From: a bacterium
Lineage (GTDB): Bacteria > Hinthialibacterota > Hinthialibacteria > Hinthialibacterales > Hinthialibacteraceae
Length of the DNA: 64,000 nt
NCBI GenBank assembly: GCA_016125385.1
Contig: WGLV01000022.1
Location: forward strand, 248,001 to 312,000
Direction of reading: 5' to 3'
The notes below the pieces were generated by a model. That model ran no database searches. It saw only the letters and a program-made list of their open reading frames with translations, and was not told the origin of the DNA. The position numbers and the translations under genes are program-made. Positions 1-64,000 of the stretch are shown in pieces (within the stretch, counting starts at the first letter, position 1; each line of letters opens with the position of its first letter).

Positions 1-67
1 GAGCGGGTTGGAGATGCGGCCGGTTTATTCATTCCAAATCACTCTGTCGTTCGTCTATCGCCGCCGG

Positions 68-2911
68 TTACGCGGAGATGGTTTGCATGACATCGCCGCA
101 GCGGGGGCAGACGTCGCTTTCGGGATCTTTTACCGCTTCGTCATAGTGCCAGCAGCGGGGGCATTTTTCTCCCGCCGCCTTGGCGACGCCGATGCGGAGA
201 GGCAGTTCGACGCTGGTTTCGACGACGTCCATTCCGTTCGCGTCCCCAAATCCCGCCTGAGACACGATGAGGATCGAGGCGAGGTCGTCGCCGAGGGGCG
301 CGGCGGCGGCGCGTTCGATCACGGTTTTCCAAGTATTGTCGCTGGTTTCAAACACCACGCGGCAATCGAGCGAGTGGCCGATGATTTCTTTCTTGCGGGC
401 CAGTTCGATGACCTTGATGGCTTCGGCGCGTAATTGAAAAACGCGTTCCCACTCTTCCAATAACGCGGAATCCGGTTTTTTTCCGTTTTGTTCGGTGAGG
501 CGAAGAAATACGCAGCTCTCCGTAACGAGCCCCATGGTGCGCAATTCATCCCAGATTTCGTCGCTGGTGAACGAGAGAATAGGCGCGAGGCAAAGCGTCA
601 GGTCGATGATGATTTCGGCCAGCGTGGTTTGCGCGGAGCGGCGCTCCAGGCTGTCTTTTCCACTGACGTAGAGGCGATCCTTGATGATGTCGAGATAGAG
701 CGCGCTGAGATCGACGCTGCAGAAGTTGTTCACGTCGTACACGATACGGTGAAAATCGTACATCTCGTAGGCGGAGAGGATGCGGCGTTTGGTTTCACGC
801 CAGCGGTTGAGTATCCAGCGGTCGAGGCCGCGGCGATCTTCTTCAGTGACGGCGTGTTCGTGCGAATAGCCGTGAAGGTTGCCGAGGATGAAGCGCGCCG
901 TGTTGCGGATACGGCGGTACGATTCGGTGGTGCGGGCGAGAATGTTTTTGGAGAACGATACGTCGCCGCGGAAATCTTCAGAGGCCACCCACAGGCGGAT
1001 GATGTCGGCGCCGGTTTCTTTCAGCAGATCATCAAGTACGACGTAGTTACCAAGGCTTTTCGACAGTTTTTTGCCCGTTTCATCCACCGTGAAGCCGTGA
1101 GTTAGCACGGTCTTGTAGGGCGGTTCGTGACCCGCGCCCACGGAAGTGACGAGCGACGACTGGAACCAGCCGCGATGCTGGTCGCTGCCTTCGAGATAAA
1201 GGTCGACGGGAAAGACGCCTTCCTCCTGGGCCATGACGGAATGATGAGTGACGCCCGAGTCAAACCAGACGTCGAGAATATCGGTCTCAAGCCGGACGTC
1301 ATTCACCGTCTTGCCTTCAGGCAACAGAGCGGAAAGACGCTTGATGCGATTGAGCTGTTCGGACTCAGCGATCGCCTTGAACCAGAAGTCCGTACCTTCG
1401 GTCTGAATGATGGCGGCGGCTTCTTCGATGAATTCAGGGTCGAGAATGGCCTGGTCCGAGTCGCCGATGTAGAGCGCCGGGATGGGGACGCCCCACGAGC
1501 GCTGGCGCGAGATGCACCATTCCTGCCGGTTTTCCACCATGCCGCGAATGCGCGAGCGGCCCCAGGCGGGAACCCACTGCACTTTTGAATCAATGGCGTC
1601 GAGCAGGCGCTGGCGCAGGTTGTCTTCTTCGAGCGAAACGAACCACTGGCGGGTGGCGCGGAAGATGATGGGGCGTTTGCTGCGCCAGCAATAGGGATAG
1701 GAGTGTTTATAGTTTTCGTGGTGGATGAGCAGCCCTTTTTCTTTCAGCATTTCGAGAATGGGCTGGTTGGCTTTCTCAACGAAGACGCCCTGCAGGATGG
1801 GCGACTGGGCGGTATAGCACCCGGCGTCGTCAACCGGGGAGAAGACCTCCAACTTGTATTCGAGAGAGACGAGGTAGTCTTCATGGCCGTGGCCGGGCGC
1901 GGTGTGGACGGCGCCGGTCCCCTGCTCAAGCGTGACGTGCGTTCCACAGATGATTGGAACGGGAGTCTCGGAGAAGGGAGGCGTCATGGCCAGGCCGAGC
2001 TGTTCGAGTTCGCGGCCAGTGAAATCGCCATGCGACGCGTTCGCCGCGAGACCGGTTTTTTCGGTGAAAGAAGCGGCGAGGTCTTTCGCGATGAGGATGC
2101 TTTCATCCCCGGCGTCGATGAAGGTATAGATGAAGTTGGGGTGGAGACAGACGGCGCGGTTGGCGGGCAGCGTCCAGGGCGTCGTGGTCCAGATGACGGC
2201 GTTGACGGGCTTTCCGCTCAGCGCCGGGCATTTTCCGGTCAGCTTGGCGGTGGATTCCGGCGTGAAGGGGAAGCGGACGAAGATCGCGGGAGAGACGTGG
2301 TCTTCGTATTCGAGCTCGGCTTCAGCCAGCGCGGTTTTAAACACGGGGCACCAGTGAACGGGTTTGAGGCCCTGATAGACGTAGCCTTTGCGAACCAGCC
2401 GCGCGAACTGGCGCATCTCTTCGCCCTCGAACTCGGGTTTGAGAGTGAGGTAAGGGCGTTCCCAGTCGCCGATGACGCCCAGCCGCTTGAACGACTTGCG
2501 GTGTTTATCGACGAATTTGAGGGCGTAGTTGCGGCAACGGCGGCGGATTTCGCCGGCGGGGAGGCTGTCGCGTTCTTCTTCGGTCAACTGCTGAACCACC
2601 GCGTTTTCAATCGGCAGACCGTGGCAGTCCCAGCCGGGGCGGTAATGGGTGTTCATGCCCAGCAGCAACTTGGATTTATTGACCAGGTCTTTGAGAATCT
2701 TGTTGAGGGCCGTGCCCATGTGAATTTCGCCGTTGGCGTAGGGAGGGCCGTCATGGAGAACGAAGGCCGTTTTGTCCTTGCGCTGTTCGCGAATGGCGTG
2801 GTAGAGGTCGAGTCCTTCCCATTTTTTGAGGAACTCGGGTTCGCGCTGAGGCAGATTGGCGCGCATGGGAAAGTCGGTTTTGGGCAGGTTCAGCGTGCTT
2901 CGATAGTCCAT
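68..2911 (-). CDS. ileS: Isoleucyl-tRNA synthetase
   Basis: Cytoplasmic class Ia enzyme that charges tRNA-Ile with isoleucine. The 947-residue product has the HIGH signature as HMGT (residues 64-67), the KMSKS signature as KLSKS near residue 610, a long editing insertion between them, and a C-terminal zinc knuckle with Cys917/920 and Cys935/938 as in bacterial-type IleRS. The ATG at 2911 was chosen because family-like sequence (MDYRSTLNLPKT) begins there; the frame stays open upstream to 3034 but that stretch looks non-coding. It is transcribed alone leftward. A candidate promoter and several inverted repeats lie upstream, but no T-box element was found. Family assignment is certain; regulation is inferred. 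Confidence 0.97.
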   Translation of the reverse strand: MDYRSTLNLPKTDFPMRANLPQREPEFLKKWEGLDLYHAIREQRKDKTAFVLHDGPPYANGEIHMGTALNKILKDLVNKSKLLLGMNTHYRPGWDCHGLPIENAVVQQLTEEERDSLPAGEIRRRCRNYALKFVDKHRKSFKRLGVIGDWERPYLTLKPEFEGEEMRQFARLVRKGYVYQGLKPVHWCPVFKTALAEAELEYEDHVSPAIFVRFPFTPESTAKLTGKCPALSGKPVNAVIWTTTPWTLPANRAVCLHPNFIYTFIDAGDESILIAKDLAASFTEKTGLAANASHGDFTGRELEQLGLAMTPPFSETPVPIICGTHVTLEQGTGAVHTAPGHGHEDYLVSLEYKLEVFSPVDDAGCYTAQSPILQGVFVEKANQPILEMLKEKGLLIHHENYKHSYPYCWRSKRPIIFRATRQWFVSLEEDNLRQRLLDAIDSKVQWVPAWGRSRIRGMVENRQEWCISRQRSWGVPIPALYIGDSDQAILDPEFIEEAAAIIQTEGTDFWFKAIAESEQLNRIKRLSALLPEGKTVNDVRLETDILDVWFDSGVTHHSVMAQEEGVFPVDLYLEGSDQHRGWFQSSLVTSVGAGHEPPYKTVLTHGFTVDETGKKLSKSLGNYVVLDDLLKETGADIIRLWVASEDFRGDVSFSKNILARTTESYRRIRNTARFILGNLHGYSHEHAVTEEDRRGLDRWILNRWRETKRRILSAYEMYDFHRIVYDVNNFCSVDLSALYLDIIKDRLYVSGKDSLERRSAQTTLAEIIIDLTLCLAPILSFTSDEIWDELRTMGLVTESCVFLRLTEQNGKKPDSALLEEWERVFQLRAEAIKVIELARKKEIIGHSLDCRVVFETSDNTWKTVIERAAAAPLGDDLASILIVSQAGFGDANGMDVVETSVELPLRIGVAKAAGEKCPRCWHYDEAVKDPESDVCPRCGDVMQTISA

Positions 2912-3039
2912 GGTCAGAGCGTGCTTTCTCGATACCGTCCGATTCTGGTTGGATTGGGTTGCATTCCGCTGGCGGCATGCAGACGCGGATGGACCGTTCC
3001 TTCGGGAGGGCGTGAACGGTCTCGGAATCCACAACGTGT

Positions 3040-3068
3040 ATCATAACCGCTGGTTATCGTTGTTGCCA
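3040..3068 (-). promoter_or_regulatory. Candidate ileS promoter with a palindrome in the spacer
   Basis: On the minus strand TGGCAA (3063-3068) and TATGAT (3040-3045) are 17 bases apart. The spacer and -10 overlap the perfect palindrome ATAACC-GCT-GGTTAT at 3043-3057, a plausible operator. The -35 match is weak. The leader to the ATG would be about 120 nt and holds a stem of 8 bp (2992-2999 with 3014-3021). Confidence 0.4.
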
Positions 3069-3111
3069 GAGTTGCGATCGGACCGGGGATAGCGAAAAAC
3101 AGCTTATTCTC

Positions 3112-3152
3112 GTGATATTCGCGGTTGTATCCGGGTACAAAACGAATATCAC
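3112..3152. repeat. Inverted repeat upstream of ileS
   Basis: GTGATATTCG (3112-3121) and CGAATATCAC (3143-3152) are perfect 10-bp arms. Inside them TTGTA (3125-3129) pairs with TACAA (3136-3140), so the element folds as one long interrupted stem. No T-run follows on either strand, so it is not a simple terminator. It may be an operator or cruciform. Confidence 0.6.
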
Positions 3153-3196
3153 CGATCGTGACCGCTATCCAACTCGCAAGAGGAGTGCGCCGCGAC

Positions 3197-3222
3197 GAAA
3201 AAGGGCGGCATTGAGCCGCCCT
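3197..3222 (-). terminator. Terminator of the sugar isomerase-like gene
   Basis: AGGGCGGC (3202-3209) and GCCGCCCT (3215-3222) enclose a 5-base loop. On the minus strand the stem is followed by a run of five T (A-run 3198-3202 on the plus strand), directly after the stop codon at 3260. Confidence 0.75.
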
Positions 3223-3259
3223 GATTCAATCTGGTTTGACTTCGCTGGTATTGCTTCGG

Positions 3260-4126
3260 TTATGCCACAAGCCCCCACGATTTCATATTTTTGATGCTGG
3301 TAGCGATGCTATCAAACGTGTCGCGGTAGCAGGTGTCCTGTTCGACGATCAGGTATTTGGGATTGGCGGCCTGGCAGGCTTTCAGAATGGCGGGCCAGTT
3401 GAGGTTGCCTTCACCGACTTCGGCGAAAACCTGTTTGCCGTCGAGCATGAGCATATCTTTCATGTGGACGGTGGGGACGCGGCCGGATACTTTCCCGATC
3501 CACTGGGCGGGGTCGGCGCCGCCCGCCTGAACCCAATAGGTATCGATTTCAAAGTTAAAGGCGCCGGGAGTGGATTCATCGACCAGAATCTGATGACCGG
3601 CTTTGCCATCAAAGTGATGGAACTCGAAATTGTGGTTGTGGTAGCCCCAGGTCATGCCGTGGCTTTTGAGATTTTCTCCGACTTCGCTCGCCATTTTCGC
3701 GAACTTGTGATAGCCCTCTCCGTTGCGGAAATCGTTCGGCATACTGCCGACGCACATGTGCGAGCAGCCGATCTCTTTGTGTTCGTCGACCAGGCGGTCG
3801 AGATCGTTCAGCATGCGATCCCAGGAGGAGTGGGTGGAGACGGCTTTCAGCTCGTTGTCTTTGAGGATTTTGGCGAGTTCGGGGATGGTGACCGCTTCGC
3901 AGCTGGTGATTTCGACGTTGTTGTAGCCGATCTTTTTCACCTTCTCCAGCGTTCGGGCGATGTCGTCTTTGGTTTTGAGATAATCGCGGAGGGTGTAGAG
4001 AATCAGACCGATCTCCGCCTTGCCGGATTCAGCGGCGCTGGATGCGATGCCGGCGCCGAGTCCCGCCGCGGCGATGGCGCCCAGACCGGCTTCGAGGAAA
4101 TGACGGCGTTGGAAGTATTGTTTCAT
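3260..4126 (-). CDS. Exported sugar phosphate isomerase/epimerase-like TIM-barrel protein
   Basis: 288 residues of the xylose isomerase-like (AP endonuclease 2) TIM-barrel family, probably acting on a sugar or sugar derivative outside the cytoplasm. The start has a Tat-like signal (QRRHFLEAGLG) and an Ala/Gly-rich stretch to about residue 30. Candidate metal and substrate residues are seen in NFEIDTYW, HMKDM and the final LIVEQD strand. ATG 4126 is preceded by AAAAGGGG at suitable distance; the frame continues upstream to 4291 into the tRNA terminator, which is not coding. It is monocistronic with its own terminator. Exported isomerases of this kind are common in Planctomycetes-like genomes; the substrate is unknown. 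Confidence 0.85.
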   Translation of the reverse strand: MKQYFQRRHFLEAGLGAIAAAGLGAGIASSAAESGKAEIGLILYTLRDYLKTKDDIARTLEKVKKIGYNNVEITSCEAVTIPELAKILKDNELKAVSTHSSWDRMLNDLDRLVDEHKEIGCSHMCVGSMPNDFRNGEGYHKFAKMASEVGENLKSHGMTWGYHNHNFEFHHFDGKAGHQILVDESTPGAFNFEIDTYWVQAGGADPAQWIGKVSGRVPTVHMKDMLMLDGKQVFAEVGEGNLNWPAILKACQAANPKYLIVEQDTCYRDTFDSIATSIKNMKSWGLVA

Positions 4127-4251
4127 GATGCGTCCCCTTTTATGGAAAACAGTGATAGGCGTTTGAGCCGGATAAGCATACGGCGAATCGAGACGGTTCG
4201 ATAGTGGGGCGGGCGCTGAAGGGCGGAGATGCGCGGCTGTGACTGATACAC

Positions 4252-4285
4252 GAAAAACCCCTTTCAGCCTTGGCCGAAAGGGGTT
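4252..4285 (-). terminator. Terminator of tRNA-Ala
   Basis: A 10-bp stem (4256-4265 with 4276-4285) with a partly paired 10-base loop. On the minus strand it ends in CCCC then TTTTT (A-run 4253-4257), 15 bases after the tRNA 3' end. Confidence 0.85.
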
Positions 4286-4299
4286 GGACATTCAAAACG

Positions 4300-4372
4300 T
4301 GGAGCGCAAGGGATTCGAACCCTCGACCCCTACCTTGCGAAGGTAGTGCTCTCCCAGCTGAGCTAGCGCCCC
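4300..4372 (-). tRNA. tRNA-Ala (anticodon CGC)
   Basis: On the minus strand a full 73-base cloverleaf: acceptor GGGGCGC pairs with GCGCTCC plus discriminator A; the D-arm contains AGCTCAGCTGGGAGAGC; the anticodon stem CTACC/GGTAG encloses TTCGCAA, giving anticodon CGC (codon GCG); the T-loop is GTTCGAATC. The acceptor carries G3:U70, the alanine identity pair. CCA is not encoded: the next bases are CGT. It lies 103 bases downstream of the GT9 gene on the same strand but has its own promoter and terminator. Confidence 0.97.
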
Positions 4373-4421
4373 GTGGATGTTCGTTTCAGGTTGGGGACGA
4401 TTCCCCTTCAAACAAGGAAAG

Positions 4422-4450
4422 AGTATAGCGCGTCCATGCGTTCGTGAAAG
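4422..4450 (-). promoter_or_regulatory. Candidate tRNA-Ala promoter
   Basis: Minus strand: -35 CTTTCA (4445-4450), 17-base spacer, -10 TATACT (4422-4427). A short GGGGA-ATCG-TCCCC hairpin lies between the predicted start and the tRNA. The -10 is good and the -35 moderate. Confidence 0.5.
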
Positions 4451-4475
4451 CCCTGAACGAGGGTTTGAGCGCAAG

Positions 4476-5366
4476 TCAGGCGGAAGGTTCAACCTCAAGC
4501 CGCCGGACCTCGACGAGCGGCCCCAGCGGCGCCCACACGCGCGGGTCGCTGGCGATGAAAAACACCGTGACGGGCAGCCCCAGCGCGGCGGCGAGATGGG
4601 CGGGGCCGCTGTCGTTGCCGATGAAGCGGCCGCCATGGGACAGCAACGCGGCGAGCGAACGCAGGCGGCGTCCGCGAACGACCCAGCGAGTGGTTTCGGC
4701 GGGCAGGCGCGAAGTGAAAGCGCTGACGGAATCCGCGTCGGCGGGGCCTTCGACGATGAGGAGACCCGCGTGCGGCCGGCGGTCGAGTTCGCGTTCAAAT
4801 TCATCAAGCGGGGCGAGTTTGGCGCGCGAACCCGCGCCGGGATGAACCACGGCAATCGGCGCCCCGGTCAGGCCGCGCGCACGCAATTCGTCCGCCGCCT
4901 CGGCGCGTTCTCGATCGGTTAGTTGGATGACCGGATTCGGCGTGCGGCCGACCGCAATGCAATCGGCTACCGCGCCGAGATAATGACGCGAGGCGTGATG
5001 CGCGTATCCTGGCGGGGGCAGAGCGGGGTATGCGCGGACCCATTGATCGGGACGGGCGCGGAGTTTCGATTCCAGCGCGGAATCCGGATTCGCGGTGAAA
5101 AACAGGACGTGAGAATAACCCGCGAAAAAGGATTGAGCGTCCGGATGCAACGGGCCGCCGCCGTAGAGCGTATCCAGCCGGATGCGTTCGGCGTCACAAG
5201 CGGCGCGGGCGAGGTTTTCGCCGATCAGTAACTCGACGCGTTCGAGTACGCCCATCACATCGACTTCAGTATCGGGTCGCGCGGCGCGGATCGCCTGAAT
5301 CAGGACGCTGAGCAGGATGGTGTCTCCCACCGCCCCATTTCGGATCATCAGCCAGCGTTCCGTCAT
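4476..5366 (-). CDS. Glycosyltransferase family 9 (heptosyltransferase-like)
   Basis: 296 residues of the GT9 family, which transfers heptose or related sugars from nucleotide donors to lipopolysaccharide or other surface glycans in the cytoplasm. The N-terminus MIRNGAVGDTILLS matches the family glycine-rich acceptor-side loop; the nucleotide-binding half has HPGAGSRAK and GNDSGPAHLAAALG. At 296 residues it is somewhat shorter than usual (about 330-350). ATG 5366 overlaps the stop of the upstream GT-C gene by 4 bases, so the two are translationally coupled and probably act in the same surface-glycan pathway. The exact sugar and acceptor cannot be read from sequence. Confidence 0.85.
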   Translation of the reverse strand: MTERWLMIRNGAVGDTILLSVLIQAIRAARPDTEVDVMGVLERVELLIGENLARAACDAERIRLDTLYGGGPLHPDAQSFFAGYSHVLFFTANPDSALESKLRARPDQWVRAYPALPPPGYAHHASRHYLGAVADCIAVGRTPNPVIQLTDRERAEAADELRARGLTGAPIAVVHPGAGSRAKLAPLDEFERELDRRPHAGLLIVEGPADADSVSAFTSRLPAETTRWVVRGRRLRSLAALLSHGGRFIGNDSGPAHLAAALGLPVTVFFIASDPRVWAPLGPLVEVRRLEVEPSA

Positions 5367-7234
5367 GCGGGTTCGCCGGCGCCGCGCAGGCGATACAGGG
5401 TGGAGCCGCGATATTGAAAAACGGGAATCAGGTAATCGGGCTTGAGAATGGCGAGTTCGACGCCCGGCTTGATTTCGATGAACGGTTCAAGCACGTGCGT
5501 GATTCCATAATCGCGCAACGCGTTGGCGAGCTCCTGAGGCGAGGGGCGGTCGAGCCGCAGCGCGAAAGGGAAATAGCCGAACTTAAGGCGGGGAGCGTCG
5601 CGGCGTTCAAGCGGATAGCCAAGCCCCAGTACAAACGCGTCGTCAGGGAGGTTTTCATTGGCCCATTCAATGATGGGGTAAAAGGGGAAGTGGGCCGACA
5701 GGGCCGCCGAACGTTGCGCGCCGGTCAGCGCGGGGAGCATCGATTCATTCAGCGCGGTCAATTGAGAGTAGCGGTAGATCAAGGCGTTTGAGAACAGCAG
5801 CAATACAATCAGCGGGAGGAAATACGGCCCCCAGTTGGAATGTTGTTCGAGATGGCGGCGGAGGGCGTTGAACAAAAACGTCGCTGGAATCGCCAGAAGA
5901 ATCAGCGAGGAAAGAAAAAAGCGTCCATCGAAATTATCGGCGAAAAAGAAGAACGCCACGCCGGATGTGAAGATGTAGATCCCGAGACCGGCGTACGCCC
6001 ATGCGGGCCATTCTTCGCCGGATTTCGCCGTCTTGAACCGCAACGGCGTCAGGATCAGGCCGAGAAGCCCCAACGAGTACAGCGCATTGCCATCAAGCAG
6101 CAACGCCCAGTTGCGCTTCATGAAATACGCCAGTCCGGATGAAAATGTATTAAAGATATCGGAGGACGGGGCGTGTCCACGAATGAATTCATAGGCTTCA
6201 TGGGCTGCTGGTGCGCGATAGCCGAACAGGCTCGGGAGCAGCGGATAGACGGGATTGCCGGTCCAGACCGCGTTGAGAACCAGCCAGGACGTGACCGGGA
6301 CGACTGACGCCAAAGCGAATAGCGGGAGAAGCCGCCAGCGGAACGAGCGATGAAAGCGGATGAACGTAATCAACGCCAGCAGAAAGAAGCCCGGCCAGAA
6401 GACCGCCCACGCTACGTATTTCGTCCCCAGCGACATTCCCGCGAACCAGAATGACATGGCGAAATACGCGGATTTCCGCTCGGGCGTCTCCCATGTCTGG
6501 TAGAGGCAATAGAGCGCGAGAATCTCCCAGAAGGCCCTGATCAGATCGATATACGCCGAGGTCGCGACGAAGCCGAATACGGGAAGGCCAACCGCCCAGA
6601 ACGCGCACTGCAAGCCGGTCTCATATCCATGTGATCCGCGCAGCCAGTCGTACATCAGGCGCAGGATGAAACAACCAAACAGAAAATGAATCAGCTTGGC
6701 GAAACTGTCGTTGCCCACCGCCAGGGCGAATCCGTACAGGGTCTCGCCGTTCTTGGGCATGTAGGTGAATACGTGCCAGGGAATCTCAATAAAGCGCCCG
6801 GCGAGAATGTACTGCAAGGGGGCGCTGAGATGATAATCGTAGGGATCGTGCCGCGATTCGGGCGTCATAACCGTAGTGAAAATCACAACCAACAGCACGC
6901 TGACGCTAATGCGCAACGAAACCGACGTCCATCCGGCTTCGGAGGGGCGAAGATCACCCGGTTGAGAAAGAGAGGGGGTAAAACGCGGCAGCTGGAACAC
7001 CGCCACCGCCAGCAGGAGGCTCCAGATCAACCACATGACCTGTGGAATATACAAGCCGATCAGCCCGAGAAACGACAGCAGCAGGGTGATTACGCTCATC
7101 CCGGCGCCCCAACCGAGAGCGCGATTGAGAGGAGCGGGCGTGACGCCCGCACGGACGAGCAGCCACTCGCCCAAAGCGAGCGGGCCCAGGGTTAAAGCGA
7201 CGGCGGTCAGTGTAAAGGCGACAAAAATAGTCAA
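5363..7234 (-). CDS. Polytopic GT-C-type glycosyltransferase-like membrane protein
   Basis: 623 residues with about ten or more hydrophobic segments, beginning with one at residues 3-27. The first large extracytoplasmic loop contains DPYDYHLSAPLQYILAGRF, resembling the acidic loop of GT-C enzymes of the GT39/DUF2029 type that use polyprenyl-phosphate sugars; the C-terminal part is a soluble extracytoplasmic domain. The start is TTG at 7234: no ATG occurs before residue 50 and starting there would remove the first membrane segment. It is followed by the GT9 gene with an ATGA overlap. Its role as a transferase is inferred from topology and the loop motif only. Confidence 0.7.
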   Translation of the reverse strand: MTIFVAFTLTAVALTLGPLALGEWLLVRAGVTPAPLNRALGWGAGMSVITLLLSFLGLIGLYIPQVMWLIWSLLLAVAVFQLPRFTPSLSQPGDLRPSEAGWTSVSLRISVSVLLVVIFTTVMTPESRHDPYDYHLSAPLQYILAGRFIEIPWHVFTYMPKNGETLYGFALAVGNDSFAKLIHFLFGCFILRLMYDWLRGSHGYETGLQCAFWAVGLPVFGFVATSAYIDLIRAFWEILALYCLYQTWETPERKSAYFAMSFWFAGMSLGTKYVAWAVFWPGFFLLALITFIRFHRSFRWRLLPLFALASVVPVTSWLVLNAVWTGNPVYPLLPSLFGYRAPAAHEAYEFIRGHAPSSDIFNTFSSGLAYFMKRNWALLLDGNALYSLGLLGLILTPLRFKTAKSGEEWPAWAYAGLGIYIFTSGVAFFFFADNFDGRFFLSSLILLAIPATFLFNALRRHLEQHSNWGPYFLPLIVLLLFSNALIYRYSQLTALNESMLPALTGAQRSAALSAHFPFYPIIEWANENLPDDAFVLGLGYPLERRDAPRLKFGYFPFALRLDRPSPQELANALRDYGITHVLEPFIEIKPGVELAILKPDYLIPVFQYRGSTLYRLRGAGEPA

Positions 7235-7242
7235 GTTATCTC

Positions 7243-7272
7243 TTGATCGAACGGGTTAACTCACTGTAAAAT
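7243..7272 (+). promoter_or_regulatory. Candidate promoter of the radical SAM gene
   Basis: TTGATC (7243-7248), 18-base spacer, TAAAAT (7267-7272), in the 81-base divergent gap. The ribosome-binding GAGG is at 7303-7308 just before ATG 7316. Confidence 0.5.
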
Positions 7273-7315
7273 CAACGAAATAGCGACTACCATACTCGAT
7301 GTTGAGGAGCGTCGC

Positions 7316-8800
7316 ATGCATGTAACCTTTATTTTTGACGATATCATACTCAGCCATCAACCGCTGGGCGCGTCATACATTTCGGCGGTGTTGAAAGAAC
7401 ACGGCCACCGCGTCACCGCGATCAATGTGGACGATGGGCCTGATTATGTAGAAAAAATCAAAAAGCTTCAACCTGACATGGTGGCTTTTTCAGCCACCAC
7501 CAGCACGTGGCCGCGCTATTCGCAGATCAATCAGGAAATCAAACGCGAACATCGGTGCTTTTCTCTCGTGGGAGGGCCGCATCCGCAGTTTTTTCCGAAA
7601 ATGATCGAAGAAGAAGGCGTCGATGCCATCTGCACCGGTGAGGGTGAATACCCGACGCTGGAACTGGTTACGGCGCTGGAAGAAGGCCGCGACCCCACCG
7701 GCATCGATACCATGCACTTCAACGTGGGGGGTAAGATCACCCGCAACGCGGCGCGCCCGTTTCTGGGCAAGAAAGAACTCGATAACCTGCCGTTTCCCGA
7801 CCGCGAACTGATTCGCGATTTCGCCGTGTGGAAGCAGCGCTCGGGCTACATCATGGCGGGGCGGGGCTGCCCGTATGACTGCACGTTCTGCTTCAATCAC
7901 GTCTCGCGCGACCTTCAGGACGGGCGCTGGACGCGGCAGCGCAGCGCGGAAAACGTGATCGCGGAACTGAAGTGGCTGAAAGAAACCTACAAGGTGGTGT
8001 ACATCGCCTTTCAGGACGACACTTTCATTCTCAACCGGCGCTGGTTGCGCGAGTTTCTGCCGCGCTACCGCGACGAGATCGGGCTGCCTTTCATCTGCAA
8101 CATCCGCGCCGATCTGACCGATGAGGAAGAAGCGCGGCTGCTGTCGGAAGCTGGCTGCATCCGCGTGGCGATGGGCATTGAGAGCGGCGACGATGAACTG
8201 CGCCGCAAGATTCTCGCGAAGAACATGTCGACCGAGCAGATCATCAAGGCGTGCGACCTGTACTATCAGCACGGCATTCACGTTATCGGGCAGAATATGT
8301 TCGGCGTGCCGGGCGAGACGGTCGAGTCGGCTTTGGCGACGATCGATCTGAATATCCGATGCCGCACGCGCATCAACCTGTTTTCGTTTTTCGCGCCGTA
8401 CCCCGGTACCAAACTGGGTGAAATGTGCGAGCAGGATTATGGATTCTCCGGCGATCTGAAAGAGATTCCCCGCGAGTATTACCACGGCCTCGCGCCCAGC
8501 ATCAAGCTGGAAAACCGCGAGCTGATCGAGCTGATCGGGCACTGCGCGCACCTGTTCGCCAGCTACCCGCGCATCTTTCAATTCACGAAATACATGCTGA
8601 AGATACTCCCCAGTTACCGGCTGAAGGTGGAGTATATGAAGTGGCTGTGGTGGATGAAGCGCGAGCTGGTGAAGAAGGGCAATATCGGCCTGCCGTCGGT
8701 GTGGCATCCGCCGCAGTTCATCGTGGAGGCGATTCACAACGATCAGCCGAACATTCCGATTCAGCAGATCGCGCGTCAGGTGAGCCGCGAAGCGGCGTAG
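7316..8800 (+). CDS. B12-binding-domain radical SAM protein
   Basis: 494 residues. The N-terminal 140 residues form a cobalamin-binding-type Rossmann domain but lack the DxHxxG lower-ligand motif, as in many class B radical SAM enzymes. The radical SAM core has C185xxxC189xxC192 (GCPYDCTFCF) for the 4Fe-4S cluster, then the usual VYIAFQDDTF, MGIESGDDELR and IGQNMFGVPGET strands. The family methylates or rearranges unactivated carbons or makes small molecules; no specific substrate can be named. It stands alone, divergent from the glycosyltransferase operon, with a strong terminator just after. Confidence 0.88.
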   Translation: MHVTFIFDDIILSHQPLGASYISAVLKEHGHRVTAINVDDGPDYVEKIKKLQPDMVAFSATTSTWPRYSQINQEIKREHRCFSLVGGPHPQFFPKMIEEEGVDAICTGEGEYPTLELVTALEEGRDPTGIDTMHFNVGGKITRNAARPFLGKKELDNLPFPDRELIRDFAVWKQRSGYIMAGRGCPYDCTFCFNHVSRDLQDGRWTRQRSAENVIAELKWLKETYKVVYIAFQDDTFILNRRWLREFLPRYRDEIGLPFICNIRADLTDEEEARLLSEAGCIRVAMGIESGDDELRRKILAKNMSTEQIIKACDLYYQHGIHVIGQNMFGVPGETVESALATIDLNIRCRTRINLFSFFAPYPGTKLGEMCEQDYGFSGDLKEIPREYYHGLAPSIKLENRELIELIGHCAHLFASYPRIFQFTKYMLKILPSYRLKVEYMKWLWWMKRELVKKGNIGLPSVWHPPQFIVEAIHNDQPNIPIQQIARQVSREAA

Positions 8801-8826
8801 AGCGATTTCGAGGATTCGTCATGACG

Positions 8827-8860
8827 ACGGGGCGGCTGAATGACCGCCCCGTTTTTGTTT
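8827..8860 (+). terminator. Terminator of the radical SAM gene
   Basis: ACGGGGCGG (8827-8835) pairs with CCGCCCCGT (8844-8852), an 8-base loop between, followed by TTTTTGTTT. Confidence 0.9.
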
Positions 8861-8891
8861 GATCGAATTTCGTCTGAATCATGATGACCAA

Positions 8892-8947
8892 GATAAAGGA
8901 TTGATCAGGATGAAAATATCGGATACATCCTCTGCATTCTGTTTATC
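8892..8947. repeat. Degenerate palindromic intergenic element
   Basis: The segment 8892-8911 (GATAAAGGATTGATCAGGAT) is an imperfect inverted copy of 8927-8947 (ATCCTCTGCATTCTGTTTATC). It resembles the CAGGAT-type palindromes that are scattered between genes in many environmental bacteria. No convincing gene lies in 8861-9032; a 20-codon frame at 8911 has no proper ribosome-binding site. Confidence 0.45.
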
Positions 8948-9032
8948 AGTTATCTTCGCGATTGCGTGGTGAATCAGCGCAAACTGGAGACGAAGTGGAC
9001 TCCCTCGCGCTGATGATGATGAAAACAGGATC

Positions 9033-9062
9033 ACGGGACGGTCGATTGGCCGTCCCGTTTTT
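9033..9062 (+). terminator. Plus-strand terminator without an assigned gene
   Basis: ACGGGACGG (9033-9041) pairs with CCGTCCCGT (9050-9058), loop TCGATTGG, then TTTTT. The T-run is on the plus strand although the adjacent gene (9069-10193) is on the minus strand. It may back up the terminator at 8827, act in both directions, or end an unseen small transcript. Confidence 0.75.
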
Positions 9063-9068
9063 AATATA

Positions 9069-10193
9069 TCAATCCGCTTTCCAGAGCGTTGCTTCGATGG
9101 TGCGTTCGGGCTTATCGGGATGCTGGAAATAGTAAAGCGTGACGATGACGCCGCCGGGGCGCTGCACGGTGCGTGGATAGCCCATGTCACGCCCGCCGCC
9201 TTCGCCGCGCAATGTGAAGGGATCGCTCCAGTTCTCGCCGCCGTCGGATGAGAATTGCGCGCGGATTTCATAGGGCGCGGCGCGCAGTCCGTACGTCAGG
9301 CAGAGGCGGCCGTCTTGCAGACGAATCATGCTGGGCGGGTTGCCTTCGCCCAGCGTCGGCATGGGGCGGCTCTGGTAGGTCCACGAAGCGCCGTTGTCGT
9401 GCGAGACCCAGGTCTCGATCCAGCGGTTATCGGCCTCGCGGCGGCGCACGGCGGTGACGAGATCGCGATCGCTCAGGCGTACGGTGGAGGGCATGATGGC
9501 GAAGCCTTCCGGCTCAGGACCGATCCATGAGACGAGGTTCCAGTTCAGCCCGCCGTCGGTGGTGCGGGCGCAGAAGGGGCGGCCTTCCTGAGCGTTGGAT
9601 TTGGCGGCGGTGAGGAAGAGAGTACAGGCATTGGGGCCGTCGATCAGGTAATCGGTGCGCGCGGCGATGCCTTCCACGCCGTGGACCAGCAAATTGTACG
9701 GTCCGCGCCAGTCATGGCCCCGGTTATACGAGACGTAGTACAGCGAAGGCCCGGCGTCGATGTCGAGCATGCGTAGCGTCATGCAGAAATCAGGATCGTT
9801 AAAACGAATCGGCTCGGTGAGGGGGATGGGCGTTTTGGGGATGAGATCAGGCGGGCGAACGCCGTGCAGCGCCGCGCCCCAGGGCACGATGACCTCGGAC
9901 GGGTCTTCGATGGACCATGTTTCGCCGCCGTCGAGGCTGCGGGCGAAGAGATGTTCTTCCGCCCTCTCGCGGTCGATGTTGTGACGCTCTTCGCCCAGAT
10001 CTTTGTACCACCCCCGGCTGAAGCCGACGAGGATTTCATCGCCCCAGGTCCAGACGCCGTAATTGGCGGGCCAGCCGCCGAAGCGTCCGGGTTCGTAATA
10101 GACCGTCACGTGTTTGATGACGCTGGGCTGGGCGGCGGCCAGCATGGTGGATGCGAGAAAGAGAAGCGAGGCGAATTGGCAAAAACGTTTCAT
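9069..10193 (-). CDS. Secreted BNR/Asp-box (sialidase-fold) protein
   Basis: 374 residues with a signal peptide (about 1-21, cut near AAA-QPSV). Four Asp-box motifs S/TxDxGxxW are visible: SLDGGETW, TTDGGLNW, SHDNGASW and SSDGGENW, which mark a six-bladed sialidase-type propeller. The usual RIP catalytic motif near the N-terminus is not evident, so true sialidase activity is doubtful; such proteins often bind or cleave other glycans. It is the last gene of a three-gene operon, and its ATG overlaps the preceding stop by 4 bases. Confidence 0.8.
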   Translation of the reverse strand: MKRFCQFASLLFLASTMLAAAQPSVIKHVTVYYEPGRFGGWPANYGVWTWGDEILVGFSRGWYKDLGEERHNIDRERAEEHLFARSLDGGETWSIEDPSEVIVPWGAALHGVRPPDLIPKTPIPLTEPIRFNDPDFCMTLRMLDIDAGPSLYYVSYNRGHDWRGPYNLLVHGVEGIAARTDYLIDGPNACTLFLTAAKSNAQEGRPFCARTTDGGLNWNLVSWIGPEPEGFAIMPSTVRLSDRDLVTAVRRREADNRWIETWVSHDNGASWTYQSRPMPTLGEGNPPSMIRLQDGRLCLTYGLRAAPYEIRAQFSSDGGENWSDPFTLRGEGGGRDMGYPRTVQRPGGVIVTLYYFQHPDKPERTIEATLWKAD

Positions 10194-11443
10194 GGATTGA
10201 ACTCCCGGCCCGATCGCTCGGACGTCTCATAGTCACGGCTGGTGCAGAACACTTTCACGCCATAAGGCGGCATACGCGTGGTCAGGGCGCCATTTGTGAA
10301 CGTGGCGGTTTCTTCATCTTCGCCGTATAATTCATAAAACGTTCGACCATCCAGACCGTGGGGAGAAGCGGCTTCGACGCCCATGCGCCAATGGTTGTCT
10401 TCATTGACGAGGATCAGCAACCAGTCATCCCCCGATTTTTTCAGACATCCCAGAACGCCGCGCGGCGCGGGGCCATCCTCAACAATCTCAATAGAACGGA
10501 CGATGAGCCCAGGTTGATCCGGTTCGATGAGAAACGGTTGAATGGCGTTAAGCTCGCTGGTCAGGGCGTAGAGCGACTGGCGAAACAATTCGGATTTAGT
10601 GTATTGAGAACCCCAATATAACACTCCCCCGGCGCCGTGCGCGATTACGTCATAGGCCATGAAGCGAGATTCATCGAACGAGGGATAAGCGGTTTCCGTT
10701 TCGCCGTAGTAGTCGCCTAGTTCGTTCCATGAAAACGCCTGTAATACCATCCAGACCGGTTTGCCCTGGCCCACCGCCTTCCAGCGTTCGACCGCGCTCG
10801 CCATGCGTTCAATGCGGCGGTCGTTTTTTTTGACGGGATAGATGTCGCATCCGGTGACGTCGCCGAAATCCATGTACTGGCGCACGTAGACGGCGTCGCT
10901 CTGCAACGCCTCGTTGATCCAGGCCGGGTGGGCCGACCCGGCGTCACGAATCAAAGCGACGGCTTCGCGCATGGCGGGGATGACGCGGCTGGCCTGTTCG
11001 CGGGCGTAGCGCAAGGCATCAGGCGTCTGCTTCCACCATTCACCGGATTGAGAGTGGACGTGCTGAACGCGATAGAGCATACTGGCGGCGGTGAAGTTCC
11101 AGACGATTTCGTCGGGGCCTTCCCACGCGGCCAGCGCGGGGTGATCTTTCATCGATTCCACTTCCTCACGCAAGGCGCCGGTGGGGCCGTTTTGAAGCGG
11201 CAGCGATATGACGCCCATCATGCCGGCGGCGTGCAGGCGATCCAACTCTTCGCGCGAATGGCAAACGATCAGATTGACGCCCGCCTTCGCCATCTCCCGC
11301 AGGGCCACGTCATCCTTCGGCAGTTCGTAAAACCCGATGGGGAAGAGCGTTCGTCCATTGGGATGGAGCATGCCATCCGGTTGAGCGCCGGCGGATTGCG
11401 CGATGAGCGTGGCGAGAAGCAAGGTTAGCATCCTGATTTTCAT
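10190..11443 (-). CDS. Secreted glycosidase-like TIM-barrel protein, paralog 1
   Basis: 417 residues with a cleavable signal peptide (1-20, SAGA-QPDG). It begins with a LFPIGFYELP strand followed by alternating strand and helix segments, then GCDIYP and FMAYDVIAHGAGGVLYWG near residues 210-290, a pattern of beta-galactosidase-type (GH42/GH5-like) barrels, and ends in a small beta domain. The adjoining gene at 11464-12699 is clearly its paralog. Good ribosome-binding site GGGGAGA before ATG 11443; 20 bases after the upstream stop. Probably acts on glycans outside the cytoplasm; catalytic acids cannot be fixed by eye. Confidence 0.65.
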   Translation of the reverse strand: MKIRMLTLLLATLIAQSAGAQPDGMLHPNGRTLFPIGFYELPKDDVALREMAKAGVNLIVCHSREELDRLHAAGMMGVISLPLQNGPTGALREEVESMKDHPALAAWEGPDEIVWNFTAASMLYRVQHVHSQSGEWWKQTPDALRYAREQASRVIPAMREAVALIRDAGSAHPAWINEALQSDAVYVRQYMDFGDVTGCDIYPVKKNDRRIERMASAVERWKAVGQGKPVWMVLQAFSWNELGDYYGETETAYPSFDESRFMAYDVIAHGAGGVLYWGSQYTKSELFRQSLYALTSELNAIQPFLIEPDQPGLIVRSIEIVEDGPAPRGVLGCLKKSGDDWLLILVNEDNHWRMGVEAASPHGLDGRTFYELYGEDEETATFTNGALTTRMPPYGVKVFCTSRDYETSERSGREFNP

Positions 11444-11463
11444 TGCAACGATCTCCCCGATAG

Positions 11464-12699
11464 TCAGTTGAAGTCGCGAATATAAACATGAACGGCGAGA
11501 CCTTCGAACTCATCGAAAAATGAATCGCCATTGAACTGGACGGCGCGGTCTTCGTTTAATACGCGCAGTGCATCCACACCGGTGAAGGCGTCAGGCAAGG
11601 CGTAAAAGCGAGCGGCGGCGGGGTCGATAGAGGTGTTCACGGCGATGAGAACGTTGCGCCGCCTCTCTCGGAGGCAAAGCGTTTCGATGCCCGATGCGAT
11701 GGATGAGCCGCGCTCCTGATAGCGAAGCGCGGGTTCGTGCAAAAAACGCTCGCCGGTGATGGCCGGCGTCAGGTCACGCAGTTCATTCAGCGTTGTGGAA
11801 AGGTTTTGAATGAAGTCATGGCCGGGCGGCGTGTAGGATAGCCCCCAGTACATCAGGCCATGCGCGCCGTGAATTACCGCGTCGTACGCCATGAAGCGGG
11901 TTTCACGCGCGGAAGGGTAACGGATCAGTGAGGGATTCTGTTCGGCGGCGGGACGCAGGGCCTCCCAGGCGAAGCCCTGCAACACCATGAAGACGGCGCC
12001 GAACGGCTGCGCGATCCGTTTCATCTTATCGGTGAATTCTCCCACGCAACTCGGCGTCTGGTTGGGCAGGTCGCCGTGACGGCCGTCGGGCGTGATGGCG
12101 TACATTTCACTCAGCCCGGCGGGGATGATGGGGTAGACGTCGGCGGCGGTGATATCGCAGGCGGGCGTGTAGGCGCGCAGGGTATCAACCATGTTGCGCG
12201 GAGCGTGGTTGAGGTAGACCGGGCGCGAGTCGAGCGTTTTGAGGAACTGATATCCGCGAATCAGGCCGCCGGGTTTGACGCGGGCCTGCTCGGGATGCTT
12301 GTCGGTCCAGGCGGGTTCATCGACGCTTTCGTAAAAGAGCAGAGACTGGGCGTTCGAGACCCGTTTGACCGCCTCGCGCAAGCGGTCTTTTTTCTGTTCT
12401 TCGTTCTGGCTGAAATCGAGCAGATCGCCTAGAGGGAGCCAGCTGGAAAGCCCGGCGTCTTCGATGGCGGCGATTTCGCTTTCATCCAGCGACGCGCGCA
12501 GCAGCGTGAAACCCATCTCACGCGCCTGGGCGTAGGTCATTCCCCTGGGAAGCATGTACGCGCCGATGGGGAACAGGCGCTCGCCGCCGCGCGTCAGAAA
12601 GCCGCCCGCACCGACCGCGGCGCGGACTTGCGCGGCCGCGTTCAGGCTCGCGAATAAAACACAAATTATCAATGGAGCGATCGCCGGGCGAATCCGCAT
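11464..12699 (-). CDS. Secreted glycosidase-like TIM-barrel protein, paralog 2
   Basis: 411 residues with a signal peptide (about 1-23). It shares with its neighbour LFPIGAYMLP, ACDITAADVYP and FMAYDAVIHGAHGLMYWG, so the two arose by duplication, but the sequences have diverged widely. First gene of the operon running to 9069. ATG 12699 was chosen because the signal peptide starts there; the longer frame to 12876 overlaps the promoter. Substrate unknown; the BNR partner suggests a glycan. Confidence 0.65.
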   Translation of the reverse strand: MRIRPAIAPLIICVLFASLNAAAQVRAAVGAGGFLTRGGERLFPIGAYMLPRGMTYAQAREMGFTLLRASLDESEIAAIEDAGLSSWLPLGDLLDFSQNEEQKKDRLREAVKRVSNAQSLLFYESVDEPAWTDKHPEQARVKPGGLIRGYQFLKTLDSRPVYLNHAPRNMVDTLRAYTPACDITAADVYPIIPAGLSEMYAITPDGRHGDLPNQTPSCVGEFTDKMKRIAQPFGAVFMVLQGFAWEALRPAAEQNPSLIRYPSARETRFMAYDAVIHGAHGLMYWGLSYTPPGHDFIQNLSTTLNELRDLTPAITGERFLHEPALRYQERGSSIASGIETLCLRERRRNVLIAVNTSIDPAAARFYALPDAFTGVDALRVLNEDRAVQFNGDSFFDEFEGLAVHVYIRDFN

Positions 12700-12755
12700 G
12701 GTTTCAGACCTCGCGGCACAAGTTGATTGTGGAAGCGTCCAAGGTGTGGAAATCC

Positions 12756-12785
12756 ATTGTATCGTGACGCGGGCGTAAACATCAA
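12756..12785 (-). promoter_or_regulatory. Candidate promoter of the glycosidase-like/BNR operon
   Basis: Minus strand: -35 TTGATG (12780-12785), 18-base spacer, -10 TACAAT (12756-12761). Predicted leader about 50 nt to ATG 12699. Confidence 0.55.
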
Positions 12786-13015
12786 TTGGTTCTTTTCGAG
12801 CCTTGTATGAGGGCGGCGGCGATCCGTTTTCAACTAATTGAAGCGGGCGCCGGTGGAGAAACGATTTGATTTCCAACGAAGCGTGTGCGAGGATGATGAA
12901 TGAGACCGCGCGTGCCTCATCACTCGCGCGTTCTGTTTATCGCTGAGATCACATCGGTGTACGGCATCCCGATCTGAGTACTGAACAACCTTACGAAAAG
13001 GGGGATTTGCGAATC
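12786..13015. other. Divergent intergenic region
   Basis: Rest of the 316-base gap between the glycosidase-like operon and the Gfo/Idh/MocA gene. Apart from the minus-strand promoter listed separately and the AAAAGGGGG ribosome-binding site of the plus-strand gene (12997-13004), nothing clear is seen; no plus-strand promoter could be chosen. Confidence 0.5.
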
Positions 13016-14449
13016 ATGGCGGATATGGAACGACGAAGTTTCATGAAACGATCGCTGGCGGCGGGCGCCGCGTTCGCGGTCAGTACGAGCGCCTCCAAAG
13101 TGCTGGGCGCCAACGATACCGTGCGCATCGCGGTTTCTGGAATCCACGGCCGCGGAGGCTCGCACATCAAGGAATTCCAGTCGATGGACAACGTTGAGGT
13201 CGTCGGGCTGGTGGATCCCGACAGCCGTTTGTTCGAAGGCCGCATCAAACAGGTGACGGACCTGGGCGGCAAGACGCCGCAAACCTATCAGGACATCCGC
13301 AAGGCGCTGGAGAACAAGGATATCGACGCGATCAGCATCGCCACAACCAACCACTGGCACGCCCTGCAGACGATCTGGGGATGTCAGGCGGGCAAGGACG
13401 TCTACGTGGAAAAGCCGATGTGCCATGAAGTCCACGAAGGGCGAATCGCGGTTGACGCCGCCCGCAAGTATAAGCGCATCGTTCAACACGGCACGCAGAG
13501 CCGCAGCAGTTCGAAATGGCATCGCCTTGCTGAACACGCCAAACGCGGCACGTTCGGAAAGTTGCTGATATCACGCGGGCTGGTTTACAAACGGCGCGAG
13601 AGCATCGGCTTCGCGGAAAACGAAGCTCCACCGCCCGAACTGGCGTTTGATCTGTGGCTCGGGCCCGCTCAGGAACAGCCGTACAACACCAACCTGGTGC
13701 ATTACAACTGGCACTGGTTCTGGGATTTCGGCAACGGCGACATCGGCAATCAGGGCGTTCACCAGATGGATATCGCCCGCTGGACGATTCCCAACGGCGT
13801 GTATCCCAAAAGCGCGATCAGCATCGGCGGACGATTCGGCTATTACGATCAGGGGCAGACCGCAAACACGCAGATCGCCGCGCTGGATTACGGCGGCGTC
13901 TGGCTGATCTTTGAAGTGCGCGGGCTGGAAACGGACCGTTATCTGGGCTCGGGAACCGGCGATATCGCGCATTTTGAGGAAGGCATCGTCGTCAATGCCG
14001 ACAAGTTTTATCCCAAGGGCGATATGGACAAGGGAGAAGACCTGCCCAAAATTGACGTGGACATGGGGCCGGGCGACGGCCATTTCGGCAACTTTATCGC
14101 GGCGGTACGCAGCCGCAATCCGTCGGATCTGAACGCCGACGTCGAAGAAGGCTTCCGGTCGTGCATCCCGATTCATCTGGCGAACATCTCGTACCGGCTG
14201 GGTGAAAACGTGATCTTTGAAAACAAGCCGAAACCGATTTCCGCGCCCGCCGACGCGCAGGACACCTTCGAACGAATGATCGATCACCTGAAGGCGAACG
14301 ATCTGAATCCGGAATGGATGTGTTACCGCATGGGCCGCGCGCTGAAGTTTAATGGCGACAGCCTGAGCATCGAAGGCGACGCCGAGGCGAACAAGATGCT
14401 CACTCGCAATTACCGCAAACCATATGTGGTTCCCGACAAACTGACCTGA
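13016..14449 (+). CDS. Tat-exported Gfo/Idh/MocA family oxidoreductase
   Basis: 477 residues. The N-terminus has a twin-arginine signal (ERRSFMKRSLAAGAAFAVS). After it comes the NAD(P)-binding Rossmann fold (RIAVSGIHGRGG, VVGLVDPD), the catalytic-loop EKPMCHEVHEG, and the C-terminal dimer domain with GNGDIGNQGVHQMDIARW. The family oxidises or reduces sugars or inositols, or uses NAD for glycoside cleavage; export with bound cofactor is typical of the Planctomycetes-like group. ATG 13016 sits 11 bases after AAAAGGGGG; a TTG at 13007 is too close to that site. Substrate unknown. Confidence 0.88.
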   Translation: MADMERRSFMKRSLAAGAAFAVSTSASKVLGANDTVRIAVSGIHGRGGSHIKEFQSMDNVEVVGLVDPDSRLFEGRIKQVTDLGGKTPQTYQDIRKALENKDIDAISIATTNHWHALQTIWGCQAGKDVYVEKPMCHEVHEGRIAVDAARKYKRIVQHGTQSRSSSKWHRLAEHAKRGTFGKLLISRGLVYKRRESIGFAENEAPPPELAFDLWLGPAQEQPYNTNLVHYNWHWFWDFGNGDIGNQGVHQMDIARWTIPNGVYPKSAISIGGRFGYYDQGQTANTQIAALDYGGVWLIFEVRGLETDRYLGSGTGDIAHFEEGIVVNADKFYPKGDMDKGEDLPKIDVDMGPGDGHFGNFIAAVRSRNPSDLNADVEEGFRSCIPIHLANISYRLGENVIFENKPKPISAPADAQDTFERMIDHLKANDLNPEWMCYRMGRALKFNGDSLSIEGDAEANKMLTRNYRKPYVVPDKLT

Positions 14450-14466
14450 AAAGCGGGCGTTAATCC

Positions 14467-14505
14467 GAAAAAAAGAGACCGGGCGATTCGTCCGGTCTCT
14501 TTCGT
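14467..14505. terminator. Bidirectional terminator between convergent genes
   Basis: AAAGAGACCGG (14472-14482) pairs with CCGGTCTCTTT (14492-14502). It has a long A-run on the left, so it is strong for the minus-strand ThuA-like gene; the T-run for the plus-strand gene is short. Confidence 0.75.
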
Positions 14506-14530
14506 TATATGAGTTTTATGTTGAGACGCA

Positions 14531-15535
14531 CTAAAAATAATCCTGAGGCTTGAGGCCTTTTTTCTGTTTGCCGAAGCCGATGGGGTTGGGATCGTAGGTT
14601 CCAACCAGGTCGACGTTCGCTTCCTGAGGGATGGCGTCTTCCATGCCCAATCCCCAGAAGCAGGCATTGACCAGCAAACGGCGGAATCCAGGATTTTTAA
14701 GATCGCCCGCGTGGCCCATCGTGGTGGTGAACACGCGAGAGGTTTTTCCCGAATCGCCGGTCCACGTCTTGATCCACGCCACGGGGACGAGCTCCTTGCC
14801 GGGAGCGGGCGCGTCGTCCTGATTCATGCCGGTGAGCACCTGGCCGAGTATAACGGGTTTGCTGTCGCCGGTGAGGGTGGTGATCGCGTATACGTCCGAC
14901 GGTCCCCATACGTCTTTGACGCCGTTGAGCAGGGGGTGGTTTTCCATGCCGGGCGCGGGGATGCCGCGCGTGCTCTCGACCTGATGATGGCCGTAATGAT
15001 TGATCCACGTTTCGCCAAGAACCTGCCGGCCGAAGCCGCCGTCGAACTCGCCTTTGTTGTTGAAGGACCAACTGGCGTAGGGGCCGTCTTTGTGTTTTTC
15101 AAAGCGGAAGGCGTGGGTCGCGGTACGCAGGCCGATGATGGGCTTGCCTGAGTTTACGTAATCGGCGATGTGTTTCATCTGATCGTCAGGCAGATCGCGA
15201 AAACGCGTGAAGAGCACCATCAGGTCAGCGCCGTCCAGCGCTTCGAGCCCGGGGATGTTATCGCTGGTTTCCGGATCGACGCCGCCGGTCTCGGGATCGA
15301 TGGCGAACAGCACCGTGCAGGTGAAACCGAAATGTTTGGAAAGAATCTTCGCCATCTGGGGCATGGATTCCTCCGAGCGGTATTCTTCATCGCCGGTGAC
15401 GAAGACGATATGTTTTCCCTTGCCGGGGCCGTCGCCGCCCTGAAGCGTGACGCCCGCTTCATCGCCGCGCGCCACAGCGCCGAAGGAGAGTGCGGCCAGC
15501 AGGGAAAGAACGATCGATCGTGTGAGCCAGTTCAT
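14531..15535 (-). CDS. Secreted ThuA-like domain protein
   Basis: 334 residues with a signal peptide (about 1-23, ARG/DE). The rest matches the ThuA/trehalose-utilisation domain, a glutamine-amidotransferase-like fold: HIVFVTGDEEYRSEESMP, DLMVLFTRFRDLPDDQM, GKPIIGLRTATHAF and a late AWIKTW/GRVF-like strand. Enzymatic activity of this family is not established; it is often found with exported Gfo/Idh/MocA proteins, as here. ATG 15535 has AAAGGCG upstream. It is divergent from the gene at 15689, with a perfect palindrome between them. Confidence 0.8.
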   Translation of the reverse strand: MNWLTRSIVLSLLAALSFGAVARGDEAGVTLQGGDGPGKGKHIVFVTGDEEYRSEESMPQMAKILSKHFGFTCTVLFAIDPETGGVDPETSDNIPGLEALDGADLMVLFTRFRDLPDDQMKHIADYVNSGKPIIGLRTATHAFRFEKHKDGPYASWSFNNKGEFDGGFGRQVLGETWINHYGHHQVESTRGIPAPGMENHPLLNGVKDVWGPSDVYAITTLTGDSKPVILGQVLTGMNQDDAPAPGKELVPVAWIKTWTGDSGKTSRVFTTTMGHAGDLKNPGFRRLLVNACFWGLGMEDAIPQEANVDLVGTYDPNPIGFGKQKKGLKPQDYF

Positions 15536-15618
15536 GGTAAAAACGCCTTTCTGGATCGGATTGCATTGTTTTAGCATGACGGCGCGAGCGGAAAAAGGCG
15601 TGAGAAAAACGGGATGCC

Positions 15619-15634
15619 CAAACGGTGCCGTTTG
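15619..15634. promoter_or_regulatory. Perfect 16-bp palindrome, candidate operator
   Basis: CAAACGG-TG-CCGTTTG lies in the 153-base gap between the divergent ThuA-like and aldo-keto-reductase-like genes, 55 bases before ATG 15689 and 84 bases before ATG 15535. The size and symmetry fit a dimeric repressor such as LacI or GntR family; no such regulator is encoded nearby. Confidence 0.5.
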
Positions 15635-15688
15635 TGATAGGATTTATACCGCACAGCATGAGAAATACGCGCACCGGGAGAGTTCAGC

Positions 15689-16690
15689 ATGAGTACGAGC
15701 ATCAATCGCCGCCGTTTTATCGGAACCGCCTCCGCCGCCGCAGTGGGCGCCAGCCTTGAAGAACGGGTGTTATTGGCGCAGGCCGCCGCCCCCTCAACTC
15801 CGCAAAAAACATCGTATTCGAGTCTTCCGCTGGGCGAGATCAAGGGCGTCAAAATCAGCCGCCTGATCTGCGGCGGGAACCTGCTGGCAGGGTACGCCCA
15901 TTCCCGCGACCTGATCTACGTTTCGTCATTGTTACGGAATTATTTTCAACGCGACAAGATCGTGGACCTGATGAGGCGGTGTGAGACGAACGGAATCAAT
16001 ACGATCGTTACTAACGTCTGCAGCCGCGAGATCGATCAGGAGATTCTCAAGGTAATCGCGGAATACCGGAAGCAGGGCGGGGAAATTCAGTTCATCGCGC
16101 AATGTCAGCCGGAAGACGATCTGGACGCGTTACTCGATCAATCCGTTGAATTGGGGGCGGTCGGCGCGTTTCTTCAGGGTGGAGTCGCCGATCGCGCAAT
16201 CAAAGAAAAGAAGATCGACCGGATCGGCGCCGCACTGGACGCCATGAAACGGCGCGGTTTGATCGCGGGCGTGGCGGGTCATTCACTGCAGGTTCCAATG
16301 ACGTGCGAGCGGGAGAACGCGGGCGCGGACTTTTACGTGAAGACCTTTCATCATGACCGCTACTGGTCGGCCACGCCGGAAGAGAACCGCGAAGACCTCA
16401 TCGTCGACGTGAAAAGTTATGAGGATCATGATAAAAATCATGACAACATCTGGTGCATCGACCCCGAAGAGACCGCCGAGTTTATGCGAGGCGTCAAAAA
16501 GCCCTGGGTGGCGTACAAAGTGATGGCGGCGGGGGCGATTCACCCGAGCAGCGCGTTCCGGTATGCGTATGAGGGAGGCGCCGATTTTATTCTGGCGGGG
16601 ATGTTTGATTTTCAGGTGGATGAAGACGCGGGCGTGGCGCGAGCGCTGCTGTCAGAAAAACTCGACCGCAAGCGTGAATGGATGGCGTAA
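15689..16690 (+). CDS. Tat-exported aldo-keto-reductase-like TIM-barrel protein
   Basis: 333 residues. Twin-arginine signal NRRRFIGTASAAAVGAS at the start, then a linker and a TIM-barrel-like domain beginning GVKISRLICGGN, as in aldo/keto reductases. The canonical tyrosine/lysine catalytic tetrad is not clear by eye, and the strand WVAYKVMAAGAIHP near residue 275 is typical of a related group without proven activity. Ribosome-binding GGGAG lies 8 bases before ATG 15689. It stands opposite the ThuA-like gene and probably shares its regulation. Function inferred from fold only. Confidence 0.65.
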   Translation: MSTSINRRRFIGTASAAAVGASLEERVLLAQAAAPSTPQKTSYSSLPLGEIKGVKISRLICGGNLLAGYAHSRDLIYVSSLLRNYFQRDKIVDLMRRCETNGINTIVTNVCSREIDQEILKVIAEYRKQGGEIQFIAQCQPEDDLDALLDQSVELGAVGAFLQGGVADRAIKEKKIDRIGAALDAMKRRGLIAGVAGHSLQVPMTCERENAGADFYVKTFHHDRYWSATPEENREDLIVDVKSYEDHDKNHDNIWCIDPEETAEFMRGVKKPWVAYKVMAAGAIHPSSAFRYAYEGGADFILAGMFDFQVDEDAGVARALLSEKLDRKREWMA

Positions 16691-16702
16691 GCGGAGGCGG
16701 CG

Positions 16703-18100
16703 TCAGCCGCGCGTCAGGCGCCAGTGGTCTTCAAGACCCAGCCGCTGAATCTTGTATCGCACCATACGCGAGGTGATTCCCAGGCGGCGGGCGGCGGCGG
16801 TGATGTTGCCGTTGGTGATTTTCAGGGCATCGAGCAGCATGTCTTTTTCCAACTGATTGACCCGTGCGGTGAAATCGTATTGAGACGGATCGCTGCTGCC
16901 GGGCATCTGAAGGGCGAGCGGCAGATGATCGACGTGCAGGCCGTGGCCTCCGCTTTTGCGGACGGCGTGTTCAAGACAGGTTTTGAGTTCGCGCACGTTG
17001 CCCGGCCAGGGGTAAGTTGACAATGCTTCCATCACGGCGGCGCTGACGTGACCCACCGATCCGGTTTTGTGGACCGAAGCCTCTTCGATAAAGCGTTCCG
17101 TAAGAAACAGAAGGTCTTCACGGCGATCACGCAGAGGCGGGACTGATATCGCATGAATGTTGAGGCGGTAGAAGGCGTCCTGCCGAAAGCGCTCAACGCG
17201 CACCAGCGCGGCGAGGTCGGCCTGAGTCGAGGCGATGACGCGAGGCGAACGCGGGGCTGAACCATTCTGATGAGCGCGGGTTTCCAGCCATTGCGCGAGA
17301 CGCGCCTGCGTTTCAGGCGCGAGGTGCTCGACGCCGGTCAGGTAGATTGTTCGCGGCGAATCGTCCTGTTCGGTCAGGCATGACGATAAGCCTGCTTCCG
17401 TCAAATCAGCGCAAGGGAGGCACGAGATCGTTCCCGGATCGCCGCCGCTCAGTTGATGAATCAGGCGTGCGATGAATTCCTTGCCACTGCCAACTTCACC
17501 CTGAATCAGGACAGGCCCGTTCGATCTGGCGGCGCGGAGAATTTCTGCTTTCACCGCCTGCATCGCGCCGGACGAAGCGATCAGCGCATCCAACGCGTTG
17601 TGTTCATGCCGGGGAGCGGGTTCGGAGGCGAGACGGCGCCGGACGTTCCAATCGTACGCGAGAAGCTGAGCGGTGGTTTCCAGCAACGCGCGCAACGCCT
17701 CTCTTGAAGCCGGCGTGTTGGCGGCGGCCCGCCACGCGCATTCACCCACCACTTCGTTTTTCCATTGAATCGGCAGAGACGATTGCGTGTTCGATGCTTT
17801 TAATGAAAGCGAAGGCTGGGAGCCGGATGAATAGGCGGCGTAAGACAGGCGGGGACGTCCGAGATGAGGCGCTTCGACCTGAAGCAGGTGATTGGGATCG
17901 CCGGGATTGCGAAGGCGGAAGCTGACGAATTCGATGCCGAGCCGCTCAATGAGCGACTGAGCCACGGAATCAAGAACGCCGCGATAATCCGCATCCGGAT
18001 CGAGCAGGCGGGCCAGATCGGCGAGCGCCGCGTAAAGGAACTCCGAAGAGTCAACCGTTGAAACGGGCTGTTGTTCTTTTTTGGCATGCGCCGTTTTCAT
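16703..18100 (-). CDS. NtrC-like regulator lacking the GAFTGA motif (GAF, AAA+, Fis-type HTH)
   Basis: 465 residues: a GAF-like N-terminal sensor domain (about 15-150), an AAA+ domain with Walker A GEVGSGKE (201-208), then VPPLRDRREDL and YPWPGNVREL, and a Fis-type helix-turn-helix (ITAAARRLGITSRMVRYK, 433-450). The GAFTGA loop that contacts sigma-54 is absent, a block of about 25 residues is missing there, and Walker B is TIYLTGVE without the DE pair. Thus it probably cannot open sigma-54 promoters and may act like TyrR or HupR on other promoters. ATG 18100 follows GGGTG by 9 bases; in-frame starts at 18109 and 18253 are possible. Confidence 0.82.
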   Translation of the reverse strand: MKTAHAKKEQQPVSTVDSSEFLYAALADLARLLDPDADYRGVLDSVAQSLIERLGIEFVSFRLRNPGDPNHLLQVEAPHLGRPRLSYAAYSSGSQPSLSLKASNTQSSLPIQWKNEVVGECAWRAAANTPASREALRALLETTAQLLAYDWNVRRRLASEPAPRHEHNALDALIASSGAMQAVKAEILRAARSNGPVLIQGEVGSGKEFIARLIHQLSGGDPGTISCLPCADLTEAGLSSCLTEQDDSPRTIYLTGVEHLAPETQARLAQWLETRAHQNGSAPRSPRVIASTQADLAALVRVERFRQDAFYRLNIHAISVPPLRDRREDLLFLTERFIEEASVHKTGSVGHVSAAVMEALSTYPWPGNVRELKTCLEHAVRKSGGHGLHVDHLPLALQMPGSSDPSQYDFTARVNQLEKDMLLDALKITNGNITAAARRLGITSRMVRYKIQRLGLEDHWRLTRG

Positions 18101-18296
18101 GATTGGCATCACCCATGAGGAGCGCGGAATTCCCACTGTGTTCCGGCGCCCGAAATTAGACAGAGCCGTCTTTTTTTGAACAATTTTCAACGAGCAGAGT
18201 TGTTCTTTTTTCCGCCCTTTGCTTCCGATTCCTGCAAAAGTGTCTTTAACCATTGCGCTTACCGCATCGACTCCGCGCGAGATGGCATGACAAAAA

Positions 18297-18312
18297 TGCA
18301 AGTTCCAAGCCA
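18297..18312 (-). promoter_or_regulatory. Candidate sigma-54 (-24/-12) promoter
   Basis: Minus strand TGGCTTGGAACTTGCA fits the consensus TGGCACG-N4-TTGCA with only A5 and C6 changed and exact GG to GC spacing; the base before it is C, as preferred. It points at the regulator gene, with a predicted leader of about 185 nt. Confidence 0.65.
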
Positions 18313-18335
18313 GTCGGTCGATTGATTGGGAAAAG

Positions 18336-18350
18336 TTACATAAAATGTAA
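18336..18350. promoter_or_regulatory. Palindrome upstream of the sigma-54 promoter
   Basis: TTACAT-AAA-ATGTAA is perfect over 15 bases and lies 24 bases upstream of the -24 box of the regulator promoter, also just after the stop of the RACo-like gene (18384). It is a candidate binding site for a dimeric regulator. Confidence 0.4.
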
Positions 18351-18383
18351 TTTATAGGGGTGGTTTCGCGTGGATGGCGACGC

Positions 18384-19886
18384 TCAGGCGGGGAAAGTCA
18401 TTTCTTTCACATATTCGTCCTGAAAGCGGGGGTGGGAGGATAGTGAGACGTGACGAACGCGTCGCAGGATAGAATCGATTTCAGTCCAGCGTTCTTCAGG
18501 CGAACAAAGCAGCATCTTCGCGCCGTGTAACGCGGCGTTGCCGATGGGTTCAATGATGGATTCGGCGGCGGGCAGGAGGCCGATTCTTATCGCCGAATCG
18601 ACATTGACGTAATTGCCGAACGCGCCGGCGAGATTGATTCGCTCGACGGAATCCAGGTCGACGTTCGCTATATCAAGCAGGATGCGGAAACCCGCCGCGA
18701 TGGCTCCCTTGGCGAGTTGCAACTGGCGGATATCCGCCTGGCTGAGCGAGACGCCGTCGCGCAACGGGATGCGGCGGCCGGCGGTCATGACGCGACCGGA
18801 TGGAGCTAGCCATCCGAGCTCAAGCGCGGCGGCCACGGCGTCAACCAGACCGCTGCCGCAGATTCCTTTCGCGGCGCCTCCGCCGATGGTCTCGCATTGA
18901 ATGGTTTCTCCTTCCGAGTGAGCGGATACGATGGCGCCGGAGCCGGCGCGCATGCCGTATTCAATGCGGCCTCCTTCGAACGCCGGCCCGGCGGCGGTGG
19001 ACGCGCAAAGCAATCCACCGGGCGTGGCGAGTATGATTTCTCCGTTGGTTCCAAGATCGAACAGGACGGCGGAGCCGTATTGATGAAGCCCCGACGCGAG
19101 GACGCCCGCCAGCAGGTCGCTGCCGACGAAGCCGCCCAGGCAGGGCATGAATTCCACGATCGCGTTGGGGGCGGCGGCGCATTCCACCTCGGCGGCGGAA
19201 AATCTCAAGCGGCCGGGCTGGGCGGGTTCGAAGGGAAATGCCGCCAGTGGTTCGGGAGAAAGACCGCCGTACAGGTGGTGCATCGCGGTGTTTCCAACCA
19301 GAACGATACGAGCGACTCGGGCGGGATCGGCGCCGGTCTGGACAATCAATGCGGCGATCAGATCATCGATCTGAAGGCGGATTCGGCGGGTCAGCGCGGT
19401 TAGACCGTCGCCCTGCAAGGCGTAATCGATGCGGCTGATAACGTCGGTGCCAAACTCGGCTTGCGCGTTGAGGGCGCTTTCCGAAGCCAGGCAGCGGCCG
19501 GTTTCCCGATCAATCAATTGCGCGACGAGGGTCGTCGTACCGAGGTCGATCGCCACGCCGAGGCCTTCGCCGGGCGTGAAGGCGAAGCCGCTTTCATCGG
19601 AGAGGATGGAGAGTTCCCATTGCGCCAGTTCAAGACTAACCTCGCCACGCACGCTGCACTGGCAGGCGAGACGCCATCCCTGAGCGAGTTCTTCCGGAGT
19701 GAGGCGGTTTCGCTGAGCCGGGGTGACGGGTAGATCGCCGCTCAGCACTTTGACCCGGCATCCCCGGCAGAGGCCGCGTCCGCCGCAGGGGAACTCAACG
19801 CCGTGAAGGAAGAGAATCTCTTTCAGCGAAGCGCCTTCGGCGGCAGCGATGGTTTTCCCCAGTGGACTCAGGTGAACGTCAGGCAT
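18384..19886 (-). CDS. RACo-type reductive activator of corrinoid proteins (2Fe-2S ferredoxin plus DUF4445/ASKHA)
   Basis: 500 residues. The N-terminal 85 residues are a plant-type 2Fe-2S ferredoxin with Cys34, Cys40, Cys43 and Cys75; the C-terminal 400 form the DUF4445 ASKHA ATPase with VAIDLGTTTLVAQLID, VLVGNTAMHHL, LFDLGTNGEI and GICGSGLVDA. Members such as RACo reduce inactive Co(II) corrinoid to Co(I) in an ATP-dependent manner in methyl-transfer systems. That fits the corrinoid operon at 48849-55065, although the genes are 29 kb apart. It follows the NCS2 permease gene by 27 bases, so the two may be cotranscribed. Family is secure; the partner protein is inference. Confidence 0.9.
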   Translation of the reverse strand: MPDVHLSPLGKTIAAAEGASLKEILFLHGVEFPCGGRGLCRGCRVKVLSGDLPVTPAQRNRLTPEELAQGWRLACQCSVRGEVSLELAQWELSILSDESGFAFTPGEGLGVAIDLGTTTLVAQLIDRETGRCLASESALNAQAEFGTDVISRIDYALQGDGLTALTRRIRLQIDDLIAALIVQTGADPARVARIVLVGNTAMHHLYGGLSPEPLAAFPFEPAQPGRLRFSAAEVECAAAPNAIVEFMPCLGGFVGSDLLAGVLASGLHQYGSAVLFDLGTNGEIILATPGGLLCASTAAGPAFEGGRIEYGMRAGSGAIVSAHSEGETIQCETIGGGAAKGICGSGLVDAVAAALELGWLAPSGRVMTAGRRIPLRDGVSLSQADIRQLQLAKGAIAAGFRILLDIANVDLDSVERINLAGAFGNYVNVDSAIRIGLLPAAESIIEPIGNAALHGAKMLLCSPEERWTEIDSILRRVRHVSLSSHPRFQDEYVKEMTFPA

Positions 19887-19913
19887 GATGATTTTATGAA
19901 TTGATCCGCTATG

Positions 19914-21239
19914 TCAAAACTTCATGAAGAAATAGCGGAAGATGAACATCGCCGTCAGAATCAGCAGCGTAACGTTCAGGTCTTTGAATCGGCCGGTGGC
20001 AAGTTTGAGCACGGTGTACGAAATCACGCCAAAGGCGATGCCTTCGGTGATCGAAAAACTGAACGCGATCAACACAATGGTGAGAAACGCCGGGATGCTT
20101 TCAGACGGATCGTCCCACGGGATCGTTTTGACCGCCCGCATCATCATGAAGCCGACCACGATCAGAGCTGGCGCGATGACCGGATAGACCGTTGCGCCGC
20201 CCGGCAGTTCAATGCCCGCGCCCAGCATGCGCGCGAGCGGGGCGAAAAACAGCGCGAGCAGAAACAGGATGGCGGTGACCACGCTGGCCAGACCAGTGCG
20301 AGCGCCGTCGGAAATGCCCGATGACGATTCCACGTAGCTGGTGACGGTCGAGGTTCCCATCAAGGCGCCAAAGACGGTGCCGATGGCGTCGGAGAGCAGG
20401 GCGGGCTGCGCGCGCTCCATCTCACCGTTCTTCATGAAGCCGCCCAGTTCAGCCACGGCGACCAGCGTACCGATGGTGTCGAACAGGTCGAGAATGAGGA
20501 AGACGAAGATGATGGTGAACAGCCCCAGCTTGAGGGCCTGGAAGGGTTGCAACTGGAAGAAGGTCGGCTCGAGCGAGGGTGGAGCGGAATACACGCCCTG
20601 AAAATGCAGCAGCCCCATGAACAGCCCCAGCGCGGCAGAGACGGCCATTCCGATCAGAATCGCGCCGCGAATGCGTAACGCGATCAGGATGGATGCCGCG
20701 AGCAGGCCAGCGCCGGAGACGTAGACGTATGGTTTCGTCAGCGAACCGATGGCGATGAGCGTGGCGGGGTTGTCGACCACGACGCCCGCCCATTGAAAGC
20801 CCAGCAACGCGATCATGAGGCCGATGCCCACGCCGATGGCCATTTTCAGCGAATAGGGAATCAGGTTCATGATGGCGCGACGGACGCCGAACGCGCTGAG
20901 AGCGATGAAAAGCAGCCCGCTGATGCAGACCGCGCCCAGCGCCGTGCGCCAGGGAATGCCCATGCCCTGACAGACCACGAACGCGAAGAATACGTTATGG
21001 CCCATCGCCGGCGCGAGCGCGATGGGGTAGTTGGCGAGAAAGGCCATCAAAAGAGTCGCGGCGGCCGACGACAGGCAGGTGGCCGCCATGACCGAATCGA
21101 AATCCATGCCGGTCGCGGAGAGAATCGCCGGCTGGACGAAGATGATGTACGACATGGTGAAGAACGTCGTCATTCCACCCACGATCTCGCGCTGGACGGT
21201 GGTGTTGTTTTCAGAGAGATGAAAGAGACGTTCGAACAC
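19914..21239 (-). CDS. NCS2-family purine permease (AzgA/PbuG-like)
   Basis: 441 residues with about 13 membrane segments. Family hallmarks: REIVGGMTTFFTMSYIIFV at the start, PIALAPAMGHNVFFAF (transmembrane 3) and GTSTVTSYVESSSGI (transmembrane 10). AzgA-type members import adenine, guanine or hypoxanthine by proton symport. The start is GTG at 21239, 7 bases after AGGAGG. Lies between a lipoprotein gene (97 bases upstream) and the RACo-like gene (27 bases downstream). Confidence 0.92.
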   Translation of the reverse strand: MFERLFHLSENNTTVQREIVGGMTTFFTMSYIIFVQPAILSATGMDFDSVMAATCLSSAAATLLMAFLANYPIALAPAMGHNVFFAFVVCQGMGIPWRTALGAVCISGLLFIALSAFGVRRAIMNLIPYSLKMAIGVGIGLMIALLGFQWAGVVVDNPATLIAIGSLTKPYVYVSGAGLLAASILIALRIRGAILIGMAVSAALGLFMGLLHFQGVYSAPPSLEPTFFQLQPFQALKLGLFTIIFVFLILDLFDTIGTLVAVAELGGFMKNGEMERAQPALLSDAIGTVFGALMGTSTVTSYVESSSGISDGARTGLASVVTAILFLLALFFAPLARMLGAGIELPGGATVYPVIAPALIVVGFMMMRAVKTIPWDDPSESIPAFLTIVLIAFSFSITEGIAFGVISYTVLKLATGRFKDLNVTLLILTAMFIFRYFFMKF

Positions 21240-21336
21240 GGTTATTCCTCCTGCATGAAGACGGGCCGATGAATCACCGGCCCGCCGCTCTCTCCGGCGG
21301 AATGGTTCCGCCTCATGAATTGAATTCGGTAATGAG

Positions 21337-22080
21337 TTACATGCCCGGGAAGGTGATGACGACCTTGCGCACGGTCAGGCCGGGCAGATCGTAGCCTTCA
21401 AAGCCGGGGGCGTTTCCGATCGCGAGACGCAAGGCATCGGCGTTGAACACCAGCGGAGCATACGAATGTTCGACTTCGAGATCGCCATCGAAATAGAAAC
21501 GGGCCTGCCCGTTCATCCATACGATGCGGATAGTATGGAATTCATCAGGATACACGGACACCGCGGTCGATTCCTTGATTTCCTGATAATTCGCCTCGGG
21601 TTTCTGATCGCTGTACATGACATCTTCCGTGGTTCCCGCCGGGAAATTTTTCAGCGTCCACAGGAAGGAGAAGCTGGCTTCGGGGTGTTTGATGTAGTTC
21701 AGAGTTGAGAGGGTGATCAGGTAGGGGTTTTTGGTGATAAACGGATCGGCGTATTTGCTGTCGGCGGGCGACCACAAAGAAAGAAAGACGCTGTCAGACG
21801 CCACGCGGCTGAGCCCGCTGACCTCGAGGATGACCTCGCCCTGCGTCATTTTGGGCAGGTCATAGGTCAGAAGACCGTCCTGACCCGAACGCCACCCTTT
21901 GGAGGTGAAGGTTCCACCTTCCACCGAAGCGGCGGCATGGCCGGACGCCAGATTGTCTTCGATAAACGGATTGTTGTAGATCAGCTCTTTATACGGCGCC
22001 TGGATGCAGCCGATGACGGTGACCGCCGCCGCCCCGCATAGAAATAAGACCAAGGATCGTTGCATTCCCATCTGATTCAT
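21337..22080 (-). CDS. Lipoprotein of unknown function
   Basis: 247 residues. Signal peptide with lipobox VIGC, lipidated Cys25. The mature part is beta-rich with aromatic residues (VFLSLWSPAD, FHTIRIVWMNGQARFYFDGDLEVEHS), a pattern of a LamG/concanavalin-like sandwich that could bind carbohydrate, but no family is recognised. ATG 22080 is 11 bases after AAGGAG. The leader region is rich in small hairpins. It precedes the NCS2 permease gene on the same strand. Confidence 0.75.
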   Translation of the reverse strand: MNQMGMQRSLVLFLCGAAAVTVIGCIQAPYKELIYNNPFIEDNLASGHAAASVEGGTFTSKGWRSGQDGLLTYDLPKMTQGEVILEVSGLSRVASDSVFLSLWSPADSKYADPFITKNPYLITLSTLNYIKHPEASFSFLWTLKNFPAGTTEDVMYSDQKPEANYQEIKESTAVSVYPDEFHTIRIVWMNGQARFYFDGDLEVEHSYAPLVFNADALRLAIGNAPGFEGYDLPGLTVRKVVITFPGM

Positions 22081-22428
22081 CGACGTATGAACTCCTTATC
22101 AATTGATTATCAAAATGCCGTGCGGTTCAGACTCGCGTCGTCCGGCTACCTTCGCGGAATTCTTCAAGCCTCGGCCGGGTAAAAAAGCATCCGCCGCGAT
22201 CTTGCGCGGTCTATGCCGGCCGCATTCGAATTTCCAATGCGATTATGGCAAAAAAGCAGGATAAGCCATAGGTACAGATGACGGTTTCAGCGATTACGAC
22301 AGGCTTTGATTGAAGCCGTTTTATTGTAATCACTTCGCATTTCCAGTAAACAATGAAATAATTATCACAAAATCTTCGCAAAGCCTACCGCTGAAACAAA
22401 AACACCCAAGGGAGGCTTATCAAACGGC
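22081..22428. other. Divergent intergenic region with several hairpins
   Basis: 348 bases between the lipoprotein and the STAS genes. It holds small inverted repeats: CGCATT/AATGCG (22221-22226, 22236-22241), TATGGC/GCCATA (22244-22249, 22265-22270), CCGGC/GCCGG (22142-22146 with 22174-22178) and AAGCCT/AGGCTT (22381-22386, 22413-22418). The last one would hide the GGGAGG ribosome-binding site of the STAS gene. No strong promoter could be assigned. Confidence 0.55.
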
Positions 22429-22827
22429 ATGACGGAAATTCAATGTACGCGGCGGGGCGGGGTGGATGTGATCTGCATCCGTGGAGATTTGGATGTTATG
22501 ACGATTGAGCAACTTGCGGCATCCATTTCGACGCTGAGACAACAGGGTAGCCGGTCATTATTATGGCTGGGTTCAGGGCTGGGCCGGGTGGACGCGCAGG
22601 GGTTGCATCTGTTGACAAGACCGTTCAAAGTCTACCGTCAAATGGGGGGGCGCATTGTACTCGCGCAGTTTCCCTCCCAGGTGATTCGCGTCTTTCAACG
22701 TACGCCCTGGCATCGGTGTCTGAATATTTTTGACGAGGAAAAAGACGCCAGACAGTTTTTATCGCTGTCACCCGAGTCTGAAAACACCTCACACGAGGAA
22801 ACCGAGGAAAGCGAATCTCATGATTGA
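22429..22827 (+). CDS. STAS-domain protein (anti-sigma antagonist-like), no phosphorylatable Ser
   Basis: 132 residues: a STAS domain (about 1-105) and a Ser/Glu-rich tail. STAS proteins of the SpoIIAA type bind anti-sigma kinases and are switched by phosphorylation of Ser in DSSGL; here the loop reads VDAQGL, so that Ser is Gln. The ribosome-binding site AAGGGAGG is 14 bases from ATG 22429. The last 8 bases overlap the next STAS gene, indicating coupling. Partner kinase or sigma factor is not in the window. Confidence 0.82.
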   Translation: MTEIQCTRRGGVDVICIRGDLDVMTIEQLAASISTLRQQGSRSLLWLGSGLGRVDAQGLHLLTRPFKVYRQMGGRIVLAQFPSQVIRVFQRTPWHRCLNIFDEEKDARQFLSLSPESENTSHEETEESESHD

Positions 22828-23167
22828 TGCGAGAAAACGGACTGTCGAAGGCGTAACGGTTCTCGATCTGACGGGAACGCTCGATCTGGATGGCATCAAC
22901 CTGTTGAAGGAAAAAATTCAGGAGATCCGGCAGGGCGGAGCGACAAAAATCGTGCTGAATTTCGATCGGGTCAACTCCGTACAAAGCACGGTGATACCGC
23001 AGTTGCTGACGCCGATTCGCGCATTGACACTGCTCAAAGGGCGAGTGGCGTTCGCGGGTATGAACGATCCGGTGCATAAGACCGTGAAGACCGCCATGTT
23101 CTATTCGATCATCATCGTCAGCGAAGACGTGGAATCCGCCGTGGAAGAATTAAAGAGCGAGATGTAA
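22820..23167 (+). CDS. STAS-domain protein (anti-sigma antagonist-like)
   Basis: 115 residues, a full STAS domain: TVEGVTVLDLTGTLDLDGINLL, then VLNFDRVNSVQSTVIPQLL where the DSSGL loop reads VQSTV and keeps a Ser in the second position. ATG 22820 is preceded by GAGGAAAG, and the frame continues upstream only into the first STAS gene. It is followed 52 bases later by uppP. Likely part of a partner-switching module acting with the first STAS protein. Confidence 0.85.
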   Translation: MIDARKRTVEGVTVLDLTGTLDLDGINLLKEKIQEIRQGGATKIVLNFDRVNSVQSTVIPQLLTPIRALTLLKGRVAFAGMNDPVHKTVKTAMFYSIIIVSEDVESAVEELKSEM

Positions 23168-23219
23168 CGCTGGAAATCAGGCTTTTGAATCATTCTGATA
23201 TGAGGAAAGGGTTGAGCGT

Positions 23220-24023
23220 ATGAGCCTCCTTCAAGCGGTGGCGCTCGCCGTCGTGCAAGGATTGACGGAATTTCTGCCTATTTCGAGTTCGGGTCACCTG
23301 GTGGTGCTCGAACATCTCTTTCATCTTCAAGCCTCCGAATACCTTTTTTTCGACGTGATGCTTCATCTGGCGACGCTGCTCGCGGTGGCGATCTTTTTTC
23401 ATAAGCGGCTGCTTGGGATGACGAAAGCGATTATCCCCACCGCTTCGGGAGATAGCGTAACCAGAGACCGGCGCTGGATCGCCGCCATACTCATCTCGAC
23501 CGTCATCACCGGCGGCATCGGCGTCGCGCTGAAAGACCAACTTGAGCAGGTCCGTGACAATCTGACCATCGTCGGCGTCAGTTTTCTTTTTACTGGCGCG
23601 CTGTTGCTTGCGTCACGGCATCTGGCCCGGCGATCGGATGACGCCCGCGAAATTCCGCTTAACATCTATCTTTTCGCCGTGGTGATGGGGCTGGCTCAGG
23701 CGGTGGCGATTTTGCCGGGCGTGTCGCGGTCCGGCTCAACGGTTTGCACCGCGCTGCTCCTGGGCGTGCCCGCGGCGGCGGCGGTGGAATTTTCGTTTCT
23801 GATGTCGATTCCCGCCATTCTGGGGGCGGCTGTTCTGGAACTGCCCGACGCAAAGATATCGCTATCGGCGCCCGCGCTGGCGGCGGGATTCATCGTCGCG
23901 CTGATCTCCGGGCTGGTGTTTTTATGGCTGCTGGTCTGGATCGTAAAGAAAGGGCGTCTTTCGTACTTCGCGTATTACGTGATTCCATTAGGCGCCTGGG
24001 TGTTGTATCTGGCGCTGAGGTGA
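23220..24023 (+). CDS. uppP: Undecaprenyl-diphosphate phosphatase
   Basis: 267 residues, the usual length. Inner-membrane enzyme that removes a phosphate from undecaprenyl pyrophosphate to recycle the lipid carrier for peptidoglycan and surface glycans. Active-site motifs EFLPISSSGHL (about 17-27) and PGVSRSGST (about 172-180) are intact, with about eight hydrophobic segments. ATG 23220 has GAGGAAAGG upstream. Its position after two STAS genes may mean shared transcription. A terminator-like hairpin follows. Confidence 0.96.
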   Translation: MSLLQAVALAVVQGLTEFLPISSSGHLVVLEHLFHLQASEYLFFDVMLHLATLLAVAIFFHKRLLGMTKAIIPTASGDSVTRDRRWIAAILISTVITGGIGVALKDQLEQVRDNLTIVGVSFLFTGALLLASRHLARRSDDAREIPLNIYLFAVVMGLAQAVAILPGVSRSGSTVCTALLLGVPAAAAVEFSFLMSIPAILGAAVLELPDAKISLSAPALAAGFIVALISGLVFLWLLVWIVKKGRLSYFAYYVIPLGAWVLYLALR

Positions 24024-24050
24024 CGTTGTTAAGCAAACCGCATCGAAAAT

Positions 24051-24088
24051 AACCGGGACGGTGGAACTATCGCCGCCCCGGTTGTCTT
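24051..24088 (+). terminator. Terminator-like hairpin after uppP
   Basis: AACCGGGACGG (24051-24061) pairs with CCGCCCCGGTT (24072-24082) with one A-C mismatch; the T-rich tail GTCTTTC is weak. Its sequence closely resembles the hairpin at 24255-24291. Confidence 0.6.
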
Positions 24089-24099
24089 TCAGATTTCAG

Positions 24100-24204
24100 A
24101 TGAATTCATTTTCCCCGCCCGCCCAAGCCCAATTCTAGGTTAGCCTCTTCGCCTTCGAGCGCTTTCAGCGCTCTTCGGCCAATATTTTGTGAAAATGAAT
24201 TCAT
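24100..24204. repeat. Composite inverted repeat with inner hairpin
   Basis: ATGAATTCATTTTC (24100-24113) and GAAAATGAATTCAT (24191-24204) are perfect 14-bp arms, and each contains the palindrome ATGAATTCAT. Inside, GAGCGCT and AGCGCTC form a tight hairpin with a 3-base loop (about 24156-24172). The 105-base element lies between two terminators in a gap without genes. Confidence 0.6.
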
Positions 24205-24254
24205 AAAACCGCCTCGATCATGCGGTAACAATTCCTGAAGGAAAAAAGCGCATA

Positions 24255-24295
24255 AAAACCGGGACGGTGGATTGAACGCCGTCCCGGTTTTATTT
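24255..24295. terminator. Bidirectional terminator between uppP and the SMP-30 gene
   Basis: A 13-bp perfect stem (24255-24267 with 24279-24291), AAAACCGGGACGG/CCGTCCCGGTTTT. It ends in TTTTATTT on the plus strand and in TTTTTATG on the minus strand, so it can serve both directions. Confidence 0.85.
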
Positions 24296-24324
24296 GACTG
24301 AGGCGCAAGGCGAAATGGTGGAAA

Positions 24325-25224
24325 TCAATAAGCGCCTTTCACGCGCGTTTCGATTCCATACACGCTCTTGCTGGCGGTGATAAAGAGCATCTTGTGATCC
24401 TTGCAGCCGAAACAGACGTTCGCCGTCCAGTTTTCAGGAACGTCGATCTGTTCGATCTTTTTTCCATCGGGATTGAAGACGCTGACGCCTTTGCCGGTCA
24501 GATAGACGTTGCCCTGGTCGTCAATCGTCATGCCGTCGGAGCCCATCTCGCAAAACAGTTTCCGGTTGAAGAGCGAGCCGTCAGACTGGACGTCGTACCG
24601 GTATGTTTTTTTATCGCCGATGTCGGCGATATAGAGCGTCTTGCCGTCCGGCGTTCCGATGATGCCATTAGGCTGGACGAGATCGCCGATCACACGAACG
24701 AGCGTCCTGCGATCGGGCGACAGGCGATAGACGTGCTGGCCGTCCTGCTCCATGGAGTCGTGATTTTTCCAGTAGGAGCGCTTGTAGAGCGGGTCGGTGA
24801 AATAAATCGCGCCGGAAGGATGGACCCACAGATCATTGGGGCCGTTCAACAGTTTGCCCTGATAATTTTCAATAAGAACGGTTTCTTTTCCATCTTTATC
24901 GATCGACCAGAGCTGATTGTTTTCATCCGCGCAGGCAAGCAGAGCGCCGTCGAGGTCGAAAAACAGACCGTTCGAGCGTCCGCTGGGCTGAAGAAAGGTC
25001 GCGATGACGCCGTTGTTTTTCCAGATCATGATGCGGTCGTTGGGCTGGTCGGTGAAATAGACGTTGCCCTCTTTGTCGGCGGCGGGGCCTTCGGTAAAGG
25101 CATAGCCTTCGCCGAGGACCTGGAGTTTTGCGCCGGGCGCGGTGACGCCCTGGTTTTCGTCCGCCGCGTGAAGCGCGCCGATCGCGGCGAAGACAAGCAT
25201 GAGACCGATAGCGATTCGTTTCAT
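24325..25224 (-). CDS. Secreted SMP-30/gluconolactonase-family protein
   Basis: 299 residues with a signal peptide (1-21, LHA-ADEN). Six-bladed SMP-30 propeller: EGPAADKEGNVYFTDQPNDRI, NGPNDLWVHPSGAIYFTDP, GIIGTPDGKTLYIADI, GSDGMTIDDQGNVYLTG. Family members are metal-dependent lactonases; the metal-binding Glu (YAFTEGPA), Asn (GPNDL) and Asp (GSDGM) are present, so a sugar-lactonase role outside the cytoplasm is plausible. ATG 25224 follows AAAGGGGA. Monocistronic, with the shared terminator at 24255. Confidence 0.88.
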   Translation of the reverse strand: MKRIAIGLMLVFAAIGALHAADENQGVTAPGAKLQVLGEGYAFTEGPAADKEGNVYFTDQPNDRIMIWKNNGVIATFLQPSGRSNGLFFDLDGALLACADENNQLWSIDKDGKETVLIENYQGKLLNGPNDLWVHPSGAIYFTDPLYKRSYWKNHDSMEQDGQHVYRLSPDRRTLVRVIGDLVQPNGIIGTPDGKTLYIADIGDKKTYRYDVQSDGSLFNRKLFCEMGSDGMTIDDQGNVYLTGKGVSVFNPDGKKIEQIDVPENWTANVCFGCKDHKMLFITASKSVYGIETRVKGAY

Positions 25225-25304
25225 TGTTGTATTCCCCTTTATTATGAAAACATCCAAGGATGAATCATTGTAAACCGGCGAGGCCGGAGTACGAAAGCGC
25301 GGCG

Positions 25305-25898
25305 TTATATCCACTCTTTCTTTCCCGCGCTGAATGAGCCGCCTTTTCGCTCTCGAACCCAGCGCGGCGTGTAGACGCCGCCGGTTCGCAGGATGTCGCC
25401 GTTGCTGATGAGGCCGTTGGTTGAATCGTAAAACTGGAACTTGGCGGAATGAGTTGGATAGCGGGTGGATTCGAAATTATCGTATCCGTCGGGGCCCAGA
25501 CTTTCGATTTCGTAGATGTTGGCGGGAAGACCGTTTTTCTGATAATCGGGCCATGAGGCGGTGTTGAATTCGTAGACCAGATCGTAATCATTACCCCGGC
25601 TGGCCTGATATTTTTTGAGAAACGGGTCTTCAAGCACGCGCGACATATATGGGATGGGCGTGGTCAGCAGGCGCGAGCCCCAGTTGGCGTTTTCGCTGTG
25701 TGACGAGGGCGGGTAGGATTGTTGATCGAGAAAGTATTCCTCCATCGCGGTGGAGAGCGCTTTGTGGTCGGCATAGACCCGCGCGAGGTCGGCCTTAACG
25801 CGGGCGCTGAGGAAATTGGGTACGGCGATAGCGGCGAGAATTCCGATAATCGCCACCACGATGAGCAACTCGATCAGCGTGAACCCCGTGCTTTTCAT
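25305..25898 (-). CDS. GspG-like pseudopilin (type II secretion/type IV pilin-type)
   Basis: 197 residues. Class III signal MKSTG/FTLIELLIVVAII with cleavage after Gly5, Phe at +1 and Glu at +5, a long hydrophobic helix and PNFLSARVKADLARV. The C-terminal globular part has YEIESLGPDGYDN, close to the GspG major pseudopilin end. No other secretion genes are next to it, so it is an orphan pilin-like gene. ATG 25898 has GGGGAGA upstream. A perfect palindrome lies 31 bases upstream of the start codon. Confidence 0.85.
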   Translation of the reverse strand: MKSTGFTLIELLIVVAIIGILAAIAVPNFLSARVKADLARVYADHKALSTAMEEYFLDQQSYPPSSHSENANWGSRLLTTPIPYMSRVLEDPFLKKYQASRGNDYDLVYEFNTASWPDYQKNGLPANIYEIESLGPDGYDNFESTRYPTHSAKFQFYDSTNGLISNGDILRTGGVYTPRWVRERKGGSFSAGKKEWI

Positions 25899-25928
25899 GA
25901 TTCTCCCCAAAACAACGTTCTTATTCGA

Positions 25929-25942
25929 TTCAGTGTACTGAA
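25929..25942. promoter_or_regulatory. Palindrome upstream of the pseudopilin gene
   Basis: TTCAGT-GT-ACTGAA, perfect over 14 bases, in the 145-base divergent gap between the pseudopilin and DUF1858 genes. Candidate operator. Confidence 0.35.
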
Positions 25943-25983
25943 AAACCATCGGGATTGCGATAACGATTTTACATGAGTATGAC

Positions 25984-26010
25984 TTGCATCAGGTTTGGAC
26001 GAGGTATAAT
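25984..26010 (+). promoter_or_regulatory. Candidate promoter of the DUF1858-MOSC operon
   Basis: TTGCAT (25984-25989) and a perfect TATAAT (26005-26010); the 15-base spacing is short. Ribosome-binding GGGAG is at 26030-26034. Confidence 0.45.
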
Positions 26011-26043
26011 TCTTACTAATTCTAAAAGTGGGAGTTTAAATGC

Positions 26044-26250
26044 ATGTTTTTGCCAACCGATCTGGTTTGCGACGTATTACAGCGGCATCCCGAGGCGTTC
26101 AGCGTGTTTGAGAGGCACGGAATGTGCGAGGACTGCCGCCAGTCTCCGCCGCCGGTCCCTATCGCTCATTTCGCCGAGAAACATTGCGATGGGCGTGTTG
26201 AGGCGTTCATCAGCGAGTTGAGCGAGTGCGTCGGCGCGAGCGATGTCTGA
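26044..26250 (+). CDS. Small DUF1858/ScdA-N-like protein
   Basis: 68 residues. PTDLVCDVLQRHPEAFSVFERHGMCEDC resembles the DUF1858/ScdA N-terminal domain, where VLxxxPEAxxVFxxHG is followed by a Cys pair; here Cys28 and Cys31. That domain is often found fused or adjacent to Fe-S or redox proteins and its role is unclear. ATG 26044 fits GGGAG at 9 bases; an out-of-frame ATG at 26040 gives no family match. The last 8 bases overlap the MOSC gene. Confidence 0.7.
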   Translation: MFLPTDLVCDVLQRHPEAFSVFERHGMCEDCRQSPPPVPIAHFAEKHCDGRVEAFISELSECVGASDV

Positions 26251-26992
26251 CGAACGCGGGACGCTGATCTCCATTCAGGCGGGACGAATCGAGTCGCACG
26301 GCTCGGAGTTCGCCGCGAATCCGCTCGAAAAAAAATGGATCAGCGCCATTGTGAAATCGCCTGTTTCAGGCGATGTGAAGGTCACCCGGCTGGGGCTGGA
26401 AGGCGATGAACAGGCCGACAAAAAACATCACGGCGGCCCCGACAAGGCGTTGTTGGCGTATCCCGCCGAGCATTACGACTACTGGCGGCGAGAATATCCA
26501 GAGCGGAATTGGATTTTCGGTGGATTCGGAGAGAATCTCACCCTGACGGGATTCACCGAAGAAAGCGTCTGTATCGGCGACGTGTTCCGCCTCGGCGGCA
26601 AGGTGATCGTGCAGGCGTCAGAGCCGAGACAACCCTGCTACAAACTCGCACGCCGATGGAACTGGAAGGAAATGGCCGAGGTGGTGATGAAAAACGGCTA
26701 TTCAGGGTGGTATTTCCGCGTTCTTGAAGAAGGCGTGATTAAAGCGGGCGCCGCCGTCGAACGCATCGATCATCCCTACCCGGAATGGAACACCGCCTAC
26801 GTGAATTTCATCATCCGTCACGTGGGCGACGACTTCGACCGCGCCGAACGGTTGAGTCAGTGTCCGCCTCTCTCGGAATCGTTACGACGCTTTTTCCGAA
26901 AAGCGATCGACAACCACCGCCCTTCACCCATCCCTGCGCCGGATGGCTTCCCCGCGAAAATCAAGCGATTTCTGCAAAAACGCTGGTGGTGA
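26243..26992 (+). CDS. MOSC-domain protein (YiiM-like)
   Basis: 249 residues. MOSC domains bind sulfur or molybdenum-cofactor groups; YiiM-type members confer resistance to N-hydroxylated bases. The core has KKHHGGPDKALLAYP (about 60-74), GGFGENLTLTG and the conserved cysteine in RQPCYKL (Cys132), then SGWYFRVLEEG and a C-terminal helical part (3-alpha). Translationally coupled to the DUF1858-like gene by an 8-base overlap, which suggests a shared sulfur or redox task. Confidence 0.88.
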   Translation: MSDERGTLISIQAGRIESHGSEFAANPLEKKWISAIVKSPVSGDVKVTRLGLEGDEQADKKHHGGPDKALLAYPAEHYDYWRREYPERNWIFGGFGENLTLTGFTEESVCIGDVFRLGGKVIVQASEPRQPCYKLARRWNWKEMAEVVMKNGYSGWYFRVLEEGVIKAGAAVERIDHPYPEWNTAYVNFIIRHVGDDFDRAERLSQCPPLSESLRRFFRKAIDNHRPSPIPAPDGFPAKIKRFLQKRWW

Positions 26993-27022
26993 TCGAGCCG
27001 CCACAGCCTGAACATGGTATCA

Positions 27023-27050
27023 TTTCCGGAAAAATCCCCCGATCCGGAAA
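27023..27050. promoter_or_regulatory. Inverted repeat before the RraA-like gene
   Basis: TTTCCGGA (27023-27030) and TCCGGAAA (27043-27050) are perfect 8-bp arms 12 bases apart, directly before the GAGG ribosome-binding site of the gene starting at 27060. Either an operator or an mRNA hairpin. Confidence 0.4.
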
Positions 27051-27059
27051 GAGGATGCC

Positions 27060-27806
27060 ATGCTTTCGCATGAAGACCTGCTGATGCTGACTCAATGGAA
27101 TACCCCCGCCGTGTATAACGGTTGGGAGCAAATCACTCGTCACGACCCCGCCCGCGAGTGTTTTAACCTGGAAGAAACGACCTGTTTTACTCCACACATG
27201 GGAGCGATGGCCGGGTACGCCGCAACCGTCGTGATTCAGCCCAGCGATGCGTCGCGCGCCTCCGAGGGCTCCGTGTTGTGGAATGAGTACCGGCGCTACC
27301 TCGCTGCAACGCCCGGACCGAAGATTGTTGTCGTGCAGGATCTCGACAAACCAAACACTTACGGAGCTTTTTTCGGTGAGGTGAACAGCAACGCTCACAA
27401 GTCGCTGGGTTGCGTGGGCGCCATCGCCGACGGCGGGGTGCGCGACCTTGATGAGATGAGGCGCAGCGGGTTTGTCATTATCGCGCGGCGATTGTGCGTG
27501 GGACACGCGCACGCGATCCCACTACGATGGGGATGCGAGGTGGAAGCGTTCGGATGCGCGATCAGGCCAGGACAGCTGATTCACGCCGACCAGCATGGGT
27601 TTCTCGCGGTTCCGCCCGAGGATGAGGCGCGTCTTCTGGAAGCCGCCGCGTTCATGGATGAGAACGAGCGCCGTACGTTGATCGCCGCGGCGAAGAATCC
27701 ATATGGAAAGCCGCCGGAAGGCGTCGCGGAGGATCTGGCTCAAGCGGCGGAGGCGTTTTCACATCATGCGGCGGAGCGATATAAGGGGAAGGGCGAATGG
27801 GGATGA
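27060..27806 (+). CDS. RraA-like family protein
   Basis: 248 residues of the RraA/HMG-CHA aldolase fold. The conserved core VGAIADGGVRDLDEM (about 121-135) carries the Arg and Asp of the metal/substrate site, with a late IRPGQLIHADQHGFLAVP. Members are oxaloacetate decarboxylases, 4-hydroxy-4-methyl-2-oxoglutarate aldolases or RNase E inhibitors; here the N-terminal part is longer than in RraA itself, so an enzymatic role is more likely than RNase control. Start ATG 27060 with GAGG upstream. Confidence 0.82.
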   Translation: MLSHEDLLMLTQWNTPAVYNGWEQITRHDPARECFNLEETTCFTPHMGAMAGYAATVVIQPSDASRASEGSVLWNEYRRYLAATPGPKIVVVQDLDKPNTYGAFFGEVNSNAHKSLGCVGAIADGGVRDLDEMRRSGFVIIARRLCVGHAHAIPLRWGCEVEAFGCAIRPGQLIHADQHGFLAVPPEDEARLLEAAAFMDENERRTLIAAAKNPYGKPPEGVAEDLAQAAEAFSHHAAERYKGKGEWG

Positions 27807-27831
27807 CGACGCCGCGTCGTCCAGCGCGGTT

Positions 27832-28671
27832 TCAGTAGAGAATAAACTGTTTTTCAAGAACCCTGCGCAGTTTTTTAAATTCCTTCTGTGATTGCATGAT
27901 CAACTCACGCAGCGGTTCAATTTTTTGCGCGGTGATGAGTTCAAGCATTTCCGTGCAGGCGTTTTTCATCTTTATGGCGTTGAACGATGAGAACTTGATC
28001 TTCAGTTGAGTGATCTGGTCGTGAAGCTGAACCAGTTCATCGGTTTCAAGCGCGTAGAGCAAGCCGTTCAGGGTGGCGTTTGATTCGGAGATGAACTCGC
28101 GAACGTAGCGGGTGAATATCTCATCTCCCACTATATTCTGCAGGGTATAAAGCGACTTGATGAATTCAAGCGTATCGTGATCGGTCTCTTCTTCGAGATC
28201 GGCTAAGGCCAATTCGGGCAGGTTGTACAGCTGGGCGAGATTGTTCAATTCGTTCTGAATCGCCTGATGAATCTGGTCGCTCATTCTCATGACGAAGAGA
28301 ATGCGGTGGCTTAACACCAGCCAGTTGGTGGGCTTTGAAATGAAGTCAGTCGCGCCGGCTTCGTAGGATTGTTTGATGGAATCGATATCATCAAGTCCAG
28401 TCAGCATGATGACCGGAACCATTTTGCCATCGGGTTTTTCACGCAACGCGCGGCAGGCTTCAAATCCATCCATGACCGGCATGTTCACATCAAGAAGGAT
28501 GACGCCTGGTGAATGGGCGTCAAACTGTTCAAGCATCTTGGCGCCGTTTTCCGCCTCGACGATCTTGAAACCGGCTTTTTCAAGCGCGGTTCGGGCGAGC
28601 AGACGGAAATTGTCGTCATCGTCAACCACGAGGACGATCAACTTCTCATGATTTTGGTTGAATATCGTCAT
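27832..28671 (-). CDS. Receiver-HPt protein with the HPt histidine replaced by Gln
   Basis: 279 residues. Receiver domain 10-130 with acidic pocket VVDDDD (15-20), phospho-acceptor Asp61 (LLDVNMPVMDG) and Lys113. The C-terminal 150 residues are a helical HPt-like domain. It aligns without gaps with the protein at 37764-38591 around ITQLKIKFSSFNA versus VIHVKTKSEMIGA, which places Gln222 at the position of that protein's His219. So the HPt part probably cannot carry phosphate. ATG 28671 was chosen; no clear ribosome-binding site. Divergent from the TonB-receptor operon, which holds its paralog. Confidence 0.8.
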   Translation of the reverse strand: MTIFNQNHEKLIVLVVDDDDNFRLLARTALEKAGFKIVEAENGAKMLEQFDAHSPGVILLDVNMPVMDGFEACRALREKPDGKMVPVIMLTGLDDIDSIKQSYEAGATDFISKPTNWLVLSHRILFVMRMSDQIHQAIQNELNNLAQLYNLPELALADLEEETDHDTLEFIKSLYTLQNIVGDEIFTRYVREFISESNATLNGLLYALETDELVQLHDQITQLKIKFSSFNAIKMKNACTEMLELITAQKIEPLRELIMQSQKEFKKLRRVLEKQFILY

Positions 28672-29155
28672 ATTTTTTGTTGTATGGGAAAAGGATGACT
28701 CAGGAGCCAAGCCGGTTTCCCGCCCGTGAATTCGCCGCAGGGTTTAATCGATCATATTTTCAAAATTCATGGATGCCGGAATGGTTTTCTTGTTTCAGTC
28801 ACCCATCTGTACTGATGTGTAAAAATTTTACAACTCATTCAACGCGCATTAGTTAAGAAATTGAAATTAAGCAAGATTGTCAGGTTGTCGTATAGATTGA
28901 TTATACAATGGCGCAATTTTAAAGCAAAATCAAGGAATTGACGATTTTCTGAAAATATAACCCAAATCAGAGCCTCATGCAACGGAATTTTGAGAAAGCG
29001 GTTTTGTATGACAAACAAGGCCGGGCAATTCTTGTTTTTGTAAGTAATATCCGGGTGATAAACGATATCCATCCGAAGGCATGATGGAACCGTTAAACGT
29101 AAAAATTTTTTCCAAATGGGGATGCGATAAACCCGAGGGCTTTTCCATTTAAGTT
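28672..29155. other. AT-rich divergent intergenic region
   Basis: About 480 bases of low G+C between the receiver-HPt gene and the TonB-receptor operon. It contains the palindrome TGTAAAA-A-TTTTACA at 28818-28832, a candidate operator. An open frame of 77 codons on the minus strand (28839-29072) has no ribosome-binding site or family likeness and is not called. Confidence 0.5.
28818..28832. promoter_or_regulatory. Palindrome between divergent signalling genes
   Basis: TGTAAAA-A-TTTTACA, perfect 15 bases, 147 bases before ATG 28671 on one side and 393 bases before GTG 29225 on the other. Confidence 0.35.
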
Positions 29156-29184
29156 TTGTATTTACGGACGAATTCCTCTAAAAT
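29156..29184 (+). promoter_or_regulatory. Candidate promoter of the TonB-receptor signalling operon
   Basis: TTGTAT (29156-29161), 17-base spacer, TAAAAT (29179-29184); ribosome-binding GAGGT at 29211-29215 and GTG start at 29225. Confidence 0.5.
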
Positions 29185-29224
29185 AACCAATCTTAATAAA
29201 ACGGTCCAGCGAGGTATTCCATTC

Positions 29225-29950
29225 GTGAAATTGAAATTCAACGCGGCAGGCTTGATGGTGATGTTGATCTGTTTGTTCGTCTCGCGGTTCAGCGCGGCGC
29301 AAACGATCGATTTTATTGAATATCAACGGGTCAATACGACGGAGCCCATTTCGGCTGATTTCGTCGGAGAAGCTTCAGGCGAAGCTTTTGTTGAACAATG
29401 GACCTATTCGCCGAACGCGGATTACTCAGGCAAGACCGTGATCCGGATCAATCGCTTACGCGGCGATGAAACCGCCGATACGCCGGTCAACACCAACTAC
29501 TACCAGTATGACGCCGAGAACTGGATTGTTTTGGGGCTCGATTTTACGCTGACGGTCAGTGGGATTCCCACCAGTATCAAGTTGAATTTCGATCCGCCCG
29601 TCACCGTGCCGCGCATGGTGGAGATCGGGCAGACGGTTCAGAAATCAGGTTCGTCCGTGGTTCAGTTTGGTTTTGTTAAAGTCAAAGTCGATTTTTCAGT
29701 CTCGTATGAATTTCTCGGACTGGAAACTGTTGAAACGCCGTTGGGCGTTTTTGAAAATGCGTTAAAAGTCGCCAGCGTCAAAACGTTCGCTATTCCCGGC
29801 GTGAACGAAACGCTGTCGACGATTGAGTGGTATCATCCATCGGTTGGAATCCTGAAAGCGGAAGAACCCGAAGCGGACAGTACGATTCTGATTCGTTCGA
29901 TCGACCCGCCTTTACCCACGGATATCGCCGATTGGACCTTGTATGAATAA
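29225..29950 (+). CDS. Secreted protein of unknown function
   Basis: 241 residues. Signal peptide (about 1-25, SAA-QTID), then a beta-rich domain. The stretch ETPLGVFENALKV resembles a strand-turn found in many periplasmic proteins of the DUF3108-like kind, but no family can be named. GTG 29225 lies 9 bases after GAGGT; the frame is open upstream but residues before the signal peptide are not coding. First gene of the operon with two TonB receptors, so it may bind the receptor ligand or sit in the outer envelope. Confidence 0.65.
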   Translation: MKLKFNAAGLMVMLICLFVSRFSAAQTIDFIEYQRVNTTEPISADFVGEASGEAFVEQWTYSPNADYSGKTVIRINRLRGDETADTPVNTNYYQYDAENWIVLGLDFTLTVSGIPTSIKLNFDPPVTVPRMVEIGQTVQKSGSSVVQFGFVKVKVDFSVSYEFLGLETVETPLGVFENALKVASVKTFAIPGVNETLSTIEWYHPSVGILKAEEPEADSTILIRSIDPPLPTDIADWTLYE

Positions 29951-29986
29951 TACAAGTTTGAAAACTAACGGCGTTCGTGGGCATCT

Positions 29987-32065
29987 ATGGGTCGGCGTAA
30001 TTGGCTTGCATGCATAAAGTTTCCATTCCGGACCATCCGGCTAATCGGTTTTGTGGTCTGGCTTTTCGCGTCCAGTCACGCCGCCCATCGCCTGTGCGCA
30101 CAAGAAACCAAGGACCCCTCGTTGCTCGCATCTGATTCACTCGCGAATCTCTCGCTTGAAGAGTTGATGAATCTTCAAGTCACCTCGGTGTCGAAAAAAC
30201 CGGAGACGCTTTCGACCGCGGCGGCCGCGATTTTCGTGATTACGCGTGAAGACATCCGCCGTTCCGGAGTCACTTCAATCGCCGACGCGTTGAGGATGGT
30301 TCCCGGTCTGGACGTCGCGCGGATCGACGCCAACAAATGGGCGATCAGCGCGCGCGGTTTCAGCGACCGTTTTTCAAATAAGCTGCTGGTGATGATCGAT
30401 GGCCGCTCCGTGTACACCACGCTGTTCTCGGGCGTTTTCTGGGATATGCAGGACCTGATTCTGGAAGACGTGGAACGGATCGAGGTGATACGCGGTCCCG
30501 GCGCGGCGCTATGGGGCGCGAACGCGGTGAATGGCGTGATCAACATTATCACCCGCCACGCGAAAGAGACTCAGGGCGGGCTGATCACGACGCAGACCGG
30601 GACGGAAGAACAGATCGGCGAAGCGCGCTGGGGCGGTCAAATCGGCGAGGACCTGTATTACCGGGTTTTCGCCAAATCTTTTTACCGGGATGATTTCAAG
30701 AGCGTGGACGGCGGCGACGCGGCGGATGAGTGGAAGGCCCAGCAAGCCGGATTCCGAATCGATCTCGATGCCACGCTTCAAGACGCGATCATGCTGGAAG
30801 GCGGGCTGATCGCCGGCGGCGCGGGAACGACGTATCTGCTGGCGGAGCCGTATCCACCGTATACGGTTCGCCGCGATGAGAACGATTCATTTTTTAACGC
30901 GAATCTGCTGGCTCGATGGACGCATACCTACAGCGACGATTCGGATTTCTCGCTTCAGGTCTATTACGATCGCTTTCAGCGCGGGATGTTTATATACGAT
31001 GAAGACCGCGACATGGCCGATCTGGATTTTCAGCATCGATTCTCTCCGATGGAAAACCACGAGTTGATCTGGGGGCTGGGCTACCGGTTGAATTCAGATT
31101 CGATTCGGGACGGGTTTAACGCACAATTCGACCCAGACGACCGGACCACCAACCTGTTCAGCGCTTTCGTGCAGGATGACATCACCCTGACGCCCGACCG
31201 CTTGTTCTTTAACCTGGGATCGAAGTTCGAACACAACGATTACAGTGGCTTCGAGGTTCAGCCCAGCGCGCGGTTGTCGTTCGTCCCTGTCAAAGATCAC
31301 ACGTTCTGGATCGCGGTTTCCCGCGCGGTGCGAACTCCTTCACGCTACGAGCAGGACGCGCAGATCCATCTGCATTCCTACCCGCCCGGCACGGCGGAGA
31401 ATCCCCTGCCGCTGCCGCTGTTTTTTACGCCGCGCGGCGATGAGAGTTTCGATTCGGAAAAAGAACTGGCGTACGAGTTGGGCTACCGGTGCGCCGCCGC
31501 GAGCTGGATTACGCTGGACGTGGCGGCGTTTTATAACCGGTACAACGATCTGCTGACCGCCGAGCCCTATCCACTGGAGTACTACACCGATCCAACTCCG
31601 TATTATCTGGTTCCATTGCGGGCGGATAACCTGCTTTCCGGCGAGTCGTATGGCGTCGAAACCGCGGCGGAAATTCAGGTGACTTCATGGCAGCGCCTGC
31701 GGCTCGCGTATTCATTCGAAGACGTTCAACTGCATCGCGATTCGAAGAGCGAAGGATTTATTTTCGAAGGCTTTGAGAAACGGAATCCACGTCATCAGGT
31801 CTCGTTGCGGTCCATGATGGATCTGACCCGCAGTCTTGAACTGGACGCCTGGTTCCGGTGGGTGGATGAGCTCCCCGGGGTCGTGTCGGGATACGCCACA
31901 ATGGACGTCCGTCTGGGGTGGCGCCCTGACGACAATCTGGAGCTCAGCGCGGGCGTGATGAATTCGTTCGACCCTTCACACCAGGAGTTCGTCAGTACGC
32001 TGGTGGACATGGTTCCATCGGAAGTGGAGCGCAGTTTTTATCTGAAAGCGACGTGGAGATTTTAG
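29987..32065 (+). CDS. TonB-dependent outer-membrane receptor, paralog 1
   Basis: 692 residues. Signal peptide (about 1-40), a TonB-box-like region LSLEELMNLQVTSVSKK, plug domain (TREDIRRSGVTSIADALRMVPGLDVARI, VIRGPGAALWGANAVNGVINIITR) and a 22-strand-type barrel ending in Phe (ATWRF). Ligand unknown: it lacks marks specific for siderophores or B12. It is followed 16 bases later by a close paralog. In this gene order the receptor probably imports the compound that the adjacent YfiR/hybrid kinase genes respond to. Confidence 0.92.
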   Translation: MGRRNWLACIKFPFRTIRLIGFVVWLFASSHAAHRLCAQETKDPSLLASDSLANLSLEELMNLQVTSVSKKPETLSTAAAAIFVITREDIRRSGVTSIADALRMVPGLDVARIDANKWAISARGFSDRFSNKLLVMIDGRSVYTTLFSGVFWDMQDLILEDVERIEVIRGPGAALWGANAVNGVINIITRHAKETQGGLITTQTGTEEQIGEARWGGQIGEDLYYRVFAKSFYRDDFKSVDGGDAADEWKAQQAGFRIDLDATLQDAIMLEGGLIAGGAGTTYLLAEPYPPYTVRRDENDSFFNANLLARWTHTYSDDSDFSLQVYYDRFQRGMFIYDEDRDMADLDFQHRFSPMENHELIWGLGYRLNSDSIRDGFNAQFDPDDRTTNLFSAFVQDDITLTPDRLFFNLGSKFEHNDYSGFEVQPSARLSFVPVKDHTFWIAVSRAVRTPSRYEQDAQIHLHSYPPGTAENPLPLPLFFTPRGDESFDSEKELAYELGYRCAAASWITLDVAAFYNRYNDLLTAEPYPLEYYTDPTPYYLVPLRADNLLSGESYGVETAAEIQVTSWQRLRLAYSFEDVQLHRDSKSEGFIFEGFEKRNPRHQVSLRSMMDLTRSLELDAWFRWVDELPGVVSGYATMDVRLGWRPDDNLELSAGVMNSFDPSHQEFVSTLVDMVPSEVERSFYLKATWRF

Positions 32066-32081
32066 TTACGCAATCTATCTC

Positions 32082-34193
32082 ATGCGGAGCGGCGTGAAGC
32101 CGGGCAATCAAGTGAGAATACGGACGCTTACTTTCAATCGGTGGATGGGATGGAGAAGCGATGCGATCGCATGGTTCGTCTCCATCGCGATCGCGCTTTG
32201 GCTTCCGATGAGTGTTATCGCCGTCCCGCAACCAGAGAGAGACGAGCCGGATCTGGCGAATCTCAGCCTGGAAGACCTGATGAACATCGAGATTACGTCG
32301 GTGTCGAAACAACCCGAGCGGCTCTCGGACGCGGCGGCCGCGATTTACGTTATCACCAGTGAAGACATCCGGCGTTCGGGCGTGACGACGCTGCCGGAGG
32401 CGTTGCGGCTGGCGCCGGGGATGCACGTCGCGCGGATCGACTCAAACAAGTGGGCGATCAGCGCGCGGGGATTCAACGACCGGTTTACCAACAAATTGCT
32501 GGTATTGATCGACGGGCGCACGGTGTATACGCCGTTCTTTTCGGGCGTGTACTGGGACGCGCAGGACATCATGCTGGAAAACATCGACCGAATCGAGGTC
32601 ATTCGCGGCCCCGGCGCCGCGTTATGGGGGGCGAACGCGGTCAACGGCGTAATCAATATCATCACCAAAGATTCCCGCGATACGCAAGGCGGCATGGTGA
32701 CGCAACTGTTTGGAATGGAGGATCAGTCGATCAGCCAGTTCCGGTACGGCGGCGCCATCAGCGATAACGCGTTTTACCGGGTTTACGGCCGCTTTCTCGA
32801 ACACGACGAGTTCGCTCAATACCGGCGCGATTACGAAGCGGTCGACGACTGGCGGAGCGCTCGCGGCGGGGCGCGCTTCGATATCGACGCCTCGGACGCG
32901 GATTCGCTCATGTTTCAACTGGAGTTGTACGACGAGTCGTTCGGTTCGATGGAGATCGACCCCATTTTAACCGCGCCCTGGTGGCGGACGATCTATAGCC
33001 GGGACACGGCGCGCGGCGGTTTTTTATTGGGGCGTTGGACTCACCAACTCGGCGAAGATTCGGACTATACGCTCAAGCTTTTCTACGACCGGTACGATCG
33101 CAACATGTACATCTATGATGAGGCGCGCGATACGGTCGATATCGATTTTCAACACCGTTTTCCGTGGGGCGACGCGCAAGAATGGATCTGGGGGCTGGGA
33201 TACCGCTTCACGACCGACGAGGTCGTGAATTCGCCCAGCTATCGGGTCTCAACGATGAGCAGCGACGACCACCTCTTCAGCGCGTTTCTGCAGGACAAGA
33301 TCGAACTGGTTCCGGATCGGTGGACGTTGACGCTGGGTTCGCGATTCGAGCGGAACGACTTTACGGGTTTTGAAGTGCAGCCCAGCGCCAGGCTGATGTG
33401 GTCTCCCTCAGATGAACACCGCGTCTGGACCTCGATTTCCCGCGCGGTTCGGACGCCGTCACGCGCGGAGTCTTCAGCGCAGGTCGACCTGGAAACGGAA
33501 CCGCCTTTTTCGGCAAACAACCCGCTGCCCGTTCCCATTCTGGCTTACGGTCAAGGCAGCGACGCCTTCGGATCGGAGGAGTTGCTCGCGTATGAACTGG
33601 GCTATCGCTGGTTGCCTCGAGATGAGTTTTATTTCGATCTGGCGTTGTTCTACCACGATTACACCCATATCCGGAACGGTGAACTCGGCGTAGTCGAGAG
33701 CGTGAACGATCCTTTGACTCCTCACGCCGAACTTCCGATCTGGATCGACAACAACATCCGCGGTGAAAGTTATGGGGCTGAAGCCGCGGCCACATGGCAA
33801 GCGTTGGACTGGTGGACGATCAACCTGACGTACTCCGCCCTGAAGATGAACCTTCGCGTGCCCAACGCCGTATATCAGGACGTTTCGGTTCTGGAACAGA
33901 ACTCAAGTCCGCGCCATCAGGCTTCATTGCGAAATTCGTTCACGCTTTATGACAACGTCGACCTCGATCTGTGGCTGCGATACAGCGGCGAACTGATGGG
34001 ATTCAAGATCGCCAGTTATCTGGAAGCGGACGCGCGCGTCGCGTGGCGGCCCACGGACGATCTTGAAATCGCGATCGGCGGGCAGAACCTGCTGCACGCC
34101 AATCATCGGGAATTCCGTTTGTACAACACTTATTCGTTTGGTCCCACGTCGATCGAACGGCAGGCTTATGTGAAAGTGACATGGAAATTCTGA
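32082..34193 (+). CDS. TonB-dependent outer-membrane receptor, paralog 2
   Basis: 703 residues, same architecture as the preceding receptor: LSLEDLMNIEITSVSKQ, SEDIRRSGVTTLPEALRLAPGMHVARI, VIRGPGAALWGANAVNGVINI and a terminal Phe (VTWKF). The plug domains are nearly the same while barrel loops differ, as expected when paralogs change ligand. The exact start is unsure: ATG 32082 has no ribosome-binding site and ATG 32145 lies just before the signal-peptide core. Its end overlaps the YfiR-like gene by 13 bases. Confidence 0.92.
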   Translation: MRSGVKPGNQVRIRTLTFNRWMGWRSDAIAWFVSIAIALWLPMSVIAVPQPERDEPDLANLSLEDLMNIEITSVSKQPERLSDAAAAIYVITSEDIRRSGVTTLPEALRLAPGMHVARIDSNKWAISARGFNDRFTNKLLVLIDGRTVYTPFFSGVYWDAQDIMLENIDRIEVIRGPGAALWGANAVNGVINIITKDSRDTQGGMVTQLFGMEDQSISQFRYGGAISDNAFYRVYGRFLEHDEFAQYRRDYEAVDDWRSARGGARFDIDASDADSLMFQLELYDESFGSMEIDPILTAPWWRTIYSRDTARGGFLLGRWTHQLGEDSDYTLKLFYDRYDRNMYIYDEARDTVDIDFQHRFPWGDAQEWIWGLGYRFTTDEVVNSPSYRVSTMSSDDHLFSAFLQDKIELVPDRWTLTLGSRFERNDFTGFEVQPSARLMWSPSDEHRVWTSISRAVRTPSRAESSAQVDLETEPPFSANNPLPVPILAYGQGSDAFGSEELLAYELGYRWLPRDEFYFDLALFYHDYTHIRNGELGVVESVNDPLTPHAELPIWIDNNIRGESYGAEAAATWQALDWWTINLTYSALKMNLRVPNAVYQDVSVLEQNSSPRHQASLRNSFTLYDNVDLDLWLRYSGELMGFKIASYLEADARVAWRPTDDLEIAIGGQNLLHANHREFRLYNTYSFGPTSIERQAYVKVTWKF

Positions 34194-34834
34194 TCCGGCG
34201 GTTTATGGATGCGATTGGATTGACCCGCCGATTCGGCGAGTCGGGGCGGGTGCGCGTTCGCGCCGCGTTCTGGCTCGCCCTGTCGATCGGGTGGATCACG
34301 ATCGTATCGTCCACGCCGCCGGTTTATGCGCAGATCGCATCAACGGTCTATGAAGAATACCAGGTGAAAGCCGCCGTTTTATATAATTTTCTGCTGTTCA
34401 CCGAATGGCCTGACAATGCGTTTGAGGCGGCGGATTCCCCCTTCATCATCACGCTGCTGGGCCCCGATCCGTTTGGCGAACACCTCGACGCCATCGCCGC
34501 GAAGAACACGGCCCAATCGCGAAAAATCACGGTCAGGCGAGTGGCCAAAGTGGAAGACATCGGCCCGACTCACTTGTTATTCGTGAGTGAATCGATGAGG
34601 CGATCCATGCCGGAAATTCTGGAAACCATTAAAGGAAAACCGGTGTTGACCGTCGCCGATTACGATGGCTTCATAGATGACGGCGGTATGATCAATTTGA
34701 TGCTGGTGAAAAATCGAGTCAACTTCACGATCAATCGAAAGGCGGCGGGAAAATCCGGACTGAAGTTCAGTTCTCAACTGCTCAAACTGGCGTTGAAGGT
34801 GATTCAGGAAGACCCCCGGGGCGGTGAGTCATGA
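34181..34834 (+). CDS. YfiR-family (DUF4154) periplasmic protein
   Basis: 217 residues. Signal peptide or anchor (about 27-50, VYA-QIAS), then YQVKAAVLYNFLLFTEWP, and the family end GGMINLMLVKNRVNFTINRKAAGKSGLKFSSQLLKLA. In Pseudomonas YfiR is a periplasmic inhibitor of the YfiN cyclase; related genes often sit between TonB receptors and CHASE8-containing kinases or GGDEF proteins. The cysteines of YfiR are absent. ATG 34181 overlaps the receptor gene; ATG 34205 is possible. Likely modulates the hybrid kinase whose start overlaps its stop. Confidence 0.88.
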   Translation: MEILIRRFMDAIGLTRRFGESGRVRVRAAFWLALSIGWITIVSSTPPVYAQIASTVYEEYQVKAAVLYNFLLFTEWPDNAFEAADSPFIITLLGPDPFGEHLDAIAAKNTAQSRKITVRRVAKVEDIGPTHLLFVSESMRRSMPEILETIKGKPVLTVADYDGFIDDGGMINLMLVKNRVNFTINRKAAGKSGLKFSSQLLKLALKVIQEDPRGGES

Positions 34835-37767
34835 TACAGCGATTCCGGAACCTGCCCATTCAACGCAAGCTCAACGCCATCATCATGGCGACCAGCGTCA
34901 CCGTGCTGGCGCTGGCTTCGTTCGCTTACCTGAACGTCGAGATCGTATCATTCAGCCGATTGCTGCAAGAGGATATCGCGACGCTGTCGGAAGTCGTCGG
35001 CGCGAATCTGGCCGCGCCAATGGCTTTTGACCGTTCTGAAGAGGCCGACGAGATACTCACCGCCTTGAAAGCGGCGCCCACGGTGACGCGCGCCGAGGTG
35101 TACATAAAACGGTCCGACGCGTGGATCTCCACTTCAACCAACCCGAATTCCGCGACGCCCACGCATACCGACGACGGCGACTTTTCGCAATTCGCTTCCT
35201 ACACACGCGACGCGGAGCGGACGGATCGCGAGCCGGAAACCGTCCCCTCGCCGTTTTTGACGTACTTGCCCGATATCAATATTGGCGTACAAGGGCATCA
35301 GTTCACCTCCACCACGCTGACGATCTGGACTCCCATTCACCTGGAGAGCGGCGTGATTGGAGTTTTATTCGTCGAAGCGTCTCTGGATGAACTCTACCAC
35401 CGGATTTACCGCTTCATTCTGTACGTTCTGGGAATCGTGCTGTTATCGCTCGCCGCGGCGTATGGATTATCGAGCATTCTGCAACGGCAGATCTCGGAAC
35501 CCATTCTTACCCTTACCAACGCAATGGAGCAGGTATCGAAAGTCAAGCAGTACGAACTTCGTCTGGAGCATGACCGCGCCGATGAACTGGGCGTTCTGAT
35601 CAAGGGATTCAACGAAATGCTTTCACAGATACAGCTGCGCGACCTGGCTCTGAAGGAGCATAGCGATCAGCTGGAAGACGAGGTGGAAGAGCGCACGCAG
35701 GAATTAAAAAAAGCCAATCTGATCATGGAAAAGGCGTTAGAAGACCTGCGTGTCGCCAAAGAATCAGCTGAAACAGCGAACCGGGCGAAGTCGCAGTTTC
35801 TGGCCAATATGAGTCATGAAATCCGTACGCCGTTAAATGGGATGCTGGGCGCGATCGATCTTTTGATGTCAGGCGATATGCCCGAACCGCAATTGAAACT
35901 GATTGAGTTGTCTCAGCGATCCGGAGAAGCGCTGCTGCAGATCATCGACGACATTCTCGATCTGTCGCGGATCGAGTCGGGCAAAATGACGCTGGAAGCG
36001 GTCGAGATCGATCTGATCGAATTGATCGAAGACACCGCCGATCAACTGGCGGAGCGTGCATACAATAAGGGACTCGATCTTACGTGCCTGATTTCTCCTC
36101 GGGTTCCTGCCGCGGTGCGGGCGGATCCGGTTCGGCTGCGCCAGATTCTGATCAACCTGGTGGGGAATTCGATCAAGTTTACGGAACAGGGCGAGATCAC
36201 GATCCGTATCGATCAGCTGGACAGCAGCGGGCGTCACGCGGGGATTCAGGTCAGCGTGAAAGATACGGGCATCGGCCTTTCGACGGCGCTGAAGGAGCGT
36301 ATCTTTCAATCATTCACCCAGGCGGACGGCGCCACCACACGGCGTTTCGGTGGAGCGGGGCTGGGATTGGCGATCACCAAACGCCTCGTCGACATGATGG
36401 GAGGGCAGATCGATTACGACGGGGAAGAAGGGAAAGGGGCGGAGTTCTGGGTCAAACTGCGATTTGAGAAAATCGGCGACTCCCGCAGCGGATTGACGCC
36501 ACCCATGATTTATGACGGTGAGAGGGCGCTGGTGATCGATCGGCACCAGAATTCCAACGACGCCATGAAAATCCTGCTCGATTCGTGCGGCGTAAAGGCG
36601 GACAGCACCACGAACGACGTGGAAGGGCTGAACATGATTCAGAACCGTCACGCCGAGAGAAAACCCTATAACGTCGTGTTCGCGGACATGGCGACGCTGC
36701 GGGAAAGCAGCGAAAAGGCGCTGTTCGAAGCTCTCAGTCATTTGAACGAGCCGCAAACCCATTTCATCATCATGACGCGGCTGGGAGGCCGGGAGTTTGA
36801 AGCGCGAACTCCGATTCCATGGAAAACCATGTTCAAGCCGATCCGCCGGAGCCGGGTGTGGGACTGCCTTCACGACTGTTTTCATCCCGAACCCGAGGCT
36901 GCTGGCGCGGCCGCCGTTGAAACGCCGCAGGGGGATGAAAAAGCGCGCGTCTTGCGGGTCTTGCTGGTTGAAGATAATGAAGTCAACCAGATCATCATGA
37001 AAGAGATGCTGCAATACCTGGGGTGTGAAGTCGTCCTGTCGTCGAACGGTCAGGAAGCGCTCGATGAATGGGGTGAGCAGGATTTTGATGCGGTATTGAT
37101 GGATTGTCAGATGCCGGTAATGGACGGCTATGAAGCGACCCGGATGATTCGCAACGATGAAGAAATCAGCGGAAAAGAACGCACGCCGATCATCGCGGTG
37201 ACGGCGCACGCGATTAAAGGGGACCGGGACAAGTGCATCGACGCGGGGATGGACGATTACGTCAGCAAACCATTCACGCTCGAACAACTGCAGGCCAAAC
37301 TTTCGGAATGGACATCAACCCAGTTGAAGGCGCCTGAAGCCGCATCGAATAAAGCGCGAGCGGGAAAATCGCCGCAAGCCAACGCCGAACTCTCCAAGCG
37401 GGATTCGTCGCTGATCGCTTTTGAGATGCTGCATCGAATCCGGGCGTTGCAACCCAATGGAGGGGGGGCGTTATTAAAGACGGTGATCGATAATTTTATC
37501 CGGGATTCGGAATCGATCGTGAACGATCAACTGGGTGAAGGATTCGCCCGCCAGGATTCGGCGGCGCTGACGTCGCTTGCTCACCGGATGAAATCAAGCA
37601 GCGCCAACGTGGGCGCGTTGCGGTTATCGGCCTGTTGCAAAGAGCTGGAAATGAACGCGCGCGGCGGCGAGCTGGAGAACGCGGCCAACGCGATCGAACA
37701 GATCAAAACCGAATTCATGCTGGCCAAGCAGGAGTTGAACCGCTTTCTGGATGGAGAGATTACATGA
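34831..37767 (+). CDS. Hybrid histidine kinase with CHASE8-like sensor, pseudo-receiver, receiver and HPt
   Basis: 978 residues. Transmembrane helix 12-32, periplasmic CHASE8-like sensor (35-190; LLQEDIATLSEVVGANLAAPMAF), second membrane helix, HAMP, coiled coil, HisKA with His329 (MSHEIRTPLNG), HATPase (NLVGNSIKF, DTGIGL, GLGLAITKRLV), a first receiver-like domain (about 565-680) whose acidic pair is lost, a second receiver with phospho-acceptor Asp758 (LMDCQMPVMDG), and HPt with His918 (LAHRMKSSSANVGA). BarA-like phosphorelay order. ATG overlaps the YfiR stop by 4 bases and the next gene overlaps its stop by 4. The sensor likely receives a signal from YfiR in the periplasm. Confidence 0.93.
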   Translation: MIQRFRNLPIQRKLNAIIMATSVTVLALASFAYLNVEIVSFSRLLQEDIATLSEVVGANLAAPMAFDRSEEADEILTALKAAPTVTRAEVYIKRSDAWISTSTNPNSATPTHTDDGDFSQFASYTRDAERTDREPETVPSPFLTYLPDINIGVQGHQFTSTTLTIWTPIHLESGVIGVLFVEASLDELYHRIYRFILYVLGIVLLSLAAAYGLSSILQRQISEPILTLTNAMEQVSKVKQYELRLEHDRADELGVLIKGFNEMLSQIQLRDLALKEHSDQLEDEVEERTQELKKANLIMEKALEDLRVAKESAETANRAKSQFLANMSHEIRTPLNGMLGAIDLLMSGDMPEPQLKLIELSQRSGEALLQIIDDILDLSRIESGKMTLEAVEIDLIELIEDTADQLAERAYNKGLDLTCLISPRVPAAVRADPVRLRQILINLVGNSIKFTEQGEITIRIDQLDSSGRHAGIQVSVKDTGIGLSTALKERIFQSFTQADGATTRRFGGAGLGLAITKRLVDMMGGQIDYDGEEGKGAEFWVKLRFEKIGDSRSGLTPPMIYDGERALVIDRHQNSNDAMKILLDSCGVKADSTTNDVEGLNMIQNRHAERKPYNVVFADMATLRESSEKALFEALSHLNEPQTHFIIMTRLGGREFEARTPIPWKTMFKPIRRSRVWDCLHDCFHPEPEAAGAAAVETPQGDEKARVLRVLLVEDNEVNQIIMKEMLQYLGCEVVLSSNGQEALDEWGEQDFDAVLMDCQMPVMDGYEATRMIRNDEEISGKERTPIIAVTAHAIKGDRDKCIDAGMDDYVSKPFTLEQLQAKLSEWTSTQLKAPEAASNKARAGKSPQANAELSKRDSSLIAFEMLHRIRALQPNGGGALLKTVIDNFIRDSESIVNDQLGEGFARQDSAALTSLAHRMKSSSANVGALRLSACCKELEMNARGGELENAANAIEQIKTEFMLAKQELNRFLDGEIT

Positions 37768-38591
37768 CTTTGAATCCTGCGAAGGCTCAGACCGTTCTGA
37801 TCGCCGACGATGACGCGAATTTCCGGTTTTTAATTCGAAAAACGCTCGAAAACACAGGATTTCGAGTTGTTGAGGCCACCAACGGCGATGACGCCTGCAC
37901 GATTTTTGAACAGCAGGCGCTCGATCTGGTCATTCTCGATATATCCATGCCGGGGAAAGACGGCTTTGAGACCTGCGAATCGATCCGCAATCATCAGAAA
38001 GGAAAAGCGATCCCCATTCTCATCGCGACCGGCGTGGACGACGTCGATTCGGTTCAAAAAGCGTTCGACGTCGGCGCCACGGATTTCATCGCCAAGCCGG
38101 TCAACTGGTTGACGCTGGGGCAACGAGTGAAATTCGTGTTACGTTCGCACCAGGAGACGCTGGAGTTATTTAAACAGGAATCGTTGAACGACGCGGCATT
38201 CAACCGGATGCCGATGTGGGCGGGAGAAGAAGACAGCGACGACGCTCCGATTCAGAGCAACGTGCTCGATCATTTGCGGCGGTTGGAAAAAGACACCCGG
38301 ATCGAGTTCGTCGATCAATTGATCGAATCGTATTTCTCAGAAATTCCCGATTTGTTATCGAGAGTGCAATACGCGTATGAGGCGAACGATCGAAAAGCGC
38401 TTAACGAACTCGTGATACACGTCAAAACCAAAAGCGAGATGATTGGCGCCCGGCGGATGTCGATGCTGGCGCGGGAGATGGAATACGCCATGTATTCCAA
38501 TCACTGGCTGATGATTCAGGACGTGCTGGACGATCTCGGACGAGGGCTCGAAATCACGCGCGAGGCATTTCGAGATCTTCGCAAGACCTGA
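37764..38591 (+). CDS. Receiver-HPt response regulator
   Basis: 275 residues. Receiver domain 11-130 with IADDDANF, phospho-acceptor in LVILDISMPGKDG (Asp61) and conserved Lys (FIAKPVNWL); C-terminal HPt-like helix bundle with VIHVKTKSEMIGA (His219). No DNA-binding or other output domain, so it may pass phosphate on or act by protein contact. The ATG 37764 overlaps the hybrid kinase stop. Last gene of the operon starting at 29225. Paralog at 27832-28671 lacks the HPt His. Confidence 0.88.
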   Translation: MTLNPAKAQTVLIADDDANFRFLIRKTLENTGFRVVEATNGDDACTIFEQQALDLVILDISMPGKDGFETCESIRNHQKGKAIPILIATGVDDVDSVQKAFDVGATDFIAKPVNWLTLGQRVKFVLRSHQETLELFKQESLNDAAFNRMPMWAGEEDSDDAPIQSNVLDHLRRLEKDTRIEFVDQLIESYFSEIPDLLSRVQYAYEANDRKALNELVIHVKTKSEMIGARRMSMLAREMEYAMYSNHWLMIQDVLDDLGRGLEITREAFRDLRKT

Positions 38592-38662
38592 CGCCGCCTC
38601 ATTACCTTCCATAGTTCGCTTAACAAAGAGCGATACAATTATCGATGAGTGCGTTCCATGCA

Positions 38663-38675
38663 ATGAAAATTTCAT
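38663..38675. promoter_or_regulatory. Palindrome upstream of ald
   Basis: ATGAAA-A-TTTCAT lies 96 bases before the ald ATG and 24 bases downstream of a TACAAT -10-like box (38634-38639). Its AT-rich symmetric core fits Lrp/AsnC-family sites, which commonly control alanine dehydrogenase genes. Confidence 0.35.
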
Positions 38676-38770
38676 AATGCCGCAATTGACTTTCATGCCG
38701 GGGACCGAATGGAGAGTGGCCGCGTTCATGCAGGATCGGGCCGGTATGCGTCTTCCAAGGAGGTTTCCTG

Positions 38771-39880
38771 ATGAAAATCGGCGTTCCCAAAGAGAGTAAA
38801 GTCCACGAATATCGCGTCTCCATTACGCCGGCGGGCGTCCACCAACTGACGGCGGCCTCGCATGAAGTCATCGTTGAAAAAGGGGCGGGGCTTGGATCGG
38901 GCTTCAGCGACGATGATTACCGCCGCACGGGGGCCCGGATCGTCTCCTCGCCCGAACCGGTTTTCGCCAAAGCCGACACGATCGTCAAAGTCAAAGAGCC
39001 GCAGCCCGATGAATGGAAACAGTTGCGGGCGGATCAGGTGTTGTTCACCTATCTGCATCTGGCGCCCGAACCGCACCTGACCCGGGAACTGATGGAACGC
39101 GGCGTCGCCGCGATTGGTTACGAAACGGTTCAACTGGGAGACGGCAGTCTGCCGTTGCTGACTCCGATGAGCGAGGTGGCGGGCCGCATGGCGGTTTACG
39201 CGGGGGTGAATCATCTTTGCACCATGAACGGGGGCAAGGGGGTGTTGTTAAGCGGCGTACCCGGAGTCCGGCCCGGCATCGTGACGATTCTGGGAGGCGG
39301 CGTGGCGGGCGCCAACGCGGCGAGAGTCGCCCACGGAATGGGCGCACGCGTCAATATTCTCGACGTGTCGCTCTCGCGGCTCCGTTATCTTGAAGACGTG
39401 ATTCCCGGCGTCAACACGGTGTATTATACGCCATACGCGCTGCTCGACCTGCTGCCCGGAACCGATCTGTTGATCGGAACCGTGTTAATTCGCGGCGCCC
39501 GGACGCCGAAACTGGTGACTCGCGCGATGCTTAAACACATGGCGAAAGGCTCGGTGATCGTCGATGTGTCGATCGATCAGGGCGGATGCGTCGCGACCAG
39601 CAAACCCACCACGCATGACAAACCCACGTTCGTTGTTGACGGCATTGTCCATTACTGCGTGGCCAACATGCCGGGCGCGGTGGCGCATACATCGACCATC
39701 GCGCTGACCAACGCCACGTTTCCGTATGTGATGAAACTCGCGAATCAGGGGTTTCGAGACGCCGTGCAGCAGGACGCCGCGCTGGCGAAGGGCGTGAATA
39801 CCGTTAATGGCAAACTGACCAGCCAGGCGGTGGCTCAGGCGCTCAAACTGCGATATACGCCTCTGGAGGAGGCGATGTAA
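38771..39880 (+). CDS. ald: Alanine dehydrogenase
   Basis: 369 residues, the usual size. Cytoplasmic NAD-dependent interconversion of L-alanine with pyruvate and ammonia. N-terminus MKIGVPKESKVHEYRVSITP, substrate residues in IVKVKEPQPDEW and LFTYLHLAPE, the nucleotide-binding loop GGGVAGANAARVAHGMGA, and CVANMPGAVAHTSTIALTNAT near the end are family signatures. Very strong ribosome-binding site AAGGAGG before ATG 38771. Converges with the kinase gene 9 bases after its stop. It may be controlled by an Lrp-type protein through the upstream palindrome. Confidence 0.96.
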   Translation: MKIGVPKESKVHEYRVSITPAGVHQLTAASHEVIVEKGAGLGSGFSDDDYRRTGARIVSSPEPVFAKADTIVKVKEPQPDEWKQLRADQVLFTYLHLAPEPHLTRELMERGVAAIGYETVQLGDGSLPLLTPMSEVAGRMAVYAGVNHLCTMNGGKGVLLSGVPGVRPGIVTILGGGVAGANAARVAHGMGARVNILDVSLSRLRYLEDVIPGVNTVYYTPYALLDLLPGTDLLIGTVLIRGARTPKLVTRAMLKHMAKGSVIVDVSIDQGGCVATSKPTTHDKPTFVVDGIVHYCVANMPGAVAHTSTIALTNATFPYVMKLANQGFRDAVQQDAALAKGVNTVNGKLTSQAVAQALKLRYTPLEEAM

Positions 39881-39889
39881 AGCGATGAA

Positions 39890-41785
39890 TCAGGCGGCTT
39901 CGCTGGATTCATTGGACGCCAGGGGCAATTCGATGGTGAAGGTGGTTCCAACATCGACCTGGCTGACGCAGTTGATGCGGCCATTGTGATCCTGGACGAT
40001 CTTGCGGCAGATATCGAGGCCCAGTCCGAGACCGCGGTCGCCCTTGGTCGAGAAGAACGGCTGCCAGATTTTATCGAGATTTTCCGGCGGGATGCCGCAG
40101 CCGTGGTCCTCGATCTGGACGATCGCCATTCCGTCGCGTTGTGAAAGCCGGATGTCGATCGCCCCTTCCGTATTCATGGCGTGACCGGCGTTGCGGATCA
40201 GGTTGATCAACACCTGGCTGATGCGCTGCTGGTCGCACCGGGTGAAGAGGTTGGGCTGGCAGTCGGTGTTCAGGTCAACGTGTTTCAGTTCCTTATCGAA
40301 CTTGGCGAAGTTGACGGTATGGCCGATCAGTTCACGCAGGTCGATCCGTTCCATGCTGTATTCGATGCTTGAACCGGCGCGGGTGAAGTTGCGCAGGTCG
40401 TCGAGCATGCGAAGAATGTAATCCCGCGCGTCGAGGATCATCTGGGTGTAGCGCTGGATGCCGTCGTCATTGGGATGCTGCTGGCGAATCAGTTCCGCCG
40501 CCATGCCGAAACTGAGCTGGTTGCGGATCTCATGATTGATGGCGCTGGCGACCGTGCCGATGCTGGCGAGTTTTTCTTTCTGGATCAATTCATTCTGCAG
40601 GGCTTTGATCTGTTCGATGCGGTTGAGGATGGCGATGCGCATCTGGTCCATGGTCTGAGCCAGGACGCCGAGTTCGTCTCGTGAATCGTATTCGATTTTA
40701 TGGTCGAGTTTTCCGTCGGAGAGCTGGACCGCCGCGTGGGCGAGAATATCGACCGGGCGGGTGACGCCGCGAGAGATCCAGTATCCAACCGCTCCAGAGA
40801 CGATCAACGCGCCCAGCGCGATCAAGAGAAAAGTCACGCGCAAATCGTTGAGAAAGGCGAGCGCTCGGGTTTTGGATGTCACCACCGCCTCATAAGCGAC
40901 GGGTTCTCCCTTAAAGTTCAGTATAGGCCAGACGCGGCCGACCATTTCCTCGCCATTTTCATCGAGCGAAAACATCCCCCGGTTGATCTGTTCAGGCATG
41001 TTCATCCGCTTTGTGAACAGCGCGGCGATATTCTGATTGAAGCCCGTTTCTTCCTGCGATGAATTGCTGGCCAGCGTTTCACCTTCCGGCGTGAAGAACG
41101 AGACCTGAATGGCGCCGATCCCCACGGCGGGGGCCGCGCTGATGGGCGGATTGACGATTTTACCAATCAGTTTCGGGTCGAACTTGAAACCGAGGCATAA
41201 ATAGCCTTTGAGGGATTCATCGAGACGGATGGGGCTCAACCCGATGTGGCACAGGCTGTTTTGAAACACGATGGTGGTGTGATGCTGGCCGCTGGAGTCG
41301 ATCAGTTCCTTCAGCGGCAGGGCGGAGAAGAGTTGGCGCTGATCGGCGTCTTTCAGGGTGGAGTATAGGATGCGCGCGTTGAGGTCCGTCACCAGGATGA
41401 AATCGGGGTAGACGAGATCCTTATAGGAGTCGCGGATGGAGATGACCTGTTCCTCGATGGTGGCGATCGCCGCTTCGCGCGGATCGTCGACCGATTGAGC
41501 GTTGGGGTCGACCTTCAGGCCCGACAGGTCTTCACTCAGCGACTGGATCGCCCAGCCGATGTCCTGGCGGACGGTGAGAAGGGCGCCTTGCAGGTACTGG
41601 GCGTTTACCAGCTGTTCCTGAAGGCTTTCGAGATTGCGGTAGACGCGTTCGATTTCCGATTCGATGTACTGATCGATGGGCCGTTGCATGATGGCGGTGC
41701 TGGCGAACAGCATGGCCGTCAGCGCGATCATCAACAACAGCGCCAGAGACAGAAAGATTTTCGTTCGGAAACGCAGGTTTTTCAT
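39890..41785 (-). CDS. HAMP-domain sensor histidine kinase
   Basis: 631 residues: membrane helix about 10-32, periplasmic sensor domain to about 300 (double-Cache-like size), second helix, HAMP, short coiled coil and a kinase core with the phospho-acceptor box NHEIRNQL, where the usual Pro is Gln, N box LINLIRNAGHAM, DHGCGIP and GLGLGLDICRKIV. Located 19 bases after the response regulator gene, so they form a two-component pair. ATG 41785 was chosen; a GTG directly before is equally possible. Confidence 0.88.
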   Translation of the reverse strand: MKNLRFRTKIFLSLALLLMIALTAMLFASTAIMQRPIDQYIESEIERVYRNLESLQEQLVNAQYLQGALLTVRQDIGWAIQSLSEDLSGLKVDPNAQSVDDPREAAIATIEEQVISIRDSYKDLVYPDFILVTDLNARILYSTLKDADQRQLFSALPLKELIDSSGQHHTTIVFQNSLCHIGLSPIRLDESLKGYLCLGFKFDPKLIGKIVNPPISAAPAVGIGAIQVSFFTPEGETLASNSSQEETGFNQNIAALFTKRMNMPEQINRGMFSLDENGEEMVGRVWPILNFKGEPVAYEAVVTSKTRALAFLNDLRVTFLLIALGALIVSGAVGYWISRGVTRPVDILAHAAVQLSDGKLDHKIEYDSRDELGVLAQTMDQMRIAILNRIEQIKALQNELIQKEKLASIGTVASAINHEIRNQLSFGMAAELIRQQHPNDDGIQRYTQMILDARDYILRMLDDLRNFTRAGSSIEYSMERIDLRELIGHTVNFAKFDKELKHVDLNTDCQPNLFTRCDQQRISQVLINLIRNAGHAMNTEGAIDIRLSQRDGMAIVQIEDHGCGIPPENLDKIWQPFFSTKGDRGLGLGLDICRKIVQDHNGRINCVSQVDVGTTFTIELPLASNESSEAA

Positions 41786-41804
41786 CACGATATCAGGCGC
41801 CGGT

Positions 41805-42377
41805 TTACTTCAGAAATTTGCCGATCAGATTGAGGATGCGGTCGACTTCCAGCGGTTTGGCGAGGAAGTCGGTCATGCCGTGTTTGACCGCGGTGGAGAC
41901 GTATTCGGGCGTTGCGTTGCCGGTCATGATGATGACGGGGGTTTTTTTGTCGACTTCGCGGATTTCCTTGAGCGCCTCCAGTCCGCTGGTGCGGCCCATT
42001 TCGATATCCATCAGTACCATGTCGGGACGTTCACGCTTGAATAGTTCAACGCCTTCACGACCGTCTTCGGCTTCGACGAAGAGGTAGTCTCCATGAGGCA
42101 TCAGGGCGTTTTTGATCAGGTTGCGAATCAGCGCCACGTTATCGACTATCAGGATTTTTCTGGTTTTGCCGGCTGCTCGTTCAGGAGCGGCGGCGCCGTG
42201 TTTGACGACATTGTCATCCAGAAACGCAAGCGGGTTGTCTTCATCGGGCAGATTCATCTGCTTCCGGAATTCACCCACCTCACGTTTGAACTCGTCCGTG
42301 TCAATGATTCCGGTGTCGGCGAGATGTTTGACCAGCGCCTGCTGCAGCGCGAGTAACTCATCGTACGGTTGTCCCAT
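41805..42377 (-). CDS. CheY-like response regulator with N-terminal extension
   Basis: 190 residues. The first 70 residues are a helical extension (LALQQALVKHLADTGIIDTDEFKREV), then a receiver domain from ILIVDNVALIR with phospho-acceptor Asp in LMDIEMGRTSG and Lys in FLAKPLEV. One of the acidic pair is Asn (VDN). No output domain, so it acts by protein interaction, likely with the kinase encoded just downstream. Ribosome-binding GAGG before ATG 42377. Confidence 0.85.
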   Translation of the reverse strand: MGQPYDELLALQQALVKHLADTGIIDTDEFKREVGEFRKQMNLPDEDNPLAFLDDNVVKHGAAAPERAAGKTRKILIVDNVALIRNLIKNALMPHGDYLFVEAEDGREGVELFKRERPDMVLMDIEMGRTSGLEALKEIREVDKKTPVIIMTGNATPEYVSTAVKHGMTDFLAKPLEVDRILNLIGKFLK

Positions 42378-42973
42378 CTGGGGCCTCGCAGGGTATCGAG
42401 TCAGCGGCGTCAGAGGCTGATGAGATTATATGGATCGATTCAGCGCCGTTCTGTTCTATCACGGATCATGCCAACAAATTCACAGCAAGCATGATACATC
42501 ATATTCCCATAACCGCATGATTAATTCTATCCGGGGCTTTTGATTTCAGCGATCAGGAGATGAACGCCCGATGATTGAGTGATATTTGAATTATATGAGA
42601 AATCACTAAATGGATCAGTTTTGTTCTATTTTCCCGATGGGACGTTTGAATCAAACATCGTGGGCGGACTCGTCCCGTGTGCTTGTGGAGTATCTCGGAA
42701 AGTAACGTTTATTTAGTATTGGTCGGTAAATATATCTTTTGCTTGATCTGCTTTTAATGCATGGGTATTTGCCTGAAATCGTAACAGAAATCAAATAGAA
42801 TCAATCGAGTCTTTCGATCAAGTACTATATTTTTTCTGGCGATACGATATTTATTAAAAGTTAAATAGTTTTTCCATTTTGACTTATAAACCCGTTTGCC
42901 GGTAAATGTTCCCTTTACATAGGATGGGTCTTGCGATCCAATAATTACGCCTGAAAATGGAAAGGGAATGAAG
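42378..42973. other. Long AT-rich intergenic region
   Basis: 596 bases between the response regulator (minus) and the CBM9-like gene (plus), with markedly lower G+C than the neighbours. It must hold both promoters, but no -35/-10 pair stands out. No credible small gene: a 37-codon frame at 42430 has no ribosome-binding site. Confidence 0.5.
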
Positions 42974-44002
42974 ATGAAAAAAATCGGTTTGATGGCATTA
43001 TCGGCTGCGTTTGTGTTGGGCGCCCCTCTCGCGCAGGCCGCGAATGAAGGCGCGAAGGTCGTGGCGGGGTTTATGGTGACGCCTCCCACGATCGACGGGA
43101 AAGTAACGGCGGGTGAATGGGACGCGGCGGGAGTCGCGCCGGGGACGTTTACGGCTCACGATTCAGCCACGCCCGAAGATCCGGCTCAGCCGACGAAAGT
43201 TCGCGTTGGTTATAGCGTGGATGGATTGTATGTTTTGTTCGAGTGCACGGATACTCTGGTGCTGGCGGGTAACGGTTCAGAATATTTCACTGGCGGCCCC
43301 GCGGTTGAAGGCCAGCAGCAGCCGTTTACATTCGGCGGCGCGACGGACTATCTGGCGATTTACGTCGATCCGTCGGATTACCCCGACGATGCGAACAACG
43401 CCAGCTTTTACAGCTACAGCATTCAGGCCGAGCCGGCGGTTACGGCGTGGAGTGAGACCTCCTCTTACACCTACACCGAAAAAGGTCAGTTCGGCGGAAT
43501 GAAAGAGAAATACAATCCGCCCGTGGTCGACGTTAATGGCACGACCTGGTACTGGGGCGGCGGCGGTTCGTGGGAACTGAAGAAATCGAAGATCGTGGAT
43601 GGTGAGACGGCGAACGGTTACGTCATGGAATTCTTTATCGCCTGGTCTGACTTGGATGGTTATTTCAGCAATTACGCTTCGGAAATTCTGGCGGCGGTTT
43701 CGGATATCGACGGCGATGGTTCCGATCCGTATTACAACCAGTTCGGCATGATGCGCTCGTTTTACTTTGACGACGCGGGCGTGATGAACGGCGCTCCGGG
43801 TTCGGGTCTGGTGACGGGCATGCCGGCGCCGGGCACGATGTGGAAGGTTCAGTTCTGCCGCTACTCGCAGGAAAGCTCGGTGGGTTATGTGAACTGGGTC
43901 GGCGATACCGGCGGATTCGTTTCACGTCCGTTCGGCGATCTGGAATTCGGCACGGTTTCACCCAGCATGGTTCGTGACGCGATGTTGCACATCTCGAACT
44001 AA
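42974..44002 (+). CDS. Secreted CBM9-like (sugar-binding type) protein
   Basis: 342 residues. Signal peptide (1-20, AQA-ANEG). The mature start PPTIDGKVTAGEWDAAG and VRVGYSVDGLYVLFECTD match the first strands of the CBM9/DOMON-like carbohydrate- or haem-binding beta sandwich, with DYLAIYVDPSD and VMEFFIAWSDL following. Probably binds sugar polymers outside the cell. ATG 42974 is 9 bases from GGAAAGGG; ATG 42968 is too close. Monocistronic with a terminator. Confidence 0.78.
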   Translation: MKKIGLMALSAAFVLGAPLAQAANEGAKVVAGFMVTPPTIDGKVTAGEWDAAGVAPGTFTAHDSATPEDPAQPTKVRVGYSVDGLYVLFECTDTLVLAGNGSEYFTGGPAVEGQQQPFTFGGATDYLAIYVDPSDYPDDANNASFYSYSIQAEPAVTAWSETSSYTYTEKGQFGGMKEKYNPPVVDVNGTTWYWGGGGSWELKKSKIVDGETANGYVMEFFIAWSDLDGYFSNYASEILAAVSDIDGDGSDPYYNQFGMMRSFYFDDAGVMNGAPGSGLVTGMPAPGTMWKVQFCRYSQESSVGYVNWVGDTGGFVSRPFGDLEFGTVSPSMVRDAMLHISN

Positions 44003-44030
44003 GCGATTGAATTCAAGATTCGGAAAAACG

Positions 44031-44066
44031 CGGCCCGGCGGTTTGATATCGCCGGGCCGTTCTTTT
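44031..44066 (+). terminator. Terminator of the CBM9-like gene
   Basis: CGGCCCGGCG (44031-44040) pairs with CGCCGGGCCG (44050-44059), then TTCTTTT. Confidence 0.85.
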
Positions 44067-44129
44067 CAACCCAAGCCATTCATGATACAAATCCCTAACT
44101 TCATCTGAATCGCGACGCGAGGGTAGAGC

Positions 44130-45899
44130 ATGCATGTCAGCACGCTGGACTGGTCGATCGTAATTGTCTATTTCGCGGTGGTGGCGGCGGTTGGTTTTTA
44201 TTTTACGCAACGGGCCGGCCGCGACGAGAGTGAGTTTTTCGTATCGGGACGGAACCTGCCGTGGTGGCTGGCGGGCGTTTCGATGGTGGCGACGACATTC
44301 GCCACCGATACGCCTAATCTGGTGGCGGGGCTGGTACGCGAGCACGGCGTCGCAGGCAACTGGGCATGGTGGGCGTTTTTATTGACCGGGATGGTGACGG
44401 TCTTTTTTTACGCGAAACTCTGGCGGCGATCGGGCGTATTGACCGACATCAGTTTTTATGAGCTGCGCTACGACGGGAAACCCGCCGCGTTTTTACGCGG
44501 TTTCCGCTCGATTTATCTGGGGCTGGTGTTTAACGTCATCATCATGGCGAACGTGACGCTGGCCGCAGTGAAGATCTCGAACCTGCTGCTCGGGCTCAGC
44601 CCGTACGTCACGGTGACGATCTGTTGTGTGGTGACCGCACTGTACTCGGGCGCGTCGGGCCTGTGGGGCGTGGTTGCGACGGACTTTCTGCTGTTCATCG
44701 TCTCGATGACAGGCGCCATCGGCGCGGCGTATTACGCCCTGCAGTTGCCTCAGGTGAACGGATTGAGCGGATTGCTCTCGCATGACGCGGTGCGGGGCGC
44801 GATGCACATCTTCCCCGATTTCAACAACTGGGATGAAGTGGTTCCGCTGTTGATCATCCCCTTTGCGGTTCAGTGGTGGAGCGTCTGGTATCCGGGCGCG
44901 GAGCCGGGCGGCGGCGGATACGTCGCGCAACGCATGCTGGCGGCGAAAAACGAACGCCACGCTTTTCTATCAACGTTTTTCTTCAACCTCGCGCATTACG
45001 CGGTGCGTCCCTGGCCGTGGATCATCGTCGCGCTGGCTTCGATCGTCGTATTTCCCAACGCGGCCGATATTAAAGCGGCTTTTCCCTACGCCGACCCGAG
45101 CCTGGTACAGGAAGATATGGCGTATCCGGCGATGTTGACTTTTTTGCCCAGCGGGATGCTCGGGCTGGTGGTCGCCTCGCTGGCGGCGGCGTATATGTCG
45201 ACCATCAGTACGCACCTCAACTGGGGCGCCTCGTATTTAGTAGAAGATTTTTATAAGCGATTCGTGCGATCCGACGCGCCCGCGGGACATTATGTTTCGG
45301 TGGGACGCGTTATCACGGGCGTCCTGATGGTTCTGGCGTGCCTGATGTCGTTCGCGCTGGAGAGCGCGCTGCAATCGTTTAACATCCTGCTGCAAATCGG
45401 CGCCGGGACGGGATTGATTTACCTGTTGCGCTGGTTCTGGTGGAGAGTGAACGCCTGGTCGGAGATCACCGGCATGGTGGTTTCATTTGTTATCGCCATC
45501 GATTTTCAGATCTTCTTTCCTCTGATGGGATGGACTCAGCCTCCCGATTGGCAACAGATGGTCATCGGCGTGGCGGTCACCACCGCGAGTTGGCTGTTCG
45601 TTACGATGATCACGCGGCCCGCAAAAAAGGAAACGCTGCAAAACTTCTATAACCTGATCCGCCCCTACGCGTGGGGCTGGCGCGGAGCGGTCGACGTCAG
45701 CCAGGCGGAAGGCGAAGGCGGTTTTACCGCGTCGCTGGCCTGCGTGGTGCTGGGCTGCCTCGGAATTTACAGCGCGTTGTTCTGTGTGGGATACCTGATT
45801 TATGGAAACACCGGGCTGGCGGCCGGGCTGGCGCTGGTATGCGCCGTTTCGATGGTTGGCGTGTTTAAAATACTGCCCCGGATTCAGTTTTTAGATTAA
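44130..45899 (+). CDS. Sodium/solute symporter (SSS family)
   Basis: 589 residues with about 13-14 membrane helices. Family signs: FYFTQRAGRDESEFFVSGRNLPWW at the second helix, and the Na+-site region AAYMSTISTHLNWGASYLVEDFY (helix 8). Long C-terminal part as in sugar and organic solute symporters. The solute cannot be named; the convergent Gfo/Idh/MocA gene suggests a sugar or polyol. ATG 44130 has GAGGG upstream. Confidence 0.9.
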   Translation: MHVSTLDWSIVIVYFAVVAAVGFYFTQRAGRDESEFFVSGRNLPWWLAGVSMVATTFATDTPNLVAGLVREHGVAGNWAWWAFLLTGMVTVFFYAKLWRRSGVLTDISFYELRYDGKPAAFLRGFRSIYLGLVFNVIIMANVTLAAVKISNLLLGLSPYVTVTICCVVTALYSGASGLWGVVATDFLLFIVSMTGAIGAAYYALQLPQVNGLSGLLSHDAVRGAMHIFPDFNNWDEVVPLLIIPFAVQWWSVWYPGAEPGGGGYVAQRMLAAKNERHAFLSTFFFNLAHYAVRPWPWIIVALASIVVFPNAADIKAAFPYADPSLVQEDMAYPAMLTFLPSGMLGLVVASLAAAYMSTISTHLNWGASYLVEDFYKRFVRSDAPAGHYVSVGRVITGVLMVLACLMSFALESALQSFNILLQIGAGTGLIYLLRWFWWRVNAWSEITGMVVSFVIAIDFQIFFPLMGWTQPPDWQQMVIGVAVTTASWLFVTMITRPAKKETLQNFYNLIRPYAWGWRGAVDVSQAEGEGGFTASLACVVLGCLGIYSALFCVGYLIYGNTGLAAGLALVCAVSMVGVFKILPRIQFLD

Positions 45900-45923
45900 A
45901 CGCTGTGATTCACCCTCCAATAA

Positions 45924-45961
45924 AAGAAAAAGCCTCCCGGTTGGCAGGGAGGCTTTTTTTG
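45924..45961. terminator. Bidirectional terminator
   Basis: AAGCCTCCC (45930-45938) pairs with GGGAGGCTT (45947-45955), flanked by an A-run on the left and TTTTTTT on the right, serving the symporter and the convergent Gfo/Idh/MocA gene. Confidence 0.9.
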
Positions 45962-45990
45962 TCGTCATGCATCGTTTTTATAGCGCATTG

Positions 45991-47070
45991 TTATTCAAGA
46001 TAGACGGTTTCACCACTGGCGGCGGATTTTCGCGCCGCATCAAGTATTTCGGTAACGATCATGTTGTTTTCGAGCGACGACAGCCCCGCCGGTCTGAACT
46101 TGCCCCGAACCACGCCGTACAGGTAAGAGATCGAGCCGTTGGACGACTCCGGCAGAGGTTCAGCGCTGTATTGTCTTTCCTGCTTGTCCGGGACGCGGAG
46201 AACGACGCTGTCATGATCGAGCGCGAAGGCGTATCCGGTTTTTCCGTAGACTTCGATATCCTTGCGGTTGAAGGGCCAGTTCCATGAAGCCTGGATGATA
46301 CCTTGAGCCTGGGGGTAGGTCAGAATAATGGTCGCTTCATCATCGACGTTGGGGTAGATATCGGGTTTGATCTGCTGAGTCACCGCGGTGACGGATAAGG
46401 GGCGCTGGTTGTTCATCATCCATGTGATGAGATTGGCGCCGTAACATCCAAAATCGAAGAGCGCGCCGGCTCCGTTCAGCGTCGGATCGGTCAGCCAGTC
46501 AAGAAATTCCTGACCGCATCCGATTTCTTTCGGTCCCTGATGGCCGTCGTGGACGACAAACTTTCGCGCATCGCCCAATTCGCCGGTGCGAAGGTAATTG
46601 TATACGTCGCGATTGCTGGGATACCAGGTGGTTTCGTAATTGACGATGACGTTGATTCCGGCGTTTCGAGCGGCGGTTTCGATTCGTTCGGCGTGCTCGA
46701 CTCCGACGGCGAGGGGTTTTTCCATCATGACGTGGATGCCGCGTTTGGCGCAGGCCTCCACCGCCGCGCAGTGGTCGAACGTGCTGGTGAACACGGCGAC
46801 AGCTTCGGGTTTGACCTGATCGAGCATGGCGTTCAGGTCGTCATACATGATGGAAGAATCGAGCGAGTAGCGTTCGGCGTAACGATCGCGCAGGTCGTCG
46901 CGGGGTTCAAAGACGCCGTCGATCGAGACGCGCTCGTCTTTCACCGCCTGATTTAAAAAGCCGCCGACGTGACCATGAACCAGACCCACGATCGCGAGAT
47001 GCAAGGGCGCTTCGGCGGAGGCGGATTGGATCAGGATGAGAGCAAGGAATGAAAGTATCGCGATTCGCAC
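45991..47070 (-). CDS. Exported Gfo/Idh/MocA family oxidoreductase
   Basis: 359 residues. A Sec-type signal peptide at the start (VRIAILSFLALILIQSASA), then the Rossmann fold HLAIVGLVHGHVGGFL, GVFEPRD, catalytic loop MMEKPLAVGVEHAER and the C-terminal dimer domain with GAGALFDFGCYGANLITWMM. The start is GTG 47070, 9 bases after AAAGGA; the ATG sites upstream at 47112 and 47130 would bury the signal peptide. Differs from the protein at 13016 in using a Sec and not a Tat signal. Substrate unknown; may act with the convergent symporter. Confidence 0.85.
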   Translation of the reverse strand: MRIAILSFLALILIQSASAEAPLHLAIVGLVHGHVGGFLNQAVKDERVSIDGVFEPRDDLRDRYAERYSLDSSIMYDDLNAMLDQVKPEAVAVFTSTFDHCAAVEACAKRGIHVMMEKPLAVGVEHAERIETAARNAGINVIVNYETTWYPSNRDVYNYLRTGELGDARKFVVHDGHQGPKEIGCGQEFLDWLTDPTLNGAGALFDFGCYGANLITWMMNNQRPLSVTAVTQQIKPDIYPNVDDEATIILTYPQAQGIIQASWNWPFNRKDIEVYGKTGYAFALDHDSVVLRVPDKQERQYSAEPLPESSNGSISYLYGVVRGKFRPAGLSSLENNMIVTEILDAARKSAASGETVYLE

Positions 47071-47367
47071 GGCAAATAGTCCTTTCTGTTTGTTTAAGGC
47101 TCTTTCGATCATGCCATGAACGCGAGACATCGTATAGCCGGGGAGACCTGGCGATGCGGGGGAAATGGTTGCGCTTGATTCCGTAGAGGGGCTTGCTACG
47201 ATTTACAGGCGGAGCCGCCATCCGTCAGGATGTTTCCCGAAGAATTTTTTTCCGGAATTCATGTACGCCGTATTTTCCCGACACGCGCTTCGCCGCCGTG
47301 AGATTGAAAAACATGCAAGGCCGCAACGCTGAGTCAGGGGCCGCCTTGTGAGGTGAATCGTATTTCC

Positions 47368-48840
47368 ATGATACCCGCCGTAACCCTTCGCTCGATTCCA
47401 GCCAGCATCACCCTCGATCTGTTGAAAGCCATACTGGATGGAAACCGCGTCCAATGGAAAAAAGTGATTCTTGAATCCGAATCGTCCGGCGGTCAGACCG
47501 CTCATGTCTGGCTGCACGGAGGAGAGCGCGCCGTCCGTGACGCGATGCGCAACCTGGAGGAATGCGAAGTTGAAGATCGCATTCTGACGGTTGGGGAATC
47601 GGACGAAGACGCCATTCAGCGCCTGAAAGACTCTCCGGACGACGAACCGGCGCGAGCGGACAAGCGTGATTCATCGCGAAACGGCGATGATGATGAAGAC
47701 GAATCAACCGACCTTCCGGAAGCATTGCACGATCTGAGCCAGTGGCGTCTGCCGTTTAACTCGCTGGGGCTGTCTCCTGAATTGATGAAAAACGTCGAGG
47801 CGATGGGATTTGAGACCACCACGCCGATTCAAGGCGCCGCGATTCACTCGGCGATCGAAGGGAATGACGTGATCGGCCGCGCGCAGACAGGCAGCGGCAA
47901 GACGCTGGCTTTCGCGATTCCGATGATCGAGCGATTGAAGGACCGGCCAGGCAAGGGATTGCGCGGACTGGTAGTGGCGCCGACCCGTGAACTGGCGGTG
48001 CAGATCACCGAAGTCATCGACAAGTTGATTGAAGGCACGGGGCTGAAATCGATCGCGATTTACGGCGGCGATCACATTCTCGACCAGATCGTTCAGCTCA
48101 AAGACGCGCCCGACATTCTGATCGCCACCCCGGGGCGGTTGCTCGACCTGCAATCGCGCGGACGTTTTCGAATCGATTCGGCCGAAATCATCGTTCTGGA
48201 TGAAGCCGACCGCATGCTTGACATGGGCTTCATGCCGCAGATCAAAAACATCTTTTCATGCTTTTATGAAAAACCGCAGGTGCTGCTGTTTTCGGCGACG
48301 CTGGTTGAAGAGATTCAAAAGATGCGCGTCGTGCAGCTGAAAGACCCGGTGTTCGTGGACGTGGGGGCGCCCGACCTGACTCCGCTGAAGGCGGTGGCGC
48401 AGGAAGTGATCCGGGTCAAGTCGAAGGAAGAAAAAGAGAAGCGGCTGCGTGAGCTGCTGCGCCAGGAACAAGGCCCCACCATCGTGTTCGTCGCCACCAA
48501 GCGCGAAACCGAGATGTTGTGTCAGCGGTTAAAACGAGAAGGATTTCACGCCACGCGCATTCACGGCGATATCGATCAGAGCGACCGGTTGAAGGCCGTC
48601 GATCTGTTCAAGCAGGGACGATACAGCATTCTGGTGGCGACCGACGTGGCTTCTCGCGGGCTGGACATCGAAGGCATCGCGCACGTCATCAATTACGATC
48701 TCGCGATGTCGCCGGAAGACCATATTCACCGTATCGGGCGCACCGCGCGCGCGGGCGCCGCAGGGAAGGCGACCACGCTGATCGATCCGCGCGACGCCCG
48801 GCAGTTTCACGAATTCAAACAGGCGTTGGGACAGAAATAG
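47368..48840 (+). CDS. DEAD-box RNA helicase with N-terminal RRM-like domain
   Basis: 490 residues. All helicase motifs are present: Q motif TPIQ, I AQTGSGKT, Ia PTRELA, Ib TPGR, II DEAD, III SAT, IV IVFVATKRE, V VATDVASRGLDI, VI HRIGRTARAG. Before the helicase core come about 75 residues with a beta-alpha-beta-beta-alpha-beta pattern (VTLRSIP, LLKAILDG, WKKVILES, HVWLHGGE, AVRDAMRNLEE, ILTVGE), RRM-like, and an acidic linker rich in Asp and Ser (about 95-118). RNA-binding extensions are usual at the C-terminus, so this order is unusual. ATG 47368 follows GAGGTGA. Confidence 0.9.
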   Translation: MIPAVTLRSIPASITLDLLKAILDGNRVQWKKVILESESSGGQTAHVWLHGGERAVRDAMRNLEECEVEDRILTVGESDEDAIQRLKDSPDDEPARADKRDSSRNGDDDEDESTDLPEALHDLSQWRLPFNSLGLSPELMKNVEAMGFETTTPIQGAAIHSAIEGNDVIGRAQTGSGKTLAFAIPMIERLKDRPGKGLRGLVVAPTRELAVQITEVIDKLIEGTGLKSIAIYGGDHILDQIVQLKDAPDILIATPGRLLDLQSRGRFRIDSAEIIVLDEADRMLDMGFMPQIKNIFSCFYEKPQVLLFSATLVEEIQKMRVVQLKDPVFVDVGAPDLTPLKAVAQEVIRVKSKEEKEKRLRELLRQEQGPTIVFVATKRETEMLCQRLKREGFHATRIHGDIDQSDRLKAVDLFKQGRYSILVATDVASRGLDIEGIAHVINYDLAMSPEDHIHRIGRTARAGAAGKATTLIDPRDARQFHEFKQALGQK

Positions 48841-48848
48841 GCCCGGTT

Positions 48849-49871
48849 TCAGGAATGCTCGGGCGTGTGAGTGTGGGCGTATTCGGCGAGGGCTTTGACG
48901 TTTTTCGGCGGGGTTCCGCGAGGAATTTCGCAGCCGGCGCCCACGATGTAGCGTGGCGCGGAATGCCGGTGACATTGGGCGATGGCTTCGGCGACGCTCT
49001 CGGGCGAACCGTTTTTCAAGACATCCACCGGATTGATATTCCCTAATAAAACCTGCTTTTCGCCCATGATCTCACGGGCTTCGTCCATCGGATTCATCCA
49101 GTCGAGATCGACGATCTCGCAGCCCAGCGACCCCATCCCTTCATACAGTTTTCGCGTTTTGCCACAAATGTGCAGGCGTACGAACGCGCCCATATGATGA
49201 AGCCCCTCGACCATCTTGCGCTGGGCGGGGAGGACGAATTCGTTGTATAGACGGGGACCCACCAGCGAAGAGGCGGCGTCGCCCACGCCGATGAGGTCGG
49301 CGCCGGCTTCCATCTGCGCGCGGGCGAACGCGAGTTCGAGCTCGATGACGAAGGCGAAGAGATCGTTTACGAATGCCGGGTCATCGTGAAAGTCGAGCAT
49401 TAGCGTATTGATGCCGCGCAGATCGGCGGCCTGGGCGCAGGGGCCTTCAACCCACCCTTCGATGAGCAGTTCGCCGCCCACGCGCTCGCGGAACAGGCCG
49501 GCCGCCTGGATGCGGTCGTGCATGCGTTCGCCTTTGTAGGGATCGACCGGATTGATCCATGCGAGTTGTTTTTTATCGCTCAGCAGGGCGTGTTTTTCAT
49601 TCAGCGCGGGCGGTTGATCGTCGAAATACTCGACGATGGCGCCGAGGTCGGCGGCTTCACGCGCGGGATCGGAGATACAGGAGACGTAATCGAATCCGAA
49701 CAGTTCGGCGGTTTTGATCTGAGCGCCGACGAGCGTCTTGTAATCGGTCGCGTACTGGCGGTAGGTGACGCCGAGGCAATCCGCCGCGAACATCATGGTG
49801 ATGGGCATCAGCGGAAGGCGGTCGGACGAGCCGTCTTCAATCATGTCGAGAATGCGCTCGCGTCCATTCAT
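48849..49871 (-). CDS. MtaA/UroD-family methylcobamide methyltransferase-like protein
   Basis: 340 residues of the uroporphyrinogen-decarboxylase fold group that moves methyl groups between a corrinoid protein and a thiol. The zinc ligands are clear: His234-x-Cys236 (LHICGKT) and Cys314 (GAGCEIPRGTP); the family helix NEFVLPAQRKM precedes them. The Arg/Asp set of true HemE is missing. Last gene of the corrinoid operon; its ATG overlaps the DUF1638 stop by 4 bases. Probably takes methyl from the methylated corrinoid protein at 51508; the acceptor (homocysteine, another thiol or tetrahydrofolate) is unknown. Confidence 0.88.
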   Translation of the reverse strand: MNGRERILDMIEDGSSDRLPLMPITMMFAADCLGVTYRQYATDYKTLVGAQIKTAELFGFDYVSCISDPAREAADLGAIVEYFDDQPPALNEKHALLSDKKQLAWINPVDPYKGERMHDRIQAAGLFRERVGGELLIEGWVEGPCAQAADLRGINTLMLDFHDDPAFVNDLFAFVIELELAFARAQMEAGADLIGVGDAASSLVGPRLYNEFVLPAQRKMVEGLHHMGAFVRLHICGKTRKLYEGMGSLGCEIVDLDWMNPMDEAREIMGEKQVLLGNINPVDVLKNGSPESVAEAIAQCHRHSAPRYIVGAGCEIPRGTPPKNVKALAEYAHTHTPEHS

Positions 49872-50620
49872 GAAGATGACTCCTCCAACTGAAAGATATC
49901 GCCCTGATACTCGGCGGCGAGACGCTGGCCGGGCCGCGCGACGCAGAAGCGGTCGTCATTGATCCACTCGCCATCAACCAGCGCCTGCATCAGCGACAAG
50001 TCGCCTTCGAGTTTTTCAAATACCCATCCGTGTTGAATCGCGCATTGCCGGGCGATATCTTCAAATTCCCGATTGGGTTCGATCCCCATCTCAATAAAGG
50101 CGCATTTGCGGTAGTGAGGCGTCAAATCGCCGATTTTATCGTACAGGTATTGAGCGTTTTCTTCTCCATATTTTTTGACCAGTTCCTCATACGACGCGCC
50201 CAGTCCGAGCTGATCGGGCAGGGGGAACTGGCTGAGACCGCCCGCCATTTCGCCGCGTTCGATCCAGCCGGTTGTTTTGAAGTAGACGCCGGGGTTTTCT
50301 TCAAAATAATCCTGATAGCGTTTGCGGCCGCCGAGGAAAACGGTGATGCAATCATGCGCGCGGGGGATGACAAGGGGGATGGTTCGCGCCTGAAGGCCGA
50401 GGGTTCCATTATTGCAGAGGCCGTAGCCGAGCACGATGGCGTCATAGGCGCTTTCATCGACGGCGTCGATCACCTGTCGCAGCCGTTCGGCCATTTTCAC
50501 GCCGCCCAGGTCGTGAAGGCGCTTGGGGAGGAACTCGACGTCGATCAGATTGGGAGAACGCGATATCACCGTACACGCTTCCCGGTAGAAGATTTCGCAG
50601 CAGATGAATTTAATCTTCAT
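49868..50620 (-). CDS. DUF1638 protein
   Basis: 250 residues. Start MKIKFICCEIFYREAC with three cysteines (7, 8, 16), then YDAIVLGYGLCNNGTLGL, IPLVIPRAHDCITVFLG and TGWIERG, the features of DUF1638. This family is found beside corrinoid methyltransferase genes in archaea and bacteria, with unknown role; the conserved Cys could bind metal or a corrinoid intermediate. Lies between the homocysteine methyltransferase-like (15-base gap) and MtaA-like genes (4-base overlap). Confidence 0.85.
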   Translation of the reverse strand: MKIKFICCEIFYREACTVISRSPNLIDVEFLPKRLHDLGGVKMAERLRQVIDAVDESAYDAIVLGYGLCNNGTLGLQARTIPLVIPRAHDCITVFLGGRKRYQDYFEENPGVYFKTTGWIERGEMAGGLSQFPLPDQLGLGASYEELVKKYGEENAQYLYDKIGDLTPHYRKCAFIEMGIEPNREFEDIARQCAIQHGWVFEKLEGDLSLMQALVDGEWINDDRFCVARPGQRLAAEYQGDIFQLEESSS

Positions 50621-50635
50621 GATGGACGCCTCTCG

Positions 50636-51508
50636 TCAGGCCGCGAGCGTTTTGCGCACGGCCCGGATAAATTCTGGATTGGTTCCGCAACAGCCGCCGA
50701 TGAACGACGCGCCCGCTTCGACGAGCGGTTTGACGTGCGCGGCGAACTGTTCTGGAGTGGTTTTGTAAACAACTTCTCCGTTCTCCATTTCGGGCAGGCC
50801 CGCATTGGCTTTGATCCAGATGGGGAGCGGCGAGGCGGCGTGAAGCCGCTGGCAGATCGGGATGAAACCCTCCACGCCCTGGCCGCAGTTGGAGCCGATG
50901 GCGTCCGCGCCGGCCTGGGTGAGAACCTCCACCGCCTGTTCGGGGGTGGTTCCCATGACGGTGCGATCCTTTTTTTTGCCCGCGCTGTAGGTCATGCAGG
51001 CGACGACCGGCAGGCCGGTGCGTTTGGCCGCACGGACGGCGGAGGCGGCTTCGGCGGGATCGAGCATGGTCTCAACGACAAGCGCGTCTGCTCCCCCTTT
51101 TGCGAGGGCTTCAGCCTGTTCTTCGAACGCGGCGTCCAGCTCGTCCTCACTGGTCTCACCTGTCATCAGCATCAGGCCGGTGGGGCCGATGGAAGCGAAG
51201 ACGCGGGCGCGCCCGGCGGCAGCGCGGCGCGAGATTTCGACTCCGGCGCGGTTGATTTCAGCGGCACGATCGGCGAGCCCATGTTTTTTCAGAGTGAGAC
51301 GGTTGGCTCCGAAAGTGTTGGTAAGAACGATCTGAGCGCCCGCCTCCGTATAGGACCGCGCGACTTTTTCGACCCGATCGGCGTGAGTGAGGTTCCATGC
51401 GTCGGGCGAGTCGCCCATCGGCAGGCCGCTCATGTACAACAGAGTGCCCCAAGCGCCGTCGGTGACGACGGGGCCGCTGGCAAGGAGTTCAGAGAAAAGG
51501 GCGTTCAT
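50636..51508 (-). CDS. Homocysteine S-methyltransferase-like protein (MetH N-terminal/BHMT family)
   Basis: 290 residues. (beta/alpha)8 barrel with zinc-binding Cys208 (GSNCGQG) and Cys273-Cys274 (GGCCGTN), plus DGAWGTLL and LTNTFGANR of the first strands. Family members methylate homocysteine from betaine, S-methylmethionine or a corrinoid. Its gene overlaps the corrinoid-protein gene by one base, so it likely demethylates that protein and gives methionine, or conversely takes methyl from a thioether or amine substrate. Confidence 0.9.
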   Translation of the reverse strand: MNALFSELLASGPVVTDGAWGTLLYMSGLPMGDSPDAWNLTHADRVEKVARSYTEAGAQIVLTNTFGANRLTLKKHGLADRAAEINRAGVEISRRAAAGRARVFASIGPTGLMLMTGETSEDELDAAFEEQAEALAKGGADALVVETMLDPAEAASAVRAAKRTGLPVVACMTYSAGKKKDRTVMGTTPEQAVEVLTQAGADAIGSNCGQGVEGFIPICQRLHAASPLPIWIKANAGLPEMENGEVVYKTTPEQFAAHVKPLVEAGASFIGGCCGTNPEFIRAVRKTLAA

Positions 51509-52152
51509 CAGGCCGCTCCCCGAGCGGTGAGTTCCCGCGCCTTCTGTACGGCGGAGCGCGCGTTTTCGCCATAACCGTCGGCGCCGATCTCGTCGGCGAA
51601 CTGTTGGGTTACGGGCGCGCCGCCCACCATGATTTTGACGGAGTCACGCAGCCCGGCCGCGTCAATGGCGTCGATGGTTTTTTTCAGCGCGGGCATGGTG
51701 GTGGTGAGCAGGGTGGAGATACAGACGAGGTGCGGTTTGACGGTTTTAACCGCTTCCACGTATTTCTCCGGGGGGACGTCGACGCCCAGATCGTGAACAT
51801 CGAATCCGGCGCCTTCGAGCATGGAGGCGACCAGATTCTTGCCGATATCGTGCAGATCGCCCTTGGCGGCGCCGATCACGGCGCGGCCTGACGACGGCGC
51901 GCCAGTCGCGGTCAGCCGCGGGCGGATGAGTTCCATCGACTCTTTCATCGCGCGCGCGGCGAGCAGCATTTCCGGGATGAAGTATTCTTCTTCTTCAAAC
52001 AGGCGGCCTACTTCGTCCATCGCGGGGACGAGGCAACCGGTGACGATCTGAAGCGGATCGGTGTTTTCACCGAGCGCTTCTTCGGTGATGCGGCGCGCCG
52101 AGGTGTGATCGCCGTTGATAACGGCCTGGCGCAGAGCGTTGAGATCGGCCAT
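51508..52152 (-). CDS. Corrinoid (B12-binding) methyl-carrier protein, MtbC/MtaC-like
   Basis: 214 residues. Helical cap domain 1-85 and a B12-binding Rossmann domain with D99-L-H101-D-I-G104 (GDLHDIGKNLV), where His101 is the lower cobalt ligand, followed by ISTLLTTTMP and MVGGAPVTQQFADEIGADGYG. It carries the methyl group between two methyltransferases in the cytoplasm. Encoded between the UroD-like and homocysteine methyltransferase-like genes; probably kept active by the RACo-type protein at 18384. Confidence 0.94.
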   Translation of the reverse strand: MADLNALRQAVINGDHTSARRITEEALGENTDPLQIVTGCLVPAMDEVGRLFEEEEYFIPEMLLAARAMKESMELIRPRLTATGAPSSGRAVIGAAKGDLHDIGKNLVASMLEGAGFDVHDLGVDVPPEKYVEAVKTVKPHLVCISTLLTTTMPALKKTIDAIDAAGLRDSVKIMVGGAPVTQQFADEIGADGYGENARSAVQKARELTARGAA

Positions 52153-52309
52153 GATGCGGTTCCTCCAGAACGCCGCACGGGTAATGAGGCCGCGGGCGGT
52201 GGTTGCTGTGTTTTTTTACCGCGTCTTCTTGCGGATTACGCTACCTGACGGGGCGGATTTTGTCCAGCGAATTTCCATGAGATCCCCGAGTGATGCTTTT
52301 CGTTTCACT
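52153..52309. other. Gap inside the corrinoid operon
   Basis: 157 bases between the UroD-like and corrinoid-protein genes, the only real gap in the operon. No B12 or SAM riboswitch motif and no terminator were found, so read-through or an internal promoter is possible. Confidence 0.4.
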
Positions 52310-53572
52310 TTATTTTGTTCCGTTGAATTCATGTACCGCGTCAATCATGGTGGCGATGTTTTCAACCGGGGTTCGGGCCTGAATATTATGGATGGTGTTG
52401 AACACAAAGCCTCCGCCGCATGAGAATATTTCACAACGGCGCAGCGTTTCTTCGCGTACATCGCCGGGCGAGCCAAAAGGCAGCGTTTTTTGCGTATCGA
52501 TACCGCCGCCCCAGAAGGTGATGCGTTCGCCGAATTCATTTTTCAATTCGCCCGCCTCCATATTGGCGGCCGAGCATTGAACGGGATTCAGGATGTCGAA
52601 ACCGCACTCAATAAAATCGGGGATGAACTTGCGCACGGAACCGCAGGAATGCTTAAACGTCTTCCACGGCGTATTGGCGTGAATCCATTCGTTGATCGTG
52701 GTATAAAAGGGCGTCCAGAGCGACTGGAACGTTTTGCGTGAACAGAAGGTCCCGGTCTGGGCGCCGAAATCGGTTCCGCAGACGAACACGACGTCGATGG
52801 AATTCTTCGCCGCCGCCGCGATGCGGGCGAGGTTGGCGAGCGCGATTTGGGTCTGGCGTTCGAAGAGCTCCCGGATCAATTCGGGGCGGGAGGCGATGGA
52901 CATGTACCACTCGGCGACGTCGCGAATTCCCTTGGGATATTTCAACTGAACGGCGGGCACATGCGCGATGTCTCCCAGCGCGGTTCCACCCAGCGAGGCG
53001 ACCACCGCGCGCCCGGAGGCTCGAGCCTGGGCCGAGGCGCTGGCGATATACGCGACGGTTTCATCGGCGATGGGCCCGTATTCTTCCAGGTTGTCTTCCA
53101 CCTTCAGATTGGCTTCATCCAGCGGCGGCTGGCGGATGATGGCGTCGAAAAAATAGCCATCGTTCGGCATACGCGCGCTGGGAGGCGCATTGAGATCGCC
53201 CTGGGGGTGCATGTAAATCACGCCATCTTCACCGATGGTGACGTTGAAATCGGCCGGAACCAGCACTTCGAGGCCGTCAGGCATGCGCCATTCCTTCCAG
53301 CCGTTCAGGGTGGAATGGCCGAACATGGTTTTGTGTGGAAACATCGCCTGTGCGTCGACGCCGAGTATTTCGCGCAAATCTTCGTCAATCCATCCCAGCA
53401 TCTGATACGGTTCATGAACTTTGACGGGTCCGTTGGCGATGCCGTAATACTCTCGCAGCGCCGCGACGCAACTCACGTGGATGCCGCTGACGCTGGTCGA
53501 TCCGAGATCAAGGGGCACGCGATCAGGCGCACGGTGCTCGATCGCGCCTAGAATCCGCTCGCGGCTGTTCAT
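52310..53572 (-). CDS. UroD-family methyltransferase, candidate substrate:corrinoid methyltransferase
   Basis: 420 residues, longer than MtaA types by about 80. UroD-fold start MNSRERILGAIEHRAPDRVP, zinc-type ligands His308-x-Cys310 (KHSCGS) and Cys385 (FSCGGGFV). The insertion between residues 70 and 160 is unlike the MtaA-like neighbour. ATG overlaps... its start codon overlaps the stop of the symporter gene by 4 bases, which couples it to import and suggests that it takes the methyl group from the imported compound. Substrate unknown. A 157-base gap separates it from the corrinoid-protein gene. Confidence 0.85.
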   Translation of the reverse strand: MNSRERILGAIEHRAPDRVPLDLGSTSVSGIHVSCVAALREYYGIANGPVKVHEPYQMLGWIDEDLREILGVDAQAMFPHKTMFGHSTLNGWKEWRMPDGLEVLVPADFNVTIGEDGVIYMHPQGDLNAPPSARMPNDGYFFDAIIRQPPLDEANLKVEDNLEEYGPIADETVAYIASASAQARASGRAVVASLGGTALGDIAHVPAVQLKYPKGIRDVAEWYMSIASRPELIRELFERQTQIALANLARIAAAAKNSIDVVFVCGTDFGAQTGTFCSRKTFQSLWTPFYTTINEWIHANTPWKTFKHSCGSVRKFIPDFIECGFDILNPVQCSAANMEAGELKNEFGERITFWGGGIDTQKTLPFGSPGDVREETLRRCEIFSCGGGFVFNTIHNIQARTPVENIATMIDAVHEFNGTK

Positions 53573-55065
53573 GACGCGGCCTCGGTAACGGCTTCACGGA
53601 CGGAGGAAGTTTGACTCTCCATCTCATCGCCGAAGATGCGTTCAATGAAAGCGTTCTCGAAAGGACGGGTGATCAGACTGACGACAGGGATGAGAAGAAT
53701 CGGCGTCAGCATGGCGATCGCGCCCGCCAGCGGGATGCCTTTGGGACCAAGATAGCCGCTCAAGCCGATGGAGATTCCCAACCCCGCAAGCAGCCCGGTA
53801 ATGGCGGCGGTTCTGGTGGTTCGTTTCCAGAACAGGCCGTAGACGTAGGGGCCGATGAACGATCCCGCCAGCGCGCCCCACGAGATGACCATGAGATTGA
53901 CGATAATGGCGGGCTTCATCAGCGCGGTATACAGCGAAAGCGCAACGAAGACGCCGCAACAGACGCGCATCATCATCACGACGCGGCCTTTAGAGCGCTC
54001 GACGGGAAACAGGTCGCCGATCAGATCGATGACGATCGCCGAACTGGATACCAGGACGAGCGACGAGAGGCTCGACATCGAAGCGGAAATCACCAGCAGG
54101 AGGATAACCATCGCCACCCAGGCGGGCGTGTGTTCAGTCAGCAGACGCGGGATGAGCTCGTCGATGTTGGCGGGCGGCGTCTGGTAAAAGAGATGGGTCA
54201 ACGCGCCGGTATAATAGGCGCCAAACGTCATGACGACGGCGATCGCGGTGCAGACCAGGGCGGCGCGTTGGATGGAGGATTCATCCTTGATGGAATAAAA
54301 CTTCTGCACCATCTGAGGCATGCCCCACGGCCCCAGGCTGGTGATCAGGACGAGGCTGGCCAATGTCACCCACCCGGGGATTCCACCTTTCGCCAGCAGG
54401 CCGGGGGCGTACTCTGGAGCCATCAGTTGTCGCGTCGCTTCACCGAAGCCGCCCGCCTGGGAGACCAGCACGGTGACCATGATGGCGACGCCGATCAATA
54501 CGACGACGCCCTGAATCAGATCGGTGATCAACACCGCCAGGTAGCCGCCCATGATGAGATAAACGCCGGTGAGAATCGCCATGAAAGCCAGCGCATACGC
54601 ATAGGGGATCTGGAGGTTGACTTCAAAGAGATAACTCAGCCCCATGTACACCGACGCGGTGTAAGGAACGAGAAAGGCGAAGATGACGATCGCGGAAACG
54701 ATTTTAAGGAACCGGCTGTTGTAACGAGCCGCGAGAAACTCGGGCATCGTCATCGCGCCGAGGCGGTCCGTCATGCGTCGTGTGCGCGGGCCGAGAATCT
54801 TCCATGCGAGAAAAACGCCGACAAAGGCGTTGCCCGCCACGATCCACATCGTGTGCAAGCCGAAGCCCCAGCCCAGCTTGCCGGCATAGCCAATGAAGAG
54901 AACGGCGGAGAAATAGGTTGAACCGTACGCGAAGGCCGACAGCCACGGCCCGATATTGCGCCCCCCCAGAAAGAAGTCGCTGACGGTTTTGTTGCGGCCC
55001 ATGCAGAGCCAACCCACAAGCAACATTACGGCGATATACAGCACGACAATCACGATCTTGATCAC
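53569..55065 (-). CDS. Sodium/solute symporter (SSS family), first gene of the corrinoid operon
   Basis: 498 residues with 13 membrane helices. KTVSDFFLGGRNIGPWLSAFAYGSTYFSAV in the first helices and ISASMSSLSSLVLVSSSAIVIDL in helix 8 are SSS hallmarks and hold the Na+ site; it is closer to the PanF/PutP kind than to the symporter at 44130. The start is GTG 55065, 5 bases after GGAGGAG. Overlap with the UroD-like gene links transport and demethylation, so the solute is probably the methylated substrate (for example an amine, betaine or other methyl compound; this is inference). Confidence 0.92.
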   Translation of the reverse strand: MIKIVIVVLYIAVMLLVGWLCMGRNKTVSDFFLGGRNIGPWLSAFAYGSTYFSAVLFIGYAGKLGWGFGLHTMWIVAGNAFVGVFLAWKILGPRTRRMTDRLGAMTMPEFLAARYNSRFLKIVSAIVIFAFLVPYTASVYMGLSYLFEVNLQIPYAYALAFMAILTGVYLIMGGYLAVLITDLIQGVVVLIGVAIMVTVLVSQAGGFGEATRQLMAPEYAPGLLAKGGIPGWVTLASLVLITSLGPWGMPQMVQKFYSIKDESSIQRAALVCTAIAVVMTFGAYYTGALTHLFYQTPPANIDELIPRLLTEHTPAWVAMVILLLVISASMSSLSSLVLVSSSAIVIDLIGDLFPVERSKGRVVMMMRVCCGVFVALSLYTALMKPAIIVNLMVISWGALAGSFIGPYVYGLFWKRTTRTAAITGLLAGLGISIGLSGYLGPKGIPLAGAIAMLTPILLIPVVSLITRPFENAFIERIFGDEMESQTSSVREAVTEAAS

Positions 55066-55447
55066 AGGTGCTCCTCCAAAGGTGAATAATCGATCGAAAG
55101 AAGGACGCGAACTCATGAGAGCGGTTTCACGTCTCATTAAAATTTAACATGTTTTTGGGAGAAAATCCCTACCCAAAGCATTATGAATCATGAAAAATAT
55201 TCCTGTTACCCGGGCGCCGACGGATTTTATTATGGTCAACATCTCGGTTTTCCTGTATTTACGCCGATCGTACCAAGGCGCATCACAAACGTTGTTTCTT
55301 TACTCGCTTCACGGCGAATGAATGAATGTCATTTGTTACTTTGTTACACTGTATATATGGGAAGGCTGTATCGGGTATGTCTTTCCGCTCAAGCATCCAT
55401 CGGTGTTTCACTCAATCTTTCCCCTTCGAAAATCTTCAGGAGATGAC
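55066..55447. other. Divergent intergenic region
   Basis: 382 bases. Contains a tandem direct repeat TTTGTTAC-TTTGTTAC (55332-55347) just upstream of TATATA (55352-55357), a possible promoter/activator site for the plus-strand gene, and a short GGGA-TTTTC-TCCC hairpin near 55161-55173. An 87-codon frame at 55183 looks spurious. Confidence 0.45.
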
Positions 55448-58288
55448 ATGAACGAATTGAAATGGTTGGCTGGTTTTCTCAGCGTGATGGCGATATTCAC
55501 GTTTTCGGTTCACTCGGATGAAGCGCAATCGGCGGCTCGGCTCGAGTTGTTTAAGGGGCGCACATTCAGCGCGCCCGCCGGAGAACGGTATTGCCAGAAG
55601 AATCCGGACGGGGAAACCGTGTTACCCAACGGGCGGGTCGTGACTCCAAGAGGCAAGACGATTCTTGTCGAGCCGCATCCATACGGTCTTGCGCTGTCGA
55701 AGGATGGGAGCATGCTGGTGACCGCTAACAGCGGAACGGACCCGTTTTCGTTTTCGGTGGTGGAAAATCCGTTCTCCGAATCACCAACGGCGTTTGACAT
55801 CCCGGAAGGCGTTAAGACCGATTCAGGCGTTCTGAACGCGTGTTTTATGGGGCTGGCGTTTTCGCCCGATCAACCCGGTGTGATCTATGCGTCGGGAGGA
55901 GACGACGGCACGGTGATGGTCTGGGACCTCAAGCAGAAGAAACGGTTAGCCACCATTGAACTAAACACCGAGTTTGAAGGCCGTAAATGGGAAGACAGCT
56001 ATACGGGCGACCTCGCGCTGAGCGCGGATGGCACGCGGTTGTACGTGGCCGATCAGATGAATTTTCGCGTGGTGATTATTGATACAGCCAAACGCGAGAT
56101 CGCGGGCGTGGTTCCGGTGGGCCGCTATCCGTTTGGAGTCGAGCTGACGCCGGACGGCAAAACGCTGTTCGTGGCGAACATCGGACTGTTTGAATACAGC
56201 GCGGTGGAAGGCTTCAACCCGGAAGATTACAACGACACGGGTCTGGCGTTCGCCGCGTTCAAATACAATTCAGAAGAAATGAAAAACGGAGCGGTGGTGG
56301 AAGGCAAGAAGGTCCCCGGCCTGGGCGACCCGAACGATGAACAGGCGGTATCGGTGTACGCCATCGACGTTTCCGAACCGGGGCATGAAACGGTAAAGGC
56401 GCGCATCAAGACGGGGGTACTGGTCGGGGAGAAGGTTGAGGACATCCCCGCGTTGAGCGGCGCCGCGCCGAACTCCATCGTCTGCGATGAACGTTTGGTG
56501 TACGTCTCAAACGGAAAGAATGATTCGATCTCGGTGATTGACGCGAAGACGCTTAAGATCGTCGATGAAATTCAGATTCGCATGCCCAAGCCGTTTCACG
56601 TGCTGCGCGGAGTGATTCCATTTGGGTTGGCGCTGTCCGCGGATGGGAAACGGTTGTACGCCGCTGAATCGGGCATCAACGCGGTCGGCGTGATCGATAC
56701 GGAAAAACGTGAAACGATCGGTCATATTCCGGTGGGGTGGTTCCCCAGCAAACTGGCGGTTTCGCCCGACGGCAAGTCGCTGTGCGTCGCCAACGCGAAA
56801 GGCTTTGGGGCCGGTCCGAACGGCGGTCCGGGCGTCGATCTGCACGGCAGGCAGGGCATCGGGGGGCTGATGCGGGGGACGATCTCGATTTTCGATATCC
56901 CTTCGGATGAAGAACTGCGTGGTGAAACGCAACGCGTGATGGACAACAATTTTCGTGAAGGCGGCGCACGGCCGGGCGAAGTGAGTGAAGACAATCCGAT
57001 TCCGCCCTATCCCGGCGCGTTTGAATCGCCCATCAAGTACACGGTGTTCATCGTCAAGGAAAACCGGACCTACGATCAGGTGTTCGGCGAACTGGAAGGC
57101 TCGAACGGCGAGCCCTCGCTGGCCGATTTCGGTTTTAACCGGACGATTCGCTCGTCGCGTCGCCAGGACGACGTCGCCGAGAGCGTAAACGTCATGCCCA
57201 ATCACCAGGTGCTGGCGCGGCGATACGCCTGTTCGGATAACTTCTACTGCGACTCGGATCATTCAGCCGATGGCCACCGCTGGCTGCAGGGCGTGTACCC
57301 GGGCGTCTGGATGGAGACCGGTAATTCCGCGTCATATGGCGGCCGGCGCCGCGAGATCATCAATTCAAGCGCGCCGGGACGGCGAGCCGTCGTTGGATCG
57401 GCGGCCGCGCTGTTGCCGGAGGATTACATCGAAGTCGGTTCACTGTGGGATCACCTTGATTACTGGGGCGTCGACTTCTTTAACTTCGGCCTCGGGACGG
57501 AGTTTCCCATGGGGTATTACGGCGGCTCCAACCCGGAGGACGTGAAATACCCCGGGATCAAGATCGCCCTGAATTATCCTATCCCGGCGCCGTTGTTCGA
57601 TCGCACTTCGCGGTTGTTCGCGACCTACAATACGAATATCCCCGACCAGTTCCGCGCCGATATGTTCATCAAGGAACTGAACGACCGCTGGCTGTCGGGG
57701 AGCGAGCCGTTTCCACGCGTGATCACAATGTCGCTGCCCAACGATCACGGGGCCGGAGAGCGGCCCGCCGAGGGGCATCCTTTCCGGGAATCGTACATGG
57801 CCGATAACGATCTCGCGCTGGGGCGAATCATCGAAGCGCTGAGCCATACGCCGTGGTGGAAGGAGATGGCGATTTTCATCACCGAAGATGACGCGCAGGG
57901 GGGGCGCGATCACGTCGATCATCACCGCAGCATCGGTATGGTGGTGAGCCCGTTCGCCAAAAAAGGCTACGTGTCGCACGTCCATATATCCTTGCCATCC
58001 ATGCTGAAAACCATCAACCTGATTCAGGGGATTCCCTATATCAATCAGTACGACGCCATGACCAGCGACCTGTCCGACATGTTCCAGGCGAAAGCGGACG
58101 TTTCTCCCTATAATGCGGTTCCAGTCGACGCGCGGATATTCGATCCCGCCAAGGCGCTGGATCCGATGGACGCGGACTTCAACTGGAAGGCGCTGGGCGA
58201 GTTCCCTCCGATGGATAATCCCGAACTGATGCGGAAATGGATGAAAGAAGACGCGGAACGGCGGATGGAGGAAGATGACGACGATTAA
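55448..58288 (+). CDS. Secreted YVTN-propeller/phosphoesterase fusion
   Basis: 946 residues. Signal peptide (about 1-22), then a YVTN/WD-type beta-propeller to about residue 500 (GLALSKDGSMLVTANSG, RLYVADQMNFRVVIID, GVELTPDGKTLFVANI, RLYAAESGINAVGVID) and an alkaline-phosphatase-like phosphoesterase domain (PF04185 type) from KYTVFIVKENRTYDQVFGE (about 530) to ITEDDAQGGRDHVDHHRS (about 812-830) and the C-terminus. Likely hydrolyses phosphoesters outside the cell. ATG 55448 follows AGGAG. The final 14 bases overlap the next gene. Confidence 0.88.
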   Translation: MNELKWLAGFLSVMAIFTFSVHSDEAQSAARLELFKGRTFSAPAGERYCQKNPDGETVLPNGRVVTPRGKTILVEPHPYGLALSKDGSMLVTANSGTDPFSFSVVENPFSESPTAFDIPEGVKTDSGVLNACFMGLAFSPDQPGVIYASGGDDGTVMVWDLKQKKRLATIELNTEFEGRKWEDSYTGDLALSADGTRLYVADQMNFRVVIIDTAKREIAGVVPVGRYPFGVELTPDGKTLFVANIGLFEYSAVEGFNPEDYNDTGLAFAAFKYNSEEMKNGAVVEGKKVPGLGDPNDEQAVSVYAIDVSEPGHETVKARIKTGVLVGEKVEDIPALSGAAPNSIVCDERLVYVSNGKNDSISVIDAKTLKIVDEIQIRMPKPFHVLRGVIPFGLALSADGKRLYAAESGINAVGVIDTEKRETIGHIPVGWFPSKLAVSPDGKSLCVANAKGFGAGPNGGPGVDLHGRQGIGGLMRGTISIFDIPSDEELRGETQRVMDNNFREGGARPGEVSEDNPIPPYPGAFESPIKYTVFIVKENRTYDQVFGELEGSNGEPSLADFGFNRTIRSSRRQDDVAESVNVMPNHQVLARRYACSDNFYCDSDHSADGHRWLQGVYPGVWMETGNSASYGGRRREIINSSAPGRRAVVGSAAALLPEDYIEVGSLWDHLDYWGVDFFNFGLGTEFPMGYYGGSNPEDVKYPGIKIALNYPIPAPLFDRTSRLFATYNTNIPDQFRADMFIKELNDRWLSGSEPFPRVITMSLPNDHGAGERPAEGHPFRESYMADNDLALGRIIEALSHTPWWKEMAIFITEDDAQGGRDHVDHHRSIGMVVSPFAKKGYVSHVHISLPSMLKTINLIQGIPYINQYDAMTSDLSDMFQAKADVSPYNAVPVDARIFDPAKALDPMDADFNWKALGEFPPMDNPELMRKWMKEDAERRMEEDDDD

Positions 58289-59543
58289 CATAAAATACAC
58301 GGCCTGCTGCTTCGCCGCGATCGCATTCTTTTTTACGGTGAGAGGTAACGCTTGCGACGTGCCGGTGTTTCGCTACGCCTTGGAGCGGTGGGCGTCGGAC
58401 CCGTATGAGATCATCGTGATGATCGACGGCGAGCCCGGCGGGTTGGAGCGGAAAGCCATCGATGGACTGGTCTTGCGCTGGCTGCACGATCACCGTTCTT
58501 ATCTGGAGGGGATCGACCCGGCGGTGAAGGATCATTTCGACCGGTATGATACGCTTCTGCCCGGCATGACGGTCTCTGAAATCAGCGATGAGTTGAGCGC
58601 GCTGGAAATTCAAGAGGCGGATGAAGAACACCCGTTTCAGTATCAGGTTTCGTTTATCGATCTGTCTCAGCCTGAGTATCACGCCTATGCCGAATGGCTT
58701 CAAAAGACCGGCGTGGCGCCTCCCGCCGCGGCGTTGCGGTATCCCCGCTCGATGAACCGCGCCGAACCGATTTATGTGGTTCCGCTGGACGGCGCCGCGC
58801 TGGATCGATTGCTGAATTCACCCGTGCGGAACGAAATCGCCCGGCGGTTGATCGATGGGCATTCGGCGGTGTGGGCTTTTCTTGAATGCGGCGACGCGGA
58901 CAAAGACGCCGCCGCGCTGAAGACGTTAAAAGACGAGGCCGGGCGCATCGAAAAGGAATTACATCTCCCCGCACCGGATGAGCGCGCCGGGGTGGAGTCG
59001 ATTTTTCTGGATGAAACGCGGCGCGACGACCTGCGGCTGGAATTCTCCATCGTGACGGTAAGCCGCCATGACGACGCCGAGCGCGCACTCGTCTCCATGT
59101 TGACGCATAGCGAACCCGATCTGCCGATGTATGAAGACCAGCCGATGGTTTTCCCCATTTACGGGCAGGGCCGCGCATTGTACGCGCTGATCGGGAGCGG
59201 GATTAACCGGGAGACGGTAGAGCAGGCGGGCGAGTTTCTGGTCGGGCCCTGTTCGTGCCAGATCAAGGAGGAAAACCCCGGCGTCGATCTGCTGATTCCG
59301 GTTGACTGGAAAGCCGGGGTGACGGATCGCATGGTGCTCGATCGGCCCACGCCTTCGCCGATGGCGCCAATCGCTTACGCCACGGCCAGCGCACAGGCTT
59401 CAACCCCCGCCGCGACGTATCCGGCGAGTAGAGGAAGCGATTCGGTCATGCTACTTGTGCTGGGGCTGTCGTTCGGCGCGTTCATTCTGGCGGGAGCGGG
59501 CGCCACGGCGTTTATACTGATCAAACAAAAAGTTAACAATTGA
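58275..59543 (+). CDS. Secreted CDVPVFRYALERW-type protein with C-terminal membrane anchor
   Basis: 422 residues. Signal peptide to about residue 27, then CDVPVFRYALERW, a start sequence seen in hypothetical proteins of Planctomycetes-like bacteria. Middle part alpha/beta with LDRLLNSPVRNEIARRLIDGHSAVWAFLECGD, which resembles thioredoxin-like packing but has no CxxC. C-terminal membrane helix about 392-418. Overlaps the phosphoesterase gene by 14 bases, so it is coupled to it. No function can be assigned. Confidence 0.7.
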   Translation: MTTINIKYTACCFAAIAFFFTVRGNACDVPVFRYALERWASDPYEIIVMIDGEPGGLERKAIDGLVLRWLHDHRSYLEGIDPAVKDHFDRYDTLLPGMTVSEISDELSALEIQEADEEHPFQYQVSFIDLSQPEYHAYAEWLQKTGVAPPAAALRYPRSMNRAEPIYVVPLDGAALDRLLNSPVRNEIARRLIDGHSAVWAFLECGDADKDAAALKTLKDEAGRIEKELHLPAPDERAGVESIFLDETRRDDLRLEFSIVTVSRHDDAERALVSMLTHSEPDLPMYEDQPMVFPIYGQGRALYALIGSGINRETVEQAGEFLVGPCSCQIKEENPGVDLLIPVDWKAGVTDRMVLDRPTPSPMAPIAYATASAQASTPAATYPASRGSDSVMLLVLGLSFGAFILAGAGATAFILIKQKVNN

Positions 59544-59703
59544 CAGGCATGATGGCGTTCAGATATTCAACGATCGATGAAAGTAAACTCAGATTCATCC
59601 TGGCGAAATTCTCTTTCTCCGTGTGATTATCGCCAAATGTATCGAGGTTTAATCCGAACGAATTTCTAGCGCTCGATCACGGGCGTCATGGAAAGGTGTT
59701 TTT

Positions 59704-62700
59704 ATGCAGAACCGGTTCTGGATCGTACTGATCGCCGCCGCGCTGGCGGTATCCACCACGGCGCGCGCGGATAACTGGCCCATGTGGCGTTATGACGCCG
59801 CCCGCAGCGCCGCCTCGCCGGGCGCCATCGCCCGCGAGTTGTCGCTGAGCTGGACGCGGGATTACCCCGCGCAGAAGACGACGTGGGACGATCCCCTCAA
59901 TCAGGACCTGATGCACTTCGACCGCGTGTTTGAGCCGATCGTATTGGGGAAGACGATGTACATCGGGTTTAACGCGCTGGACCGAGTCGCCGCGCTCGAT
60001 ACGGAAACCGGCGATGAACGCTGGACGTTTTTCACCGATGGCCCGGTCAGGCTTCCCCTGGCGGGCGCTGATGGAAAGGTATTCGCCGCCTGCGACGACG
60101 GTTTTCTTTATTGTCTGAACGCCAAAGACGGGAGCCTGTTGTGGAAATACCGCCCCGCGCCCATCGAGCGGCGCATTCTGGGAAACCAGCGCCTGATCTC
60201 GACGTGGTCCATGCGAGGCGGGCCGGTAGTGAAGGACGGCGTGGTGTACGCCGCCGCCGGCATCTGGCCGATGATGGGGGTGTTTCTTTTCGCGCTCGAC
60301 GCGGAGACCGGCGGGGAAATCTGGGTGAACGACGGCGTCAGCGCCGATTACATGAATCAGCCGCATAACTCGCCTTCTTTCGCGGGCGTGGCGCCGCAGG
60401 GCGCACTTGCGCTGAATGGCGACGACCTGTTCGTGCCGGGGGGACGCTCGGTTCCCGCGTGTTTCGACGCGAAGACGGGCGACCTGCGCTATTACAAACT
60501 GGCGGAATCGGGGAAGACGGGCGGCGCGTTTACCTGCGCCATCGGCGATTTCTTCATCAACTATCATCGCGATTCGGTGGTCAGTCTGTACGACGCCCGG
60601 GATGGATCGCGTCTCGTTTCCGCGTTCGGCAAGGTTCCCGTGGTTACGCCCCAGGCGTTGTACAGCCGGGGGGAACAAATTCAGGCGTGGGATTTCACGA
60701 ATTTCGGCGAAGAGAGACGCGAGCGTATCACCAAGGACCGAACCGGCGCCGCGAAAGTGGTGATGGAATCGGTCTGGCGGCTCGACCCACTGTGGGCGTT
60801 CGAAGCCGACGCGCGCGGCGACCTGATCGAGGCGGGCGGCGTGCTGTACGCGGGCGGGGAGGGAAGCGTTTCCGCCGTGGACACGTCGAACGGCACGCCC
60901 GTACTGCTCTGGACTCAACCGGTCGAAGGCAAAGTCGAGAGACTGATCGCGGCGGACGGCAAATTGTTCGCGGTAACGCTGGAAGGGCGAATCTATGCGT
61001 TTTCCGAACGGGGCGGCCATGTGAAGAAACACCCTTTCATCACGCATGGGTATGAACCAAACGACGATGACGCAGACAAGGCGCGCTCGATACTCGATGC
61101 GTTTGGCGTCAGAGACGGTTATGCACTGGTACTGAACGCGAAACGCGGCGCGTGGATCGAATCGCTGTTGAACGAATCGGAGTTGCATCTCATCGCGGCC
61201 AGCGACGATGAAGGCGCCGTGAACGATCTACGCCGCCGTTTCGGCGAGGCGGGTTTGTACGGAGAGCGTTTCGCCGCTCTGAAGGGCGACGCGGTATCGC
61301 TGAACGCGCCCGCGTATTTCGCCAGCCTGATCGTGTACGATGACGCCCGGGCGGAAGATTTCAGCGATGAATCCATCACGGCGTTGTATCAATGCTTGCG
61401 TCCCTACGGCGGCATAGCGTGTTTTGAAGTGAATGAAAGCGACGCGCGCAAGTTGGCGAGCCGCCTGAAGAGCGCGAACCTGGAAGGGGCCAACATCGAA
61501 CGAAAAGACGGCTGGCTGACCGTCACGCGCAAAGGCGCCCTGCCTGGAGCGGACGACTGGACGCATAACTACGGCGACATCGCCAATACGGTGAAATCGG
61601 ACGATTCACGGGTACAGCTGCCATTGGGGATACTCTGGTTCGGCGGCAGCTCGAACATGGACGTGTTGCCGCGTCACGGTCACGCTCCATCGCCTCAAGT
61701 GATCGACGGCCGCGTATTCGTACAGGGGATGTCATCGCTCTCGGCGCGCGACGCCTACACAGGGCGAGTTTTCTGGAAGCGTGAATTCGACGATCTCGGC
61801 AACTACGGCGTCTATTACGACGACACGTACGCCGAAACTCCGCTGGACCCATCCTACAATCAAATCCATATTCCCGGCGCCAACGCGCGCGGGACCAATT
61901 ACGCAGCGACTCATGACGTCATTTACATCATCGAAGGCGGCAAATGCCGCATGCTCGATCCAGCCACGGGTGAAGATACGGGATCGATCGAGTTGCCCCC
62001 GTTCGAGAACGAATCGGAGCCGGAGAAGTGGGGGTACATCGGCGTCGATGGAGACAACCTGATCGCCGGGGCGGGACGAGTCAGCTACTTCGATTTTATC
62101 GATATGGGCGAAGGGCTTGACGCCAAAAAGAAACCTTTCGTGAATTTTGATGACGCGTCCAGCAAACGGCTGGTGGTGATGGATCGGCACAGCGGTGAAG
62201 TGAAATGGACTTTTACCTCCGAACTGGGCATTCGGCATAACGCGATCTGCGCGGGAGATGGGAAGCTGTATTGCGTCGACCGGATGCCGGATCCGGTGGC
62301 TGACGCGCTCAAGCGGCGCGGCAAGAAATTTTTTGGAACGCCGAGACTCTACGCGTTCGACCTTGAAACCGGAGACGTGGTCTGGAGCCGGTCGGAGGCC
62401 ATCTTTGGCACCTGGTTGAGCTATTCAAAGGAACATGACCTGCTGCTTGAGGCTGGGCGTCCATCGCGAGACATGATCGCGGGCGAGCCACAAGGGATGG
62501 CCGCCTGGAACGCCAAAACCGGCGAACTCTCCTGGCGTAACACCGCCGAATATAACGGACCGCCGATTCTTCACCACGACGAAATTATCACTGATCCGTA
62601 TGCGTTTAACTTGCTGACTGGTGAACGCGTCATGCGCAAAAATCCGCTGACCGGCGATGAAGCGCCGTGGATGTTTACCCGCGCATACGGATGCAACTAC

Positions 62701-63501
62701 GCCATCGCCAGTGAATACATGCTGACGTTCCGTTCGGCGGCGGCTGGTTTTTTCGATCTGGCATCGGATGGCGGCACGGGGAACTTCGGCGGATTCAAAT
62801 CAAGTTGCACCAATACGCTGATCGCGGCCGACGGGCTATTGAACGCGCCCGATTATACCCGGACCTGCTCCTGCCCGTATCAGAATCAGACCTCGCTGGC
62901 GATGATTCACGACCCAGGGGTGGAGATATGGACCTATAACCATCTTGAAGACGTGAACGGCCCCATCCAACGCGTCGGCGTCAATCTGGGCGCGCCTGGC
63001 GATCGGCGCGCCGATGGCGGCACGCTCTGGCTGGAATATCCCTTCGAAGGAGGCCCCACGCCTGAACTGGAGATTGAAGCCGAGCCGGACGGCGTAGCGT
63101 ATTTTCGCCATCACAGCGCCCGCATGAATGGCGGGGCGGCGCCGTGGATCGCGGCCTCTGGCGCGAAGGGGATCACCAGATTTCGTATACGTCTCGATCA
63201 AGACGGCGCCGCGAGCAAGGAATACGCCGTCCGGCTGGTGTTTTCAGAGCCGGAGGCATTGAAGCCGGGCGACCGGACATTTGACGTATTTCTGCAGGGT
63301 GAGCCGGTTCTGGAGAATTTTGACGCGGCCGCCGAGGCTGGTTCGATCAGAACAGGTGTCACTCGTGAATTCAAAAACGTGCGGGTGAGCGACTGGCTAA
63401 TGATAGAGTTGAAGGCGAGTGCTTCCACGCCGGATGCGAAGCCGATTCTTTGCGGCGTCGAAGTCGTTTCAAACGCCTCGCTGGCGATGTCCAGCGAGTG
63501 A
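59704..63501 (+). CDS. Secreted PQQ-like beta-propeller protein with nested Rossmann-like and malectin-like domains
   Basis: 1265 residues. Signal peptide (1-22, ARA-DNWP). PQQ-type blades, for example VAALDTETGDERWTF and LYCLNAKDGSLLWKY. Between about 470 and 600 there is a Rossmann/methyltransferase-like insert (GYALVLNAKRGAWIESLL, LHLIAASDDEGAVNDLRRR) with a degenerate SAM-binding loop; propeller blades then resume (LYCVDRMPDP, LYAFDLETGDVVWSRS). The last 100 residues look malectin-like (FDVFLQGEPVLENFDAAAEAG). Probably an outer-surface polysaccharide-related protein; enzymatic activity is unproven. Confidence 0.85.
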   Translation: MQNRFWIVLIAAALAVSTTARADNWPMWRYDAARSAASPGAIARELSLSWTRDYPAQKTTWDDPLNQDLMHFDRVFEPIVLGKTMYIGFNALDRVAALDTETGDERWTFFTDGPVRLPLAGADGKVFAACDDGFLYCLNAKDGSLLWKYRPAPIERRILGNQRLISTWSMRGGPVVKDGVVYAAAGIWPMMGVFLFALDAETGGEIWVNDGVSADYMNQPHNSPSFAGVAPQGALALNGDDLFVPGGRSVPACFDAKTGDLRYYKLAESGKTGGAFTCAIGDFFINYHRDSVVSLYDARDGSRLVSAFGKVPVVTPQALYSRGEQIQAWDFTNFGEERRERITKDRTGAAKVVMESVWRLDPLWAFEADARGDLIEAGGVLYAGGEGSVSAVDTSNGTPVLLWTQPVEGKVERLIAADGKLFAVTLEGRIYAFSERGGHVKKHPFITHGYEPNDDDADKARSILDAFGVRDGYALVLNAKRGAWIESLLNESELHLIAASDDEGAVNDLRRRFGEAGLYGERFAALKGDAVSLNAPAYFASLIVYDDARAEDFSDESITALYQCLRPYGGIACFEVNESDARKLASRLKSANLEGANIERKDGWLTVTRKGALPGADDWTHNYGDIANTVKSDDSRVQLPLGILWFGGSSNMDVLPRHGHAPSPQVIDGRVFVQGMSSLSARDAYTGRVFWKREFDDLGNYGVYYDDTYAETPLDPSYNQIHIPGANARGTNYAATHDVIYIIEGGKCRMLDPATGEDTGSIELPPFENESEPEKWGYIGVDGDNLIAGAGRVSYFDFIDMGEGLDAKKKPFVNFDDASSKRLVVMDRHSGEVKWTFTSELGIRHNAICAGDGKLYCVDRMPDPVADALKRRGKKFFGTPRLYAFDLETGDVVWSRSEAIFGTWLSYSKEHDLLLEAGRPSRDMIAGEPQGMAAWNAKTGELSWRNTAEYNGPPILHHDEIITDPYAFNLLTGERVMRKNPLTGDEAPWMFTRAYGCNYAIASEYMLTFRSAAAGFFDLASDGGTGNFGGFKSSCTNTLIAADGLLNAPDYTRTCSCPYQNQTSLAMIHDPGVEIWTYNHLEDVNGPIQRVGVNLGAPGDRRADGGTLWLEYPFEGGPTPELEIEAEPDGVAYFRHHSARMNGGAAPWIAASGAKGITRFRIRLDQDGAASKEYAVRLVFSEPEALKPGDRTFDVFLQGEPVLENFDAAAEAGSIRTGVTREFKNVRVSDWLMIELKASASTPDAKPILCGVEVVSNASLAMSSE

Positions 63502-63541
63502 AGTCAACCCTGTGGCCGCTGTTTTACGGCTTTAGTCAATC

Positions 63542-63577
63542 AACGGCTCGTTCAATCCGGACGAGCCGTTTTTTTAT
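63542..63577 (+). terminator. Terminator of the PQQ-propeller gene
   Basis: AACGGCTCGT (63542-63551) pairs with ACGAGCCGTT (63561-63570), then TTTTTTT. Confidence 0.9.
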
Positions 63578-63666
63578 GGTGGAACAGGACGACTGGCAAG
63601 GGGAGTGTTGAGAAGGTTAAGTTATTTGTAATGAATTGGATATGGCGATCGTGGCGTCTTTGTTTT

Positions 63667-63695
63667 TTGTTGTTTTGCGCCATTCGGGATATACT
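63667..63695 (+). promoter_or_regulatory. Candidate promoter of the last gene
   Basis: TTGTTG (63667-63672), 17-base spacer, TATACT (63690-63695). A leader of about 70 bases follows to ATG 63769. Confidence 0.45.
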
Positions 63696-63768
63696 ATAAG
63701 TAGAAAGGGTTTGGCGGGAAAACCGGGAGAATGAGAAAAGGAACTATGAATCGGAACGAGGCGATATC

Positions 63769-64000
63769 ATGTTACCGATCAACATACTGGGCGATGCGGC
63801 TGCCGCTGAGTCGATGGTCGTTCAGTCAAACAAACCCAATCGAAACGACCCCCGCGGCGAATCGGACCGCTTTGACCGTGAGTTAGAGCGGCATCTGGAC
63901 GCCGACAGGCTCATCGTAAATCCTGTTTCACGTTCATCCGCGCAACGAGCCGTGAGCGCTCATGAAGATCGCCGGATGCGAAGCGTGCTCAAACACCGAA
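63769..64000 (+). CDS. Partial protein, cut by window end
   Basis: The frame from ATG 63769 stays open to the end: 77 residues seen, beginning MLPINILGDAAAAESM, then polar and charged (RFDRELERHLDADRL). The first residues recall the start of flagellar hook-length control proteins but this is too little to name it. No strong ribosome-binding site (GAACGAGGCGATATC upstream has GAGG at 10 bases). Promoter candidate at 63667. Confidence 0.55.
   Translation, partial: MLPINILGDAAAAESMVVQSNKPNRNDPRGESDRFDRELERHLDADRLIVNPVSRSSAQRAVSAHEDRRMRSVLKHR

Follow-up and report, generated by a model that had tools for sequence, protein, structure and literature searches.

Six ORFs on the minus strand of the window (the whole 64-kb stretch of DNA analysed here) raise the question of which methylated compound they act on and to which acceptor the methyl group is passed. 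In the direction of transcription, the ORF listing and Pfam searches place here a 522-aa SSS-family Na+/solute symporter (53569..55137, alternative start 55065; PF00474 (SSF), 8.4e-55), a 420-aa UroD-superfamily methyltransferase, hereafter UroD1 (52310..53572; PF01208, 6.6e-15), a stand-alone corrinoid (B12) methyl carrier (51508..52152; PF02310, 1.5e-30, and PF02607 cap, 3e-24), a homocysteine S-methyltransferase of the MtgE/MetH module-1 type (50636..51508; PF02574, 3.9e-68), a DUF1638 protein (49868..50620; PF07796, 1.6e-35) and an MtaA-like (Mlp-like) UroD-superfamily methyltransferase (48849..49871; PF01208, 2.8e-59). Three of the five junctions overlap, by 4, 1 and 4 nt (4 nt between the symporter and UroD1 genes), and the two gaps measure 157 bp, between UroD1 and the corrinoid protein gene, and 15 bp. 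A search for a terminator or a promoter on the coding strand of the 157-bp gap found neither, and an Rfam search for a riboswitch upstream of or inside the operon returned only one tRNA. A RACo-type corrinoid reductive activase with 2Fe-2S, Raco_middle and RACo_C_ter domains (18384..19886, also on the minus strand; PF14574, 6.2e-66; PF17651, 7.5e-48; PF00111, 5e-10) is encoded about 29 kb from the operon, within the window. The original prediction of a corrinoid methyl-transfer operon of six same-strand, mostly overlapping genes is borne out by these domains and by the motifs given below; its description of the operon as complete holds for the six genes and not for the distant reductive activase.

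The catalytic and cofactor-binding motifs are intact. The corrinoid protein carries the predicted base-off type motif, D99-L-H101-D-I-G (D-x-H-x-x-G), and scores 207 bits against the pyl_corrinoid model and 177–200 bits, under the model cut-offs, against MtgC-type models. Cys208 and Cys273-Cys274 are retained in the homocysteine methyltransferase. The MtaA-like protein retains His234, Cys236 and Cys314 (H234-x-C236 ... C314), which match the zinc positions of MtaA in an alignment to 4ay7; it scores 165.9 bits against TIGR01463, under the cut-off of 235.4 bits, and beyond its own clade it matches Mlp-like proteins best.

None of the tests places UroD1 itself close to HemE, CmuA, MtaA, the Mlps or CdmB, and it does not group tightly with any of these references, as the original prediction required. 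The URO-D Pfam profile matches only its C-terminal half (residues 215–416), and a profile search of the PDB gives no more than marginal matches to MtaA, HemE and CdmB. In a superfamily tree it falls in its own clade (support 100/100), apart from MtaA, the Mlps, CmuA, HemE and the MtaA-like protein of the operon; of the methoxy-aromatic and haloalkane group, CdmB was compared, by the PDB profile search. An identity as MtaA is ruled out by this tree, by the score against TIGR01463 (MtaA/CmuA; 32.6 bits, under the 235.4-bit cut-off) and by blastp (25% identity over 132 residues, 35 bits). HemE is likewise rejected, with no match of UroD1 to TIGR01464 at 1e-3, and the likely HemE of the genome lies elsewhere (at C12, 405 bits to PF01208); CmuA is rejected with no match in tblastn of CmuA-bearing plasmids or in blastp, and with no corrinoid domain fused to UroD1.

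The AlphaFold2 model of UroD1 (pLDDT 93.8) has MtaA as its best Foldseek match in the PDB (4ay8/4ay7, TMt 0.69–0.70, 16% identity). Its metal site, H308-x-C310 ... H395, in which all three residues are invariant (alignment A3), is of the His-Cys-His kind as opposed to the His-Cys-Cys of thiol enzymes, with His395 in the position of the third Cys. The zinc site of known UroD-family S-methyltransferases is His-Cys-Cys; in O-methyltransferases, one Cys or both are replaced or lost (PMC10418091). His395 may simply have been inherited, since the likely HemE of the genome also has a His at the matching position. UroD1 represents a compact orthologous family with 55–67% identity across many phyla. 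A scan of GTDB contigs gave 302 places encoding relatives, of which the best 80 show about 55–63% identity over nearly the full length and belong to Acidobacteria, Omnitrophota-labelled genomes, Planctomycetota, Verrucomicrobia, Firmicutes, Spirochaetes, Aminicenantes, KSB1, Proteobacteria-labelled genomes and others; one cultivated carrier is Mariniphaga sediminis (L114).

Judged by the gene neighbourhoods of these relatives, the conserved unit is UroD1, corrinoid protein, homocysteine methyltransferase, DUF1638 and MtaA-like protein, together with a RACo-type activase. The exact order of the five genes is found at four loci (L045, L073, L077 and L116, the last from the nearest same-family relative that carries the operon), and is interrupted by one or two extra genes at L110 and L112. 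The arrangement is not due to chance, because the same order recurs across Acidobacteria (L045 and L077 among them), a deltaproteobacterium (there without DUF1638) and the same-family relative. At 16 loci, three or all four of the partners are near UroD1, and UroD1 directly precedes the corrinoid protein gene in many unrelated lineages; at GC-rich loci, genes were called with a composition-scored caller. RACo directly follows the operon in L116, where the genes beyond UroD1 match those flanking the window operon, and RACo homologues also adjoin the core in L158, L159, L160 and L220.

The symporter is absent from L116 and from every other full operon. Since L116 has a like operon and like flanks without it, either the window lineage acquired the symporter or L116 lost it, and it is not a defining part of the system. 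The original prediction gave the operon its own Na+ symporter and looked to conservation of the gene order, including the symporter-UroD pair; the core order is conserved, but the pair is not, and the symporter can no longer be counted as a part of the system. Its nearest PDB sequence is vSGLT (4.6e-17), followed by the putative sodium:solute symporter 5nv9 (2.7e-14), and among NCBIfam models PutP scores highest (201 bits, under the cut-off).

The neighbourhoods also fit a corrinoid hub of general use that is fed by several donor enzymes, of which UroD1 is one, because there are cores without UroD1, variants bearing MtaB, and orphan UroD1 genes (no corrinoid gene nearby) with a remote corrinoid protein gene. 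In three genomes of the same family (G003, G004 and G005), the corrinoid protein, homocysteine methyltransferase, DUF1638, MtaA-like protein and RACo stand alone, with UroD1 elsewhere in the genome. The core without UroD1 likewise lies next to RACo in several genomes with an orphan UroD1 (L220 and L222, and, without the MtaA-like protein too, L221 and L225). This corrinoid protein type is encoded elsewhere in 32 of the 34 genomes with an orphan UroD1, in several of them inside a complete core. Within the window's phylum, the corrinoid protein and DUF1638 are both missing from the one genome that has no UroD1-like match. The neighbours of this corrinoid protein type in G011 and G013 are MtaB, DUF1638, RACo and two further UroD proteins, and L070 encodes UroD1, the corrinoid protein and MtaB side by side. 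A pterin-type protein is found beside RACo and the corrinoid gene in G025, and a formate-H4folate ligase after RACo in G004. Acceptors and donors thus vary among relatives, some of which have MtaB or a pterin-type protein next to the corrinoid protein, and this counts against a hub feeding homocysteine. A hub with several donors has a parallel in anaerobes, where many MtgB-like enzymes are found around one core MtgC (PMC12478193).

With regard to the acceptor in this organism, the genome (95.8% complete) encodes a full-length MetH and a homocysteine methyltransferase inside a 634-aa open frame (C9), in addition to the homocysteine methyltransferase of the operon. In a search of the same genome for stand-alone PF00809, only MetH and the protein of a 338-aa frame, read as FolP, matched, and PF02007 gave no match; the genome thus lacks any free-standing methyl-corrinoid:H4folate enzyme of a known type. 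Because this acceptor is missing, homocysteine is the likeliest methyl acceptor, and the use of the methyl group would be assimilatory rather than part of an energy pathway. H4folate-linked methylotrophy is unlikely in this organism, as both acceptor families are absent, and a role of the module as the sole methionine synthase is ruled out by the presence of MetH. The latter also weighs against a hub feeding homocysteine, since the methionine supply does not need the module.

A DUF1638 protein and a RamA-like protein are needed for B12-dependent methionine synthesis in Phaeobacter, and no specific role was proposed for DUF1638 (Price et al., PMC5764234). In order-level relatives (L165) and in G009, DUF1638 is fused to an ASKHA-type (Hydantoinase_A) domain, and open frames as long as the G009 fusion are present in G007 and G008. 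This fusion supports a role of DUF1638 in ATP-driven corrinoid reactivation, probably as a helper. DUF1638 is encoded in 17 of the 34 orphan-UroD1 genomes, versus 1 of 14 well-known control genomes; its absence from half of the former speaks against the hub.

The closest known layout is that of split methionine synthase/MtgCDE with DUF1638 and a RamA-like activase (PMC5764234, PMC12478193), the former having been shown genetically in Phaeobacter (PMC5764234). Like the Phaeobacter split methionine synthase and Ruegeria MtgBCDE, the module has a stand-alone corrinoid protein (PF02607 and PF02310), a stand-alone PF02574 homocysteine methyltransferase, DUF1638 and a RamA-like activase, here RACo. 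It differs from them in having no stand-alone pterin-binding MtgD (PF00809) in the genome and no MTTB-type (PF06253) MtgB among the six operon proteins, but UroD1 and the MtaA-like protein instead, and in occurring together with MetH. With type 1 mlp clusters (PMC10418091), which are defined by at least two Mlps, a corrinoid protein and Ram within 2 kb, it shares an MtaA-like enzyme with His-Cys-Cys, a corrinoid protein, a Ram/RACE activase and the lack of an H4folate methylase nearby, whereas here there is a single Mlp-like protein, UroD1 is distant from the Mlps, the homocysteine methyltransferase and DUF1638 are in the unit, and the activase is remote. OdmB, VdmB, MtvB, MtoB and CdmB (PMC8630106, PMC13222342) and CmuA similarly combine an ATP-dependent activase with a UroD-fold MT-I that acts on a corrinoid protein. 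In contrast to these methoxy-aromatic and haloalkane systems, the module comes without an H4folate acceptor (stand-alone PF00809, PF02007), and the unfused UroD1 has no close sequence similarity to CmuA or CdmB. The module was also said to equal MtaABC/MtbABC or MtgB-type systems in its logic. This equation proved too strong: the corrinoid protein type and the MtaA-like enzyme are alike, and MtaB does lie beside such a corrinoid protein in the three relatives named above, but Pfam finds no MtaB, MtbB or MtmB among the six operon proteins, and the acceptor is apparently homocysteine, not coenzyme M. The module resembles split methionine synthase/MtgCDE to which a new donor enzyme and a further Mlp-like enzyme have been added, and departs from each of the named systems in a defining feature.

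We consider it fairly probable that the module is a corrinoid methyl-transfer hub that feeds homocysteine, with UroD1 as the donor-side enzyme for an imported methylated compound. The symporter, a local addition, would import the methylated substrate, UroD1 would act as a substrate-specific MT-I and transfer the methyl group to the Co(I) corrinoid protein, and the homocysteine methyltransferase, as the main acceptor enzyme, would pass it on to homocysteine to give methionine. The MtaA-like enzyme, with its thiol-type His-Cys-Cys site, may provide a second entry or exit for the methyl group of a thiol, and inactive Co(II) corrinoid would be re-reduced by DUF1638 and RACo with expenditure of ATP. 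The core of corrinoid protein, homocysteine methyltransferase, DUF1638, MtaA-like protein and RACo could then serve as a common unit for a range of donor enzymes. The placing of UroD1 on the donor rather than the acceptor side is our inference, and the actual donor could be the MtaA-like enzyme. The latter is at the centre of a rather unlikely alternative, a split methionine synthase for methionine salvage, in which the MtaA-like enzyme demethylates a methyl-thiol (or methyl-selenide), the homocysteine methyltransferase makes methionine, and UroD1 is a chance neighbour or a minor partner. The conservation of the UroD1-free core in G003–G005 and others is consistent with this, as are the thiol-type site and the Mlp-like best matches of the MtaA-like protein, Mlp clusters being linked to methyl-S/Se metabolism (Kountz and Balskus, PMC10418091). 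However, chance does not explain why UroD1, even when unlinked, co-occurs with the corrinoid protein (32 of 34 genomes), and its position directly before the corrinoid gene in unrelated lineages also argues against a bystander.

Two further readings, which we regard as improbable to a high degree, concern other kinds of substrate. If the symporter imports betaine, in line with its PutP match, UroD1 could take the place of MtgB in the demethylation of a betaine-like or other quaternary amine, as the Ruegeria MtgCDE system serves glycine betaine (PMC12478193); but the symporter is not conserved, the operon lacks an MtgB-type domain, and sugar porters and glycosidases adjoin UroD1 elsewhere. The same neighbours, sugar genes and not aromatic ones, make it very doubtful that UroD1 is a methoxy-aromatic O-demethylase of the OdmB/VdmB/MtvB/MtoB kind. 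Membership of the same superfamily, the contact of the PDB profile search with CdmB, a relative of MtoB (E = 0.014), and a lost third Cys that suits an O-methyl substrate all agree with such an enzyme, yet the similarity to CdmB is no better than that to HemE or MtaA, and known bacterial O-demethylases end on H4folate, for which the free-standing acceptor families were not found here.

For UroD1 as the donor-side enzyme of the hub, an O-methylated sugar or sugar-like compound would be the most likely substrate. Specifically, an O-methylated sugar or cyclitol is our leading, if tentative, guess, because sugar porters, glycosidases (GH36, GH2, GH28, GH1 and GH29) and GFO/IDH/MocA proteins are operon-mates of UroD1 in other genomes; in the control (distant genes at the same loci), none of those families reaches two members. 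Transporters of the sugar-porter, MFS or SSS kinds adjoin UroD1 elsewhere, and counts over three transporter clusters gave 17/445 near UroD1 (within three genes) versus 1/523 far from it (p = 3e-5). The carbohydrate hint in the window itself is limited to the symporter's weak best match to vSGLT, and the PutP model as its best NCBIfam match (under the cut-off) speaks against a sugar. It is possible, although speculative, that UroD1 founds a group of corrinoid-dependent sugar/cyclitol O-demethylases. Glycosidases would release the O-methyl sugars, sugar porters would take them up, their demethylation would need no oxygen, and the methyl group would reach methionine via the corrinoid-homocysteine hub. 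Polysaccharides of plants and algae often contain O-methylated sugars. The demethylation of 6-O-methyl-galactose is carried out by an oxygen-dependent P450 (PMC10033563), and none of the papers covered by a literature search deals with corrinoid sugar demethylation. If our suggestion is true, an oxygen-independent corrinoid route ending in methionine would explain the use of O-methyl sugars by soil and sediment bacteria, and would unite DUF1638, the parts of split methionine synthase and a large UroD family that still lacks a name in a single system.

The porters near UroD1 exceed the sugar-porter cut-off and are XylE-like. When aligned with XylE, one of them keeps Q168, Q288, Q289, N294 and W392 and has Leu in place of Q415, these six positions being what we take to be the sugar-binding residues of XylE. 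In Subdoligranulum, genes for a GH2 enzyme, a ROK protein and an alpha-L-rhamnosidase surround those of distant UroD1 homologues.

Because genes for MtaB-type methanol:corrinoid methyltransferases (L163:9956-11266, L164:10357-11739 and L070:12085-13455) each adjoin a gene for the hub's type of corrinoid protein, methanol is suggested as a further donor for this hub.

Other UroD-family proteins were also encountered. The window's own genome encodes, on contig C37 (L134:9507-11603), a second pair of a UroD-family protein and a corrinoid protein; this UroD-family protein lacks the His-x-Cys motif, and its identity to UroD1, the proposed donor enzyme of the operon, is only about 22% over a short stretch. 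A third, uncharacterised UroD-family protein of about 340 amino acids, which carries a His-Asp-Cys motif as well as a cysteine close to the third site, was repeatedly found near UroD1 (L087:11893-12948 and eight other loci). In the gut bacterium Subdoligranulum variabile, three UroD-like methyltransferases are encoded in a compact glycan locus (L171:1942-11317) on a sequence labelled as a plasmid; its genes are, in order, for an AraC regulator, a GH2, two UroD-family proteins, a ROK protein, one more UroD protein and an alpha-L-rhamnosidase.

In the order-level relative G009, a protein of about 960 amino acids (L165:6121-8994) combines DUF1638 with Hydantoinase/oxoprolinase (ASKHA-type) domains in one chain, which hints at what DUF1638 does; comparable open frames are present in G007 and G008.

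Directly upstream of the gene for the corrinoid activase RACo in the window, and on the same strand, lies a xanthine/uracil-type permease gene (19914-21239). In the same-family genome G004 a formate-tetrahydrofolate ligase gene (L159:2441-4153) is located about 40 bp downstream of the core's RACo gene.
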